A model generated the notes under the pieces. The model ran no database searches and was not told the DNA's origin. It worked only from the letters and a program-made list of their open reading frames with translations. From assembly GCA_910574455.1 (NCBI GenBank), contig CAJSYZ010000005.1, positions 2,418,001-2,482,000 of the forward strand: a stretch of DNA of 64,000 bases, written 5' to 3'. A program made the translations under genes and the position numbers. Positions within the stretch are counted from its first letter, which is position 1. Each line of letters starts with the position of its first letter. This DNA comes from Trichaptum fuscoviolaceum (taxonomy: Eukaryota; Basidiomycota; Agaricomycetes; Hymenochaetales; Trichaptaceae). Below are positions 1-64,000 of the stretch, piece by piece.

Positions 1-1108
1 GGTGGTGGTAATCATGTTTGAACTAACAGGAGCCCTAACGTATATTCTGCCGACCATGGTGAGCCACAACCCAATCGACTGATGTCCTGGTCCGTCTTAG
101 ATTGATCGTCTCGTAGATCGTTCTTCTAGTCACCAAGGCTGTCGGCGATTTCTTTGGAATAAATGGCATTGCCGATGAGATGATCCGATTTAATGGATTT
201 CCGTTCCTAGAACAAGAGGACCATTCTTTCCACACTACGGTCTCTAGTGTCATGCGCACTGACTTACACACCTTACCTGCAACTGGAATGAAAGTCAGCG
301 ATGTTGGTGAGTACTGATTGAATCTTTTAATGCATTCATTCGCTTATACGAGGGAGCACAGAGGCCAAGCTGCAAGAAACTGATGTCAAGGGTTTCCCGA
401 TAGTCTCAGCTGATGGTCGCCAATTGCTCTTGGGACATATTGGGCGTCATGAACTGCGCTACTTATTGGGTTTGTATTCTCGCTGTAAAGCTGATTTAAT
501 TCATATTGACGACATGACATAGATAAAACGAGGCGCACTCATGGAATCTCTGGCGAAACGCCCTGTTCGTTTTATTCAGAGGATGTCGATCGTGGACGTG
601 AAGAGATCGCCGATCTAGCATCTGGACCGGCTCTTGAAGTTGAAAGCGAAGTGTCGACTAATATTATGAGGGAAACGGCTTCATCGGATATCTTGCAGCT
701 TTGGCCATGGGTAAATCAGGTGCGGCTCTATGGTGACCAAAGTTTTAAAAGGAAATCCTAAGCAGCATGTTCGATTAGACGCCCATGACTGTATCACCGC
801 ACCTACCCTTGGAAATCGTCATGCAACTGTTTAAGAGGATGGGGTAAGAATGCCATTTACTCTTTCTTCGTTCACAATCTGATATATTTACCTTTAGACC
901 ACGTGTGATTATAGTGGAACAGCATGGTCGATTAGTTGGACTGATAACTGTAAAAGACGTTCTTCGTTTCATAGCGACTGAACATCCTGAAAGCTCAAAT
1001 TGGGATAGTCGAGCTAGTCTCGACGATCTCGTAGAGGAAACATGGACGAGGACATCTTCCGCTTTGGATCCCGTTGTGTCTTTGTGGCGACGTTTGTTCC
1101 GACGGTAA
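1..1108 (+). CDS. CLC-type voltage-gated chloride channel/transporter, 3' part (Gef1-like)
   Basis: Only the C-terminal part lies in the window; the 5' end is cut off by the window edge. The first bases read as the end of a CLC membrane helix (VVVIMFELTGALTYILPTM), which is the conserved late transmembrane region of eukaryotic CLC proteins. Several short exons follow and encode two CBS-like segments. The last contains PLEIVMQLFKRMGPRV and VEQHGRLVGLITVKDVLRF, typical of the second CBS domain in fungal Gef1-type proteins. The protein ends at about 1108 after an Arg-rich tail. Family members exchange chloride for protons in Golgi/vacuole membranes and support copper loading and pH balance. The family assignment is firm; the exact subfamily is inferred from the CBS motif. 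Confidence 0.88.
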
Positions 1109-1496
1109 ACTTGTTGTCTTATACTTAGATACTAGACTTGTACGGAGACATAATTTATATATAGTAATTGTCCATTATAAGATAATCCTGAAAGCTCCAG
1201 TCCGTCCAAGCGCCAGGCCAAAACGCGATAGTTCTACAGCTCATATCTTAATCGTCTTGTTGATCTTTCACCGGCACTTGTAAGTTCGTTGTAGGGGCAA
1301 ACACGTTGACCTTCAAGGAAAGGATTGCCCATATCCTCTCTCCAGCCCGGCCTTTGACTTAACAATACTTTCTTCGGCCCAATTGCACATCGGTGGACGA
1401 ATGAAGACGGATTCGCGAATGTTTGATATTCCTCAGCCAGATCGATACAAGTATTGGTGGACCGGTCGATCTGTTCAGGGATCCAGAACATGTTAG

Positions 1497-3273
1497 TCAA
1501 TTCACAGGCTTTGAACGTTTCAACATGTCTACCTTTTTGTAGATCGCAGGGTTAGTGCCACTAAAAACCATCCTATCATACGTGCTCCAACTGATTTCCG
1601 AAAGGTTAGGATGTTGTTTGCCTGCCTTAGCGGCCCATTCGTCGAACCACTTCCCACCATTTTCGATTTCATGATCTAGCTTTTTGATCGTAGCCTGATA
1701 TCCTTCCTCGCCGTCAGTGGCACGAGTCGGGAACACGAAATGTAGTACCCGTAGTTGGAGATATGCCTTCGTCAGCTCGAGCAAACGATTTACTTCGTCA
1801 TCCATCGGGAAACGCACATAAACATGAAGGAGTTCGAGGTTGGGCGCGAGATTCTGCAGCACCTCCAAGTGAGATACCTCCATTCCTAAATCATCACGCC
1901 AGATTAATATGCAATTGAATAGGCTTTGCTGCTGTTGCATTTGAGTGAAGCAGTCGTGCAAGGCAGTGGGAAATCGCCCAGATGGTCCTCTAGATGACCC
2001 GTTGATCCACAAGGTCGTCAGTTGGCCGCTGCAGCTACCAATGAATTTAGCTGCAGATTCCCAGAAGGCCGTACACCCAGTAGCCAAACCAAACTTGATT
2101 GTGGCTAGCTTTCCTGTGTTTCGGCCATTTTCCGTTAAGAAGTCGAGAAAGGAAGACCATTGCGCAGCAGAAGGTGCTGCAAGCGATTCCATGCTGAGTT
2201 CCTTCAGGCTACAATTTCCTAGGAGTTCCATCAATGCTGGTAGACAGAAAGTGTGTGGTCCTTTTGTAGAGAAAGACTTCAAATTTGTCAATTTAACGCC
2301 TGTGCAATCCGTGAAGATTGGGAGTTGATTTGATTCCATGATCCATCGTAAGCTAAGACGTTCCAGCGAATGTTGATTCTGAGCCAGGACGGACCATAGT
2401 TCGACACTAACTATTTTCGCGTAGCCAATCTCTAAGATGCGTAAAGATGAGAGAAGTGTCAATGGTTTGTTCATCGCAAGTGAGACGTCGCTGAGCTTGA
2501 TGTCATATATTTTCTGCATGCTCTCCGCAGATATGTTCGATAAAATGGAAGAAAGAATCTCTTCATCTTGATCAAACTTTCCAAGAGTAACCTAAAGTCA
2601 ATTTACATTGAATTAGCTTCGTATTACATATCCAGTAGACAATCAAGCCCACCGTCACAGTTTCAATGTTTGTTAGAGAAGATATTATGTCTTTGGCCCT
2701 CTTTGTTCGTAATGTCTGCACGGCTTCTTTGTTCCACTCCGTCACACCAGACGGTTGTTGCGGCATGAAGTGTTGAAGCATTGCCCCAAACGGACCCTGC
2801 ATTTGTCTTCGCCAATTCAGCTTAGCGGACTCCTTTATGTCCTCGAGAGAAGTCTGTCCTTTTACTCGACAGACAACCTTCATGTCTATGAGAAGACTTG
2901 TTGCAAGCCTAGCCAGCTCCGGAGAGCCTGTCAGAGTACGGGCCAGCCGTTCATAGTACGTTTCCGAGCATTTGCAAAATGATAGCTCGACAGCACTGTA
3001 CAAGAGTGCATTGGCGTGAGGATAGATGTATCTTGAAGCCAATGCCAAAGCTGCTAGATCCTTCTTATGTATCTGGGAGATTACCATATTCAAAATCTGA
3101 TGATAATTCAGGTTAAAATTGGATTTCTCAACGTACCGAATGAAATACTTTGTCCTGTAGAGTTGTTCCAATTGGAGTCCTCGCATTTGAGCAATACTCA
3201 AGGAAGATGTCCATAAATAGCTCACCCAGATCTCTGGAGGGACTTTGTAGAAGACGACACCACGCTCAGCCAT
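1497..3273 (-). CDS. F-box/LRR-like hypothetical protein
   Basis: The start ATG is at 3273; the frame upstream has only a TTG. The first exon reads KVPPEIWVSYLWTSS, and after a short intron there is KDLAALALASRYIYPHANALLY, the pattern of a basidiomycete F-box-like N-terminus (P.EI...L......L..L...SR...). A third exon begins near 2606 and runs to the stop at 1497. It is rich in leucine-spaced segments (LSSLRILEIGYAKI, LERLSLRWI, LTNLKSFSTKG, LKELSMESL, LELLHVYVRF), which suggests a solenoid of irregular leucine-rich repeats. Such proteins are very numerous in mushrooms and are mostly uncharacterised. A role as a substrate receptor for an SCF ubiquitin ligase is an inference from architecture only. 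The total is about 540 residues. Confidence 0.7.
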
Positions 3274-3588
3274 TTGAGACCAGCTGCAAGGCGAAAGGTC
3301 GGGACTGTTAGAAAAGAGCTTGCAAGCCTGTGGGAGGTTGAGATGGACCAACGGTGTTGAGCTGATTCACTGGCAGCACAGCCAATTTCAGGGTTTAGGG
3401 TAAGGGCTTCAAGAAATCCACTTTCGTAAGGATATTCCCAGAGCCTGCCAGTGCTAACTTAAAGAGCCTGAGGAGCTGTGCGAAGCAGAAGACGTACCTG
3501 TGTAGATACCGCAAACGGCTTCATCTCGCCGATGGACACGTACAAAAAACGTCAATAACACAAGAACACGTTTGTCATATAATTATGA
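3274..3588. other. Intergenic, between F-box/LRR-like gene and PIG-U
   Basis: These 315 bases lie between the 5' end of the F-box/LRR-like gene and the stop codon of PIG-U, both on the minus strand. They should hold the promoter of the former and the 3' UTR of the latter. No further reading frame or structured element was recognised. Confidence 0.4.
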
Positions 3589-5235
3589 CTACTCTTGCAC
3601 TATATCATACCCCTTTTTGTCAGGGAATGCAATTCGCAACCCCGCAAACATGCAATCAATAACTGCTGCACCGTTCGCCATTCCAAACACCAATGTCGAA
3701 GCGTAGAAAAAGTTGGCGTTCCCAGTGCCTTGAACGAGCCAGAGATTCTCAAAGAGAGGGAGTAACAAACATGCATGTAAATGCAGCAACGCTGTCACGA
3801 TCGGATGTCTTAAGTCTAAGAAGAGAGTGTGAACATCGAAGACCTTCGACAAAACTGAACACCTACGTGAGTATATCTCCGGAAATAATGCTACTAGACT
3901 GATGAATAGGCCTGAATCCGCCAGAGTTGGATAGGGTTTGAAGATACTCATGATGCCCAGTAATAAGAAAGTCCCATAGAGAGGATCATGGCTGTTTAAT
4001 CGTTCTCAGTAAAATAAATCATGGTAGATTCACACAACTGCTCACCAGAATTTGATAGAGATCGGTGCAACATAGATAACGATATGCATCTGAGGGTTGT
4101 AAGCATATTATAAAACACAACGAAGTTTCGAAATACAAACCGAGAAAACCATCAAGTAATATAGTCGGAAATGATCAAACATCTCAGTAAAGAAATACCA
4201 CCAGAGTCCCGGATTCGGAGTCAAGTCAGGAAGAAGCAAACTGGACAGAAGAAGGCAGATGAATAAAGGGGAAATTCAGATACATCAACGCACCGGCTTA
4301 CCCTGCACCCCATGATTTCCAGGCCCACGATGTCCCACCGGTTGCAAGCGTGCATATAAGTCCGAGAACAGTGAGGTATGCCGCGAACTGCAAAAATAAT
4401 GCCGTATATTTAGTCGGAGAGAAACGCGTAGGCTTAGGAGAAGCCAAAGATGATTCAGGGTTTCCCAATAATAGTAGTATTAGAGGAGGTGCAAAGAGTA
4501 CGGTCGGAAGGGACAGGTGCGTCAATAACGCAAGGCTGGACAAACAAAGGGATGTCCTCCCTAAGTTGATTGTAAGAAGGGGTGATGATATATAAAAAGC
4601 TAGACACCCGTACCTCTGCATGCCGATAACGTCGACAATAAGAACAGCACATTCTCCAACGTCGACGTCGATAATGCAAGCGATGACAGAAATAGATAGG
4701 GATTGAGAAGAAATCTGTATGATCGAAGTAGTTCAAGAAACGCGGAATTGTAAGTTAAACGTAGCCACTCACGCGCCGAGTATCATCTTCTCTCTTGCAC
4801 TCCCAATTGTCTTGCTCCTTGTCCTCCATATCTGCACGAGAAGATATGCTGAGATGGCATCACAAGTAGCCCAAAGAAAACGCGCAGAGACCGCATTCGA
4901 AGGCACAACGGTCGAGAATATTGCCAGAAGTAGAGGTGACTTGTAGAGAGTGAGTACATTCTGAAAGGCCCATCTTGCTGTATACCTGAACGTACATGGT
5001 AGAAGCTGCCTCCGGAATAGGGATCTACACCTTGCTCATACAGATATACACCCTCTTGCACTACAAATCCAAGAGCCAGTCAGTGACAGCGTCAGAACTG
5101 GCGAATATATGGCGCACACCGAGGATACGAAGTCAAAGGCGAAGAAAGCAGGTGGTCGTGCTTCAGAAGTTCATTTGCATTTGTAAGAGATAATAGAAAT
5201 CGTCCTGCAATCGCAAGCGGTATTGCGTTAGACAT
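3589..5235 (-). CDS. GAB1: GPI transamidase subunit PIG-U (Gab1/Cdc91)
   Basis: A polytopic membrane protein in many small exons. The N-terminal exon starts at ATG 5235 with a hydrophobic segment ([15 protein letters not shown]). The next exons carry [18 protein letters not shown], matching the conserved DLGVSPYSGAVFH region of PIG-U. The last exon carries [14 protein letters not shown] and [22 protein letters not shown], matching the C-terminal YPTVGD and LWxxxGSANSNFFYAITL signature. PIG-U is one of five subunits of the GPI transamidase in the ER, which attaches GPI anchors to proteins such as cell-wall mannoproteins; it is thought to help recognise the lipid anchor. The hydrophobic exons in between (for example near 4300-4620 and 4780-4950) fit its multiple membrane spans. 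Exact intron edges were not all resolved. Confidence 0.88.
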
Positions 5236-5543
5236 TAGAAAAAAAACGAAGTTGGTGTAGCATATGTCGACGGTAAACTCTAATGTGTCCAAGTCGAAGC
5301 CTGAAGGTGAGTAAACTCGGAGCGCTCGTGGGAAGACAACAACTTGAAGTCAGAAGAACAGAATAAAAACAACAATTTATTGCATGCATAACACAAAACG
5401 TTCCCCAAAGTATAAGTACAGATATACACGAAAGGCTGCTATGCCTCAATGGTTATACAACTCTGCTTGTAAAAGACGAAGTGATAAATCTAAGAATCCT
5501 AACTCCTTGAGAATCTCCGAACGACACTGAATCCGCAGTTCCC
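5236..5543. other. Intergenic, PIG-U promoter side and ATG3 3' end
   Basis: These 308 bases separate the PIG-U start from the ATG3 stop (both minus strand). They are A/T-rich and hold no convincing reading frame, so they probably contain the PIG-U promoter and the ATG3 3' UTR. Confidence 0.4.
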
Positions 5544-7064
5544 TTACAAAGACGTGGTAGAGTCCACTTCGATAGTAGGAACAATCGATGCGATAAATTT
5601 CAGAAAGACAACCAGGTAGTAATCCACACGTATGCCCTCTACATCATCTTCTTCGCCCGTCGGGGTTGCCTTATCCCCGCCCGTCCGTTTGAAGGACCAT
5701 TTCTTCTTGCCGTCCTTGTCTTTTGAATTGGCGGGTGATCCAGTTAGTCTGCGCTGCTCTTCTATAGTTGCTGTATTCATCCTCTCTATGATTTTCTTCA
5801 TGACACTTGCGTGTTTGCACGGGTGAACTAACGCAGCTTGTAATGACGAGGAGTGGGGGAAAGGTTCAATCGTCACAGTCTTGAAAGCATGATCAGCTGG
5901 GATGTCCTGGAACACCTGTGAAGGCTTTAATGGAGTTCCGTTCTGGATAAGAAATGTAAATGATAGACGCTCAATGTGGAGTCACTGGGAAACACACCTC
6001 GTCGTATCCCAGTAGCCAGATGGCGGGAGTTTGATAATACTTGTCGTAACAAATCATAACGTCGTAAGTCCGGACTTGTAACAAGTTCCCCTTTCCTGAT
6101 TCTGTGTCTCTGACAGTTGCGTACCCTAGTTCAGCTAATTCTCATCAAATGAGCACAATGGCTTACGTAGACGTAGAAGCTTGTGCAAGCGGAGGCTTCG
6201 AGGGAGCAGCTGTCGCTTCATCCTCTTCGCCCTCCAGTTCCTCTTCCATATCCGGAATTTCGTCGAGATCAGGAGTTTCAGGTGCTTGGGCACCCTTCGA
6301 GTCAGAGATGTTCATCGTAGATACTGCATGAGTAGCAGCCTCCACAGGACCATCGTCCAGATCCGGAATATCGTCTATCACGCCCGGCGTATTGCGGTCG
6401 GCGGTGGATCTTCGACCCGCATGAGTCTCAACCCACTCGTCTCCATCGGCAGGCGTAGTTGAGTCAGAGAAAGATAGGAGTCGCTCTGCGTCTTCATCTG
6501 CATCCGTATACTGCAGTGATGCGGCTCGTCGAAGACATGGGACTAAGGTATGTCTTGCTTAATCAACATAAGGGATATATGATATCGGCATGTTGGACGA
6601 ACCTCCTCGTGTAACAAGATACTGTTTATCTATAGGCAGATAATCTCGGGCCTTCGATACATCCCCCTTTTCCCTAGTTACGAGATGATTTACATTAAGA
6701 AAACGCGTTGATGCACTCAAAAGAGCTTGCTTCTTACCAGGTCCAGACGGGGAATTTGTATGTCAGGAAGTCTCCAGCAGCAACGAACTCTTCTGTTTAT
6801 ACTCTCAGCTATACAAGAACTAAGACAAGACTTCATTTATCACATACCTGGAGTTATTCTCCCATGCTCTTTAAACTTGCTCTCCTTCAGAACCTACATA
6901 CATCACGCTCAGCTGCGCGTCGCGATATAGGGCGGGATCGAGTCTGGTACTTACAGGAGCCAGATAGTCACGGACTGCCCAGTAGTTCCTCTATGAAATA
7001 TTTAGCATCAGTATCGTTATCGTCACGGAAAGCTGGGCGTATAGCGAACCTGTAGAGTATGCAT
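5544..7064 (-). CDS. ATG3: Autophagy E2-like conjugating enzyme Atg3
   Basis: Atg3 transfers Atg8 from Atg7 to phosphatidylethanolamine during autophagosome growth. The C-terminal exon (5915-5544) contains the active-site signature [12 protein letters not shown], with the catalytic Cys, preceded by [20 protein letters not shown], as in all Atg3 proteins. The exon at about 6460-6160 encodes the acidic flexible region ([18 protein letters not shown]) that binds Atg7. A tiny first exon, MHTLQ (7064-7050), joins across an intron of about 60 nt to [23 protein letters not shown], the membrane-binding amphipathic N-terminus; this fixes the start at ATG 7064. It lies in the same orientation as the antiporter upstream and PIG-U downstream. 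All key residues are present. Confidence 0.93.
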
Positions 7065-7279
7065 GGTGGCGGTATGGAAACGAGTTCAATTACGCGCTGT
7101 AGTGATCGATCATGCATACTATACACTGTGTGAACATTATACCTGATTCACAGCCTGAGTGGCACTACCACTGCCAGTGGCATCGTCTTCTATTCGCACT
7201 CACGTATATTTTCACTTTCCATTCCTTTCACATCATATAACTACAAAATGGACTCTGCGCAACAATGTTCAAGTATTAT

Positions 7280-8790
7280 CTATCCCCAGCTTTCCCTTGT
7301 GCATTCTAAAAATCGTTTGTGCACGAGCTGTCCTGTTGTAACCGCTCCCACAAGAGTACACAAAACGGCAGCCCACATCACAACTAGGAAGTTATCTTCA
7401 CCAAGGGCTGGAAGTCCAAGCTGAGCTATAAGAAGAGCAATCTCCCCTCGAGATATCATAGCAAGGGAAATTAACAGAGCTGGGTATACCGGCATTTGTC
7501 TTTCGGCGAACAAGCCTTTCTTGTTGCAATCAGGACTCGTAATTTGGGGTTGCATCTGCGAAGTCGACGAACCTACTACCTCGCCAAGCGGAATTCTTGT
7601 TGACCGAGCTGTCTCTGCGTTGAGTTCATGGTTTGTTACGGGTTCTTCAAGACGGACTTGATCTGGCCAAGCAAGAATGCATATACCGGTGGCAGCCTTG
7701 CCAACGCACATGAGCAATGCGTAGACCACCCCTTTCCAGATCACGGATCCTTTCCATAGAGGCAAAAATGGAACCGCTGAGCCAATGCTCGAGAAGAAAA
7801 GCGGCACGAAAACGTGCTCGTTGAGAGGACCGACGTGAGCATCGAAAGCATCCTTGAAAGACGAAGAGCTATTACGAGTTGTGGATGAATCGAGGAACTG
7901 CAAGATACAGCCCGCGATATATGCGCCGAATAGCATACTGGATCCTGTGAAGTTGCTGATAGTGACTAGTCCGCTGAGAAGTACGATCATCGCCAGCAAA
8001 AAGTACCTTCGGCTCATCATCAATTTCGTGCGAAGAATAATCTTGCGATATATTGGGAGTAAAAGCCATCTGCCCACGACCAGTGCTCCTCCAACCATGC
8101 CAGCTGAAGCAACCAGCGGCTGCAAGATTGTCCACGCCAGGCGTTTTCCGTGCATTTGATTTTCGGGCGCGATCACCTGAGAAACCACGGATGCCATAAT
8201 CAATCCGACAATGTCGTCAAGAATTGCAGCCGATAGGAGAACGATTCCTATCCTTGTATTCCGCAGATCCGGTGAACTTTTGAATGATGAAAGGATTGCG
8301 AATGTGGTACCCAGAGAAGTTGAGCATAATGCTGCGCCTGCAGTGAAGCCCTGCAAAGGAGTGGCTCCAAATGCGAAAACGAAGCAAATGAGCGACAGGC
8401 CAATAGGTGCCAAGATCCCAACCAGAGCTACGCTCATAGACAAAACGATATTTGCTTTCAACAGGACCAACCTTGTTGACAACCCACCTGCGAGGACGGT
8501 CAGCATCACAGATACAAATAGCACATGCTCAATTTGCTGCACACACCTTGAAAGATAAGGAGAATGAGCCCAAGATTCCCCAATGCCTGCAGTGCATTTA
8601 GCCACTTATATGGTATTATATTTGCCAACGGAGGTCCATAGATTATACCAGCCGCGATCTGAGCTAAAAGTCCTGCGTGCAATAGTCGCTCCGTTACCCA
8701 ACCGAAGGCATTCAAGATATAAAGAAATGAAGAGAGGACCAAAAGCTCAATGAGCGAAGTCTCTTCATAATTGTATACCGAGGACTTCAT
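7280..8790 (-). CDS. CPA-family Na+(K+)/H+ antiporter
   Basis: Starts at ATG 8790, with one clear intron near 8540. The protein is almost entirely hydrophobic, with about 11-12 predicted membrane spans. Motifs typical of the CPA2/KefB-like exchanger fold are visible: LAQIAAGIIYGPPLAN in an early helix, LSTRLVLLKANIVLS, TAGAALCSTSLGTTFAIL, and the strongly conserved LLSAAILDDIVGLIM (the ILDD ion-binding helix). Near the C-terminus ISRGEIALLIAQLG matches the conserved RGE/RGAL helix. The length (about 480 residues) suits short fungal exchangers without a long cytosolic tail. Likely role: cation/proton exchange at the plasma or an endosomal membrane. Substrate preference cannot be read from the sequence. 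Confidence 0.85.
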
Positions 8791-9174
8791 GCATTTAGAC
8801 AGTGTCCTTCAATTGCCACAGGTTCCTGGAGAGTCTTGACTCTTTAGGGTTGTGCTGGTGGTTGGTGTTCAAAGACCGAAAGAGCAGACTCCGCAACGGA
8901 CGAGCGAATTGCACCCGTATTGGTATGTAGAGCCGACCACAACTGTCACTTGTGCCAATGATTGCTCCCGTCCCCCTCAACATGCCCAACATGCATCAGC
9001 CCCGCAGGCAATTTCTATTATATTTACTTTTGAATACCGTGACGATGATCTGCATGTGAATCTTCGGTTATCGACCCATACTACTATTCGTTCAAGATAT
9101 AACGTCGCACGTCCACGGGGCTCGACCTCTTTGAACAATCTTCGTGCAATTGTCACTCCTTACTTTTGTCAAGC
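8791..9174. promoter_or_regulatory. Divergent promoter region between antiporter and SDR genes
   Basis: These 384 bases lie between two divergently transcribed start codons (minus-strand antiporter at 8790, plus-strand dehydrogenase at 9175). The region must contain both promoters. No clear TATA box or named operator was identified. Confidence 0.5.
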
Positions 9175-10703
9175 ATGGCGAGGAACATCCAGGACAGTGA
9201 GCTGTACCGATATGCGAATAAGGTCAGGGGACAGACAGTCGTGATTACTGGTATGATCTCTACAGACTGACCATAGTCATGCCGAATTAATGATGGCAAC
9301 GTCCTGATAATTTAGGTGCTGCCAATGGCCTTGGAAAGGCTGCAGCTCTTGAGTTTGGAAAGAGGGGGTGAACATCAGTAACATATCTTTTTGTATCGGT
9401 ACAAACTGACAAAAAACTGCGCCGTCTGCAGCGCGAACGTTATAATTGGTGACATCGACGTCATGGGAGCAGAGAAAACTGCTTCGGAGATCAAAGCAGC
9501 TGGAGGGTACGCGTCAGTTCAACTCTGACTTCTTCAAAGCTAACCTCCGAATAATACATATTATAATCAGGAGTGCTTCTTTCCAGTCATGCAATGTGCT
9601 TGAATATAAGCAAATCGTCTCCCTTTTCGAACATGCCGTCTCCAGGTACGGCACCGTTGACATCGTTGTATGTTACTTTGCTCAACTATGGCGAAAAAAC
9701 AATTTACTTAATTCGTTGTCTCCTCTCTTAGATTCCCAATGCCGGTGTTACGGAGATTGGCCGGTTCACATCTGTCGACACCGATGAACAGGGATTACCG
9801 AAGAAGCCGAATCTCAAGACTCTGGAGATTAATATTATCAGTGTTTTATATAGTACGCTCCTTACATCTCCTTTCAAGACCTCTTATAGCTCACAGTCAA
9901 CTAGCTACCCACGTCACGATCCATTATTTCAGCAAGAATAAGAAAGCGGACGCACTCAAGGCTCTTGTCCTGGTCGGTTCTATGGGTCAGCGAACGACAT
10001 CGAAGCTTTTTTGGCAAACATCAGTGCTAACCCTCATTTTCGTGTAGCGTCAATATCTGGCCTTCCAGGAGGCCCGTTATATGGTACTTCTAAGCATGGT
10101 GTACTCGGCCTAATGAGATCTTTGGCCCCGGAATTCGAACTCTACGGTTGGAGAATCGCAGCTGTTACGCCATGGTTTGCTGGTACGTCTGCATCGGCAA
10201 CCAGCTTCGAAAGGCTGTTTGTTGATGATTACGCTGTTTAGACACAAACATCATTCCAACCGCCATGAAACTGGCCCTTGCTGGTGTGCCGATGGTACCC
10301 ATCTATAAGGTAGCTGGCGCGATGTTCCTTGCTGCGACTGACGAGGAGCCCGGCTCGCTTGGAGCTGCCTACACTCTCCCAGATGAACGCGAGGTGTTCA
10401 GAATTCCTCCCACTGAGATAAATGAGGGCGTTTATCAGATAATGAACGATCGAGCGAAGCGTGCCAAGAGGTAGGTTGGTCATTATGCCAATAATCGGTT
10501 ATTGACTCTTCTCATCTATTGCCAGTGCAATTCAAGGCATCAAGACCTTAGTCGCCATCTCGGGCATATTCCTGAAGTCCTCGGTTTTCAAATTGTTATT
10601 GACCGCTACTACAGCGTACTACGCATATCTGTTCACGTCCAGTCATAACAATCCAGCGGATATCCTTTCGCGTATTCAAAACATTACTGGGAGGAACGTC
10701 TAA
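9175..10703 (+). CDS. Short-chain dehydrogenase/reductase, possibly membrane-anchored
   Basis: Starts at ATG 9175 (MARNIQDSELYRY). The first intron splits the dinucleotide-binding motif TG-AANGLGKAAALEF, a classical SDR TGxxxGxG glycine loop that binds NAD(P). Next comes GANVIIGDID (the acidic residue after beta-2 suggests NAD preference), then the NAG motif in IPNAGVTEIGRF. The active site reads GGPLYGTSKHGVLGL, giving the YxxxK catalytic pair. The C-terminus after about residue 290 has a hydrophobic stretch (VFKLLLTATTAYYAYLFTS) that may anchor the protein in a membrane. The overall pattern resembles 15-hydroxyprostaglandin-dehydrogenase-like SDRs of mushrooms. The substrate is unknown. The stop at 10703 lies close to the convergent ARFRP1 gene, so the 3' ends are tightly packed. 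Confidence 0.85.
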
Positions 10704-10765
10704 GGTGCCTTTGTGGTTAAATATTATTGTATATATACTCTGGATTAATGTACAAGGTCAACATA

Positions 10766-11783
10766 TTATGAATGTTCTTCCCTATGAAGAATGCTTGATC
10801 AGTAAGTGAAGGAGTGGGGCAATGTAGACCATACCTTCGACGGCTGTTCTGGACGCGAATAAATAACCAATCGACTGCAGTGCGTACGCCAGTTCTGTAA
10901 GTTATAAATCCATATGTTAGCTTCCGAAGTCAAAACTCAATACATGCAAGGACCAACCCTTCCAAAGCTGATACGCCCATAACATCCAAGCTAGCGAATC
11001 GCTCTTGCAGCTGATCAGCGTGCTCGCCATATATTCTGCGCATGCTATCCTTCTTGCCCTGATACCACTGCTCGTAATTCTCACGGATCTCCTCGACGGA
11101 GAGGCTCTCAGGTGAGTCTTGTTTGTTTGCCAGTAGTAGCAGAGGGACATTCAGGATCTTCGGTGCAGAGAGGACAGAGTCTAGAATTCTCATATGTCAG
11201 GACCGAAAAAGCAATAGGTAAGAGATAAATGACCTCACCAAAGACCTCCCACCCTTCATTCAACCGCTCGCGGTCGGCTGCGTCTATGATATAAACAACT
11301 GCATGGCAGTCATCGTAATACCTATGCCAGATGTTTCGAATTCCTGACTGTCCACCGAGGTCAAAGAACTGGAGGATTGTGGAGGGTAGAGTTATCTTCC
11401 CAGCTGTATATAGCAAACACGATTCACAATAAGGTGTAAGAACATGAAGCTCAGTCACTAATAAATGAACGGGAACGGTTTGTACGCACTGTTCTGACCA
11501 ACAGTAGGTCCTATCTTGTCCGGCGGCAACCCAGGCAGGCCTGTATACAGGTTCTTCACCTTCTCCAAGAATGTCTAAGTAAGATGCAGGAAACCAGTTA
11601 GTGAACTCTACTCACAAGCTTATGAATGTTGAGCTGCTCACTGTCTTGCCTGCCCCATCTAAACCGAGAATGAGAACTGAGAACTCCTCTTTCCTATGGG
11701 GAAAGAATCAGAATTAGAAAGAATACAAACTATGATACATACCGTGTCAAGTACTCGTGAAGACCCTTCAGGAGATGATACAT
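10766..11783 (-). CDS. ARL3: ARFRP1/Arl3-like small GTPase
   Basis: An Arf-family GTPase of the ARFRP1 (yeast Arl3) branch, which acts at the trans-Golgi and recruits Arl1 and its golgins. The start ATG at 11783 gives MYHLLKGLHEYLTRKEEF. Like yeast Arl3 and human ARFRP1, it has no Gly2 for myristoylation; those orthologues are N-terminally acetylated instead. G1 is GLDGAGKT, G3 is DLGGQSG and G4 is NKQD. Five or more exons are visible. The last splice (near 10945 to 10904) joins VSALEG to TGVRTAVDWLFIRVQNSRR, the normal end of the family. With one more intron of 52 nt the stop falls at 10766; without it the frame would run to 10717. The latter would leave only about 13 bases to the convergent SDR stop. 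Confidence 0.87.
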
Positions 11784-12002
11784 ATGCGCATTGAGGTCGA
11801 CGAAGTTGACCTTGAACTTCAAGTTGGACGCGTAAAGCGCTGAACTTGAAAGTCTTCGAAGCGCGTCACTTCTTCCATCTTTGGAACCAACGTCTGACTT
11901 CACGGTGCCACATTCTGCTACCGCAGCACACCGTCTCTTGTCTCCTTCACTTACCATAGAGATACACAATCCAACGGAGGTGCGAAGAAGGAAGTGTTGA
12001 GT
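11784..12002. promoter_or_regulatory. Compact divergent promoter, ARFRP1 / VMA16
   Basis: Only 219 bases separate the start codons of the minus-strand ARFRP1 gene and the plus-strand V-ATPase c'' gene, so both promoters must share this stretch. No specific binding site was identified with confidence. Confidence 0.55.
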
Positions 12003-13095
12003 ATGGGCTTTTACACGGCATACTATGCTGTTGGCTTCCCAACCTTCCTCGTCGTGCTTGTCACGCTGTATCTTCTGTTCACTGGTAAGTCACTTTTGTT
12101 CTGCTGTGCTCGTCTTTTCGTACTCGTCTCTCGCGTTCGAACTGGCAGAAATCACTGAATAATGCTAATACTATGCAAAAACTACAGGATCGGGAGAGGC
12201 TTTCAATGTTGGCCGCTTCCTCGAGGAGACAAGTCCATATACATGGGCTTCAACGGGTATTGGATTGTGCATTGGGTTGAGTGTATTAGGAGCGGGCTGG
12301 TGAGTGCCTTTGCATTGTGTGGAAAGCTGATGCAGAGCCAATCACTGAAATATGTGAACTAAGGGGAATATTTATAACCGGCGCGTCCATCCTTGGTGGA
12401 GGTGTACGTGCGCCTCGCATCCGGACGAAGAATCTCATAAGGTATTTGGCTTCGTACTTATTCATTCGCAATCTTACTGAATCTCAATCACTACATCTCA
12501 GTATTATTTTCTGTGAAGTAGTCGCTATCTATGGCGTAGTACGTGGACTTCTTTCATTCCCTGTACATCTTGTGTTAATACCTAATTCCCCCCTTCCCCT
12601 AGATTATGGGCATTGTCTATTCATCGAAAATGCAATTCGTGGAGGAATCTGGGCTATATACGCGCGAGAATTACTTCACAGGTGCGCCCTTCTTAAGCAC
12701 CACACCTGACGGTCCAGTTCATGTTGTTTAAACCCTGCACTAGGCTTCGCAATCTTCTGGGGCGGCCTCACTGTCGGAATGTGCAATCTGTTGTGTGGCG
12801 TGTCCGTCGGCATCACTGGGTCAACTGCCGCTCTCGCTGACGCAGCTGATCCGAGTCTCTTCGTCAAGATCCTGATTGTCGAGGTTTTTGGTAGTATACT
12901 GGGATTATTTGGATTGATTGGTAGGTCCTTTCTTCATTTTATCCCAGTCGCTGTTGATCACTTTGCTTGCGGTCATAAATGCTGATAACATTTCCAGTGG
13001 GATTATTGGTGGTGAGCCATGCGAATGATTTCCAAGGCGTAAGTTCGGTGACAAGCGCATCACCGGTTGTGAGGATGGTGCATAACGAGTTGTAG
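12003..13095 (+). CDS. VMA16: V-type ATPase proteolipid subunit c'' (Vma16)
   Basis: A subunit of the membrane Vo rotor of the vacuolar proton ATPase. Starts at ATG 12003 ([20 protein letters not shown]) and is spread over about six small exons. Recognisable parts are [56 protein letters not shown], then [14 protein letters not shown] with the essential buried glutamate, and finally [27 protein letters not shown] and [23 protein letters not shown], the last two helices. The final exon after about 12997 reads [14 protein letters not shown] and continues to a stop at 13095; a further small intron here is possible and would change the last few residues. The identity is secure. Confidence 0.93.
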
Positions 13096-13319
13096 ATTGC
13101 CCTTATTCACTTACTTACACATGTTATGATCCACTATCGGACAATCAAATTACTGAAATGCATTGTATATACCATTCACAACTCTGGATATGTAATGCGG
13201 CAAGATCATCATTACCTAGTCCTTGTGGCCTCCATAACCCAATATGCACTCTAAATAATTACGTTCCGTCATGAGTGTCGTTTACTGCGAACAGTTAACC
13301 AGACGTTGAACAGCACTAA

Positions 13320-13600
13320 TCGCAGAAGGACAAAAGCGTTGAAATACGGACTGAAAGCCCAATCCAGCCGTTTGTAGCTGTCCAAAGTTTCAGACTGGCC
13401 CCGAACTCCACCGTGCCAGCCACTAACCAGCCGCTTGATTTGGAGTTGAAAGCATATAAAAGGATAAGAAGCGGAGTGCCCTGCCCAGTCTTCTAACCCC
13501 CACGAGCTTACACTAGCCGTTGTGTAAGGCGTTCTTTCATCCCCCACCCGCGACTTCATCATTGCGAACTTGGTACTCTCCTGCGGTCATGACACACACA
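13320..13600 (+). repeat. Dispersed repeat / promoter-like fragment, copy 1
   Basis: This stretch matches a second copy near 42.02-42.27 kb in the same orientation. A 34-base block at 13401-13434 matches 42069-42102 at 30 of 34 positions. A TATA-like box follows in both (13455 and 42125). A 17-base block at 13571-13587 matches 42251-42267 at 15 of 17 positions. The spacing between blocks is 170 and 182 bases, so the copies are colinear. A TATA box in a repeated, non-coding sequence suggests an LTR remnant or another element-borne promoter, but no terminal repeats or target-site duplication were found. Overlapping frames on either strand (13269-13562, 13520-13780, 13656-14030) are not supported as genes. 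Confidence 0.55.
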
Positions 13601-14562
13601 CCAAGGGTAGTGACCCCTTGCCTGGGACGCGTCCAGGCAGGACTCGCGCTTTGGTGTGCTTGTGACGCGGGCCTACAGCCCTCCTTCTCCCAGCTCAAAC
13701 TCGGCTCGCATACGAGCGTCGTACAGTATGTGGACGTGTGGCCCGAGAGGTGCCGCTCGGTCTCATTCCTACTCCTTTGAGCAAGCTCGGCGCCTTGGCC
13801 CGGCTCGTTGTTTCAGTTGGCAGGGCCAGTCGGTCTGGAGGAGGGGTATCCCACTGGGTTGTTTCATTCACTTGAGCTGGTTGACGAGTATCGCTTCAGC
13901 TAATGGGTTACCGTTCCTTAACACATGGTCGAGAAGCAATGGTGTCAGCCCCAGGATGCGGGCTTCCTGCAGCTGGCGTTGCATAAGTATGGAACGAGTC
14001 ACATCCTATTGGAGTTTACTGCCCGATTGACCGGTTGCTCGTAGCATCTCCGTGTAATTGAGATGCGAGGGCTGTACAGTCGTATGGTTGCTCAGCAAGA
14101 GCTGCTTCGTGCTTTTTCTTCACTTCGCTTCAAGGTGAAGAAAAGTCAAATGCCTGATTGTCCTTGATGAGATCCAGTACCATTCCTTCTAGGTAACTGA
14201 CCTCCTTTGGCTGAGCTGGGCAAAGAACCAAGACAGCTTTCATCGAGACAGGTGCGCAACTTCCTTCGCCACTCAAATCATCTAGAAACTGAAAAGGTCC
14301 ATCATGATTATGGAGCTTGAACGGACATTCCCTGCCCTCCGCTAATGCTCTTTTCAAGACAGCCACTTTCCCCAAAGCAGAGTATTTCAACAGACAAGAG
14401 ATCTGTATGGTATAGGTTGCTTATTTTCACCAAGTCAGAACGCCATCAGCACGAAAAATCATACATACTACTCACAACAATAAATCAAAATTGCAGCAAA
14501 ATCCTAGTATTGTACAGAATACAGTTATAAAGGGAGAAATGAAGTTGTCGGGCCTACTGTTC
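13601..14562. other. Spacer between repeat and Yippee gene
   Basis: No gene could be supported. On the minus strand 14390-14130 there is an open frame of 86 codons (contains GPFQFLDDLSGEG and VSYLEGMVLDLIKDN) whose composition looks coding, but it lacks an ATG at its start and no partner exon was convincing. The stretch 13600-14030 may still belong to the repeat element. Confidence 0.3.
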
Positions 14563-15244
14563 TTATTCTTCATCTATCCTCCACGCGTTGTCTTTTACAA
14601 TCTTGGCACGCTCGAGAAGATATTTACCTGAGTAAGAAACATACCATTGACGACGCCAGGGAAGAGGGAAGTTGCACTACGCACCTTCTTTGTATTTCTG
14701 CGTCACATCTGACGCCTTCACGTAGTACCATCCTAGGCGGTCGTTGCACCCAACACAAAAAACGTCTGCAACTGTATGCACGCCCGTTCTGTCATGATCG
14801 ATTCCAAAATTAAATCAAAAACAGTCAGGGTTGGGTGCTCCTTTGCAAAAGGACATACAGGAGAGTTCGATCTTCTTTCTTGCCGTGCTTGACGTTCGTT
14901 GCTGAATGCATGAGGCTGTACAAACATACGAGAAGAAGTTATGTTATGTCATCTTTCCTAGAAGAAAGTAGAGAAGGTGAGACTTGCAAGCCACGACCCT
15001 CCCGACCTGAGAAGGACTTGCTAATCAATTCGTCTTGTAGTGCCTGCAAGGCGAGGTACAGTAAGTCGTTCATTTCGCCCATAATAAAACCAGTAAAGCA
15101 GACACAAGGTGACACAAATGAGAGATTGCTAACCACAACAGCGGAGCACTGCGCACACGCAAAGTGAGGCTTATCCTCCCAGATCGCGACGACATGCGCT
15201 TTGGTGTCAGCAGTAGGACTGAGGTCTATTGCACGTGTTGTCAT
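14563..15244 (-). CDS. Yippee-type zinc-binding protein
   Basis: The Yippee fold is a small beta-tent domain with two CxxC pairs binding zinc. Reading the minus strand from ATG 15244, the first exon contains HFACAQCSA (first CxxC). After a short intron comes [27 protein letters not shown], matching the DELISKxFxGxxGRxYLF block. A later exon has [32 protein letters not shown] (second CxxC and the GWxY motif). The last reads [20 protein letters not shown] before the stop at 14563. Length and order match the family. Its molecular function in fungi is largely unknown; the domain resembles cereblon and Mis18. The true start could lie further upstream, because the 5' flank (15245-15650) has open frames on this strand. 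Confidence 0.87.
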
Positions 15245-16469
15245 GTCGAAGATGATTGCATGGCACAGAAAGATACGGCCCTACACAGTCCCCATCGGAC
15301 TCGGAGCACACAGGAAACAAGCTACCTATCGCCAGATGGTCCGTGCGCAAGATAGGAGTCCAGCGGCGAAACGGCTCAGGCGTCTTGAAGCGGTACTTCA
15401 AGGTGTGACACCGTGACAGCGCGAGCAAGATGTTCTTCGAGGTTCCTGGGGTCCAGCATGCACCGCGTCCGAATGGTAAAATTTCGTGATGACGAGGACG
15501 AAGGCGTGCGGTTTCGACGAGGCGAGGAGCGCGCGCTATCGCTAGCAGTAGGATGGGAGACATGTATCAGGCGTCGTAAAAGTACCGCCAGAGTTGCCTA
15601 TAGAAAGCCGTGCAGTGCAGCGTGGTGACCATCAATGGGACTCCTGGAGGATGGGTTCCGCGGGCGCGATGAGTAGTTCCGACGGTGGCTGAAGTGTATT
15701 AGGGTTCAAGGAATGTTCGCGAATGCCTCGAAGCCCATCTTGCCCACTGTGAGCGCCGGGCACGGCTGCGGATGTGTTGGATAAAAGGCTGAGGCCTGAG
15801 GCTCACGGCTACACATGTCGTGTCGGACGTCCGGGACGTGGTGACGATGGCGTGCTTGGCAGTGCGATAAGACGTCGAGGGCGTGTGACCGCGTGCGTGA
15901 ATGTTGTATATGATGTAGTCACCAGACTGACTCAATGTGCGATGTGGTGTGGAGAACAATGGGGGTGGCCGAGGGGGACGTGGACGTTGTCGGCGGCAGG
16001 GGGCTCGGCGAGGAAAGACCATTGTGACGGGAGAAGACGCTGGACCTGGCTTTTGAGGGTTCGCCGCACGTTGTCACCCTGCTCACGAGCGATGATGGGG
16101 GCTCAACCCTTTTCGGCGCCATGGAAATAGGAGAATAAATGATAGAATATTGTAGAGTACGAGTACAAGAGGATAATCTACGCGTTGAGCACAAAGGAAT
16201 ATCAGCCGTTGATTGCTGTGGACGATGACGACGTGACAGGCTGCGTTGGGGCCGGCGTTGGCTGCGTTGGAACCGCTAAGCCGGCGTTGTCCGGCCTTGT
16301 TTGGTCGCTGCTAACGTGTGAAGCCTGCCAGCATCGCCAGCGGCCACAACTCCGCCCTGACTCTCCTCCCCATCACCCTCCCGCTTTTGTCTCTGCCCAC
16401 CACCTTCCCCCCTCCATCGTCGTCGACGCTCACATCCCCCACACCTCTCTCGAAGACATTCTCTCAACT
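15245..16469. other. GC-rich spacer between Yippee and CHD1 genes
   Basis: About 1.2 kb separates the divergent Yippee and CHD1 starts. It is clearly richer in G+C than the rest of the window, and because of that it carries overlapping open frames on both strands (for example plus 15774-16130, minus 16022-15699, minus 16194-15919). None shows a recognisable motif. It probably contains both promoters, a long 5' UTR of CHD1 (pyrimidine-rich from about 16350) and perhaps undetected 5' exons of the Yippee gene. Confidence 0.35.
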
Positions 16470-19400
16470 ATGGCGGCGGCGCAACACAGCACCGCCTACG
16501 GCCACCACCTCTCCTCACCCCTGGGTGACCTCTCCGACGACAACATGGCCATCGACTCCGACAGCGAGTCGTCCTCTGCCTCTGCCTCCGCTGCCTCTCC
16601 CCCACGTCGCATTCCACAAATCAAGAACCATGCCCCCGTCGACTCCGACGTCGATGTTCGAGTCTCCAACGACCAGGATGCCGATGCCGATGCGGACGCG
16701 GACGGTGATGCAGACGCGGAGGCGGATCCCGACTACGCGGACGATGACGATGACAACGCACAGTCGTCGCTCGCCGTACCAGCGCACTACGGTGCTCCTG
16801 GTGGTTCAAGACTATCAAGCAAGGTGAGATTTAAACCTGAGCCTGTGACACTAGGTTTTCCTGAGCTAAATTTGGTAATGTCCCAAACTATCAACTCAAG
16901 GTTGGAAGTGTGAGTAGTCCAGTTACAGTTCGAGTTTTACAATCTTCTTAATGTCAATCATTGCTTCATTTGCAGGGATACGATGATGAGTCAGATGATG
17001 GTTCCTTTGCTGATGAAGAATACGGAAAGAAAAAGGCTGCAAAGAAGAAAAAGGTCACAAAGCCGGCCAAGTGTAAGTAGCTTTGCCTTTTGAAAATAAG
17101 CATTTTTGTCTGATACCTCTAAAGCTGTCTCACGCACACCTGCCCCTTTACCACGGCAGCCCGACACAGACACGGATTCGGATTATGGTGCTCGGTCTAA
17201 GAAGAAAAAGAAGCCTAGGATCTCTGAAGATAGCATACGCGTATCCAGTCGTGGTGTTCGGGTACCGAATTACGTAGACGACGTTGAGAACTTTGAACAG
17301 TTTGACGAAGAGGACAGTGCCTACTACGCTGCGAACCCGAACGCACAGTACGAGGAGGAGCATGAGATTGAAGGTGTGTTCTACCACACTAGAGATGAAG
17401 GACGTGAAGACGATCCCGAAGATCTCTGGCACGAGAACGTGGTATGTATTTATTTCGGCTTTACAGCGCATGTATGCCCTAACAGTAATGTTGCAGCGTT
17501 ATCACATTAAATGGAAAGGATTCTCGCATCTGCATAATACCGACGAAAACTATGAGTTCCTTAAGCGCTACAAGGGCCTGAAACGCGTCGACAACTACAT
17601 CAAGGCTTACAAACTGTATCAAGCGCGACTCGCAGACCCTAATCTGAGTCGCGAAGATGCTGAGCAGCTATTGCTCGATAAAGAACGCGAGAAGGAAGAA
17701 CTCGAGACATTCAAGACTGTCGAACGTGTCATTTCTCAACGAGAATCCCCACACGATGGCAACGTTGAGTACTTCTGCAAGTGGCAGGGTCTAACGTACG
17801 AGCACTGTACCTGGGAGAGTTACGAGGAGATTAAGCCTATCGCAAAGGAGCATATAGATGTATTCAACAAGCGCGAGAAGGACGGCAAGTTCCCCTATCG
17901 AAGTACGCACTACGCTCGCGACAAGAGACCCGATTTCGTGAAAATAACGAAGGACCCGGACTACATCGTATCTACGGGTGGCGAGCTGAAGGATTTCCAG
18001 CTCACCGGTCTCAACTGGCTTGCATACCTGTGGAGTAAAGGAGAGAATGGGATCCTCGCCGACGAGATGGGTTTAGGCAAGACCGTGCAAACAGTCTCCT
18101 TCCTTTCGTACCTCTTCCATCAGTACAACCAATATGGACCATTTCTGGTTATCGTGCCTTTATCAACCATCACCGCCTGGCAAATGCAATTCCAGGCCTG
18201 GGCGCCCGACTTGAACGTTATATGCTACATCGGAAACAGTCGCTCTCGGGAGGTGATTAGGAATTACGAAATCTACGCAGAGCCGGGAAAGAGCAAGAAA
18301 GTGAAGATGAATGTACTTCTGACAACGTATGAGCTGATTCTGCGTGATGCCGCAATGCTTGCCGATATCAAATGGCAAGCCCTTGCAGTGGACGAGGCGC
18401 ATAGATTGAAGAACGCCGAGAGCCAGCTATATGAAGCTCTGAAGACCTTCCACGCGGCGTCGAAACTCTTGATTACGGGTACTCCGCTTCAGAACAATGT
18501 GAAAGAATTGCTGGCGTTGATGCATTTCTTGATGCCGGAGAAGTGTGAGTTATCTAATAATGCAAACTTTTGAACTTTTGTGTCGATGCTCATGGGGGTA
18601 AACTCTGCTTTAGTTGCGCTTACAAACGAGTTTGACCTGAACGACGCTGACCACGAAGCGAAGATCAAGGAACTCCACAAGCAGCTGGAGGCTCTCATGT
18701 TACGTCGTCTAAAGCGAGACGTCGTCAAGAGCTTGCCTACCAAGAGCGAGTGTATCCTCCGTGTGGAAATGTCGGCATTACAGACACATTTCTACAAGAA
18801 CATTCTCACAAAGAATTTCCAAGGCTTGGTCAAGAGCTCAAACGGGAACAACAACATCAGCTTGCTAAATATTGGTAAATACAGGCGCTTCTCAGAATTT
18901 TAACTGTGACTAATGCGTATTTGTAGCCATGGAGTTGAAGAAAGCAGCGAATCATCCATTTTTGTTTGATGGTGCTGAAACGCGCTCGGACAACCGCGAG
19001 GAGACACTCAAGGGTCTCGTCATGAGCAGTGGCAAGATGGTGCTGCTCGACAAGCTGCTTGCTCGCCTCAAGCAAGATTCGCACCGCGTCCTTATTTTCA
19101 GTCAGATGGTACGCATGCTCGATATTCTGAGTGACTACATGTCGCTCCGGAATTACACGCATCAACGTCTCGATGGGACTGTGTCGTCTGAGGTCCGAAA
19201 GAAGTCGATTGCTCACTTCAATGCGCCGAACTCACCAGACTTTGCGTTTCTACTCTCCACGCGAGCTGGCGGTCTGGGTATCAATCTCGAGACTGCAGAT
19301 ACGGTCATCATCTTTGATGTGGGTTACAGTTTTACCAATTTTAAATATAAAGAGTACTAAACATGTCCTTGCATCTGATAGAGTGACTGGAACCCGCAGA

Positions 19401-21707
19401 ATGACCTCCAAGCGATGGCGAGAGCGCATCGAATCGGGCAGAAGTCTCATGTGAACGTCTATCGATTCGTGAGCAAGGATACGATGGAGGAAGATGTCCT
19501 AGAGCGTGCAAAACGGAAGATGGTGCTCGAGTATGCCAGTAAGTTTGTCGGACGGAAATGTATTTGCAAATTATCAGAAAGCTCACTCGTCTATGATTTG
19601 CATAGTCATCAACCAAATGGACACTTCTCAGGCGCATCTTAGCTCGAAACCAGGGGCTGCAACCAAAGACTCAACGAAGCCGGACAACCTGAGCAAGGAC
19701 GAACTGACTGCCGTTCTGAAGTACGGTGCACAGAAGATGTAGGTATCTCTCTAGTATCAGTACATTTGTAGGATCAGAGATGTTGACACGATTATCAATT
19801 CTAGGTTCGACAAAGACGATAGTCAGCAGAACAAAAAGCTCGATGAGATGGACCTGGATGAGATTTTAAACCGCGCCGAAGACCACGAAACAATGACTGC
19901 AGGTGGAGACGGCGGGGCTTCACTCGGTGGGGAGGGCTTCCTTGCACAATTCGCGGCCGTGAGCGACGTGAAGAACGATATGAGCTGGGAAGATATCATT
20001 CCTTTGGAAGATCGGATGAAATTTGAGAAAGAAGAGGAGGACCGGAAGATGGTGGAGCTGGCTGAGCAGTCAAGAGAGCGCAAACGCGGCCATGCGCCGG
20101 TTTCGTATGAAGGCATGGACGTGGACCAACCTCCTGTGCCTGCACCTAAGAAGCTGAAAGTTTCGGGCGCGGTCCGGAAGACTGCGAGCCAGAAGGCGCT
20201 GGAGCTCAAGGAGCGTGATATTCGTGTCCTTGTACGGAGTCTTCAGCGTTGGGGCGACATTCGCCAACGCTACGATGTTATCGTGAGACACTGTTCTTTG
20301 CTATATTCTATCTTGTGTAAACTAATTCCATCTTGTTTAGGTAACTGAGTCCAAGCTTCAAGATAAGAACAAGGGTATGATACTCGCAGTGGCCGACGAA
20401 ATCATCGATCTTTGCGAACAGGAGGTCGAACGAAATAATATGGAGAAGCGTGCTCGCATAGCAGCTGGTGAGACGCTCACTAATGCGCAGAAGAGTAAGG
20501 CAGTTCTGGTAACATTCCGCGGAGTCGGCAACATCAATGCTGAGACCGTTCTCTCGCGTCACCATGACCTCCGTATCCTCTACGAGTATCTCGTCAATCA
20601 CCCTGATCCTTACCAATGGGAACTGCCCATTGAGAACATCCGGCCTACGTTGAACTGGTCTGGTCGGTGGGGCCCCAAGGACGATGCTATGCTACTCGTT
20701 GGCGCATACCTGTATGGCTTCGGAAACTGGGAAGTCATTCAGAAGGATCCGAAGCTCGGGCTCGATGGGAAATTCTTCTTAGAGGAAGGCAAGAAGGGGG
20801 AAGATGCGTCGACAAAGCCGATTCCGAACGCGATCCATCTTGTGCGCAGGGGTGATTTCTTACTCAACCTCCTTCACGAATACAACGAGAAGATTATGTC
20901 TTATGAGACGGGTAATGCACGGGGCAGATCGCAGGTGAAGTCTTCTATGAGCCCGCCACCAGTCCATCAAACAAATGGCGTTAAGCGGAGAGCAGAAAGC
21001 GAAGCGGTATCCGCCGTCGATGATAGCTCTGCGGCGAAGAAAAGGAAACGGAGACCAACGCCGACTTTTACGGACTCTGAATCTTCTGACGAATGGTGAG
21101 TCTTTGAAGCGACTTCTATGATACCAAATTCGCTTACTGGATGGCTTCACCCAGTCCTTCAATGGATGAGGCTGCGACGAAGGAAGAGCTAAGGCCGGTC
21201 AAGAAGCAACTGGTGAGCTTCTGGGAGACTAAATCATACCAAGGCTATCTTCTGATTTCTTTGGCATTGCATTGCAGAAACAACTCAAGTTGTCAGGAGG
21301 CGACATGCCCCGTGACGACAAAGTTGCAATCCTTAAGGACTCTTTGGCTGCGATCGGCCGGCGTATTGATTTGGTGCTGGAGAACAAACGATCAGCGGGC
21401 GAAGATGTTGAGAGATGGAGACGGCATCTATGGACGTATGTCTTTTTTTATTGTCTGTTTCCATCAGCAACTCACCGCTTTCATCCTAATTAGATTCGTT
21501 ACTCTCTTCTGGCCCAAACAAGTCAAGGCGGGCAAACTTGAAGAGATCCACGCTAAAATGGTCATGAAGGAAGGCGCACCTCGAGCAGGCTCGAGCTCTA
21601 TCAAGCAGCCACGACCTAGCGGAAGCATCAAAAGCAATGGAGGCCTACCAACTCCTGCTCCATCGTCATCACATCGGCTGAATGGTGGAAGCAAACCCCA
21701 TCGGTAA
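16470..21707 (+). CDS. CHD1: CHD1-type chromatin remodelling ATPase
   Basis: CHD1 spaces nucleosomes during transcription and is linked to elongation and to H2B ubiquitylation. The start ATG at 16470 opens an acidic N-terminus with an Asp-Ala repeat (near 16678-16730). Two chromodomains follow: one ends with [19 protein letters not shown], the second has [18 protein letters not shown]. The SNF2 ATPase core has [11 protein letters not shown] (Walker A), [19 protein letters not shown] (motif II) and [10 protein letters not shown]. After an intron the helicase C lobe shows [45 protein letters not shown] and ARAHRIGQ. The SANT-SLIDE-like DNA-binding part follows ([37 protein letters not shown]). 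The C-terminal CHD1-specific helical domain reads [20 protein letters not shown]. About 14 exons are visible and no key motif is missing. Confidence 0.97.
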
Positions 21708-22197
21708 TCCCTTCAATAGAGCTACTAATACGTACTTGTTTTCCATGATACCTCTTTTTATTGCTTTCCTCGTTTCGTCGGCTTCTCTCGTATTCACTTC
21801 TCATATCTTTGTGACACATACATACAATCTCGACTCTATTTCCCTCGTCCTATGCACTCCCATTTCTCCATTGTTTTCGTTAGCTGTTGCTTTTCATTTT
21901 GATTTTTAACTTTACTGGTACTTGACTCGAATTATACTTGTAAACTTGTAGATTAACCTCACTATCAATTACATCGATTAACATTCGTTTCGTAGTCCAA
22001 ATGCAAACCATATCAAGGAAAAGAGCTGCGAATCGTAAGGAGTGGACGTGAACATTGAATTCCATACAGTTATGTAATAATAATGACAGATGTGTCGTGA
22101 GCGTATGCTGAGTGATGATAAATGAACAAAAGCGAAGGACTGTTAGTACAAGGGAGCAGAAAAGAGATACAAGCGCAGAAGGACAACAAGATTAGTG
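21708..22197. other. Convergent 3' intergenic region
   Basis: These 490 bases lie between the CHD1 stop and the stop of the minus-strand membrane protein. The sequence is T-rich then A-rich, as expected for two 3' UTRs facing each other. No gene was seen. Confidence 0.4.
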
Positions 22198-24199
22198 CTA
22201 TAACTCGGACGAAGCATGTACTTTCCTACGAGTCCTTCTTCGCGAAAGCGCGGCTTTCGATACTTTGTCCGCAACTCGGCTCGCGTCCGGCGCGTCCGTA
22301 AGTTGTAACACGGCAGCGCTCAGGCTTGATACAATCTCAATATGTCCCTGCCGCTGACTTTCCTTCGACATCAAGCCAGGTCGAGCACCCCAGCCAACCC
22401 AGCCATACGTACGAGCGGCTGCTACATGATCATCGACGTACACTCGTTGCCGGTTTGCACCCGTCGGGTCGCTGACAACTGTCTTGTCGACAATCGCATC
22501 TGCCAATGAGGTGTGTACGTCATACGTCCCTTCAAACTTCGAGTCAACGTAGATGTGCGCCGGTTCCAGATTGTTATTCGCTCTGACAAATAGCGCTGAC
22601 TCTACGGCTGAAGGATCGTGATGGAAGGAACCCATGAGAGAGCCGCCAAACGTCTTCAGGGATGTCATGAAGGTCGGAGGGTTGCAATCAAGAGAATAGG
22701 TGTCCGACGCATTCGTAGCATTCGGCGGGGTGTTCAGAGTGACATTCACAGTAATGTCGCTAACAATTCGAAGGAGAGGTGCGTTAGATCGGAAGCATGA
22801 AAGAAAAAACGGTGACATTTTGCCGTGCTTACCTATTACCAGTCTCGATATCCATATGCGTGGGAAGGGAGAAGCCTCCGGGATTGTAAAGAGAGATGTT
22901 CGCGACGATCGGACTGTAAGCGGGATCAGTAGAGGACCAACAAGGCTAAGTTAGGACCAAATCACGCACGAGAGGACGGTCTCCAGGAATATTTTCGCGG
23001 TGGCGTTGAAATTGCCACTGATGGGCGCCGCAGATGTGCTGACGAAGACAGATGTTGCATGGACAGACTACAGCGGGAAGATCAGAGATATAACACGCTA
23101 AAGTCAGAGATCACGTACGTCAACTTCGATGTGTCCTAGTGACCCTTGTACTGTGAACGAATCTAGGCCAGGGTACAGATCCAGTGATTGAAAAGATTGG
23201 TTGAAGGAAGGGAGATATGTTGCGAGAGCTGTAAGGTTATGTTTTCCTGCAGGACGAGGGAGCTTAAGATCAACATCGAAATAGTAGTCGTATTCTAAGC
23301 TTCCGTCCGGAGCCTATGATGTAAAACATGAGATTGTTGGCAGAGCTATAGAGGCAGAAATACGCACATAGATAGCCAAGCCCCATCCGTCTGCCGCTCG
23401 CATGAGACAAACACTGGCCATTTTCAGAGGCTCTTTACCAATGTCTTTCATTTTCACAGACACCACCGCATCATTTTCCGTCATATTCGACGACACACTT
23501 ACTAAAAGACTACCCGTCACAGGCGTCTGAAGCTCGTCATCTGTGTCGGAGAAGTTCGATCGGAGATAGATGGACTCGTTTGCGGGTAATGAGTATTGTA
23601 GGCTGTGGGGTGATGATAGCATGAGTGTAAAAGAGGAAACATTCCATAAGATCATTACGCACGAGTAAAAGGAATTGTGAGGGTCGTTAGAAGCAAGATG
23701 TGTCCAGTTGTTACACTGGATGGCTTGTCCGTATAAAGGTGGAAGGTCAGAGATGTCGAATGGCGGGTGTGAACCTGGTCTGGGAGGCACTCCTTGCATG
23801 TACGCCTCTTGATACTGTTTATTCTGTCTTGCATCTCTTCGCAGCTAGAGCAGCAAGTGATTTTAGTAGATTGTAACGATTGTGAAAGAAATGAAAACGT
23901 ACTAAAACAATCAAAGGAATGGCAATCGTCACACTTAACACCAAATATACCAATAAAGCATATAGTAAAATCCGTGTACATTTTCTTCGCCTGTCGGTCT
24001 TCTTGATAGATGTATCGTTCTGTCTTTCCGCCTGTGCTTGTGATGTAGCATAATCCGGTAGTCTTGGGCTCGGAGGGACAGCGAGCGGCAAAGGCAGTGT
24101 AACCTCGATGTGCCGTCGCGACGGGCCTTCCGATATGTCGCCAGCCTTCTTTCGGTCCTGCTGCTGCTGCTCAGCGTCGACGACTTCCAAGAGAATCAT
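22198..24199 (-). CDS. Uncharacterised type II membrane protein with large extracytoplasmic domain
   Basis: Starts at ATG 24199 with a cytosolic tail of about 75 residues rich in Pro and Gln. A basic stop-transfer segment and one hydrophobic span follow (RRKCTRILLYALLVYLVLSVTIAIPLIVL), so a single-pass N-in topology is likely. The rest (from about 23870 to 22198, several exons) is polar, with many N-x-S/T sites (for example NWTH, NSF, NESIY, NFSD, NMTE, NVTLN, NATNAS) and beta-rich spacing, fitting a glycosylated lumenal or cell-surface domain. It ends RRTRRKVHASSEL. The layout resembles hypothetical proteins common in agaricomycetes; no enzyme motif was recognised. Intron edges between 22.8 and 23.3 kb are uncertain. 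Confidence 0.65.
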
Positions 24200-24527
24200 G
24201 CTGCCGCAGCGCTCCGGAAAGCGAAAGACAAGGAGGCGTAAGAGGACAAAATCGTGGACGTGGGTGAGGAGGGGGAATGAGAATGAGAGACAGTAATGGT
24301 GCCTTCCACTGTAGTGACGGATATGGTTTCAATGCAGTTACTAAGCGCCACTGGAAAACTTCCAAATATGCTCGATTCCAGTGTCATTTGTCAGTGAACA
24401 AATTTCCCACATTACCATTTGAACTTGAAGTTCAAGTTGAATCGTGCCAAGTAATTGGCCCGAGCTTCTCACTGACATTCATTTTTGATTTCGGATACCG
24501 CCTTAGAACTCCCATTCGCATTCTATC
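24200..24527. promoter_or_regulatory. Divergent promoter region, membrane protein / SNAPC3-like gene
   Basis: These 328 bases separate two divergent start codons (24199 minus, 24528 plus). No individual element was identified. Confidence 0.4.
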
Positions 24528-26125
24528 ATGAGTGTGTCTTCATCATATGCTAGCGAAGCACAATTTGGCCCTCCATCGGAACCTATATCAATAAAAGAAT
24601 ATCTACAAACTATCTTTCAATCGAACCTCATAGAGAATGAATCGCGAAGTCAACTCATTCAATCCACTTCCAGTCATTGGAGCTCTCTCTCGCACGAACG
24701 CCAGCAAGTGTTGACTGCAGAGTGTAGGTCTGATCTTTCCTGGCGTCTTCTGGTGAACTCCCTTTCTAATTTTATGGTATAATAGCGTCGATGACCTCAT
24801 GTCCTCGGTAGAAAACGCTATAGAGGACCCTTTTAAATATGCCTATATTATGAAAATGCATGAAGACAATGCAGATGCAATTTACGCATCTTCAAAACCC
24901 GGCGGACAAATAAAGCAGAAGACCCGCAAGAGAAAAAGAGCGGAAGTGTTAGCGCCGGAAGACGTTCGCCTAACTCCAGACGTCCAGGAACTTCGGGACA
25001 ATTTGGATAGAATCAAACTTAAGAGCTGGTCGTAGGTATCACGATAGAGCTTGGGAACCTGCTTTGATATAATCTGAATAGGTACTCAGTAGAGGCCGCC
25101 GCCTTCCTTCGACCTCAAAAAATCTCGGATCTCAACATTCTGACGAAAGTGGTATGACTTACGATGCTGATAGTTTGCTTTCCCCTTAATGCTTATTTTA
25201 CAGCGAAAGTCGAGAGTGCATGAACCCAATGAATCTCCCCACCTTCCTTCAGCACTGGAAGCAGTATTAACCATATCAGTCTACAATCGTCTTTCTTGGG
25301 GGAGTGCTCTGAACCGTTCGTCCCAACATGCTGTCCTTTCGTCTGAAACAATAGGAGACTTCGTAGAGGCAATACCATGCTCTTCAAATGACACTCCTGC
25401 TGAAGATACCGATGCTGGAGGCGAGATTGTCAGATACTGTTCCGTAGGCATGCCCCCTCAACGAGGTTCTGTTGTATGTATCGAAGGTACTGCATATGGT
25501 GATGGTCTCTCGGAAAGGGATTATGCAGTGTATGTTATCATATTATCCACGACCACTCCTTTTCTCTCTTTTTCCCTCTTCGTCTTTTGGTCGATTTGGC
25601 CGATTAACCATATGCTTCTTCTTTGTAGGAAACTGGATGAACAAATGCAAAAGCTACCGCAGAAAAAAAGGCGGCCTGTGCAACGAGGACCAAGTATGCA
25701 TGACGTCCGCTTCGCCGATTTAACTCTGCGAATCAACCAACCATATTGGCTCATGCATCAAGGATCTTGTGAGCACTTCTTGGTCATTGATGAGATTCGG
25801 TAAGGCATGCACTCGAACCAAAAAATAATTCATGTAACTGACACTCTTCTTCAATATTAACACTCTACGGAAACCAATAAGCGTTCGCCATCCCTCTGAC
25901 CCTCCCTCGGGCTTCCCCATTACATTACACATTACCCCGGCGATCGTTGACCTCTGTCAGGCGTGCGCCCGTGTACCTGCGTCAGTGGCGATCGTAGGTG
26001 ACATTAGGCTGGGTCAGAGTCCTTGTAAACTCTGCGGACCTTGTTGGCGTATGCTGGGTGAACCTACGAATGGTGAAAATATCACGGTGATACCAATGCC
26101 GAAGCATGAATTGGGGTGCTACTAG
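24528..26125 (+). CDS. SNAPC3 (SNAP50)-like snRNA-activating complex subunit
   Basis: SNAP50 is part of the complex that binds the proximal sequence element of snRNA promoters for RNA polymerases II and III. From ATG 24528 the N-terminal half is poorly conserved, with a Lys/Arg-rich patch (KQKTRKRKRAE). The conserved C-terminal half is clear: DVRFADLTLRINQPYWLMHQGSCEHFLVIDEIR, then a cysteine set typical of the SNAP50 zinc domain (CEH, CQAC, PCKLCGPCWRML), ending at 26125 with a short tail. Five or more exons are seen. The invariant HQGxCEH motif and the spacing of the cysteines make the family call secure; the other subunits of the complex are not in this window. Confidence 0.85.
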
Positions 26126-26724
26126 CTGTAAGGGACGCTTTCCTGTACTATGATGAGGATGGCATCAATGCGACCACTTGCAAATTGCCAGACTTATATC
26201 ATTAACTTATCATAATAAGCATATCTTGTTTTTTGTTTTGTGAATATCTTGACTCTTCTGAGGAATTAGCACCGTGAACATATTCCAGACTATCGGCCGG
26301 TAAATAGAAAATTAACCGGTTGAATGCAGAGCTTGAATTGATCTATTGCACGGAACTTGGCGAAATGACGAACTCCAGTCTTTAGTACCACTATCATCCT
26401 TGGCCTTTCACCATGAACAACACATAGATATATTTCAACTTCAGAAGGATGCGGCCGAAAGCTACGTACTACTTTGGAATGAGAAGCCTGACAGCAAAGC
26501 AAAGCCGATTCCTTTCCCTCACAAAGAATACTACAAGTTTTCCGAAAGACGTGCGGATTGCGTGATTGATTGAAGACAAGCCTCATAAGCCTCACACTCG
26601 CTATGCATTGTCTGGGTCTTTTTGGTTCTTGTTGGAACTTCTGCCGTGGACTATATCGATTTGATCCGCATCTATTCCCTTCATCGACGTAGTCGATCGA
26701 ACCCACAGCGGCTTGAGAGGTACT
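26126..26724. other. Intergenic, upstream of ATP sulfurylase
   Basis: About 600 bases without a supported gene. A minus-strand open frame (26742-26290, 150 codons) and a plus-strand frame (26346-26573) overlap each other and resemble nothing recognised. The region should contain the MET3 promoter. No sulfur-regulatory site could be named with confidence. Confidence 0.35.
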
Positions 26725-28899
<2,175 letters not shown>

Positions 28900-29323
28900 T
28901 GCAAGTTTCTTGCAGGACTCTGCGTGTTTCTGAAGGCCCTTAGAGCTTTTGTAGACACCATGATTTACTTGGTATTTCTAACCATCATAGCGGACGCAGA
29001 TTTGATACACTCCTTGGGGCACACGTGTGGGCAGCGACTGAACTAGATTTGATATTTGTGTAATTCATCCTCTATTTTTGTTGATAAATGTAAACGTAGC
29101 ATAGCCCTTGGGTGATCTTGCCGTCAACAGCGTGCAGTAGGTCATAAAGTGCATGCAGCATGCCTTGAACAGACCCCAAACCGGCGTTGTCCTCGAATAC
29201 GTAAATTGAACCAAATAAGTCATAATAGTAGACAAACACACGCGGCAGCGCTCCCTTTTGTCGTTCTTGTCCTCGCCGACGTCGACCCCGCCGTTCTTCT
29301 CTCATCGCTCATCAACTTTGCCC
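28900..29323. other. Intergenic, between MET3 and phosphatase gene
   Basis: About 420 bases holding the MET3 3' UTR and the promoter of the downstream phosphatase gene, with the two genes in tandem. The reading frame of the next gene stays open upstream of its ATG as far as 29258, but only with non-ATG codons. Nothing else was seen. Confidence 0.4.
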
Positions 29324-31103
29324 ATGGCGGCCTTAAAGTCCTCTTCATCGTCACCGGTGGACACGAAAACAGACGCGTCGCAGTCGAAGTCGTCTCTTCT
29401 GGCTCCTAGGGAGTTCAAGCGTAGGTTCTCCAAGAAGGGCAAGGATGCTCATCCGAATGGTTCCCAGCAGGACGCGACAGACGACGCAGCAGCTCCTGGT
29501 GGGTCTGTAACCTCTAGCTCGTCAAGTGAAGTTGCGTCTCCAGATTCAGCTGGGAGCAATGGCTCGGCAAAAGATAAACGGGTAGGCGCCGACACATGGC
29601 AGGACCCATCTCAGGCCCCAGCGGCTCAAGGCGACGCCTCTTCTGCAGAACATACAACTACTGCGGACAAAGATACCATGCGCGAGAAGGCATCTCTTTC
29701 GACCGCTGCGACTGGCACTGCGACTGGCTCGAGGCATCGCAAGGACAAATCTGAAGCTCACTCAGCGACCGTCGTAGAGAAGACATCATCACGCGTCTCC
29801 GTGAAGGACCGATCAGGGAGGAGAAAGAAGAAGTCTTTCTGGTCAAAATTGACTTCTGCACTCTTCAAGTGTACGTGGTCACAGGATAATTCTCATCCCA
29901 TTGATGTCGACGAAGGACCATCAGGCGTGTCTGACCCAAGTCGATATGATCCCGACCAAAAGGATACTGTCGTGGCTGAACGAGAGAAGGAAAGTCCAAT
30001 CGTAAAAGAAAACGCAGAAACACCTGCAGCCCCTCAAGCACCCAAAGTCGAACCCAGCGTTCCAGCCGCATCAACCCCAATAGACGATCCTCCCCTTACC
30101 CCCGCCCCTGACCTTGAATTACCAGAATCCAACGATCCCGCAGTAGTTGTTCCCCCACCCTCAACATCTCACATTGCATCAGAAGAAACAACGGGCGGTG
30201 TCACTTCAGGTAGCGTAGTACCACCTGGTGCGACAGGGCATGACCGAGGAGAAGATTCAGAAGAGTCTAGTTTTGGTGAGGATGAAGACCAGAAAATGGA
30301 CGAAGAGGATGAAGAAGAACGCCTCATCATGAACGGGGGTGCCGGTATTCCAATAGGCCCCGATGGTATTCCCCGCCCACTACTTCCTCCCATTGCTCCG
30401 CATCATGCGGGTCGCAAGTGCCTAGTGCTTGATCTAGATGAAACCCTGGTTCACAGTAGCTTCAAGGTTAGTGTTGATCATGCTTGATTGGTGGAGTGTC
30501 TAATGTATCTTTATCCTGGCTAGTCGATACAACATGCAGACTATGTCGTACCTGTAGAAATCGAATATCACTGGCATAACGTATATGTCATCAAGCGGCC
30601 AGGTGTTGACAACTTCCTCAAGAAGATGGGTGAGATCTATGAAGTGGTTGTCTTTACCGCAAGTTTAAGCAAGGTAAGGCTTCGTTGCCGATGTCTTCTC
30701 CATTAGCGATGATTGACTAACGGTCACTGATCGTCCATCAATCCAGTATGCGGATCCTGTGCTCGACAAACTCGATATACACGGTGTCGTTTCACACCGT
30801 TTATTCCGTGAAAGCTGCTATAATCACAAGGGCAATTATGTCAAGGTATGAATGTTCTATCTCATTCGACAATTGATTCTCATATCCTGCATTCAGGATT
30901 TATCTCAATTAGGGCGACCTATCGCCGACACCATTATTCTTGACAACTCACCCGCATCATACATCTTCCACCCTAATAACGCAGTTCCGGTCTCCTCGTG
31001 GTTCAACGATCCCCATGATACAGAGCTGACGGATCTGTGTCCGTTCCTTAGCGATCTCGGGACCGTCCAGGACGTCCGAGGCGTTCTAGACGGAGGATTA
31101 TAA
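29324..31103 (+). CDS. SCP/Psr-type HAD phosphatase (CTD-phosphatase-like, NIF domain)
   Basis: Starts at ATG 29324 with a long disordered, Ser/Thr/Asp/Glu-rich N-terminus of about 360 residues. The catalytic NIF domain begins at [29 protein letters not shown], with the DxDETLVH nucleophile motif. It continues over small exons: [115 protein letters not shown], which are the motifs in family order. The protein ends in VLDGGL at 31103. The domain matches yeast Psr1/Psr2 (plasma-membrane phosphatases of the general stress and sodium response) and human SCP1. The long N-terminus fits Psr-type proteins, though no N-terminal palmitoylation cysteines are evident at the chosen start. Confidence 0.9.
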
Positions 31104-32077
31104 AAAGAACCTTCATCGAACATCACCTCTTTTTACATAAATAAACCTGCTCTTCGAATTCCCCTGCCTGAATTTACCAGATATACCCACATTTGGTGCA
31201 TCTCCGTCCCTATCGCTCATCGTATCACAAGTAATTTCTCGTTGTCATTGCCCAATGCCTTTGTTTAGCTCTATACTGTGCAAATGCTGTCAAGTTACCT
31301 CGCTATGAGCGTTTAGTCCCCACTTTCAATACTTTACTTCTGTGCCATTGGTCGTTTCTTCATGTACACACGGCCTTTACCCACCTTCGTTGTTATTCTA
31401 GACCTTATTCTTTTTTTGCGTCGCCGTTGTTCTACTCTCCGGTTTTTTATATTTCGTCATGCTTCACTCTGTCCTTCTCCGCACTGACATGCACTCTCTA
31501 TACCTTTAAGTACTCTGCAATTACGAATGGATATGAATGTGACGAATCTGATTTTAATCTATACCTATTGCCTCACATATGTTGCGTGCGATATGCTCTC
31601 TGGGCTGCAGGCTCGCTGGAGACAGGCCTTGTCGGAAGCAAAATCAAAGATCTCATTCGTGCAAAAGTCCTAATGACAACTATCGTTCCAAGGTAGGTTT
31701 TTTTTACGATAGAATCACTGCAGAAGTCCGTGAGAGGTAGCACACAAAGAATAGGCATGAACATAATATAACCGTCAACAAGTTAAATTTATTTTCACTT
31801 CTATTTTGACTAATTTTCGTAACTTAACACCAGAACGTATTCAGTACAAAATCATCTGCACGGAGAAAATAGCACCGCGCCGGAACGGATTGCACGTTCG
31901 AGAACAGGAACGCACAACAGCGCGCCGGATATCATATAGATCTCGATCACCAGATACACAATAAGACGAATGCTCCTCGGTGACTGCGGAGGCTGGACAA
32001 TATTTAAGCAGAAGACACGCATGACTTGCAAAGCGCGTATACAAAAGGAATCGTTAAAGAAAGAAACTCAACCATAT
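31104..32077. other. Convergent 3' intergenic region
   Basis: Nearly 1 kb between the stops of the phosphatase gene and the minus-strand coiled-coil membrane protein. It is T-rich over the first half (several runs of T around 31400-31450 and 31700). Short frames (31427-31696 plus, 32044-31841 minus) have no recognisable content. It probably represents two 3' UTRs and terminators. Confidence 0.35.
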
Positions 32078-35000
32078 TCATGCACTCCCTGCTTTCTCTT
32101 CGCCGCCCGTCTTCTTGACACCCACCACGCCTGAGTCACCTTCGTCAGTGAAGGGATTGAAGTTGGACTTCAATCCGCCCGTCATCCAGAAATGAGGACG
32201 CTTGCTGAGGTCCGAAAGATGGACAGGAGGCATCGGCTGGGCGAGAGCGGCCTTTGGCTGAGGTGAATTCGGAAGGCTCTTGACGTCGCCCAAGTTCGAG
32301 AGGTGGTCAAGGCTGGCGTTGCTCGACCCTCCCAGCACCCGCGCGAGCTGTTCACGTTCCGTAGGCGTTGGCGCAAAGGCACGCGAAGATCCGAACCACG
32401 ATGAGCCAATGCCGAAGAGCGACGGCACAGGCTTCGCAGGTATGGATGGCGGCGAAACGGAAACGCTACTGTTGCTCGGGAAAGCCGTAAGATTCAGTTC
32501 AGGAGTCGTGATAGATGACGCAGTTGAAGGCGCCGATGATGAACCTGAACCAGAGTTGGGCGTAGTAGTACCTCGGCTGTGGCCAAGGGACGCAAAGAAC
32601 GAGCGTTCCTTATCCTTCGACAAGCTGAATTCCTTTGCGTCAGGGTTAAGTCCCTTCTTTTCCTTCTTGCTGTGACGATTGTCTTTATCCTTATTGTCCT
32701 TGTTCTTCTCCTTGTCTTTAGAGAACCAGGCAGAGCGACGCGCATGCTCGGGCGGTGCACTAGGCTCCGAAGTTACCTGCGGGAACGCAAGTTCACTACT
32801 GAAAGGCCTATGGGCAAAGGTCGCACGCTGAGTATCCATGCGCATAGAGGCAAAGTGGTCATGGATAGGCGGGCGCGAATCGAAGGGGTCGAATTCGGAA
32901 AAGTCGCCGCGAACCGATTCAGACGGAGAAATTGGCGATGCCTCCACTGTTCCTGGCATAGGGATGGGTGCACCAACATCACCAGCAGAGCGATTTCGCC
33001 TCGCGAGCCAGTCCCTATCAAGGATGACATCGTCATCCGACTGGAATGAGCGCGACAAATGGCGATCCATGTCGGCGCTTGCGGGTGATAGTCCTCCAGT
33101 TGCCATACCTAGAGATTCGTACAAGCTGCTCGGAATCAATGATTCAGACGAGGGCGAAAGAGGGCTTGGAATCGATATCAGTCCCGGCAGGACGGGCGCG
33201 TCGTTGAATGGAGAGAACGCGGTGACATTGCGCCCTAACTGGCGCGGCGGGTGCAGCGATGTCGTGAAATCCGGATTGAACACAGAGAATCCGCTCGCAC
33301 TATTACCCGTCAGTGTGCTATTTGAAGTGTGGTTCTGTGCTGGGATGGGAATTGGTAATACAGAAGGAATGGATGCTCGACGAACTAGGACCTCTGGAGG
33401 TGCAATATTAAGCGGAGAATCTGGTGTTGTATGCGTGACAGAAGGCGGGAAATCCGACCGCTCAAATGACATACTGTCAACAGCCGTAGTTTGTAGAGAC
33501 GGGACTGCGTGCCACACTCCCGCATTCGGCTTGGTCGGGAGGGAAAGTGTGTGCTCCCTCACTGACCCCTGATTCTGAGTGAGTTCCCTCTCCCTCTCCT
33601 CTCTCCTTTCTTCTGCCTCCTTATTAGCAACCTCGAGTCGCTTCTGCTCCTCTACTACCTTCTCCTCCACCTCTCTCAATCTCAACGCAAGTGCAGCAAC
33701 CTCCTCCTCCGACTCTTTCACTTCCCGTTTTCTCGCCTCCACCTGCTGCGAGAGCTCAGCAGTTATTGCACCGGCTTCGACGCCGGACGCAACAATAGCT
33801 GCACCTTGCGCCTCCATCCGTGCATGCAAGTTGCGGATTTCGTCTTCAAGGCGTTCGGTTCGTGCTTCGGCACCATCGCATGCGGCTCGAGCTACTTTCA
33901 GTCGCTTGTCTGCCTCTCGACGAGTGCTTTCTGCATTCCGTTTCTGATCCTCCAGCGCTTTGGTCCGAGATTTAAGCTCGCCTTTCGCAGTATCTTCAGC
34001 GCGTTTGCGAGCCCGTTGCTTTTCGACCTCTTCTCGCAGAAGCGCGCGGCCTGAATCAGATTGCCTCTTGTAATCGTTTAACTGAGAGCGCAGATCATCA
34101 TTTGCCTTCTTCGAGGCCTCAATCTGGCGCTCGAGCTCAGCGATTGCAGGTAAGCTCTTAAACTGTGCGGATGGCGATCTCGATATTGCAGCAGGCGGTA
34201 TAGTAACAGGAGAAGAGATCGATGAAGCGTTTCTTGACTCTGGAGCTAACGGCAAAACAGGTTGAGAAACAGTAGGATTTCTCGGAGATGAAAACGCAGA
34301 TCCGTTGCTGCCATGAAGTGACTTTTCAGGTGTTGCAGGAAGCGTACCTCGTTTCGTGTGTAAAGGTAGCGACACGGACTTCGGAAGCGGTGGCGGAGTT
34401 GTACTACGATTGCCATTAGCATGACCATTCTGATTTGAAAAGCGCTCGCGTGAGCGACCCTTGGGCACGGGACGCTGAGAATGTTGTTGAGCATGGTTAC
34501 CGTGGCCGTTTACGTTGTTATGACTAGCGTTGGGAACATAGGAATTCTCTGTGTAGTCAGATCGATGTCAGTAGGTAATTGGATCTGACGGGATGTGAAT
34601 TTAATGAAAGACGCACGAGATGCTTCCTTTGATCGATCAAGGCTCTTGATCTCAAGCACGCCTGATACGGTCCCGTCCAGATCGTCCTTCGTAAGTATCC
34701 CTGCCTCTCTCCAGAACGACTCAAAGTTCAAGTTGATCATCCAAAACCACATGCCGAACACGCCAAAAAACCAAGACTCCGCAACAAGCGATGTGTCCTC
34801 GTTGCCTCCACCCTCACCATCATCCCTCGCGGCTTTGGCATCGCTGCCTCGTTTCAGAGCAGCGCGCTTCGAGGAAGTGACTGGGAGGACAGCTGCGATA
34901 GACATTATACCAAAGGATCGGAAGAGATGCTTCGGCGTACGGAGTGAAACAGATGCGCGGTTGGCAAAGGCGATAGATGATGATGCATCGATATAGTGAT

Positions 35001-35427
35001 ATTTGGGCGATAGACCCGGACCCCACCTCGAGTTTTGCTCTTTACATGCCGGTAAATTCTGGCCACCAAGAGAGGGCTCGTCCTGTGCATCGAGATCGTC
35101 AAGCTTACTCAGATGAAGGCGGAAAGACTGCTCTGTGAGAAATGCCCGAAAAGAGGTCTCCGATGGATTGGTCAAATACGCTGTATGAGAGCATTTAGTG
35201 TTTGAAACATAAAGCATTTATAGTATGGATGAGCGTTGCGATGATTTCCTGACATCACACGCAGAATTTAAAGACATATGTAACTCACCGAGGATAAGAA
35301 TGACGATGAAGACCAAAACGCCGAAAAAGACAGATCTAACCTCGACGACAGCAAAAAGCCTGGCGAAGAGAGAGGCAAGTGGGCGAGAGCCAGACATGAC
35401 TGCAAGACCACCAAGAGCGAAGCTCAT
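32078..35427 (-). CDS. Uncharacterised membrane protein with coiled-coil and low-complexity C-terminus
   Basis: The ATG at 35427 starts a hydrophobic exon (PLASLFARLFAVVEVRSVFFGVLVFIVILIL), a likely membrane span. Exon 2 (about 35180-34615) reads AYLTNPSETSFRAFLTEQSFRLHLSKLDD and contains another hydrophobic segment (ESWFFGVFGMWFWMINLNFESFWREAG). The third and largest exon (about 34540-32078) encodes roughly 820 residues. It begins Asn/His/Ser-rich with RGRSRERF-type basic patches. A long heptad-rich coiled coil follows (about 34140-33560; ELERQIEASKKANDDLRSQL and many E/K/R repeats), then a Ser/Pro-rich region and a Lys-rich KDKEKNKDNKDKDNRHSKKEKKG stretch. The function is unknown; the TM plus coiled-coil design could suggest an organelle tether. 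The frame is open upstream of the ATG, so the start is not certain. Confidence 0.72.
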
Positions 35428-37810
35428 GATGAGTAGCGAGCCCGGGGACGACTTTGTACCAGTGGTAGGAGCGATATGGTTGAGAGGCGGGGTCTGGGGT
35501 AAGCGAGCTTGGCGTTGCGAGTTAATGATGTTAGTCGTCGTCGTTTGAGTCGCCGTTGGCGGCGAGGGGGACGACAGTTTGAAGCTGCGTCCCCAATGTT
35601 GCGGCAGCGGGGAGGAGGAGGGGGCGCCCGCTGGTGAGGGCGGCGAAGGGCGGGGTTGCGGAAGAGAGAGAAAGGAAGAAAAGAAAGAGGAAAAGGAGTC
35701 AGAAAAAGGTAAGAAAAACCGCCGCACGTTTTTGGCATCCAACAAATCAAATCCCGCTCGGCCCCGGGTTTGCACATCCGGTTTATCACCTTATACGGCC
35801 GTCTTCCGGAGATGACATGTCGGTGTCCAATAGGAGCCGGGACGGGCGGAGCCGAGACGGACCCTCGTCAAATGGGGTGACATCAGCAGGCTCGGGTAGT
35901 GATTAACAAATGAAATTGGCGTAAAATATCATGTTCATCTCAGCGTGTTCACTTCATATCGATTGAAAGTCTGCAAAACAGCATGCATCTCTTACTTCTG
36001 GCCAGAGAATTGCCGAGAGCTCTGCTCACAAGTTCATCTCACCGAGCTCATCGGCTGTGCTTCTGAGCATCACTGGAAATCCCACACCCAGCTTGTTCCG
36101 CATCAGCTGCCCACCTCGTCTGCCCACGAGCGCATATGTTTCAATACTGGAGACGTTTCGCATGAAACGTGGAAGGAAAGTGTACAACATTGTCCTATGT
36201 TGCTCGGCCCTGGGGAGCTCGGGTTAATACCGGCCGCTGTAGCTCCAACCGCTTTTCTCTTCAGACTTGCACAATCCATGCTGCATGCCTTCGAAGCGCA
36301 GAAATAGCCCGCAAATCGATGTGGACGCGATATCATCATTCTATCATGGATTCGCGATCCTGATGCCTAGTTCTATCAGTCTACTCAAGCCATCGCAGAC
36401 GGCCCTGCACCCATTTATGTTTCTTCCGTTCGCTCGGCTGCTACGCCAAAACAGCACGATGAGCTTGGTCTAAATGCCTCGCCAACATCTCGATTGCGAC
36501 ATTTGTCTCGACATGCGACAGTCATCTGCGCCTCACTGATGATGCTTCTCGACCTCTAGTGCGGGAGAAGTGGTGTAATTCTTTATTCACCTGGGATCAA
36601 AAGACCATAGCGACAGCCGTGTTAGCCCCCAACGAGGCTTCACAGCTTCCGCTCTACATCATTCCCGGTCGCACGATGCGCTCAGAAGCATTGGCCGCAG
36701 ACTTCTGAATACGTGCGATGAAGTACTTCAAGTTCACCGAATATGGCCGGGGTCTGACGACATAGATTGGCTCCGATCTCTTACTTCATTAATCCCCATA
36801 CCTGCGCATGTGACGTGTCCTTTCAACTCTAATGGCTTATCGCTTTTCGCATGCTTGGCAATGATCCGCCCGATATTTATATGTAGGTTGATGCTCAATC
36901 TGGTGGGTTAATTACTCCACCTTCAGGCATCTTTTGTGCTGACTATCTGCATTGTGTTACGGTGATAGGTGCTTTACCATGTTTGATCTTCAAATAACCA
37001 AGCAGACACGTTAACCCTTACTATTTTCGCCCATCATCAGATATTGGGCTCACTGCCTCAGTCTTTCATATATGAGCATCCTCCGTACCAGTGGACTAAT
37101 CTCAACCGTTCTGCCGATGGCTGCAAGTCCGTCGTTCTCTTTTCTTGACATGGCATTGGTACGGATATTATGCCGCTATACTCCGCTGTGCTATCTTATG
37201 GAACTCTCGCAATCCCTATGGGCGTTGCGTACACGGACCCACCCTTCACAGGAATACCGAACAAACACACACACATGACTTTGACATGTTTTACAGGCCA
37301 CAACATTGATTTCCGTACCCTAGATAACCTCGTATCCTGTATGTGTCAAGTCAGGGTGGCATCGCAAAATTTTGGCCATTTTAAAGGCTCTAGTCGATGC
37401 GCAACTTTGTTGTGGAGGAAGTCAAAATGTTCAACTCTGAGGGGCACATTTTTTCGTTACAAGTCGAGCTGAACCAAGCCAACAATCACGCTACTCTCGC
37501 ACTTCGAAATCCCCGAGTACGGCGCGAACGAAGCACAAGCTTTTTTCAACACATAATGGGTTTCGCATAGGATGGACTTGCACTCAAAGTCAAAATTGTA
37601 TCTTAATTGGGAGCGATCAAAGATGTTTTGACTGGTTTCTATCCAGCCATCCATTCTCAGACTCCGTCGTCCTCGCTCTCACATATCCCTTCCTTTTCAC
37701 TCGCGTCTGATGACTATGTTGACACACAAGCACATCTCATATCAGCAACTGACTGGAGACAATCAATTCTTTTCCGAATCTGACAACCGCGGCCCCTCAA
37801 ACATATTTCA
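35428..37810. other. Gene-poor region with open-frame remnants
   Basis: Nearly 2.4 kb without a convincing gene. The first 400 bases are purine-rich and G+C-rich and probably form the promoter of the minus-strand membrane protein. Beyond that, only short frames interrupted by stops occur. The best remnant is a plus-strand open frame at 36463-36708 (81 codons, no ATG at its head; contains REKWCNSLFTWDQKTIATAV and QLPLYIIPGRTMRSEAL). Its composition looks coding, but no partner exon was found. Confidence 0.35.
36463..36708 (+). pseudogene. Possible coding remnant without start codon
   Basis: An 81-codon plus-strand frame bounded by stops on both sides and with coding-like composition (SRPLVREKWCNSLFTW; TAVLAPNEASQLPLYIIPGR). 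There is no ATG near its head, and the flanking sequence in other frames is full of stops. It may be an exon of an unrecognised gene or a decayed one. No family was recognised. Confidence 0.25.
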
Positions 37811-38555
37811 ATGGAATATAAACGAGCATCCTTCAACTGCCTTTTCCTTAGCTTGTCGATACTGGTATCCTTCGTCTTATTTCCCCTTCTCCAAGAGGCA
37901 GGACCTGTAAGTTCTCCGATCTCCATCATTATATAGTCACTAACATAATGCATGTACTCAAGCACGGAGCGAAAGTAATATTGGAGAATATTATAACAGT
38001 GCCTTCATGCCACCCACGACGCTTAGTTCTAGTGACGACCCACACCCAACTGTATCCACTATCATTACTGAGACATTAGGCGAAGCTAACGCAATTCACC
38101 CCACTTCCATGGCGTCTTCTCCTTCGACATTGGATATGTCTGTCACTATTCCCTCGACGTCTGCATACGATTTCTCCACTCTAATTGACCCTCCAGCCAC
38201 AATCAACCCCTCGAGTGATATGGGCCCTTCAGCCACCATTTTCCCTTTACTTCCAGCGGCCTTGTTGCAGCCACCACCGCCAGCTGTTGAAACCAATGTT
38301 TCCCCGATTACTCTGGATCCGAGAATCGCGGGCGGACTCGGTGTTGGCTTTGTTGTCGTTGCCGGCCTCGTTATGTTTGTAATCCGGTGCTGGCTTCAGC
38401 AACGCCGTCTAACTCAAGCTTCTTCTACGGCAAGCAGTGGCGAAGGTGGTGAGGGCGAATTTCATGCTTTCATAAAGGGACGGGCTTCTGCCGGCGTGGA
38501 TGTTGAGAAAGGGACCAGAGACGTTGATCTGAGTTCAGGTAGTACTCACGAATAG
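37811..38555 (+). CDS. Single-pass membrane protein with Ser/Thr-rich ectodomain, family member A (possibly damaged)
   Basis: Exon 2 (from about 37963 or 38000 to 38555) encodes a Ser/Thr/Pro-rich region, then one membrane span (IAGGLGVGFVVVAGLVMFVIRCWLQQRR) and a tail without PPxY motifs. Upstream, ATG 37811 opens a typical signal peptide (FNCLFLSLSILVSFVLFPLLQEAGP). It is parallel to exon 1 of member C (FPLLNKAGP), with a GTAAGT donor right after GGACCT in both genes. In C this splice keeps the frame. In A the same donor runs into a stop soon after the matching acceptor, while a weaker donor (GTTCTC, 37911) joined to 37963 keeps the frame open. Either A uses the weaker donor or it is losing function. 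The function is unknown. Confidence 0.55.
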
Positions 38556-38866
38556 GACCACAAGATACTCATGTTGAGCACACCGAAGCCGGAAGCAATT
38601 CTGAACCAACTTCCTGTTCTGACGTTCCTGACATAGACCAACTACTTCGTAGACGCGTCGACTATCATGAGCGTCGACTGATCCGTCTTGCTTTTCAATT
38701 AGTACAAGCTACGCAACCACGAGGACTCTGTGTATTCGAAGTCCGTGAGGCCGCCGATAAGCGACGTAGTGACAAACCGAACTACCTGACTACTGGCGTA
38801 CGAAAGTTCAAGGTGATGATATTATGTGCCGTTCACCCAAGAAGAGGGAGTATTCAGATACCATGA
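38543..38866 (+). pseudogene. Long open frame without ATG directly after member A
   Basis: A 107-codon open frame overlaps the end of gene A in another phase and starts after a stop codon, without an early ATG. It reads as real protein (DQLLRRRVDYHERRLIRLAFQLV; TQPRGLCVFEVREAADKRRSD; NYLTTGVRKFKV). It could be the former cytoplasmic tail of member A separated by a frameshift, an exon reached by a splice I could not find, or a remnant of another gene. Between 38867 and 39300 more short coding-like fragments follow in mixed frames. Confidence 0.3.
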
Positions 38867-39549
38867 TCATTCAGAGTCAGTACGACGGTCACTACGAGCA
38901 TTTTACAAGTATCGAACTCACTTACTCGTATAATCCAAGAAATTTGAGATACTACAGACTCGTGTAAGAAGATCAGATATGTACGACCGTCTGATGCGGT
39001 ATCAGCGTATTCATAACGTTTGCCGCACACATCCTACAACTTCTCGACACGATCACCATTGCCATCGAATGCGGACTCCGTCATATATACTCTAATCATC
39101 AATCACAATGGCCATCAGACTTCGAGTCTGTGTTTGTTTAGGCCCATTATATCGGCAAAGCACCTTTACAAACTAACTTCGTTCCGTTTTCATGTTGAGG
39201 ATCGGGAGGGACTTCATTTGTCTTTGCTCGGACTGTTTCTCCCGAAACATCTGTGTCTTTCGAGAGCTTACTTCAAGTCACCTCCTCGAGCTAGGTGGAC
39301 ACTTCGACGAGCATCAAATCAATCAGAATCACTTCCTAGTACTACACATCATTCCTCGTCTACTCTGGCTCATTGGCCTCCTTCCCGACGCCGTCAACAA
39401 TTCACTCTTCCCGTACTAATTGGATACCATCATTGATTTTAAATATCTGCCAGTGAAGATTCTATATTCCTCAACTGTGTTGCATTTTTGATACTTCTCG
39501 AACAGTTCGCGATGGCAAAAACGCCCATTCGTATCCTAATGATATATCT
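38867..39549. other. Spacer between family members A and B
   Basis: About 680 bases with fragments of coding-like sequence in shifting frames (for example DMYDRLMRYQRIHNV near 38980) but no intact gene. No signal-peptide exon like those of members A and C was found in front of member B. Confidence 0.3.
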
Positions 39550-40443
39550 ATGTCGTTCAATTATCTCACACTCCCCTCTCCTCCCCCTTTGAACTCAAGC
39601 GGTATAATGTTGTGTGGTACTGGCAGAGGACTTTCGGACACGGACGATACCGTGGCGACATACACATCCTACCCACCGATATCATTTGCGGTTGACGAGA
39701 AACGATCTTTATCTTCCCCATCATTATCTAATTCAGCCTTGTTGACTTCTTCGCGGTCGAAGTCGTTCGCAATTGCCTCCACTATCACCCACGCTGGAAC
39801 GTCGATCATAAATGATATCGAAGCCTCACCAACACAGCTGCATGGCACAACCGACGTTTTGACCAAGACCGAAAATGTCGTAGGAATCACATTCATCGTC
39901 CTCATTATCCTCTTTACAATTGTACTGGTCGGATGCGGGGCCCGGATCTGCTTTCGGCGACGCCTTGGTCTTTCTCCAGTGAAACAGACGAAGCATCACG
40001 AAGTTAAAGTACCCTATTCCGTCATCGATGAGCCACCAGTCAGCATGGTTGCGCGAGGACTGCTCAGCGATGTCGAATCGACCTTAGGATCTTCTGATCA
40101 CGTCGATCAGATACTTCACGAAACACAAGAACGCCACGCCATTGTAGTCGAGAGCATAGCAGGATCGGAGTCCTCATCCATTCAACCGATCGCGAGTCAA
40201 ATGACTACCGCTCTAAATCTCCTAGATGAAGATCCTTTCGCAGACCCTGTCGCATCCTCATCTAGTCTTCCTGGTCCTCGCCCACCAAGTTCTAGTACAA
40301 GCAACGCGAGTTACGCGACTACATTACCTGTGTACTCCGAGTTTGTCGATACGCTAGTATCCGAAGAGACGAGAATTACAGGGAGCATCGACCGACCACC
40401 ATCTTACGAATCGAGGCTTAAAGGCACCAAGGAAAGTGCATAA
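39550..40443 (+). CDS. Single-pass membrane protein with PY-motif tail, family member B
   Basis: A 297-codon single-exon frame from ATG 39550. Residues 1-105 are Ser/Thr-rich (SLSSPSLSNSALLTSSRS). A single span follows at about 110-130 (VVGITFIVLIILFTIVLVGCG), with a basic stop-transfer (RICFRRR). The tail of about 165 residues carries, in order, DPF at 228-230, LPVYSE at 259-264 and RPPSYES at 282-288. PPxY is the classical ligand of WW domains in NEDD4/Rsp5 ubiquitin ligases, and DPF/NPF motifs bind endocytic adaptors. Members C and D share the same order. There is no signal peptide in this frame, so either an upstream exon was missed or the protein inserts by its internal span. The specific function is unknown. 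Confidence 0.65.
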   Translation: MSFNYLTLPSPPPLNSSGIMLCGTGRGLSDTDDTVATYTSYPPISFAVDEKRSLSSPSLSNSALLTSSRSKSFAIASTITHAGTSIINDIEASPTQLHGTTDVLTKTENVVGITFIVLIILFTIVLVGCGARICFRRRLGLSPVKQTKHHEVKVPYSVIDEPPVSMVARGLLSDVESTLGSSDHVDQILHETQERHAIVVESIAGSESSSIQPIASQMTTALNLLDEDPFADPVASSSSLPGPRPPSSSTSNASYATTLPVYSEFVDTLVSEETRITGSIDRPPSYESRLKGTKESA

Positions 40444-40866
40444 CGAGACAGAACAGGCGTCCTTGTGTGAAATTCGGGTCAGGACTATTGAAATCGGAGG
40501 AACTTGATCTATCCAAGTTGTGTATTTTTGTCATCTTGATCAACCCTCTCATGCTACTAGACATTCTTGCTCCACATCACTGGTATATCCCCAGTCATTT
40601 TCCGCTTACTGTTGCACGAGATCAAGCTATAGAGAATGTCCAGTACTATTTATGTTTTTCTTGTGACATGCAAGATGATATTCATTACAGCAAACTGTAC
40701 TGATTACTTCAAGCTGAAGGGATGACGCCTGCTGGGAATACTGATGAAGTTACTGGTCAAAGCGGTTACCACTAGATACTAGCACGCTTAATTATGTTGG
40801 AAACCATCATCATTGTAAGTGCTTCTAGTGTTTCGACTAATTCTCGTGGAATAGAAGTGATAGAGC
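40444..40866. other. Spacer between family members B and C
   Basis: About 420 bases separating two tandem genes of the same orientation. It should contain the 3' end of B and the promoter of C. No other gene was seen. Confidence 0.4.
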
Positions 40867-41789
40867 ATGAGGCAACGCTCTCTTAAAGTCTGTTCGATGT
40901 CTGTCCTGTTCTATACCCTTCCCCACTGTCACTGTAACTTTCCCCTACTCAACAAGGCAGGTCCTGTAAGTTCCCTTATACATCTCTCTAATCCGTAAGA
41001 TAACATATGGAATTGAAGGGTCGAGGCAATCATTTAATCATTCAAGGCACAACGTAGTAGTGCCGACAATCCTTCCTGGATAACGTGTCGCCTAGTTCTG
41101 ACGCTAGATCCAAGCTCACTGGCAATTTCGAAACATCTATAACGATGTCTAGCACCCCTTCAGTTCAGACGGATTCCGAGTCATCGTTCCCATTTCCCAG
41201 CAATGAAACTAAGGCTTCGCCCAATCCTGCTGACATTGTGGCCACCTCCGTAGTCATTTTCATCATTGTCGCAGCTGTAGCCCTCGCCTTCTCCGGAATC
41301 CGGTACCGCCGTAGACGACGATGCATAGATCAAGAGGAGCAGACGAAGGATCGTGAAACTCGTGAAAATGCTCGACATTTTTCTGTGCTCGGAATGCCCC
41401 CTGGAAACACGGACGAAAGAGGGCCTCGTAAATTTGAACGGACATCAGGGCCTACCGGTAAGGGCGACGAGCGTACTGTCGACGCGCAAGGGCTACGTGA
41501 CGATGATATCGAAAAGAATGTCTTCCAGAGTAGCTTGAGCTCTACGGCTCCGACTGGAAATACCGCATCCCCTCAGCCAATGGCCACTTGGAATGCAGAT
41601 CCCTTCGCGGTCGCAGACACGGCCAGACTGTCTCTTCCGATGAGTGACACAATCAATGCGTCTGTCTTGCCTTTGTATTCGGAAATCGTACAGCCGCCGC
41701 TGGCTCCCCACAGTCGCCAAAGTACCGTGCGCGCTGGCCGCCCACCGTCATATGAAGGTTTCGGAGACGGGAAACGAAGAGATGCATAG
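40867..41789 (+). CDS. Single-pass membrane protein with signal peptide and PY-motif tail, family member C
   Basis: Two exons. Exon 1 is 40867-40965 (33 codons, SVLFYTLPHCHCNFPLLNKAGP), followed by a 95-nt intron with a consensus GTAAGT donor. Exon 2 starts at 41061 in phase (CRQSFLDNVSPSSDA). The product is about 275 residues: a weak signal peptide, a Ser/Thr-rich ectodomain of about 55 residues, one span (ADIVATSVVIFIIVAAVALAFSGI) and a strongly basic RYRRRRR stop-transfer. The tail has DPF, then LPLYSE, then RPPSYEG close to the C-terminus, the same motif order as members B and D. A plain GTG-start frame exists from 41085, but the spliced form explains both the upstream ATG and the match to member A exon 1. 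Confidence 0.68.
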
Positions 41790-43576
41790 ACTTGGATTCA
41801 GAGAAGTCCGGAAGTTCAGAGTATTGCAGGCAGATGTCATATGTATTATTGGCGTTCAGCATCTCTTACACGTGTTTTCATGCCCTTGTCCTAAGGGTAT
41901 TTATTGTCCAAAGAAATCAAGATGTCTAGAGTATGTAAGTCTTGCATGAGATGTATATATATATAATGGACGTACTGTTGTGTATGAAGTCGAAGGCAAT
42001 TATACGTAAGGCATTTTGTTAAGCCAACTGAATGTCCAGTCTAACAGTCTGGAGTTCCAGGCTAAGCTCCGAACTCCACTATGCCAGCCACTTGCCAGCC
42101 GCCTATATTGGAATCCATCGTGCATATAAGGTAGGGCGCACGCCCAGCTCTCCTTAGATCCTACCACCGCATGCTCCTCAGCTTCGTCACACGGAGCTGC
42201 CCCGTTGTCCCAGCTCGCCAACGACCTTGACATTGAGGGGGACAATGTGGTGGTACGCTCCTGCAGTTTCGACGGGCTGCGCACCTGGGCTAGCAACCTC
42301 CCGCCCGGGCGCTTCTCTGGTGGCGGGCGCACCCAGCCGTGTCTGTGACCCATAGCTGCAGCATTCTTTTCTGTCGACTCGAACTCGGCGAGTGAGGTGC
42401 AGAGGTCGGATTTCCTCACTCACCCAATTATAGTCGGAGGGTGAGTGGCACAGAAGCTGAGAGGTACCGCTCGGCTCGGTCCTCTCCTCATCTCTACTTC
42501 CTCTCCGACGTGACCTTCGTGACCCTCGACCCACTGTCTGAGCTGACAGTACCAGCCGTTGAGGGGAGCGGCTCCATTGAGTTCCTCATATGGCTGGGCT
42601 GGAGGGCGGGCGGTGGGAGTGTCTTTCGAGGCGTGGGCGAGTCAGCAGCCGCGGTGGTGGTAGTCCCGGGATCCTGTTTCGTCCCCAACCGGTCATGCTT
42701 TATCTACAAAGCTATATGGGTCTGAAATGGTTAATACTTCTGTGTGTCGTATCTACGCTTAACTCACTGGCGTTTATCTAGGTCCACCTCCATATTGCAT
42801 GATCGCTTTGAGCTAGTCGAGTTCCAGGGAGATAAAGGTACGAGCTTTCTATCGTCACTCGGATTGCTTACTTGTCGAAAAGGGTCTACTTTGCCGATTT
42901 CGATTTGTGACTTTGACTCGGAGAACACCCGTTTTCTTGGTTTTGAGAGATAACAGAGGACAAGAATTACGGGACGGACTAAAAGTGCTCATAATGTCGA
43001 CGAATACTGATTCCTACTGACGATCTTCTAGTTGACTGCATTCACTTCATCCAGAAGGGAGAGCCTCTCCAGATAACAGACTTGTAATCAGGTCACCATA
43101 TCCAGCACAGCGGCAAGTCCAGGTATCATAGTAAGATACCAAGCGTGTCTGTATGTTGAAGAAGGTGAACTGGTACTTGAATTGGGGTGAAACAGTCAAA
43201 AGTCAAGTTTCAGCTGGAAGTTGTAAAAGATAATATTGAGCAAATCCAACTCACTTTGGGGAAAATGTAGCGCAAAGCTCATGGACGTATATACGGAAAG
43301 CCTTCACCAGAGTAGGGTGAAAACATAAGCTGAATGCTGTGCCAGGCCGGGTGACCCGACAACGACGATCTGCAAAAGGGTACGCCCGTCGTCACGCTAC
43401 AGATCATCCAGTACCCGCACGCCGCTTGAAGTCTGTTGATTGCGCAGTAATTCGTGAAGAGGGTATAATCCAACGTAGCACAGACACCCCCGCCTACATA
43501 GTAGCAGAAGACACGAGTTGCCTGAGAAAACGCCAACTCGAAATTTCGAGTACTGCCTTTCAAGTTCCGAGTCCTC
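41790..43576. other. Spacer containing repeat copy 2
   Basis: About 1.8 kb between members C and D. The dispersed repeat occupies at least 42020-42270 and may extend to about 42720. Overlapping open frames on both strands (42419-42000 minus, 42534-42187 minus, 42441-42725 plus) coincide with the G+C-rich repeat and are not supported as genes. The rest holds nothing recognisable. Confidence 0.4.
42005..42270 (+). repeat. Dispersed repeat / promoter-like fragment, copy 2
   Basis: Second copy of the repeat seen at 13.3-13.6 kb, same orientation. The 34-base block at 42069-42102 and the 17-base block at 42251-42267 match copy 1, with a TATA-like box at 42125 between them. Translating the opposite strand gives related peptides in both places (RLASGWHSGVRS here, RLVSGWHGGVRG in copy 1), which shows the similarity but not coding function. 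The differences between copies suggest old insertions. It sits between family members C and D. Confidence 0.55.
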
Positions 43577-44368
43577 ATGAGCGTGACTTTTACCACTACT
43601 AGTACCAGGACCACGGGAGGGCCGACACCGGGGAGCGAAACGTTGACGGAACTTGTGCTCAAAAGTACTGCGTCTGGATCATCGTCATCGATATCCTCGT
43701 CGTCGGCAAGCACAACGTCGGGATCTCTTTCTGCTTCTACTCGGCGAGGAAATGCGACCGTATCTGCCACCAATGTATCAACGTCGTCCGTAACCGATGC
43801 AACCGGAGTGACATCCACCCGTCGGCCATACCTTATTGGAATCAGCGTAGGGGTAGCACTGGTCGCGCTCATCATCCTTGGATGCTGCATACTGTATATT
43901 CGACAACGGAAACGCAGCCGGCGTGCAGAAGAAGCGAGAAAACGGATGGACACAACGATGCTTCGTCAAGCAGTTGGATTGCCTCCGGTCAGCGTCAGTG
44001 CTATGGGAAGGACTAGGGAGGACCGCCGAAATTCAGACGCGCATTGGAATAGACTGCAACATGGCCAGGGGGAGCATCATGATGCTGCATCGGATCTGCA
44101 GCAGCCACCGGACTATGACCTACTCACTCCGAGCTCTGCGCCTCTAATACAGTCACGGTCTACGATTAACACGGACTATTCAAACCCGTTCGCAGATCCA
44201 AATCCTTTTGCCGATGCACGCAGCTTGGCTCGAACAACCAGCAGCGCGAGTAGCCGGACTACATTACCTGGATACACGGAATACGAGCATCTCAATGGGA
44301 TATTGATGCACGTCGACCTTCCTCCGTTATATGAGGATATCCATGCGCTGAGAAGATCGGATAGCTAG
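43577..44368 (+). CDS. Single-pass membrane protein with NPF and PY motifs, family member D
   Basis: A 263-codon single-exon frame from ATG 43577. Residues 1-82 are an extreme Ser/Thr-rich stretch (TFTTTSTRTTGG; SSSSISSSSASTTSGS), likely O-mannosylated. One span lies at about 85-108 (PYLIGISVGVALVALIILGCCILYI), with a basic stop-transfer RQRKRSRR. The tail carries PPDY (177-180), two NPFAD repeats (203-213), LPGYTEYE (230-237) and LPPLYED (248-254). The start without a signal peptide is common for this type of mushroom membrane protein, where the internal span directs insertion. A surface sensor or adhesion-like protein controlled by endocytosis is an inference from motifs only. Confidence 0.7.
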   Translation: MSVTFTTTSTRTTGGPTPGSETLTELVLKSTASGSSSSISSSSASTTSGSLSASTRRGNATVSATNVSTSSVTDATGVTSTRRPYLIGISVGVALVALIILGCCILYIRQRKRSRRAEEARKRMDTTMLRQAVGLPPVSVSAMGRTREDRRNSDAHWNRLQHGQGEHHDAASDLQQPPDYDLLTPSSAPLIQSRSTINTDYSNPFADPNPFADARSLARTTSSASSRTTLPGYTEYEHLNGILMHVDLPPLYEDIHALRRSDS

Positions 44369-44584
44369 TCGGTTCCGCGAAAAACCAAGGACTTCTGAAA
44401 ACTAATGTACTCAGATCGGACTGAATGGACATAACTTCACTTCTCCTCTCTCCAACTGCCAGGATTCCTTCTGGTTCGATCGTTATATACCCTCGTTTAC
44501 ACTAACACACAAGATCCTTCTGGTCTACTCTATCGTTTGTACAACCTATGGCTTACACACAAATGTAATGTCAATACTATCATA

Positions 44585-45645
44585 TCAAAGTCGATCGAAA
44601 ATCTCTTCAACTTCCCAAGCACCTCCCCAGTATTTGATCTGGCATTTTAAGCCTCCCTCCTTGTTGATCCTCTTTTGTAAGCCACGGAAACTTCTGCATA
44701 GTACCATATCTTGGCTGTCCACACACACAAAGTCAGTAATTTCATACGATTCACATAGCGAGCACTGGCTTGCTTACTCTCGGAGACGGAGAACTGGACA
44801 ATAATCGTTCGCACCATCGCCGACGTATATTATACGATCGAATGTAGGGTAAGCCTTCAAGAATGTATCGAGTTCGTCACCTAAAATGCCAGTTTAGCAG
44901 AATGAACGTGCGCAGCCGGCGCACATACTAACCCTTGCACATGTTCGGGCTGCAACCGATCTTGCAATCATGCTGTGGACCAGAGGGGTCGATTCGCCGA
45001 CGCAACTTCAGCAAACCTGATGGATCCCATTCTGCCGGATTGGTAACGACCTGCTCGAATAGGTCTTGAAGCCCTTTCGACTTGTTAACAAGTGGTCAAT
45101 TAGTGACAGTGGTATGGGACAATGAAAGACATGAAAATCACCTCAAGAATTGTTGAAATGAACACAGAGTTTGCGTTCGAGAGGCAGAAGAAAGTTGTTT
45201 GTGGATTATAGCGAGCCTTAAGATTCTTGACACCTCTGGCCATGGCTGGATGCTTGAGATTGCGATCAAAAAATTGTTGATTCCACAGAGAAGGCAGAGA
45301 CATACGAAAGGCATGATCTTCAGTGCGCCTTCGATATCCTCCCTAGTTTTCCCTTCGGCATGAACTTCTCTGAGTGATTGAGCGCTTCAAGTAGTAGATT
45401 CGTCGGTTTCGCGACAACAGTCAGAGTTTTGAAGCAGCATACACAAGATCTGTCCATTGCACGGTTTCCTTGAGTGACTTCATTTTCCGGCGCAAGTGAG
45501 GTGCTAAGACCTCAAAAATCCATCTATCTGAATCCTGATCAGCCAAGGACCTTGTCTGAGTGTCAATAAATGCTATGCTAGCAATCGCAGTACCTTACCA
45601 ATCAAAATCAAAGACGACGAGCTGCCTTTGAACTGTGTTCGCCAT
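44585..45645 (-). CDS. PHOSPHO1/2-type HAD phosphatase
   Basis: Belongs to the HAD family of small-molecule phosphatases that includes phosphoethanolamine/phosphocholine phosphatase PHOSPHO1 and pyridoxal-phosphate phosphatase PHOSPHO2. Starts at ATG 45645 with QLVVFDFDW-SLADQD across the first intron: motif I is DFDWS, with both catalytic aspartates present. Exon 2 gives DRWIFEVLAPHLRRKMKSLKETVQWTDLV. Later exons have HPAMARGVKNLKARYNPQTTFFCLSNANSVFI (motif II Ser), CKIGCSPNMCKGDELD, and YVGDGANDYCP (motif IV acidic pair) before FRTYRGLQKRI. The last exon reads LKCQIKYWGGAWEVEEIFDRL. Part of the 5' region is split by small introns whose edges were not fully resolved. The natural substrate cannot be told from the sequence. 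Confidence 0.87.
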
Positions 45646-45776
45646 GGTGGGGCAAGGTTGGTGACAGCGCGTCTATCGGACTTCGGACGAAATTGAAGGT
45701 GTAAATAAAAGAGAGGACAAGGTCGCGACTACGGCAAAAGCCGAATTTTGAAGGCGGACCTGCGCGTCGGTGGAGG

Positions 45777-48170
45777 ATGATGCCTTCCACTACAACCAAC
45801 CTATGTCAAGCAAAGGCGTCCTACAAAAAGACTCAGGGCCTACTTGAGCTTTCACGAACACAATTACAATGGACAGCTTTGGGTAAACAAGCACCAGAGC
45901 TGAAGATTCCTTGCAGTCAGGCGGCGTGTAAGTTCTTTCTCCTCAGTCATCATGACGGAACACAGAGTTAGAAAGCTTGCATTTCCAGCGTTGTTCTGTA
46001 GCAAGGAAGGTTCTCCTCAGGTTAAGCTGAAGCTTGCACTTGTAGGAAATGATGCAGGGCACACATTTCAATTTACGAGCCCTCAGGCTGTGGCAGAGCG
46101 CGAGGTGTTCAAGAAGGAGCTCACCAACATCATTGGTATCAACAGAGCTAACGGGACGGCCACCCCAGGACCTGTACCCGCGATTCCAAAGGCTAATGGA
46201 ACTCCTTCAGTACCTCCTGTAGCGCGTTCGGTTCCATTGTCGCGCGCAACGTCGGTGTTGAGCAATGACCGCGCGTCCTCTGTTGCTCCTCCAGGTGCCT
46301 CGGACGATTTCCGGTTACGAAAGAAGGTATTAGTGAAGAACGCAGAGCTAGCTGCTTTGCACAAGGAGTTGGTCATGTCTGGGCAAATAACGGAATCTGA
46401 GTTTTGGGACGGTCGAGAGGTGTGTGGTGCTTGTTAAGCGCCCGTAGCTCTGCACTTACTCGTGCGATTTTTAGCACTTACTTCTTGCTGAAGCTGCGCA
46501 AGAAAGTCAAAAGCGAGGCAGGGCAGGACAAATTGTTGATCCACGTCCTGAAACTACCGCGGCAGGCGACGTGAAAATCATCATCACCCCCCAGCTCATT
46601 CATGATATTTTCGAGGAATATCCAGTTGTACAACAAGCTTATAGCGAGACGGTACCGAAACAGGTAGCTAAACTCCGTTTGCACATTTGATGCAGGCTTG
46701 ATTATCCTGATCTATGTTTAGTTGTCGGAAGCAGAGTTTTGGAAGCGCTACTTCCAATCCAAGCTATTCAACAGTCACCGAGCGTCCATTCGCTCATCTG
46801 CTGCTCAACATGTCGTGAAAGATGATCCGATCTTTGACAAATATGTCGAAAAGGAAGATGATGGTGCGTTGAATCTGCTAGTCGTTTGCGACTGTATCTC
46901 ACTTCACTGTGCGTGTTTAGGAGTAGAGCCTCGGAAACAGCGTGATAATGATGTGGACATATTCGTCAACTTGTTTGCAACGCAAGAAGACCGAGCAGAG
47001 GTGAGATACATGCTTTTTGCGTGAAGGCATTGTATCTAGAATTCGTGTGCAGACAGGGAATCAGAAAGATCCTACTATGCGAGCCGGAAGTCAGAAGGGT
47101 GCATTGCCGTTGATACGCAAATTCAATGAACATTCCGAGAGGCTATTAAATGCTGCAGAGTAAGGGAAACGTTACTAAATCGATTAGTACCACTAAGTGT
47201 TGAGTAGGGGCTCTCCTAACAAGAGGCGCAGGTTAGAAGGAGACTCAGAGGTATGCATTGTTTATTGTGATATGTGTCGAAAAATTGACGCTTCATTCCG
47301 TCTGCCTCAGCAACTCTATGCCCAGCTAGACTTGGATGATCTTCATGCCAGTGATTCGAACAACGGCATTGTGTTGGAGATGAAAGATCGTGATAGGTAC
47401 TTTGACGGTCGTGCATCCGTCGCGGGTCAGCAGAGCGGCGACGAGCCTGTAAGTAAAGTGAATCACCACAGTAAGAATGGTCCTGTAATCCCATCCAGAG
47501 GCCGTCATTTAGAGCCATATTACCTGAAGTACGAGCTCAGATGGATGACTGGAGTCAGGCGCTTTCTTCAGTAAGTCGTACATTATCAGGTGAACAAGTC
47601 AAGCGGGTTAAACTTATGATTTGCTAGCTGAAGCTTGAGAAAAAAGCTGGCGATAATGGGTTGTTCGCCATGACGCAGAATGTCCAAGCTCGATTGGAGG
47701 TCAAAATGCAGATAAGTAGGTGAACTTTTTTCCAACTTCTATATTTTCTCAACTCTAGCACGAACAGATGATATCCCTGAGGGCCTCTACCGCCAAATGC
47801 GAACCAGCCAGACTGCCGCGAACGAATTCCTTCGTCAGTTTTGGACCTCTTTATACCCACCTCCCTCAGACCTTCCGGCGGTAGCAACTTTGACACCTGC
47901 ACAGAAAGCCGCAAAGGCTGGCAAAATGATAGGTTACTTGGCTAAAACTCCTGAAAAGATTGAAGCAATCATTCAAGCGGCTCGTAATCAGGACGTTGAT
48001 GCCACTAAAATAGAAGCGGTAAGCAATGTGTTGTCTTTTGTTATCGAAAGGATGTTATGAATTCGCCCCCCCCCCCCCCCCCCCCCCTTTGTATATAGGC
48101 GATGAAGCCTGTTCTTGCAGCCGTAGAAAAGGCACTGCAATTTTACAAGAACCGCAAACCTCCACGCTAA
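45777..48170 (+). CDS. TFB1: TFIIH core subunit Tfb1 (p62)
   Basis: Tfb1/p62 is a structural subunit of the TFIIH core, needed for nucleotide excision repair and RNA polymerase II initiation. From ATG 45777 the N-terminus (ASYKKTQGLLELSRTQLQWTALG) forms the PH domain that contacts activators and TFIIE. It continues with VKLKLALVGNDAGHTFQFTSPQAVAEREVFKKEL. Two BSD domains follow: one around ITESEFWDGRE, the second LSEAEFWKRYFQSKLFNSHR. Later exons give DPIFDKYVEKEDDG, DVDIFVNLFATQEDRAE and LPLIRKFNEHSERLL. The C-terminal helical part reads TNDIPEGLYRQM-like residues and EFLRQFWTSLYPP. The last exon, KPVLAAVEKALQFYKNRKPPR, ends at 48170. About ten exons; the last intron contains a pure poly-C tract. 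Confidence 0.93.
48066..48087 (+). repeat. Poly-C homopolymer of 22 bases in the last TFB1 intron
   Basis: Positions 48066-48087 are 22 consecutive C residues followed by TTTGTATATAG, the 3' splice site of the last TFB1 intron. It lies where a pyrimidine tract would be expected but is unusually long and pure. Such tracts are prone to sequencing and polymerase slippage, so the exact length is uncertain. Confidence 0.9.
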
Positions 48171-48391
48171 ATAGCATAGAAACCAAGAGGACTCATATGG
48201 TACTTTATTTTATCTCCGTAGGTAATAGTAGCATTAGACATGACATCGCATTGCAATTCCTGTATTAATTAGTGCAACTTAACTATTGATATGAACATGA
48301 AAGCATACATAACTTAGTCCGATGAGCAATAAGCAAATGTTAAACTGATTGTCCAGATCAAAACAGAGAAAGCAGAAGAGATGTTCATAAT

Positions 48392-51119
48392 CAAGAAATA
48401 GGACGAGGTTCCATCCGTACTCCGCCCTTGGCGGGAGATGTGGACTCAAACAGCATGAAAAGCACAAGAAGTACAAAAATGTGCAGGGATAATGCATAGA
48501 AAACAAAGAAGTTTCGCGCTCGGCTATTTCCAAGTATGGTTTTTGTAAGGCTGAAAACAGCCTTTTCAATTGGGTTGAGAGTCTTGAACGCCCTTACTGC
48601 TTCCTGTTCGCAAGTGTCAGAAGAATTCGGGAATAATTACTAATAGTAGTCTTACCCGCCCACGGAAAGCCTCAAACGGATTCATGGCCTCTTCATATCG
48701 CGCGTGATACTTGCTCAAATCGTCCTGCCGCGCAACAGGGAGAGGGTTCAGAGTATCCTCACGATAGCTCTGCATGTACCGTACTTTCTCGTACAGCTTC
48801 AAATTGTCAGCTTGCAGCGCTTTGACCTCGGAGCGCAGTTCCGAGATGATATGGAACTGTTTGCGCAGCTCCTCTTCGAGTTCTGCATTGCGTTGTCTGA
48901 ACCGGTCTCGTTGACTGGTGACAATGGGCAAGATAGATGTGTCTGCGGAGGATGCGAAAGGAATTGGTGTTGACCTTGCTTGGAAATCCTGGAACTTGAT
49001 CAGACTAATGAAAGCTGGTTAAATAAATGCACTCACCGCTGTTGATTTAATACCTCCTAAATCGAGATCAGACAGACCATCTTTCGGCTTGTCTGCCTCT
49101 GAAGACCGAATACCATTTGGCTGATGCATCTCCAGTTGCAAGAGATCAAGTTCGAGCTTCTCATTCAGAGTCCTCTTCTCCTCAAGCTCAGATTTTGTCA
49201 AACGAAGTTCTTCAGAGATTTCTCTTAGGTTTGCTTCAATATCAGCATAGGCGTTCTATAACAAACCAACATTCATCATATATCTTAACCCGAAAATGGG
49301 AGTTGCTTACCCGAAGTTTTGTTAGCTCATCCGAGATTCTTTTATTCTTAGCAGCAAGAAGAGTCTCAAGGGATGCGTTTTGTTGTTGAGACATGGCTTT
49401 CGAAGGATTCGGACTAGGCAACGATAGACCTAGCTGATTACTGCTCACTTCTCCCTCCGCATCATCCTCATCCATACCTCCAAATTCGACGTACTTCATA
49501 AAGTATGAGTAAATTTACTAGGAATGTCACTTCCACGGATATTCACCTTCATAATCTCAAGCTCCCGCTTGATCACATCGTAGTCCGAAAGCTTCTCCAG
49601 TTTCTGTTTGAGAGCCGTGACTTCAGTGTTCTGGGTTGAAGTTCATATCAACATATATACGTCATTATTGGAAATTCAGACAAACCCGAAGCGCCAGTTC
49701 CTTCGTCCTCTCCTCAATTGATTCCCGGAGTGCCTTTTCTGTTTCTGAGCTCGCAGACTTCTGAGCTTCTAAAACATGTGATAGACGTTCGGATTCTTGA
49801 GTCAGCTCGCCAATTTGCTGTTCGAGAGGAGCGATTCTATTCAGAGCTGTCCTTCAGCACGAGCCTTGCAAAAAAGTCCTCTTCTTACTTGTTCTGGAGA
49901 TCCGCACCGCTGCGCACGGTTTCGATTTCTGCACGCAGGAGCTCCTACGAGAAATTTAGCACATGGCCCATAACTGGATAAGGGGACAAACGGACATTCC
50001 GACGTTCTGCTGAAGCAGCTCTGTTATTGGCTCGCTCAAGTTCAGCCACAACCATATCTAGTTCAGCCAGCTTCGCTACAGTCTCAAGGTCTATAGAATC
50101 TTGTGAATTCTCTAGGGATTATGAGGTTCTGTACATTAAACTGACCTTGCCGCTGTGACTGATCCAACAGTTTGGCTTGACTACTTTCGTTGGATGTGCG
50201 TAAATCTCGTAGTTGAGACTGGGAAAGCGATAGTTGTCTAACTAAATCCTTTTCTCTAATCCCAACACAAGAAAATTCAACTTCGAAATATGTTGAGGGG
50301 TGTCGGATTTCTCACCTGTCCTCATAGTTTCGTAACTTCTCGTCATAAGTAGCATGCAATTCATTCTCCTTTTGTGACACCTTCCCTGATATCATTTCTT
50401 CCATTCGCTCTTCCAGCTGTTGTGCTCGAGCTTCTGCCTTCTTCTTGGCAGTTTCAAAACTTGAAAGCTCTGTGACTTTACGGTTCAAGGAAGCATTCTG
50501 CTCGCGAAGTTTCGCTAACTCTGCTTCAAGCTCGTTTGCTTGCGAGGCCTTTATGGTTTGCTCCTAGGTAGATATAAGAAGTTTGCGGGGAACAGAGCAT
50601 ATCACGAAACAGAACTCACCACAGCGGCTTCTAGTAACGGATACGGGTCAGGTGCTTCAGCTAACTTCTTATACAAGCTGAGGAAAGCATTTTCGGATAT
50701 TTTGGATCGTTTCGTAAGACTGTCTATCTCAGTTTGATATGCTGTTGAAATTTCAGCGCGAATAGAGAACTGGTACATAAGTGTTACTCACACTTTAAAA
50801 GTCCTTTCCAAGCACCAAGTTTCTCTTCATCTGGAATCTTCCTGAAGTCTTCCTTGAGAAGTGAGACCGCGATGCTCGTATGTATAGCCTTATAAAAGCA
50901 TACCTTTTGTCCTATCAGCCAAAGCTTTCCTGCCAACAACACTCTCCTTCTGGTTCTCCACGATTTCTATACCTTGTTCATCTAATGTCTTCTGCAGTTC
51001 TGCCAAGTTTATATCTAAAGGAGTATAACTTGAATGTCAGATTATTAAAAGTACGGCTTCTCAAGCGTACCTTTCCATGCTGTAAGAGCTAGAGAGAAGT
51101 TGTTTTCTACTGTGGTCAT
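48392..51119 (-). CDS. COY1: Golgi membrane coiled-coil protein CASP (Coy1)
   Basis: CASP is a tail-anchored golgin-like protein of the Golgi that takes part in retrograde and intra-Golgi tethering. Starts at ATG 51119 with NNFSLALTAWKDINL, the conserved CASP N-terminus, and IVENQKESVVGRKALADRTKGY-like residues follow. The middle exons are almost pure coiled coil (for example LELLDLQLEMH and EELRKQFHIISELRSEVKALQADNLKLYEKVRYMQSY). The C-terminal CASP domain reads ARYEEAMNPFEAFRGR, then VRAFKTLNPIEKAVFSLTKTILGNSRARNFFVFYALSLHIFVLLVLFMLFEST, i.e. the strongly conserved pre-anchor segment and the single C-terminal membrane anchor. It ends at 48392. The gene shares a promoter region of 153 bases with the divergent uS9m gene. 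Around a dozen exons. Confidence 0.92.
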
Positions 51120-51272
51120 CGCGGTGTGCAGTAACTGCGGTTAGTAGACTGCTTTACGCAGATCCAGCCAATGTTGTGACGGCCGCTTCAAGTTTAGTCA
51201 CGGACAGGCAGACTTGTCACACTCAGGCTGTCCGTCGATCCTTTTCTAAACTCTCCTCCAACGACCTCAATT
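51120..51272. promoter_or_regulatory. Compact divergent promoter, CASP / uS9m
   Basis: Only 153 bases separate the start codons of the minus-strand CASP gene and the plus-strand mitochondrial ribosomal protein gene, so they must share one bidirectional promoter region. No specific site was recognised. Confidence 0.5.
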
Positions 51273-52341
51273 ATGGCCATGGCATTCTCGTGCCTGAGAG
51301 CGTCCTTCAGCGCAAGGACAGTCACTTACCGAGCATTTGCGACGAGCTCGCGCGTGCTTGCGACCGAAACCAATACATATACAGAAGGCAGACGGTACCA
51401 ACCTCTTCCACCTCCAGTCTCCAAAACATTTTACACTGGTCGGTCAAACTTCTACGATTATGTCGCTTCCCTAGAACTTGCCATCCAACATACTCGCAAT
51501 GCTCTAAAAACATTGCAACTCGTACCATTGCCTGAATTTGCTCTCCAATCGCTTCCACCCGCAGTTGGCGCATGGAAGAGCAAAGAAGAACTTGCTACTT
51601 CACTAGCAGCTTCTCTCTCTGCAGCCCGACATCGCCGACTACTGGAACTCTTAAATCAACTCAGTGACTATAGACGCATAGCTCGTACAGCTGGTCACGA
51701 AGACCTCGCGTTAGGTTTGGACAACGTGCTGGCTTCGTTCGAGCGAGCAGATAAAGAGCAGCATCTTCGACGTGGACAACGAAAGCCAGTGACACTAGAC
51801 GACTTTGGACGTTCTTACACCGTGGGCAAGCGGAAGACGAGCTCTGCGCGAGTATGGATGATCTCATCACAGTACGCGGCTGAAGCTAGGACGAAAGAGG
51901 GGAAGGCGGAGACCCCCGTAACAGAAGTCTTGGTCAATAATGTCCCCTTGAACGAATACTTCAAAATACCCATCGACAGGGAACGCATACTAAGGCCTTT
52001 CAGACTTACTGGACTCCTAGGAGCGTACAATGTATTTGGGTTAGTGAGAGGAGGTGGAATTAGTGGACAGGCAGGCGCTCTTGCGCACGGAATAGCCAAG
52101 GGTCTTGCTGCTCAGGTCCCTGACATCGAAATAATCCTCCGGAGAGGTAACTCTTTCCTGATTTTCTAAGGTAATCAAATACTAATGACCTATCTTATAG
52201 CAAAGCTACTGCGTCGCGATCCCCGTATGGTGGAGAGGAAGAAGACAGGCAAGGCGAAGGCGAGGAAAGGAGTAAGTTGTTCATTTTTGTTGAAGACAGC
52301 TATACTCATCACAATTTCAGTACACTTGGGTCAAGCGATAA
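51273..52341 (+). CDS. MRPS9: Mitochondrial small ribosomal subunit protein uS9m (MRPS9)
   Basis: Starts at ATG 51273 with an Arg/Ser/Ala-rich presequence (SCLRASFSARTVTYRAFATSSRVLA) that fits mitochondrial import. A fungal mitochondria-specific extension follows. The S9 domain begins at GKRKTSSARVWM, with the usual GKRKxAxARV start. It then has EVLVNNVPLNEYFKIPIDRERILRPFRLTGLLGAYNVFGLVRGGGISGQAGALAHGIAKGLA, with the conserved GGGxSGQAGAxxHGIA motif. Two introns follow. The last exons read AKLLRRDPRMVERKKTGKAKARKG and YTWVKR, giving the canonical (Y)xWVKR C-terminus that reaches the ribosomal P site. The stop is at 52341. The identity is secure. Confidence 0.95.
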
Positions 52342-52585
52342 TGGTCACTTTTTATTTATATATCCTTGGTCAGACTTTGCATTCCGCTTGCATATACAAT
52401 CTATTCTCGATAATAACAGAGCTATGATATGCACTACAGTACAAATTGAGTTCAGCCTGGAAAATAATGAAGACAATTATAAAAATAAGACCATTACAAA
52501 ATCATATGTCAGCGAGACTAAATTCCTTCGCACCATGATAGCAAAAGCGACGAGAAGATCAGAATGAAAAGGGTGACTACACGAA

Positions 52586-55500
52586 TTACTGGAAATACAA
52601 AGTCTGAACGTCCGATTGTGAGAAGGCTAAATTACACGCCGGACATTTTCGCTGTCGATGAGATATTCGAGCGTCTACACAGCCTTTACAGAACGCTATA
52701 CGAGATAGAGATCAGCGATTGTCTCAGAGCGAATCGCGTCACGACTTACAATGCATGCATTTTGTAATCACAGTATTTCGCATCGCACCATTGCAAGTGG
52801 AACACTTGAGCACTTTCTGTTGATGGACAGCAAATTAGTTTCCTTTCGGTGAAAAAATCTTGACAACTCTACGGACCATGAACTTGTCGATCTCCGATTG
52901 CAGTTCCTTTTCCCGCTCAGAAGCTGTAGGAGGTGGAGCCTTTGCCCGAATAGAAGCCTTTTCAACCTCTTTCTTCCATTTATCCACTTCGTCCTTCAAT
53001 TTCAACATATTCATGTTGACCTCAGCTATTTCGTTTTCGCGATTCTCCGATTGCAGTTGCAGCTGTGTATAGCATAGTCGGACAGATGGGTAAGTTAATT
53101 TCGAGTTGGAACGAGGATTAAATACACACAAGTTCAGCTCGCTTCTCCTCTATCACAAGATTGTTCTTCGTAGTCGTGAGCTTCTTTGTAAGCGCATCGT
53201 GCCTTTTCTCGTAATTAGCGAGAGTCGTCTTTTGAGAAGCAACAGATTCCTCGAGCGCCCTCTACAGCCTGGTTGAGAAAGAGATTTGCCACGAGGAAAT
53301 GATTTTGACATACAAATCTCACAAGCATTGTCCGTTCGACTTCTTTCCCAGCTTCCCACGCTTTCACGTATTTATCCATGGCATTTTGTGCAGCTCTCCT
53401 TTCCTTTTCTTTGGCTTCAACATCACCCATGGCTTTGTAGTATCTGTTATCTGCCTTTGCTTTCTGGTGTCATAATATATCGAAGTCAGAACGCCAATAT
53501 ATGTCAATAGACTACGTCAAAGGTAACTCACAGCGACTGACAGTTTTTCCCTCTCTTCTTCCCACCTTTCAAGTGTAATTACTTGATCAGCGAGTTGGCT
53601 CTGTAGCTCCTCCCACGATAAGCTTAACTTTTCCACCTCAGAATAAAGAGAATCCATGGCCTAAACGAAACATAAGTCATCGCAAAGGGACTCGCCAAAT
53701 CTAATTTACCGCTGTGCTTTCTTTATCCTTCAGTTTCAGTGCGCGGATTTCCTCATCCCTTTGATCAAGTTGTTTCATTAGTGCTCCATTATCAGTGGAT
53801 TCGTACTTTTCCAGGCGTTTACGAGTAGACTCAAGTTCCACTCGAAGTCGGCCGTAGTCTTCCAATCCGGACTTTGAAGCTTTTACAAGGCTACGCAATC
53901 CTTCTACTTCCTTCTCTAGTTCTCTGATAGACTTGTTTTCAGAACTAACTTGATATAATCGAAATTCGGACTTACCTGCGTTGGGAATCAAGTAAAGAAG
54001 GATAAGTATCCAGGTCTTTTCCGCCCAGTAGGAAATCCAAAAGATGCTCTTGTTTATCATTGGCAGCTAAGCGAGAAGCAAGTCGCTTGACCTCAGACTG
54101 CAGCACCTCGATACGTTTCTAGATTTGATTGTGAGCATCGACATAGACGTGGAAAAAATCATGCCGCCTTACACGACGTTCGGACGCTTGCACTTTGAAC
54201 TTGCCGATTGAAGACCACTTGCTCTTGTGCACTGTTTCAAGTTCTTTGAAGTCTGCCTCAATCTTGTCTCTTTGTTGTCGTACACGAGTGATTTCTTCGT
54301 CGCGCTTTTTGACTACTTGCTTCAACTCGTTGGCTTCTTTAGAAGCTACGGCCTAAGAGATATTTCAGAGTCCAAGACCGTTAGACATAAGCGGGACACT
54401 TTACCACAACCTCTTCTTCCCATTCTGAGCGACTAGCGTAAAAGGAGGAGATTTCGTTATTTAATCGCGTGATATCGTTTTCTTTCGCCTCCAAATTGGC
54501 CTGAAGCTTAGATGCATGATCAAGCAGAACACGATATGTCGGTGTTTTCATCAGCACTTCTTCTCCAAGCAAAACTAACTAAGAAAACTGTAAGTACTCA
54601 GATACAACTTAAGGATAATGGGATATAAATACTTCTGTGTCAGCAATAACAATCCTATCACGGAGGGTTGCATTCTCTTTCTCGAGTTCAATTATTCGAG
54701 CTTCACGGCTATCAACCATAGCTTTCAGGTCATCATGAGAGGTTGAATTTCCGTTGGGCGATCGCAATGATTGTATCTGATTTGGGAATGAGAAATGAGG
54801 GATAGAAACATGAGCCACATGTTCGCACCGTATGACCAAACCAAACCACTCACTACCGGAGGCGAAGCCTCTTTAGCACTTTCACTACTGTCGCCCGTAC
54901 CCTCCCTACCATCTGTATTCGTTTTTCCGTTCACTTCAGCTCGGGGTTCAGGAGTTCGCTTTAGTGCTGGATTCAATATATTGCTTTGTAGTCTGTCGAT
55001 TTTGCTCTCCGCAGTCCGCAATTCAGACAGATACCTGTCTCTTTCGCGCTGAGCGTCCTCATAAAGTTCGTATACTCGTGCTGTCTCCCCCCTAAGAAAT
55101 GTGTTCTGCATACATGTAAATATGATTTCTAATCTTGATGTATCCAAATAATTTACGCACTGATTGTTGCAAGTCTCTTCGATCCCTTATCAAAACTTCC
55201 TTGATCGGAGCCTCCAATTTGCCCTCTTTCGCCAGAGCAACGAGAGCCATGATTACTTTCTCGGTAGCCTCAATCTTTTCCGAATTGCTGATGCTACCCG
55301 TCTCAAAGTCGCGAGGATGGAAGACGCGGGATGGTTTGAAGACAGCTTTCGGTTCCAACGAAGATGGACAAAGTCTAAGTATTGATACGAGCAAAACGAC
55401 CAAAAGTGAATGCGCACCGTTGGGATCGCCTTCAACCTTTCCCAATGAAACTCTCGCACACAACTTATCAACATCGGTTAATCTCCGAATGGCGTCTATA

Positions 55501-56004
55501 ACCTTCATGTTGAGAGTTAGTCTCTCAGATATAATGGAACATGGAAAAGAGAGTACATACACTTTGCCAACAAGCTTCCGCCTCTGTTTTCGCAAGAACG
55601 CAACCATTATATGAATGCTCGAGTTTCTCATATTGCTTCACCGCTCTGTGGTAGTCTCGCTGATAGTAGCGCATACGCCTGAAGATAGCTGCCTTGCGAA
55701 AGCGCTGCAAGGTGCCGGATAAGTCTTCAACTCCAAAAACAAACATAACTCGGAAAGAGAAAGCAGATGCTCCACCAATCCATGCACCACATACCTCTAT
55801 TTCATCTTCTTCCTGCGGGCCCACTTCTTCATCATTGGGCTTGACATCTTTTCGCGAATCATCCGCGACGCCATTAGCTGCAACAGGTGAATCCGACATT
55901 GAGCTCAGAGCGCGTTTCTTGTTCGCTGTCCATTCCTCCGCTGTTGCCCGTCTTTTTCCACCTGGTTCGTCTTCAACCTTAATTCCTCTTGATTGGAATT
56001 CCAT
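52586..56004 (-). CDS. BRE1: E3 ubiquitin ligase Bre1 (histone H2B)
   Basis: Bre1 with the E2 Rad6 monoubiquitylates histone H2B during transcription. ATG 56004 starts an acidic, Lys/Arg-containing N-terminus. The Rad6-binding region then reads LQRFRKAAIFRRMRYYQRDYHRAVKQYEKLEHSYNGCV. A long coiled coil across about ten exons follows (for example RKRLEKYESTDNGALMKQLDQRDEEI). The C-terminal RING is split by an intron: LKCSTCNGAMRNTVITKCMH, then AFCKGCVDARISHRQRKCPACNLAFSQSDVQTLYFQ. This gives all eight zinc ligands in the C3HC4 pattern and the invariant terminal LYFQ, with the stop at 52586. The downstream end converges on the uS9m gene. The identity is secure; some middle intron edges are approximate. 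Confidence 0.95.
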
Positions 56005-56442
56005 TGAGTCATGCGTTATGGACTCTTTGGATACAGGATGTAGAAATAACCTTGCGTTGGACTCGGAGAAGAACGAACACGAGTGTGTTGAAGACTCAGG
56101 AGAAACGATGGTGAAACGTGAATGACAAATTCGACCTCCGACACAGCCAATTGCTCCATTTGTAGCGCCTCAACCACTTACGCCCAACCACTCCTTCCGT
56201 CAAACAAGATCAAACAGCTTTCTTGTCAAAGTTTAGTAGTTGTGAGCCTATAACAGCTTGCGAACTACAGTATAATCATGGCAGTTTTCTCTCCGCGCAG
56301 AAAACGATAGATTGTTCAAGATCGGTTAACTACGAAGGTATGCACAAAACGCTGTCATCCATATGGTGCGATGGTACTGGCCCACTCTGAATCAGCTGTG
56401 GCCTCTCTGCTCTTTACCCAGACATGTACGTGATATGCTGCT
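56005..56442. other. Intergenic, between Bre1 start and ureide fusion gene stop
   Basis: About 440 bases between two minus-strand genes, containing the BRE1 promoter and the 3' UTR of the allantoicase fusion gene. No further gene was recognised. The plus-strand frame 55694-56125 overlaps BRE1 exon 1 and is its shadow. Confidence 0.4.
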
Positions 56443-59400
56443 TTAAAAGATGGGAATCTTCACTCTTGGAAGGCCCTTCGAAGCTTCCAACTGGACTATC
56501 TCACAATCGGCTTCAGAGCCGTCTCCAATCTGTGTCTCAACACACGTGAAGTCGATCGTCTGTAATGTGGATCTAAGTTAGTAAATTGGGTTTGCGCAAG
56601 ATTGAATAACACGCATTACAGTTTCGAGTGCTACCATTGGGTGGTCTTTTGAGGGAAAAGGTAAACCCCGACATTAGTTCTTTGCAGATAATATCCATAG
56701 TCAAACAAAGCCACTTACGCCAAACTCCAGTCGCATACACAACCGCCTGGCCCGCACCAGCCACGAAAGCCCTAAGCGTACACAAATCTGGTTTATCATC
56801 TTCACCATTCTTTGCCACCACGACTAAATAGGCCCTTCCCGGTTTCTCCAACGCATCATCGCCCTTCAGACCATCACCAGAGCCTACACTCATAGGAACG
56901 AATGCCTGATTTGTATACCGATGCCGCTCCAGAAGCTTTACAGCCCAACCAGCGCCTTTTTGAGTCACATCTTTTGTAACATCAAAGTCCAGAGGCTTGC
57001 ATCGATAGACAGAAAGCGCTGGGTTCGCGCGTGAGGCCAGCTCGGGCGGATAGGAAGAGAGAATGGGTGCAAGTTTGTGGAACTTGGTTGCTGAGCCTTG
57101 GTTTGCGGACGTGACTTTTGTCCCGCGTGGAACGGCATTGACATCTCCGAATGCCTGGACAACGTGTCCGAAAGGCACAAACGCCTCAGGTGTGAGTGGA
57201 AGTGCGGGGATTGTCGCACCCACCGGCTCAACAGGTGACGAAGGGACAGGTGTGTGCACAGACGTTATGGGTGTTACAGTTCCATGCACGCCGTTGATGA
57301 GTACTCTTTGAGTCTCGTTGACAAGTGTATCATCAGTCGCAGCCGAGGCCGCTTCGACCGTCTCTGCGGTCTCAGTATCCTCAGAAGTTGTGGTGAGCAA
57401 TTTTGTATCCGGGGTAGCACGTTTTCCGATAACCCGGACGCGCTTCAGGCCGCCATCGGGATAGATAGTCACGCGTACATGTGAAAATACTCGACCTTGC
57501 ACGTTCTCTAGCTGGAAGTAATGTTGCCTATGGGGCCCGAGCTTCGTTCTTGGCAGAATGTTTGTCCACTCCTCCTCACTTGCTGTGGGGATGATCTACG
57601 GGCTTACTATGAGACTCGACCATCATATGCAGTAAAGCTGGGCGGGCTTGACTCACATCCTCTGAATACAGGGCATGGAGCTCGCAGCTTTCCGGAAAGT
57701 TGCCCATAAAATGAGCAGTGTCGAGTTCTGTCTGCTCAAGAAAACCGGGCTCGCCACTGCAGATTGTACTACTTAAAAATTTGTTCATATCATGTAGAAA
57801 CTCTAAATGACGCACAGTTTGATGATGACCCAGTCTTTATGGCCTTTTACACGACTTCTTCTCGTTTCCCATCCATCACCCATGTTAACGCCTATAAAAA
57901 GGCATTACGCCCACCCTTCCAATATTTCACGAGAATGTACATACCCCGGCCAGGCAAGATCAAATTTGACCCTACACCGAAGTGTTGATCAGACACGAAG
58001 ACGACGCGTCCGCCGGCAAAGACGTGCGCGAGGTCGACGTTCTCGCTGGCATCCTCTGGGAAGACAGCCCGGATGAGCCCGTATGTGCGGAACCTTGCCT
58101 AGTGAGCCAAAAGGTGAGCATATCGATGAAAAGGCAGAGATGAACTGAGCGTACGATGCCACCGTCAGGATACATGTTGAGCTTTACGTAGTTGAACGGC
58201 TCAGTGGTGTTCGGGACCTTGAAGAGGTGGCGCGAGTTAGGGCCTAATGCCACTTTCGGGAGAATCTCTTCCCACTATACACGCGATCGCGCAATCATCA
58301 ATATAGATTGAAAGGTGTAGAGACGAGGTAAGTAGACGCAGAAGGCGAAGAGATCGATATTGTTGACCCACCCGCAGGTCGTTTTCCTTCGGAGCTTTGT
58401 CTCCGACGTCCAGGAGAGCTTGTACAGACGCTTCGGGTGCTTCATTCCCTATTATCACGAAGATGTGGAGTTAAGCCAAACTAAAACGAACCACATGAGC
58501 AAGCACGAGTGATGGAAGAGGCGTACCATTGAAATGCGCAGTGTCTATGTCAAAACCAGATATAACACCCGCGGCGCCAAACTTGATTATACACCTATTA
58601 AGTGGAATGAACAGACCCGGATCTCAGCATACAGAACAATACGAACTTCGGTTTAAAGTAAGGTACAAAAGTGCGACAGGTTGTCTTGGAAGGGAGTATA
58701 TGCGGGGAGAGCGGCTTGTACGGAATAGATCCAGACGGGCGTGAAAAGGAGTGGATGGACGGATACAATCAAAATCCGAAGGCATGCGTCATGGAATCAT
58801 TTCATTGATCGAATAAAGCACAGCAAACACTGCTCTGAACGTGAAAGGAGATGAAGTGGATCAACGGAGATTGTCTGGGAAGCTTCAGAGATGTATAAAA
58901 GATACAATGGTACATATCGGAGGTATACGCACCAGTCATGTTCGCGGTTATGCCGTCTGGTCTCCCAACCGCTGTATAGCGCACCCTTGAGTCCAAATTG
59001 ACCCTTTAGGCTCGGTGCTGGCTAATAATCCGAACGTACATACGGACATTTACATGAGAACGACATCCACGCCAGCTGCCTATGGTATTGAGCACGTACC
59101 TCCACCTTGATGAGGTTGTCCGCCTCCGCAAAGAACTCATCTGACACGGCAACAATCTCACCGCCGAGCGCTACACTGGAAATCTCTGTGCGAATCAAGA
59201 TGGTCAGTCATGACATTGCTTCCTTCTTCCGTTCATTTGCGCTCTGGTGGCTGAATGGACTCGAACGTGCGAAGCGCTTCTCAGCAGCTCGTGTGCCCCG
59301 AGAATTGCGCAATGCACTCGTGTTTGTGTTCCCAAGCATATCCCAAGCGCTTAAGAAGGCTTAAAGAGATGCACTATAGCGCAAATGAACGGCTAATAAT

Positions 59401-59469
59401 GGTCGACGCACCTGTCTGTGTTCCAAATGCATCCGCAAAGCGTTCTGTAGACACAGACTCGTACGACAT
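56443..59469 (-). CDS. Bifunctional allantoicase - ureidoglycolate lyase fusion (Dal2/Dal3)
   Basis: Two consecutive steps of purine (allantoin) degradation appear fused. ATG 59469 starts MSYESVSTERFADAFGTQT, then EISSVALGGEIVAVSDEFFAEADNLIKVE. This is the first allantoicase repeat, followed by GWETRRHN, GNEAPEASVQALLD and WEEILPKVALGPNSRHLFKV with FNYVKLNMYPDGGI. A second repeat has DASENVDLAHVFAGGRVVFVSDQHFGVGSNLILPGRG, MGDGWETRRSR, DTAHFMGNFPESCELHAL and QGRVFSHVRVTIYPDGGLKRVRV. Then, without a stop and after a Thr/Pro-rich linker, a ureidoglycolate lyase domain begins near 57200: LTPEAFVPFGHVVQAFGD, NQGSATKFHKLA, ALSVYRCKPLDF, LERHRYTNQAFVPM, YLVVVAKNG, AFVAGAGQAVVYATGVW-HHPMVALETTIDF. 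The stop is at 56443. Allantoicase gives urea and ureidoglycolate; the lyase gives urea and glyoxylate. Confidence 0.9.
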
Positions 59470-60628
59470 GCTTCCCCGATAACCGTGATCTCACTGAAAT
59501 CTCACTCGATTCCTTGCAAGGTGCTCAAGACTTTTCTAGTATATGTTGCTGGCTTTTGCGAGACGATCGTTGCGGGACGTTGGCAGGGAGCTGCGGTGAA
59601 AGGGGCGTTGGCAGGATAAACGGGATAAGGTGCAAGTACATACGCATGGCAGGCTACGGACCGATAAAATTTCTATGCAATTGTATTGTTTTGCCACTCG
59701 CCACGAAGAAGAGCGAGGAAGGCGTGCCAATGACCACATTCCGACTTGCTTGAGTCTGGATCGTGTGTATCCCGCCGGAAGCCCGTATCTCTTCAACCGA
59801 AAGCCGAAGATAAGAGGTATGCGCAGTTTGTGTGTGGGCAATCACATAGGCCGTGTCTCGAGAACAGAGCAAAAGAGCATCCTGAGTTTCATCCATCATT
59901 CATATATATGTGACACTCACGAGTCGTTGGCAATGAGCTGGGCAACTGCAACTTGAAGGCCTTTGAGAGAGTGATCTGCCGATACAATGGCACCGATACA
60001 ACCGGCTTCGGATTCAGTAGTAGCAGCGGGTAAACTCTAACTACCAGTCGGTAACCATTTCATATCTCAGTACAGCGACAATGCGGCGTGCCATGGTCAT
60101 TGGTCGAGTTGCCTTCTGTTGAATTTTGAGTACATAGAGAAATGGAACAGAGGGGAAATGACGGACCTGAATTCTGTCTCGATTCATTTTGCTACCCAAT
60201 GGTCCAAACCGAATGCTAGAGCAAAATCATCATATATAATATCTTGGTAGCCTGAGACTCATAATGAAAGAGACAGAATATGAGAGGTATGTATACCGTA
60301 TACATAGGTTATGTAAAGAGTTGATTCAACTGCTGGCACAAGTTGGATGGCAGTGGCACTGGATGATGACGTCAACTTGAATCAAGCTCAAGTTGCGTTT
60401 TTAGTTCAAGCTTTACCGTGACTGTCTCTCTCACTGTGCGCTTTTCTTCTTTTCTTCTCTTCTGACCATCACCACCAGAGGCGTACACGGTGTACCGATA
60501 TCTATCACAGGACCGCTGCGTGTAGTGGACAGGCCATAGCAATCGGTAGCTCGAGAGCCGAGCTTCCTCGCATCTCAAGATAATAGTAATGCGCCGTCTC
60601 GGCTTCAAAACTTTCGAGCAAATGCATC
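59470..60628. other. Intergenic, upstream of ureide fusion gene, with a weak minus-strand frame
   Basis: About 1.2 kb with no convincing gene. The best candidate is a minus-strand ATG frame of 81 codons at 59899-59654 (contains LLLCSRDTAYVIAHTQTAHTS, LRLSVEEIRASGG and VVIGTPSSLFFVASG). Further upstream on that strand, coding-like pieces occur (TESEAGCIGAIVSADHSLKG near 60020-59925) but no splice pattern keeps one frame. The promoter of the ureide fusion gene must lie just above 59469. Confidence 0.35.
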
Positions 60629-61024
60629 ATGAAGATCCAGATGCTTACTGTAATATCGGAGAAACATGCCATCATTTTCATGTGAGTGATGTTCTGTGGC
60701 TTGCGCTAAATTACATATTTCTCATAACGTGGTATTTTTTACCATTATTCCTGTCGATACTTTCTTTCCTCAAGAACGAGAGATGAATCTGTTTGCGGGA
60801 AAGAGGTTTTAAGCGCCCGATATGCTCAGTTAACCGTTTTCACCGAACGAATCGCTCGGACTGCGCAGCTTCTCTCGAGTGCTCAAGCGTTCAAACTGAG
60901 GTAGTTCGTCGAGGTCAGAGTGTTTGCTCTTCTGTCAAGAACTTTGGGGTGTTACCCGTTCCTCTACAATCCGCATTTTTGGACTAAAGATGAAGTAGAC
61001 CGTCCGCTTCGGGTAGAAGAATAG
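60629..61024 (+). CDS. Small hypothetical protein in three exons
   Basis: From ATG 60629, exon 1 (MKIQMLTVISEKHAIIFI) ends before a consensus GTGAGT donor. The intron ends CTTTCCTCAAG. Exon 2 reads TRDESVCGKEVLSARYAQLTVFTERIARTAQLLSSAQAFKL. A 39-40 nt intron (GTAGTTCG...GTCAAG) leads to exon 3, RTLGCYPFLYNPHFWTKDEVDRPLRVEE, with the stop at 61024. All three exons join in one phase, which supports a real gene of about 90 residues. The product was not recognised; the Phe/Pro/Trp-rich C-terminus could be a mitochondrial or complex-assembly factor, but that is a guess. Another ATG frame at 60589 ends early and is less consistent with the later exons. Confidence 0.45.
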
Positions 61025-61478
61025 AGGCCACCGCATGCCAGTGATTGACGATGACACTCATCTCCCAGCTGTCGGAAATCCGATGAGGGCGCAACAGGAT
61101 CCGATCGAACGTTGCAGTCACTCTGAAGGGCTGTTTCTCCACGTCCACAGTCAACTGACCGCACCCCGCAGGACACAGGTGGCCCGATATGGTCGGTCTC
61201 ATCTGATATGATGACGAATGGCCTCCTGATTGGCGTCTCGGCAAAATCACATGCAAGTGTGCGGGCGCAGTGGCCCAGGTTTTGGTGGTCAAGGCTGATC
61301 TAATGTGCAAACCACTCCTCCTAATGAACTACTACGGCAGATAGCTCATGCCCTATTATACCGCTTGTTCCTTGTCGCCGCACCTCGCCTTGCCGCTGTC
61401 TTGTCCTGAACTATATCTTCCCTGCCCCATACGACTGCTTCCCTAACTCCCATCAACCTACCCTCGTCCTAATTTACG
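61025..61478. other. Intergenic, promoter side of the lipase-like gene
   Basis: About 450 bases. A minus-strand frame (61310-60964) overlaps the end of the small gene and was not supported. From about 61360 the plus strand is pyrimidine-rich, a common feature just upstream of fungal transcription starts, leading to the ATG at 61479. Confidence 0.4.
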
Positions 61479-63656
61479 ATGCTCGACAACATAGTTGGGC
61501 GCCCAAGCACTTCCTGGAGGCGGAAAGAGGTTCGTCACCATGTCCCTGAATCGTTTTGCTTTGAACTGACTTCTCAATCCTCTCCTGCATTGTGTATGTG
61601 GAAATGCACTGGCTTGCTTCTCACCATCTACCTCTACCCCAGACCTACGCTGTTATCCTCTTCTCCTTCTACTGTCTACTGACGTCCAGCAAGCGTGGCC
61701 CGAAGTTTCTTTGGATCCGGTCACTCAACAGAGCCCTCCGTGCGTGTCGTAGAATGAGGCGGACCTTACCCAGCTCCATTCTATTCTGACTTCAATGGCA
61801 AAGTTCTAATTATATGTCTTCTTATTATAGAACGATTCTCACCATGGCAGATAATGGCTGCGACGTTAACGGCACTGTATACCCTCCGACATTTCGATAA
61901 GATCTTTGGTCTCGATAGTGAGCTTCTTGATTTTAATTGTTTTGACCTGGGCTGACCATTATTGCCGTTTAGCCCCCGACCATCCGCCTGGTTATCTTGT
62001 AAGTAGTAGGTTGGACTTGGGACTGATGCGCCACATCTAACTATTTTGCGGCAGTATTCACCAGAGTTCAATAGAGCAACATGGATAGTGACTGGGTTAG
62101 ACGCTGGGTTCGCCACCGCAATGTCGATACGACCGAAGTGGCTCCGTGACATCTGCTCTTTAGTATTCTCCGTGTATTATTTCGTTAATGGCGACGAGGC
62201 CGATAGCAAGATCCACAAATTCCGAGAAGTCTGTACACTTGATATGCTCCGTATCACTTGGGACAAGACAGATAATCCGTACATCCGGGCGATCACTTGG
62301 CCTTTCCGCCCTAGAGTTCCGACTGTTCGACAGATCGTGTTCCCTCGTCCAAAGCATTCCGCTTACAGTCGTCCACTCTCTGCCCTATTGTTCTTCGATG
62401 GAAGCGAGAGCGAGCTTAGGAAAGCCAAAGAACTTGTTTTGGATTTTCCGGGTGGAGGATTTGTTGCAATGGGTCCCAAACATCACGAGGAACGTTTGAG
62501 GCTGTGGGCGAAGAAGCTGAGGCGGCCAGTATTGAGTCTGGATTATGGCAAGGCACCGGAGTGTAAGTACTCGGCAATTCTTACCTTTGTATGCCTGACT
62601 GATAGCAGCTGATCAGATCCCTACCCCTATGCTATCGAAGAAGGGTTTGATGCATACGTTGCAATTGTAGAGTCTAACGGTCGCATTCTCGGTATGAGCG
62701 CAACACCGTCGATGATTTTATCTGGGGATTCTGCGTGAGCTTCTCACTTGTTAACTTAAGCTCGAACTACTGACTTAACAGTTCACCACAGAGGCGGCAA
62801 CCTAGCTACCAATGTAATGTTGCAGATTATTGAATCTTCTCTGCCCTCTTCTCCCCTAGCCCACATGAAACTTCCGAAACCTGCGGGTCTTGCACTGACA
62901 TACCCCGCACTCGACTTTTCATTCTCCTCATGGGCACGGGCGTCTCACTCCGTATCCGGCGACGTGAACGATCTGCCCTCTTCACAATCTGATTCAGCAA
63001 TCCTATCGTCGACACTCTCCCTCCCACCTTCTCTCCACCCATTCATTGGACCCACAGACCCTGTAGCGCGGGAGAAAGGAATCGGGATGATAGAAGATCT
63101 CGTAGAGGCGAACGGGCGGGATTGGGCGGAGGGTGACGAAGACTGGAAATGGACGACACAGAGAAGCATAGTCCACCAGCAGACGAACTTAAGCCTTTTC
63201 GAACGGCATCAGGAGGCGCTCCGATACCTCCGCGAACAAGCGGAGGCTCAGCCAGTGATGCGGAATGCGGTGAAGCGCACTCGATCCAGGACGTTGTTGC
63301 ATCCGGGTCCGTACTCGTCAGTGACGCCGACTGAGCTCAGGTCAGATCCCTTTGGGGTGCCAAAGAGACCGAATGTGATGGTACGCTCGCGATCCAGCTC
63401 AGTGAACATTGCCTTGAAGTCTGGAAATCTCGATGCCTATGGCAAGGATTCGGCATTTGGACGGAAGCAACTTGCTGAGATGGAGCCCCGTCTGACGATG
63501 TCAAGCAAGACTGGATACCTGCACGATCGGGTCATCACACCGAGCATGGTGAGTTTCCTCTTTCCCTTTTTTTCTGGCTCTTTCCTTCAACACCGTCTGA
63601 GGACAAAATCAACTTTGTCCCTATGACTATATTATGTGCAGTCACACCAGGCTTGA
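61479..63656 (+). CDS. Hormone-sensitive-lipase-like alpha/beta hydrolase, truncated at the C-terminus
   Basis: Starts at ATG 61479 (MLDNIVGRPSTSWRRKE). A hydrophobic N-terminal segment follows (AVILFSFYCLL, then KFLWIRSLNRALRACR), then exons with SPEFNRATWIVTGLDAGFATAM and DICSLVFSVYYFVNGDEAD. The oxyanion-hole region reads LDFPGGGFVAMGPKHHEERLRLWAKKLRRPVLSLDYGKAPE; HGGG is the usual form, and here the first residue is Pro. The nucleophile elbow is SGDSAGGNL. A long Ser/Pro-rich insertion of about 200 residues follows and ends RVITPSM at 63548. At this point related mushroom HSL proteins normally continue into the catalytic Asp and His region. Here the next exon gives only SHQA and a stop at 63656, and the following bases show no HSL sequence. 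The protein may be inactive or a pseudogene. Confidence 0.7.
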
Positions 63657-64000
63657 GATAGTTGAGGTGTTCATATTACGTTCCCAACTTACTGATCATC
63701 TCGTCATCAATGATGGTGCCCAAGCTGAATGCGCAGTCGACTGCGGCCGCATAGCATAGGCGCATAGGTTTGCGTTTTGCCCTTCGTCTGATTGACCTCT
63801 GGAAGATCGGACGATCTGCATGCTTGTGCATGGCGCTCCTTTCAGTTCGCCGGGAATACATTCGAGCTCTTTACTCCTTTCTTATTCACCATATTCTACG
63901 AACAAGCATTCGAACACTTTACTGACTATCCTTACCCCTTTATTCTCTTCCCTTGATCTCCATCAACCTTTTGATCCGCTGATATGGCGTACTGCTGTTC
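63657..64000. other. Window end, possible start of a further gene
   Basis: After the lipase stop the plus strand contains coding-like pieces (LRLIDLWKIGRSA and RREYIRALYSFLIHHIL at about 63770-63925) ending in a stop. A pyrimidine-rich stretch then leads to an ATG at 63984 (MAYCC) just before the window edge, which may be the start of the next gene. The minus-strand frame 63861-63676 overlaps and is not supported. Confidence 0.3.

Follow-up and report, generated by a model that had tools for sequence, protein, structure and literature searches.

Tandem genes of Trichaptum fuscoviolaceum encode predicted single-pass membrane proteins with a homologous motif-bearing tail and dissimilar ectodomains

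Results

The window, the whole stretch of 64,000 nucleotides of Trichaptum fuscoviolaceum DNA that was analysed, carries three neighbouring genes, termed B, C and D, and a further gene, A, all on the plus strand. Gene B (39550..40443) encodes a single-pass protein of 297 amino acids with the membrane span at 39877-39933, and gene D (43577..44368) a single-pass protein of 263 amino acids with the span at 43835-43891. Gene C (40867..41789) is modelled with a putative first exon at 40867-40965, followed by GTAAGT at 40966, and an exon 2 frame at 41061-41789 that contains the span (41235-41291); its 5' end is uncertain, with the relative P0010 beginning at a Met that matches residue 9 of exon 2. 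The model of gene A (37811..38555) is likewise putative and consists of a putative signal exon at 37811-37906 (GTAAGT at 37907) and a span-containing frame at 37944-38555 (span at ~38328-38384), the acceptor and reading frame of exon 2 being uncertain. The frames of B, C (exon 2) and D are open, and codon usage shows no coding signal in any frame for all four genes A, B, C and D.

B, C and D each contain a single strongly hydrophobic stretch with basic residues after it, the best 19-residue Kyte-Doolittle means being 3.07, 2.94 and 2.79, respectively, compared with next best values of 0.82, 0.76 and 0.66. The basic residues predict a cytosolic tail after the single span, an arrangement also found in Comm and the PRRG proteins. 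Ser and Thr make up 32% of the N-terminal part in B, 34% in C and 51% in D (27% in A), and the ectodomains contain 0-1 cysteines. Frames, hydropathy and composition together bear out the description in the earlier note of neighbouring proteins with a Ser/Thr-rich ectodomain, a single span and a basic stop-transfer.

Wsc1 and Mid2 are likewise built from a Ser/Thr-rich N-terminal part and one span, and B, C and D could be surface sensors or wall-contact proteins of this type, in which the Ser/Thr-rich part would form an O-glycosylated wall stalk and the tail motifs would set only turnover or polarity. A precedent for such a tail is a yeast wall-stress sensor taken up by endocytosis through NPFXD, reportedly the subject of Piao et al. 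2007 (cited in PMC7889276). However, a Pfam scan of the four frames (for A and C, the exon 2 frames) gives nothing above cut-off, with no WSC match listed for the scanned frames and the Mid2 profile PF04478 reaching 13.4 bits in D against a cut-off of 23.2 (no listing for A, B or C). At 109 residues in B, 58 in C (exon 2 alone) and 86 in D, the N-terminal parts are short, B and D have no obvious signal peptide as judged by eye, and the tails of B, C and D contain two to three PY motifs each, which to our knowledge form no part of the sensor model. Sensors of the Wsc1/Mid2 type are a possible but doubtful identity for these proteins. In the same scan none of A-D has a listed match to the Pfam Rcr family, the profile expected for Rcr1/Rcr2, and no Gla domain is listed at E<=10 among the four scanned frames. 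In an AlphaFold2 model of B, built from 6 sequences, confidence is restricted to the membrane helix and its surroundings (mean pLDDT 40.4, pTM 0.16).

The tail motifs quoted for each protein are present in the quoted order. The tail of B contains DPFAD (40231..40245, plus strand, as are all motifs given here), a DPFxD variant of the Sla1-type internalisation motif as classed in PMC7889276, followed by the PY-type LPxY motif LPVYSE (40324..40341) and the PPxY motif PPSYE (40396..40410). In C these are DPFAV (41598..41612), a DPF only, lacking both the Asn and the spaced Asp of the Sla1-type site, LPLYSE (41667..41684) and PPSYE (41742..41756). The tail of D has an additional PPxY, PPDY (44105..44116), absent from B and C, then NPFADPNPFAD (44183..44215) with two copies of NPFxD (same classification), LPGYTE (44264..44281) and PPLYE (44321..44335). 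Counting LPxY, there are two PY motifs in the tails of B and C and three in that of D, and the start-to-start spacing of LPxY and PPxY is 19-25 residues. In context the pairs read LPVYSEFV/PPSYE (B), LPLYSEIV/PPSYE (C) and LPGYTEYE/PPLYE (D), so that all three proteins combine the LPxY with acidic and hydrophobic residues plus PPxY known from Comm/PRRG with the NPFxD or weaker DPFxD/DPF of Sla1 cargo in a predicted cytosolic tail. B, C and D carry the motifs in the loose order [DN]PF-LPxY-PPxY and also in the strict order [DN]PFA-LPxY[ST]E-PPxYE. For all four tails, neither order arises in any of the 100,000 shuffles made per tail, and the loose triple occurs in 3 of the 128 stop-to-stop frames of at least 100 codons in the window, these being B, C and D. 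The fixed order that had been proposed is real, and the related gene A, as had also been stated, has it in neither form.

Every pairing of B, C and D shows homologous tails, with no detectable homology between the ectodomains. Protein alignments of the tails give z values of 13.6 (B-C), 12.0 (B-D) and 8.2 (C-D), each score reached in 0 of 1000 shuffles, whereas the observed ectodomain scores of the three pairs are reached in 308, 118 and 743 of 1000. At the DNA level the span plus tail gives 0/500 shuffles for both B-C and B-D, compared with 493/500 (B-C) and 205/500 (B-D) for the ectodomains. C-D is the weakest pair, with no tail similarity in DNA (199/500 shuffles) and tblastn E values of 0.14 and 1.6, compared with 2e-6 and 6e-10 for B-C and 1e-4 and 5e-8 for B-D. 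A PP near the membrane also belongs to the common stretch, and from the alignments the shared tail is a single homologous stretch and not three independent motifs. The contrast drawn in the earlier note between very different ectodomains and a kept tail holds, in the form of paralogues whose ectodomains have no detectable homology.

Gene A is related at the DNA level to C only, and through the 5' part, with 40939..41136 of C (plus strand) homologous to 37880-38076 of A (z 10.2; 0/500 shuffles). The juxtamembrane protein similarity of A and C is weak (6/1000 shuffles), and the DNA comparison of their spans plus tails gives 57/500. In sequence terms C looks like a mosaic, an A-like 5' part joined to a span and tail that resemble those of B. 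A is rejected as a full family member because its tail lacks the motifs. A tblastn search of full-length A-D against the window (E<=5) gives no B, C or D match within 38556-39500.

Searches of the 59-Mb genome point to a family confined to this one locus, as far as they reach. The B tail at E<=10 matches only B, C (E 0.118) and D (E 1.04), which together with the alignments supports the proposal of local paralogues with unlike ectodomains and a conserved tail; the C tail matches only C. Full-length queries retrieve B and D for B, with C not among the matches, C itself and locus L025 (E 0.026) for C, and no relative other than itself for A at E<=1. Full-length D gives 15 matches, namely D, B and 13 weaker ones, all contained in the loci L001-L025, within which frames of >90 codons with [DN]PF and either LPxY or PPxY are B, C and D only. 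The frames inspected at 8 of the 13 weaker loci (L009, L010, L011, L013, L014, L015, L018, where the inspected frame differs from the matched one, and L020) are mostly Ser/Thr-rich or of low complexity. The D tail has three weak matches outside the locus, two of which (C7 and C8) lie within L001-L025 and so are already covered by that scan, and the third (C1, in L028) has no LPxY or PPxY. A DNA pattern for PP-x-Y-E-G gives 6 matches including C, compared with 4 for the reversed-pattern control.

Eleven relatives were found, five of B (P0004, P0005, P0007, P0008, P0009), two of C (P0010, P0011) and four of D (P0001, P0002, P0003, P0006), each at no less than 70% identity to its own orthologue. 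With the frame-changed P0005 left out, 2 of 196 cells differ at the motif positions of the other ten compared with 114 of 1265 in the remaining tail, and without P0011 as well the counts are 1/180 and 65/1120, a comparison that is over-counted since the relatives are few, close and not independent. These genes could be decaying orphans whose tails are alike by common descent only, with no function maintaining them. Consistent with decay, the frame change in P0005 removes both PY motifs and alters 9 of 16 motif positions, P0011 has a linker that reads unlike C and a Tyr to His change that loses the LPxY tyrosine (41667..41684 in C), A is without the tail, codon usage is uninformative for A-D, and 7 of the 11 relatives (P0002, P0003, P0006, P0007, P0008, P0009, P0011) have gene calls that begin only at an internal Met, although these short calls may be a gene-caller effect. 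Decay is nevertheless quite improbable, as the ordered motifs persist in 9 of the 11 relatives and, between paralogues, the N-terminal similarity has been lost yet that of the tail kept.

The same relatives bear on the rate at which the ectodomains change. Orthologue differences in three relatives amount to 31/245 in the N-terminal part and 27/490 in the tail, suggesting that among orthologues the N-terminal part changes only moderately faster. A rapidly changing set of proteins that recognise self/non-self or the environment would fit the tandem paralogues with their unrelated-looking ectodomains, the mosaic gene C and the restriction of relatives to close orthologues. That moderate rate, the lack of any Pfam match above cut-off, a B model with no confident fold and the 0-1 cysteines argue against recognition, to which we give little credence; the receptors, sensors or adhesins for self/non-self contact suggested in the earlier note find no positive support here.

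Discussion

The fungal reader of NPFX(1,2)D, and of the weaker DPFxD/DPF, is the SHD1 domain of Sla1 according to PMC7889276, and the genome contains one SHD1 match. LPxY is itself described as a Rsp5 determinant, beside PPxY as a Rsp5 ligand (PMC1557994), and among 13 WW matches in the genome six form two groups of three with HECT pieces alongside. Reading PPxY as directed toward the WW domains of Rsp5/NEDD4 ligases is plausible, and may be extended to LPxY, given these two WW-plus-HECT places. Where NPF had been assigned to EH domains and DPF to AP2, the [DN]PF motifs are there but SHD1 of Sla1 is preferred for fungi; EH and AP2, which may also act as readers, are set aside as the main ones on the motif definition given in the review PMC7889276. 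Judged by their motifs, the inner tails probably hook the proteins to the internalisation and ubiquitin machinery.

Animals and yeast already provide examples of single-pass proteins whose PY motifs steer NEDD4-type ligases. The mammalian NDFIP2 has several membrane spans, a difference from B, C and D, which are likened to it and to mammalian SUSD6 by their PPxY/LPxY motifs. PPxY and LPxY recruit a NEDD4-type ligase and activate it when combined; for WWP2, both engagement and activation by NDFIP2 depend on several PY motifs, and SUSD6 has one span and an LPxY (PMC12720080). In the single-pass PRRG proteins of animals, acidic and hydrophobic residues come after LPxY, and PPxY lies beyond them, while the similar Comm has the motifs in another order. 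Comm and PRRG proteins bind Nedd4 WW domains, Comm and two PRRGs are without a signal sequence, and conservation outside the motifs is low (PMC5578492). B, C and D resemble these in being small and single-pass with LPxY and acidic/hydrophobic residues, and PPxY follows LPxY as in the PRRGs. Compared with GLPSYDEAL of Comm, the acidic residue lies one place later in B, C and D, and D has a Tyr after it. They differ further in having no Gla-domain match, an added [N/D]PF(xD) site and a tandem arrangement, and no homology is claimed. In the same source the yeast membrane proteins Rcr1/Rcr2 have cytoplasmic PY motifs and affect permease surface expression, Rcr1 binds Rsp5, and their overall structure is likened to Comm (PMC5578492). 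B, C and D are also membrane proteins with PY motifs in the tail, but those of Rcr1/Rcr2 are PPSY and VPEY, NPFxD does not appear in the available portion of PMC5578492, and an Rcr-family match is absent here. The wtf meiotic drivers of fission yeast, also membrane proteins, bind ligases of the Rsp5/NEDD4 family through PY motifs (PMC10721834); they are multi-span with the motifs in an N-terminal tail, whereas B, C and D have one strong span and give no evidence of drive.

That B, C and D are tandem paralogues with an inherited trafficking tail, acting as Comm/Rcr-like single-pass trafficking proteins or ligase adaptors, has in our judgement about an even chance of being correct. In the mechanism that we infer, from topology and every binding event to localisation and adaptor role, the C-terminal tail would be an inherited trafficking module, in which SHD1 of Sla1 would recognise the [N/D]PF(xD) site, and LPxY and PPxY would bind two WW domains of the Rsp5/NEDD4-type ligases of the genome. 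The proteins would reach the plasma membrane, become internalised and then be recycled or sent to the vacuole. Most likely they would serve as membrane adaptors bringing the ligase to partners bound through the span or the N-terminal part, by analogy with Comm/PRRG, Rcr1 or the Ndfips. The tail of D contains only 2 lysines, both at most 17 residues from the span, so an adaptor fits at least as well as a substrate. The short, low-complexity ectodomain would be free to change or be exchanged, as C, with its two apparent origins, may exemplify. A bolder and rather unlikely extension is that the dual-reader tail, Sla1-type NPFxD/DPFxD with paired LPxY/PPxY, is a fixed cassette that receives new, unrelated ectodomains by recombination, one locus thereby supplying novel adaptors or receptors of the plasma membrane that carry their own internalisation signals, C being one product.

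A fungal family of this kind is not described in the titles and abstract beginnings among the matches listed in a literature search. Single-pass proteins that steer ligases through PY motifs easily escape recognition, since they conserve little apart from these motifs. Paralogues in an array that keep the sorting tail and little else offer natural replicates for whether the tails are the selected part, and could test whether a code that joins Sla1-type and ligase-type signals marks out a class of fungal surface proteins missed by sequence searches. Other single-pass proteins in the genome, at L013 and L014, also end in PPxY, and PPxY alone is for that reason unremarkable.

Gene Layout and Protein Anatomy

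The four neighbouring plus-strand genes A, B, C and D each encode a Ser/Thr-rich N-terminal part (the ectodomain) followed by a single strong hydrophobic stretch and then basic residues. B (39550-40443, 297 amino acids) and D (43577-44368, 263 amino acids) are single open frames, C consists of an exon 2 frame (41061-41789) with a putative first exon at 40867-40965, and A of a frame at 37944-38555 with a putative first exon starting at 37811. None of the four frames scanned reached a Pfam cut-off, and in none of the frames did codon usage give a coding signal. An AlphaFold2 model of B, built from 6 sequences, has 16 residues with a pLDDT of 70-90 and none higher, located around the span. At 37811-38080 in A and 40867-41140 in C, the intron borders that look most natural by eye change the frame after the signal exon so that it soon stops, and with these borders A and C would be short secreted peptides rather than membrane proteins; the first exon may have been mis-called, or splicing may be alternative.

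The Tail of B, C and D

The tails, C-terminal to the span, share the order membrane-near PP, [DN]PFA, an SNAS/INAS/SSAS stretch, LPxY[ST]E and PPxYE in an alignment that shifts the DPF of C by a few columns, the starts of LPxY and PPxY lying 19-25 residues apart. The motif order described in the earlier note is real; 100,000 shuffles per tail never reproduced it. Protein tail scores for B-C, B-D and C-D lie above all 1000 shuffles, whereas ectodomain scores are matched by 308, 118 and 743 of 1000 shuffles, respectively. In DNA, B resembles both C and D over the span and tail (0/500 shuffles each); for C-D no DNA-level similarity is seen (199/500) and tblastn inside the window gives E values of 0.14 and 1.6 only, so the case for kinship between C and D consists of the protein shuffle test and the likeness of both to B. 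Judged by sequence comparison, the tail is a homologous module.

C appears to be a mosaic. Positions 37880-38076 of A and 40939-41136 of C are homologous in DNA (0/500 shuffles), a stretch that runs from the end of the putative signal exon through a GTAAGT into exon 2, and A and C show no significant similarity in the span and tail (57/500). In the span and tail C is similar to B (0/500), and the B and C ectodomains are not significantly similar in DNA (493/500). The simplest reading is that C would have arisen by recombination of an A-like 5' part with a B-like 3' part; alternatively, the 5' part of B may have lost its similarity.

Conservation and Copy Number

The protein collection yielded close relatives only, one of the searches having scored just the 7992 candidates with most shared words: P0001, P0002, P0003 and P0006 for D, P0004, P0005, P0007, P0008 and P0009 for B, and P0010 and P0011 for C. 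The ordered triple of [DN]PF, LPxY and PPxY is retained in 9 of the 11. In P0005, a single member sequence, the reading changes just ahead of LPxY and both PY motifs (LPxY and PPxY) are gone; in P0011 a His replaces the LPxY tyrosine and the linker is unlike that of C, by eye a shifted frame. Without P0005, 2/196 motif cells differ compared with 114/1265 other tail cells (49 from P0011), and without both P0005 and P0011, 1/180 compared with 65/1120; the p-values for motifs against the rest (1.2e-5 and 8e-4) are too small because the relatives are not independent. For the three relatives in which the N-terminal part is present and the frame unchanged, N-terminal and tail differences are 24/109 and 20/167 (P0004), 3/86 and 1/158 (P0001), and 4/50 and 6/165 (P0010). 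P0005 has 26/109 N-terminal differences.

Six-frame searches of the genome (59,093,390 bases, 12 contigs) with A, B, C, D and the tails of B, C and D turned up no additional ordered-tail gene among the best first-look candidates, which are all that is scored, so distant copies could escape. Full-length A matched itself, B matched B and D, C matched itself and one place at E 0.026, and D matched itself, B at 2e-8 and 13 weaker places, where a motif scan of the loci found no further ordered-tail copy. The B tail matched B, C (E 0.118) and D (E 1.04) and nothing else at E<=10, the C tail itself, and the D tail itself and three weak places. Locus L014, matched by D, encodes at 1399-2247 a Ser/Thr-rich, single-pass-looking protein ending in PPVYEE, which shows that a single span with PPxY at the C-terminal end is a repeated arrangement in the same genome. 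Another such locus, L013 (919-2205), encodes a single-pass-looking protein with PPPSY near the C terminus and a CFEM-like stretch just under the cut-off (21.5 versus 22 bits).

B, C and D are a real, well-defined local family, as the earlier note proposed, with a kept tail and unrelated-looking ectodomains; its self/non-self idea found no support. The parts are ordinary, and what is unusual is their combination and the kept tail set against such ectodomains.

Candidate Readers and Proposed Mechanism

In yeast, according to PMC7889276, NPFX(1,2)D directs endocytosis via the Sla1 SHD1 domain, and DPFxD, NPF and DPF are less effective. D has two NPFxD sites, B a DPFxD and C a DPF. PMC1557994 describes LPxY as a degenerate PY motif and Rsp5 determinant. 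PMC5578492 offers parallels in the PRRG proteins, which are small and single-pass with LPxY then PPxY, arranged as in B, C and D, in Comm, a small single-pass protein with the same PY pair in the other order, and in yeast Rcr1. For NDFIP2, PMC12720080 reports that several PY motifs are required for WWP2 engagement and activation.

The genome has one SHD1 match. Two Rsp5/NEDD4-type places, on contigs C1 (2.126-2.128 Mb; G000:C1:2125998-2128074) and C8 (1.646-1.648 Mb; G000:C8:1646393-1648427), each carry three WW domains with adjoining HECT pieces. The SHD1, WW and HECT matches, like the putative short introns, are consistent with a fungal genome. Budding yeast has one Rsp5/NEDD4-type gene. The B, C and D tails would be internalised via a Sla1-type SHD1, and LPxY with PPxY would engage an Rsp5/NEDD4-type ligase, each binding step being one that we infer. 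Because of the motif classes, the candidate readers in the genome and the PRRG, Comm, Rcr1 and NDFIP2 parallels, we favour B, C and D as probable ligase adaptors or cycling membrane proteins ahead of recognition receptors.

Neighbourhood of the Array

Between C and D lies a dispersed repeat (42047-42483), parts of which match five other places at 66-78% identity (on contigs C2 and C3 and three on C5), perhaps a mobile-element remnant; another 25 bases of this intergenic stretch match a sixth place. Downstream of D, the first part of a gene for the TFIIH p62 subunit (PF08567, 45904-46434) is a possible anchor for synteny. A single minus-strand open frame at 56576-57595 contains ureidoglycolate lyase together with the terminal part of an allantoicase repeat, which suggests a fused purine-degradation gene.
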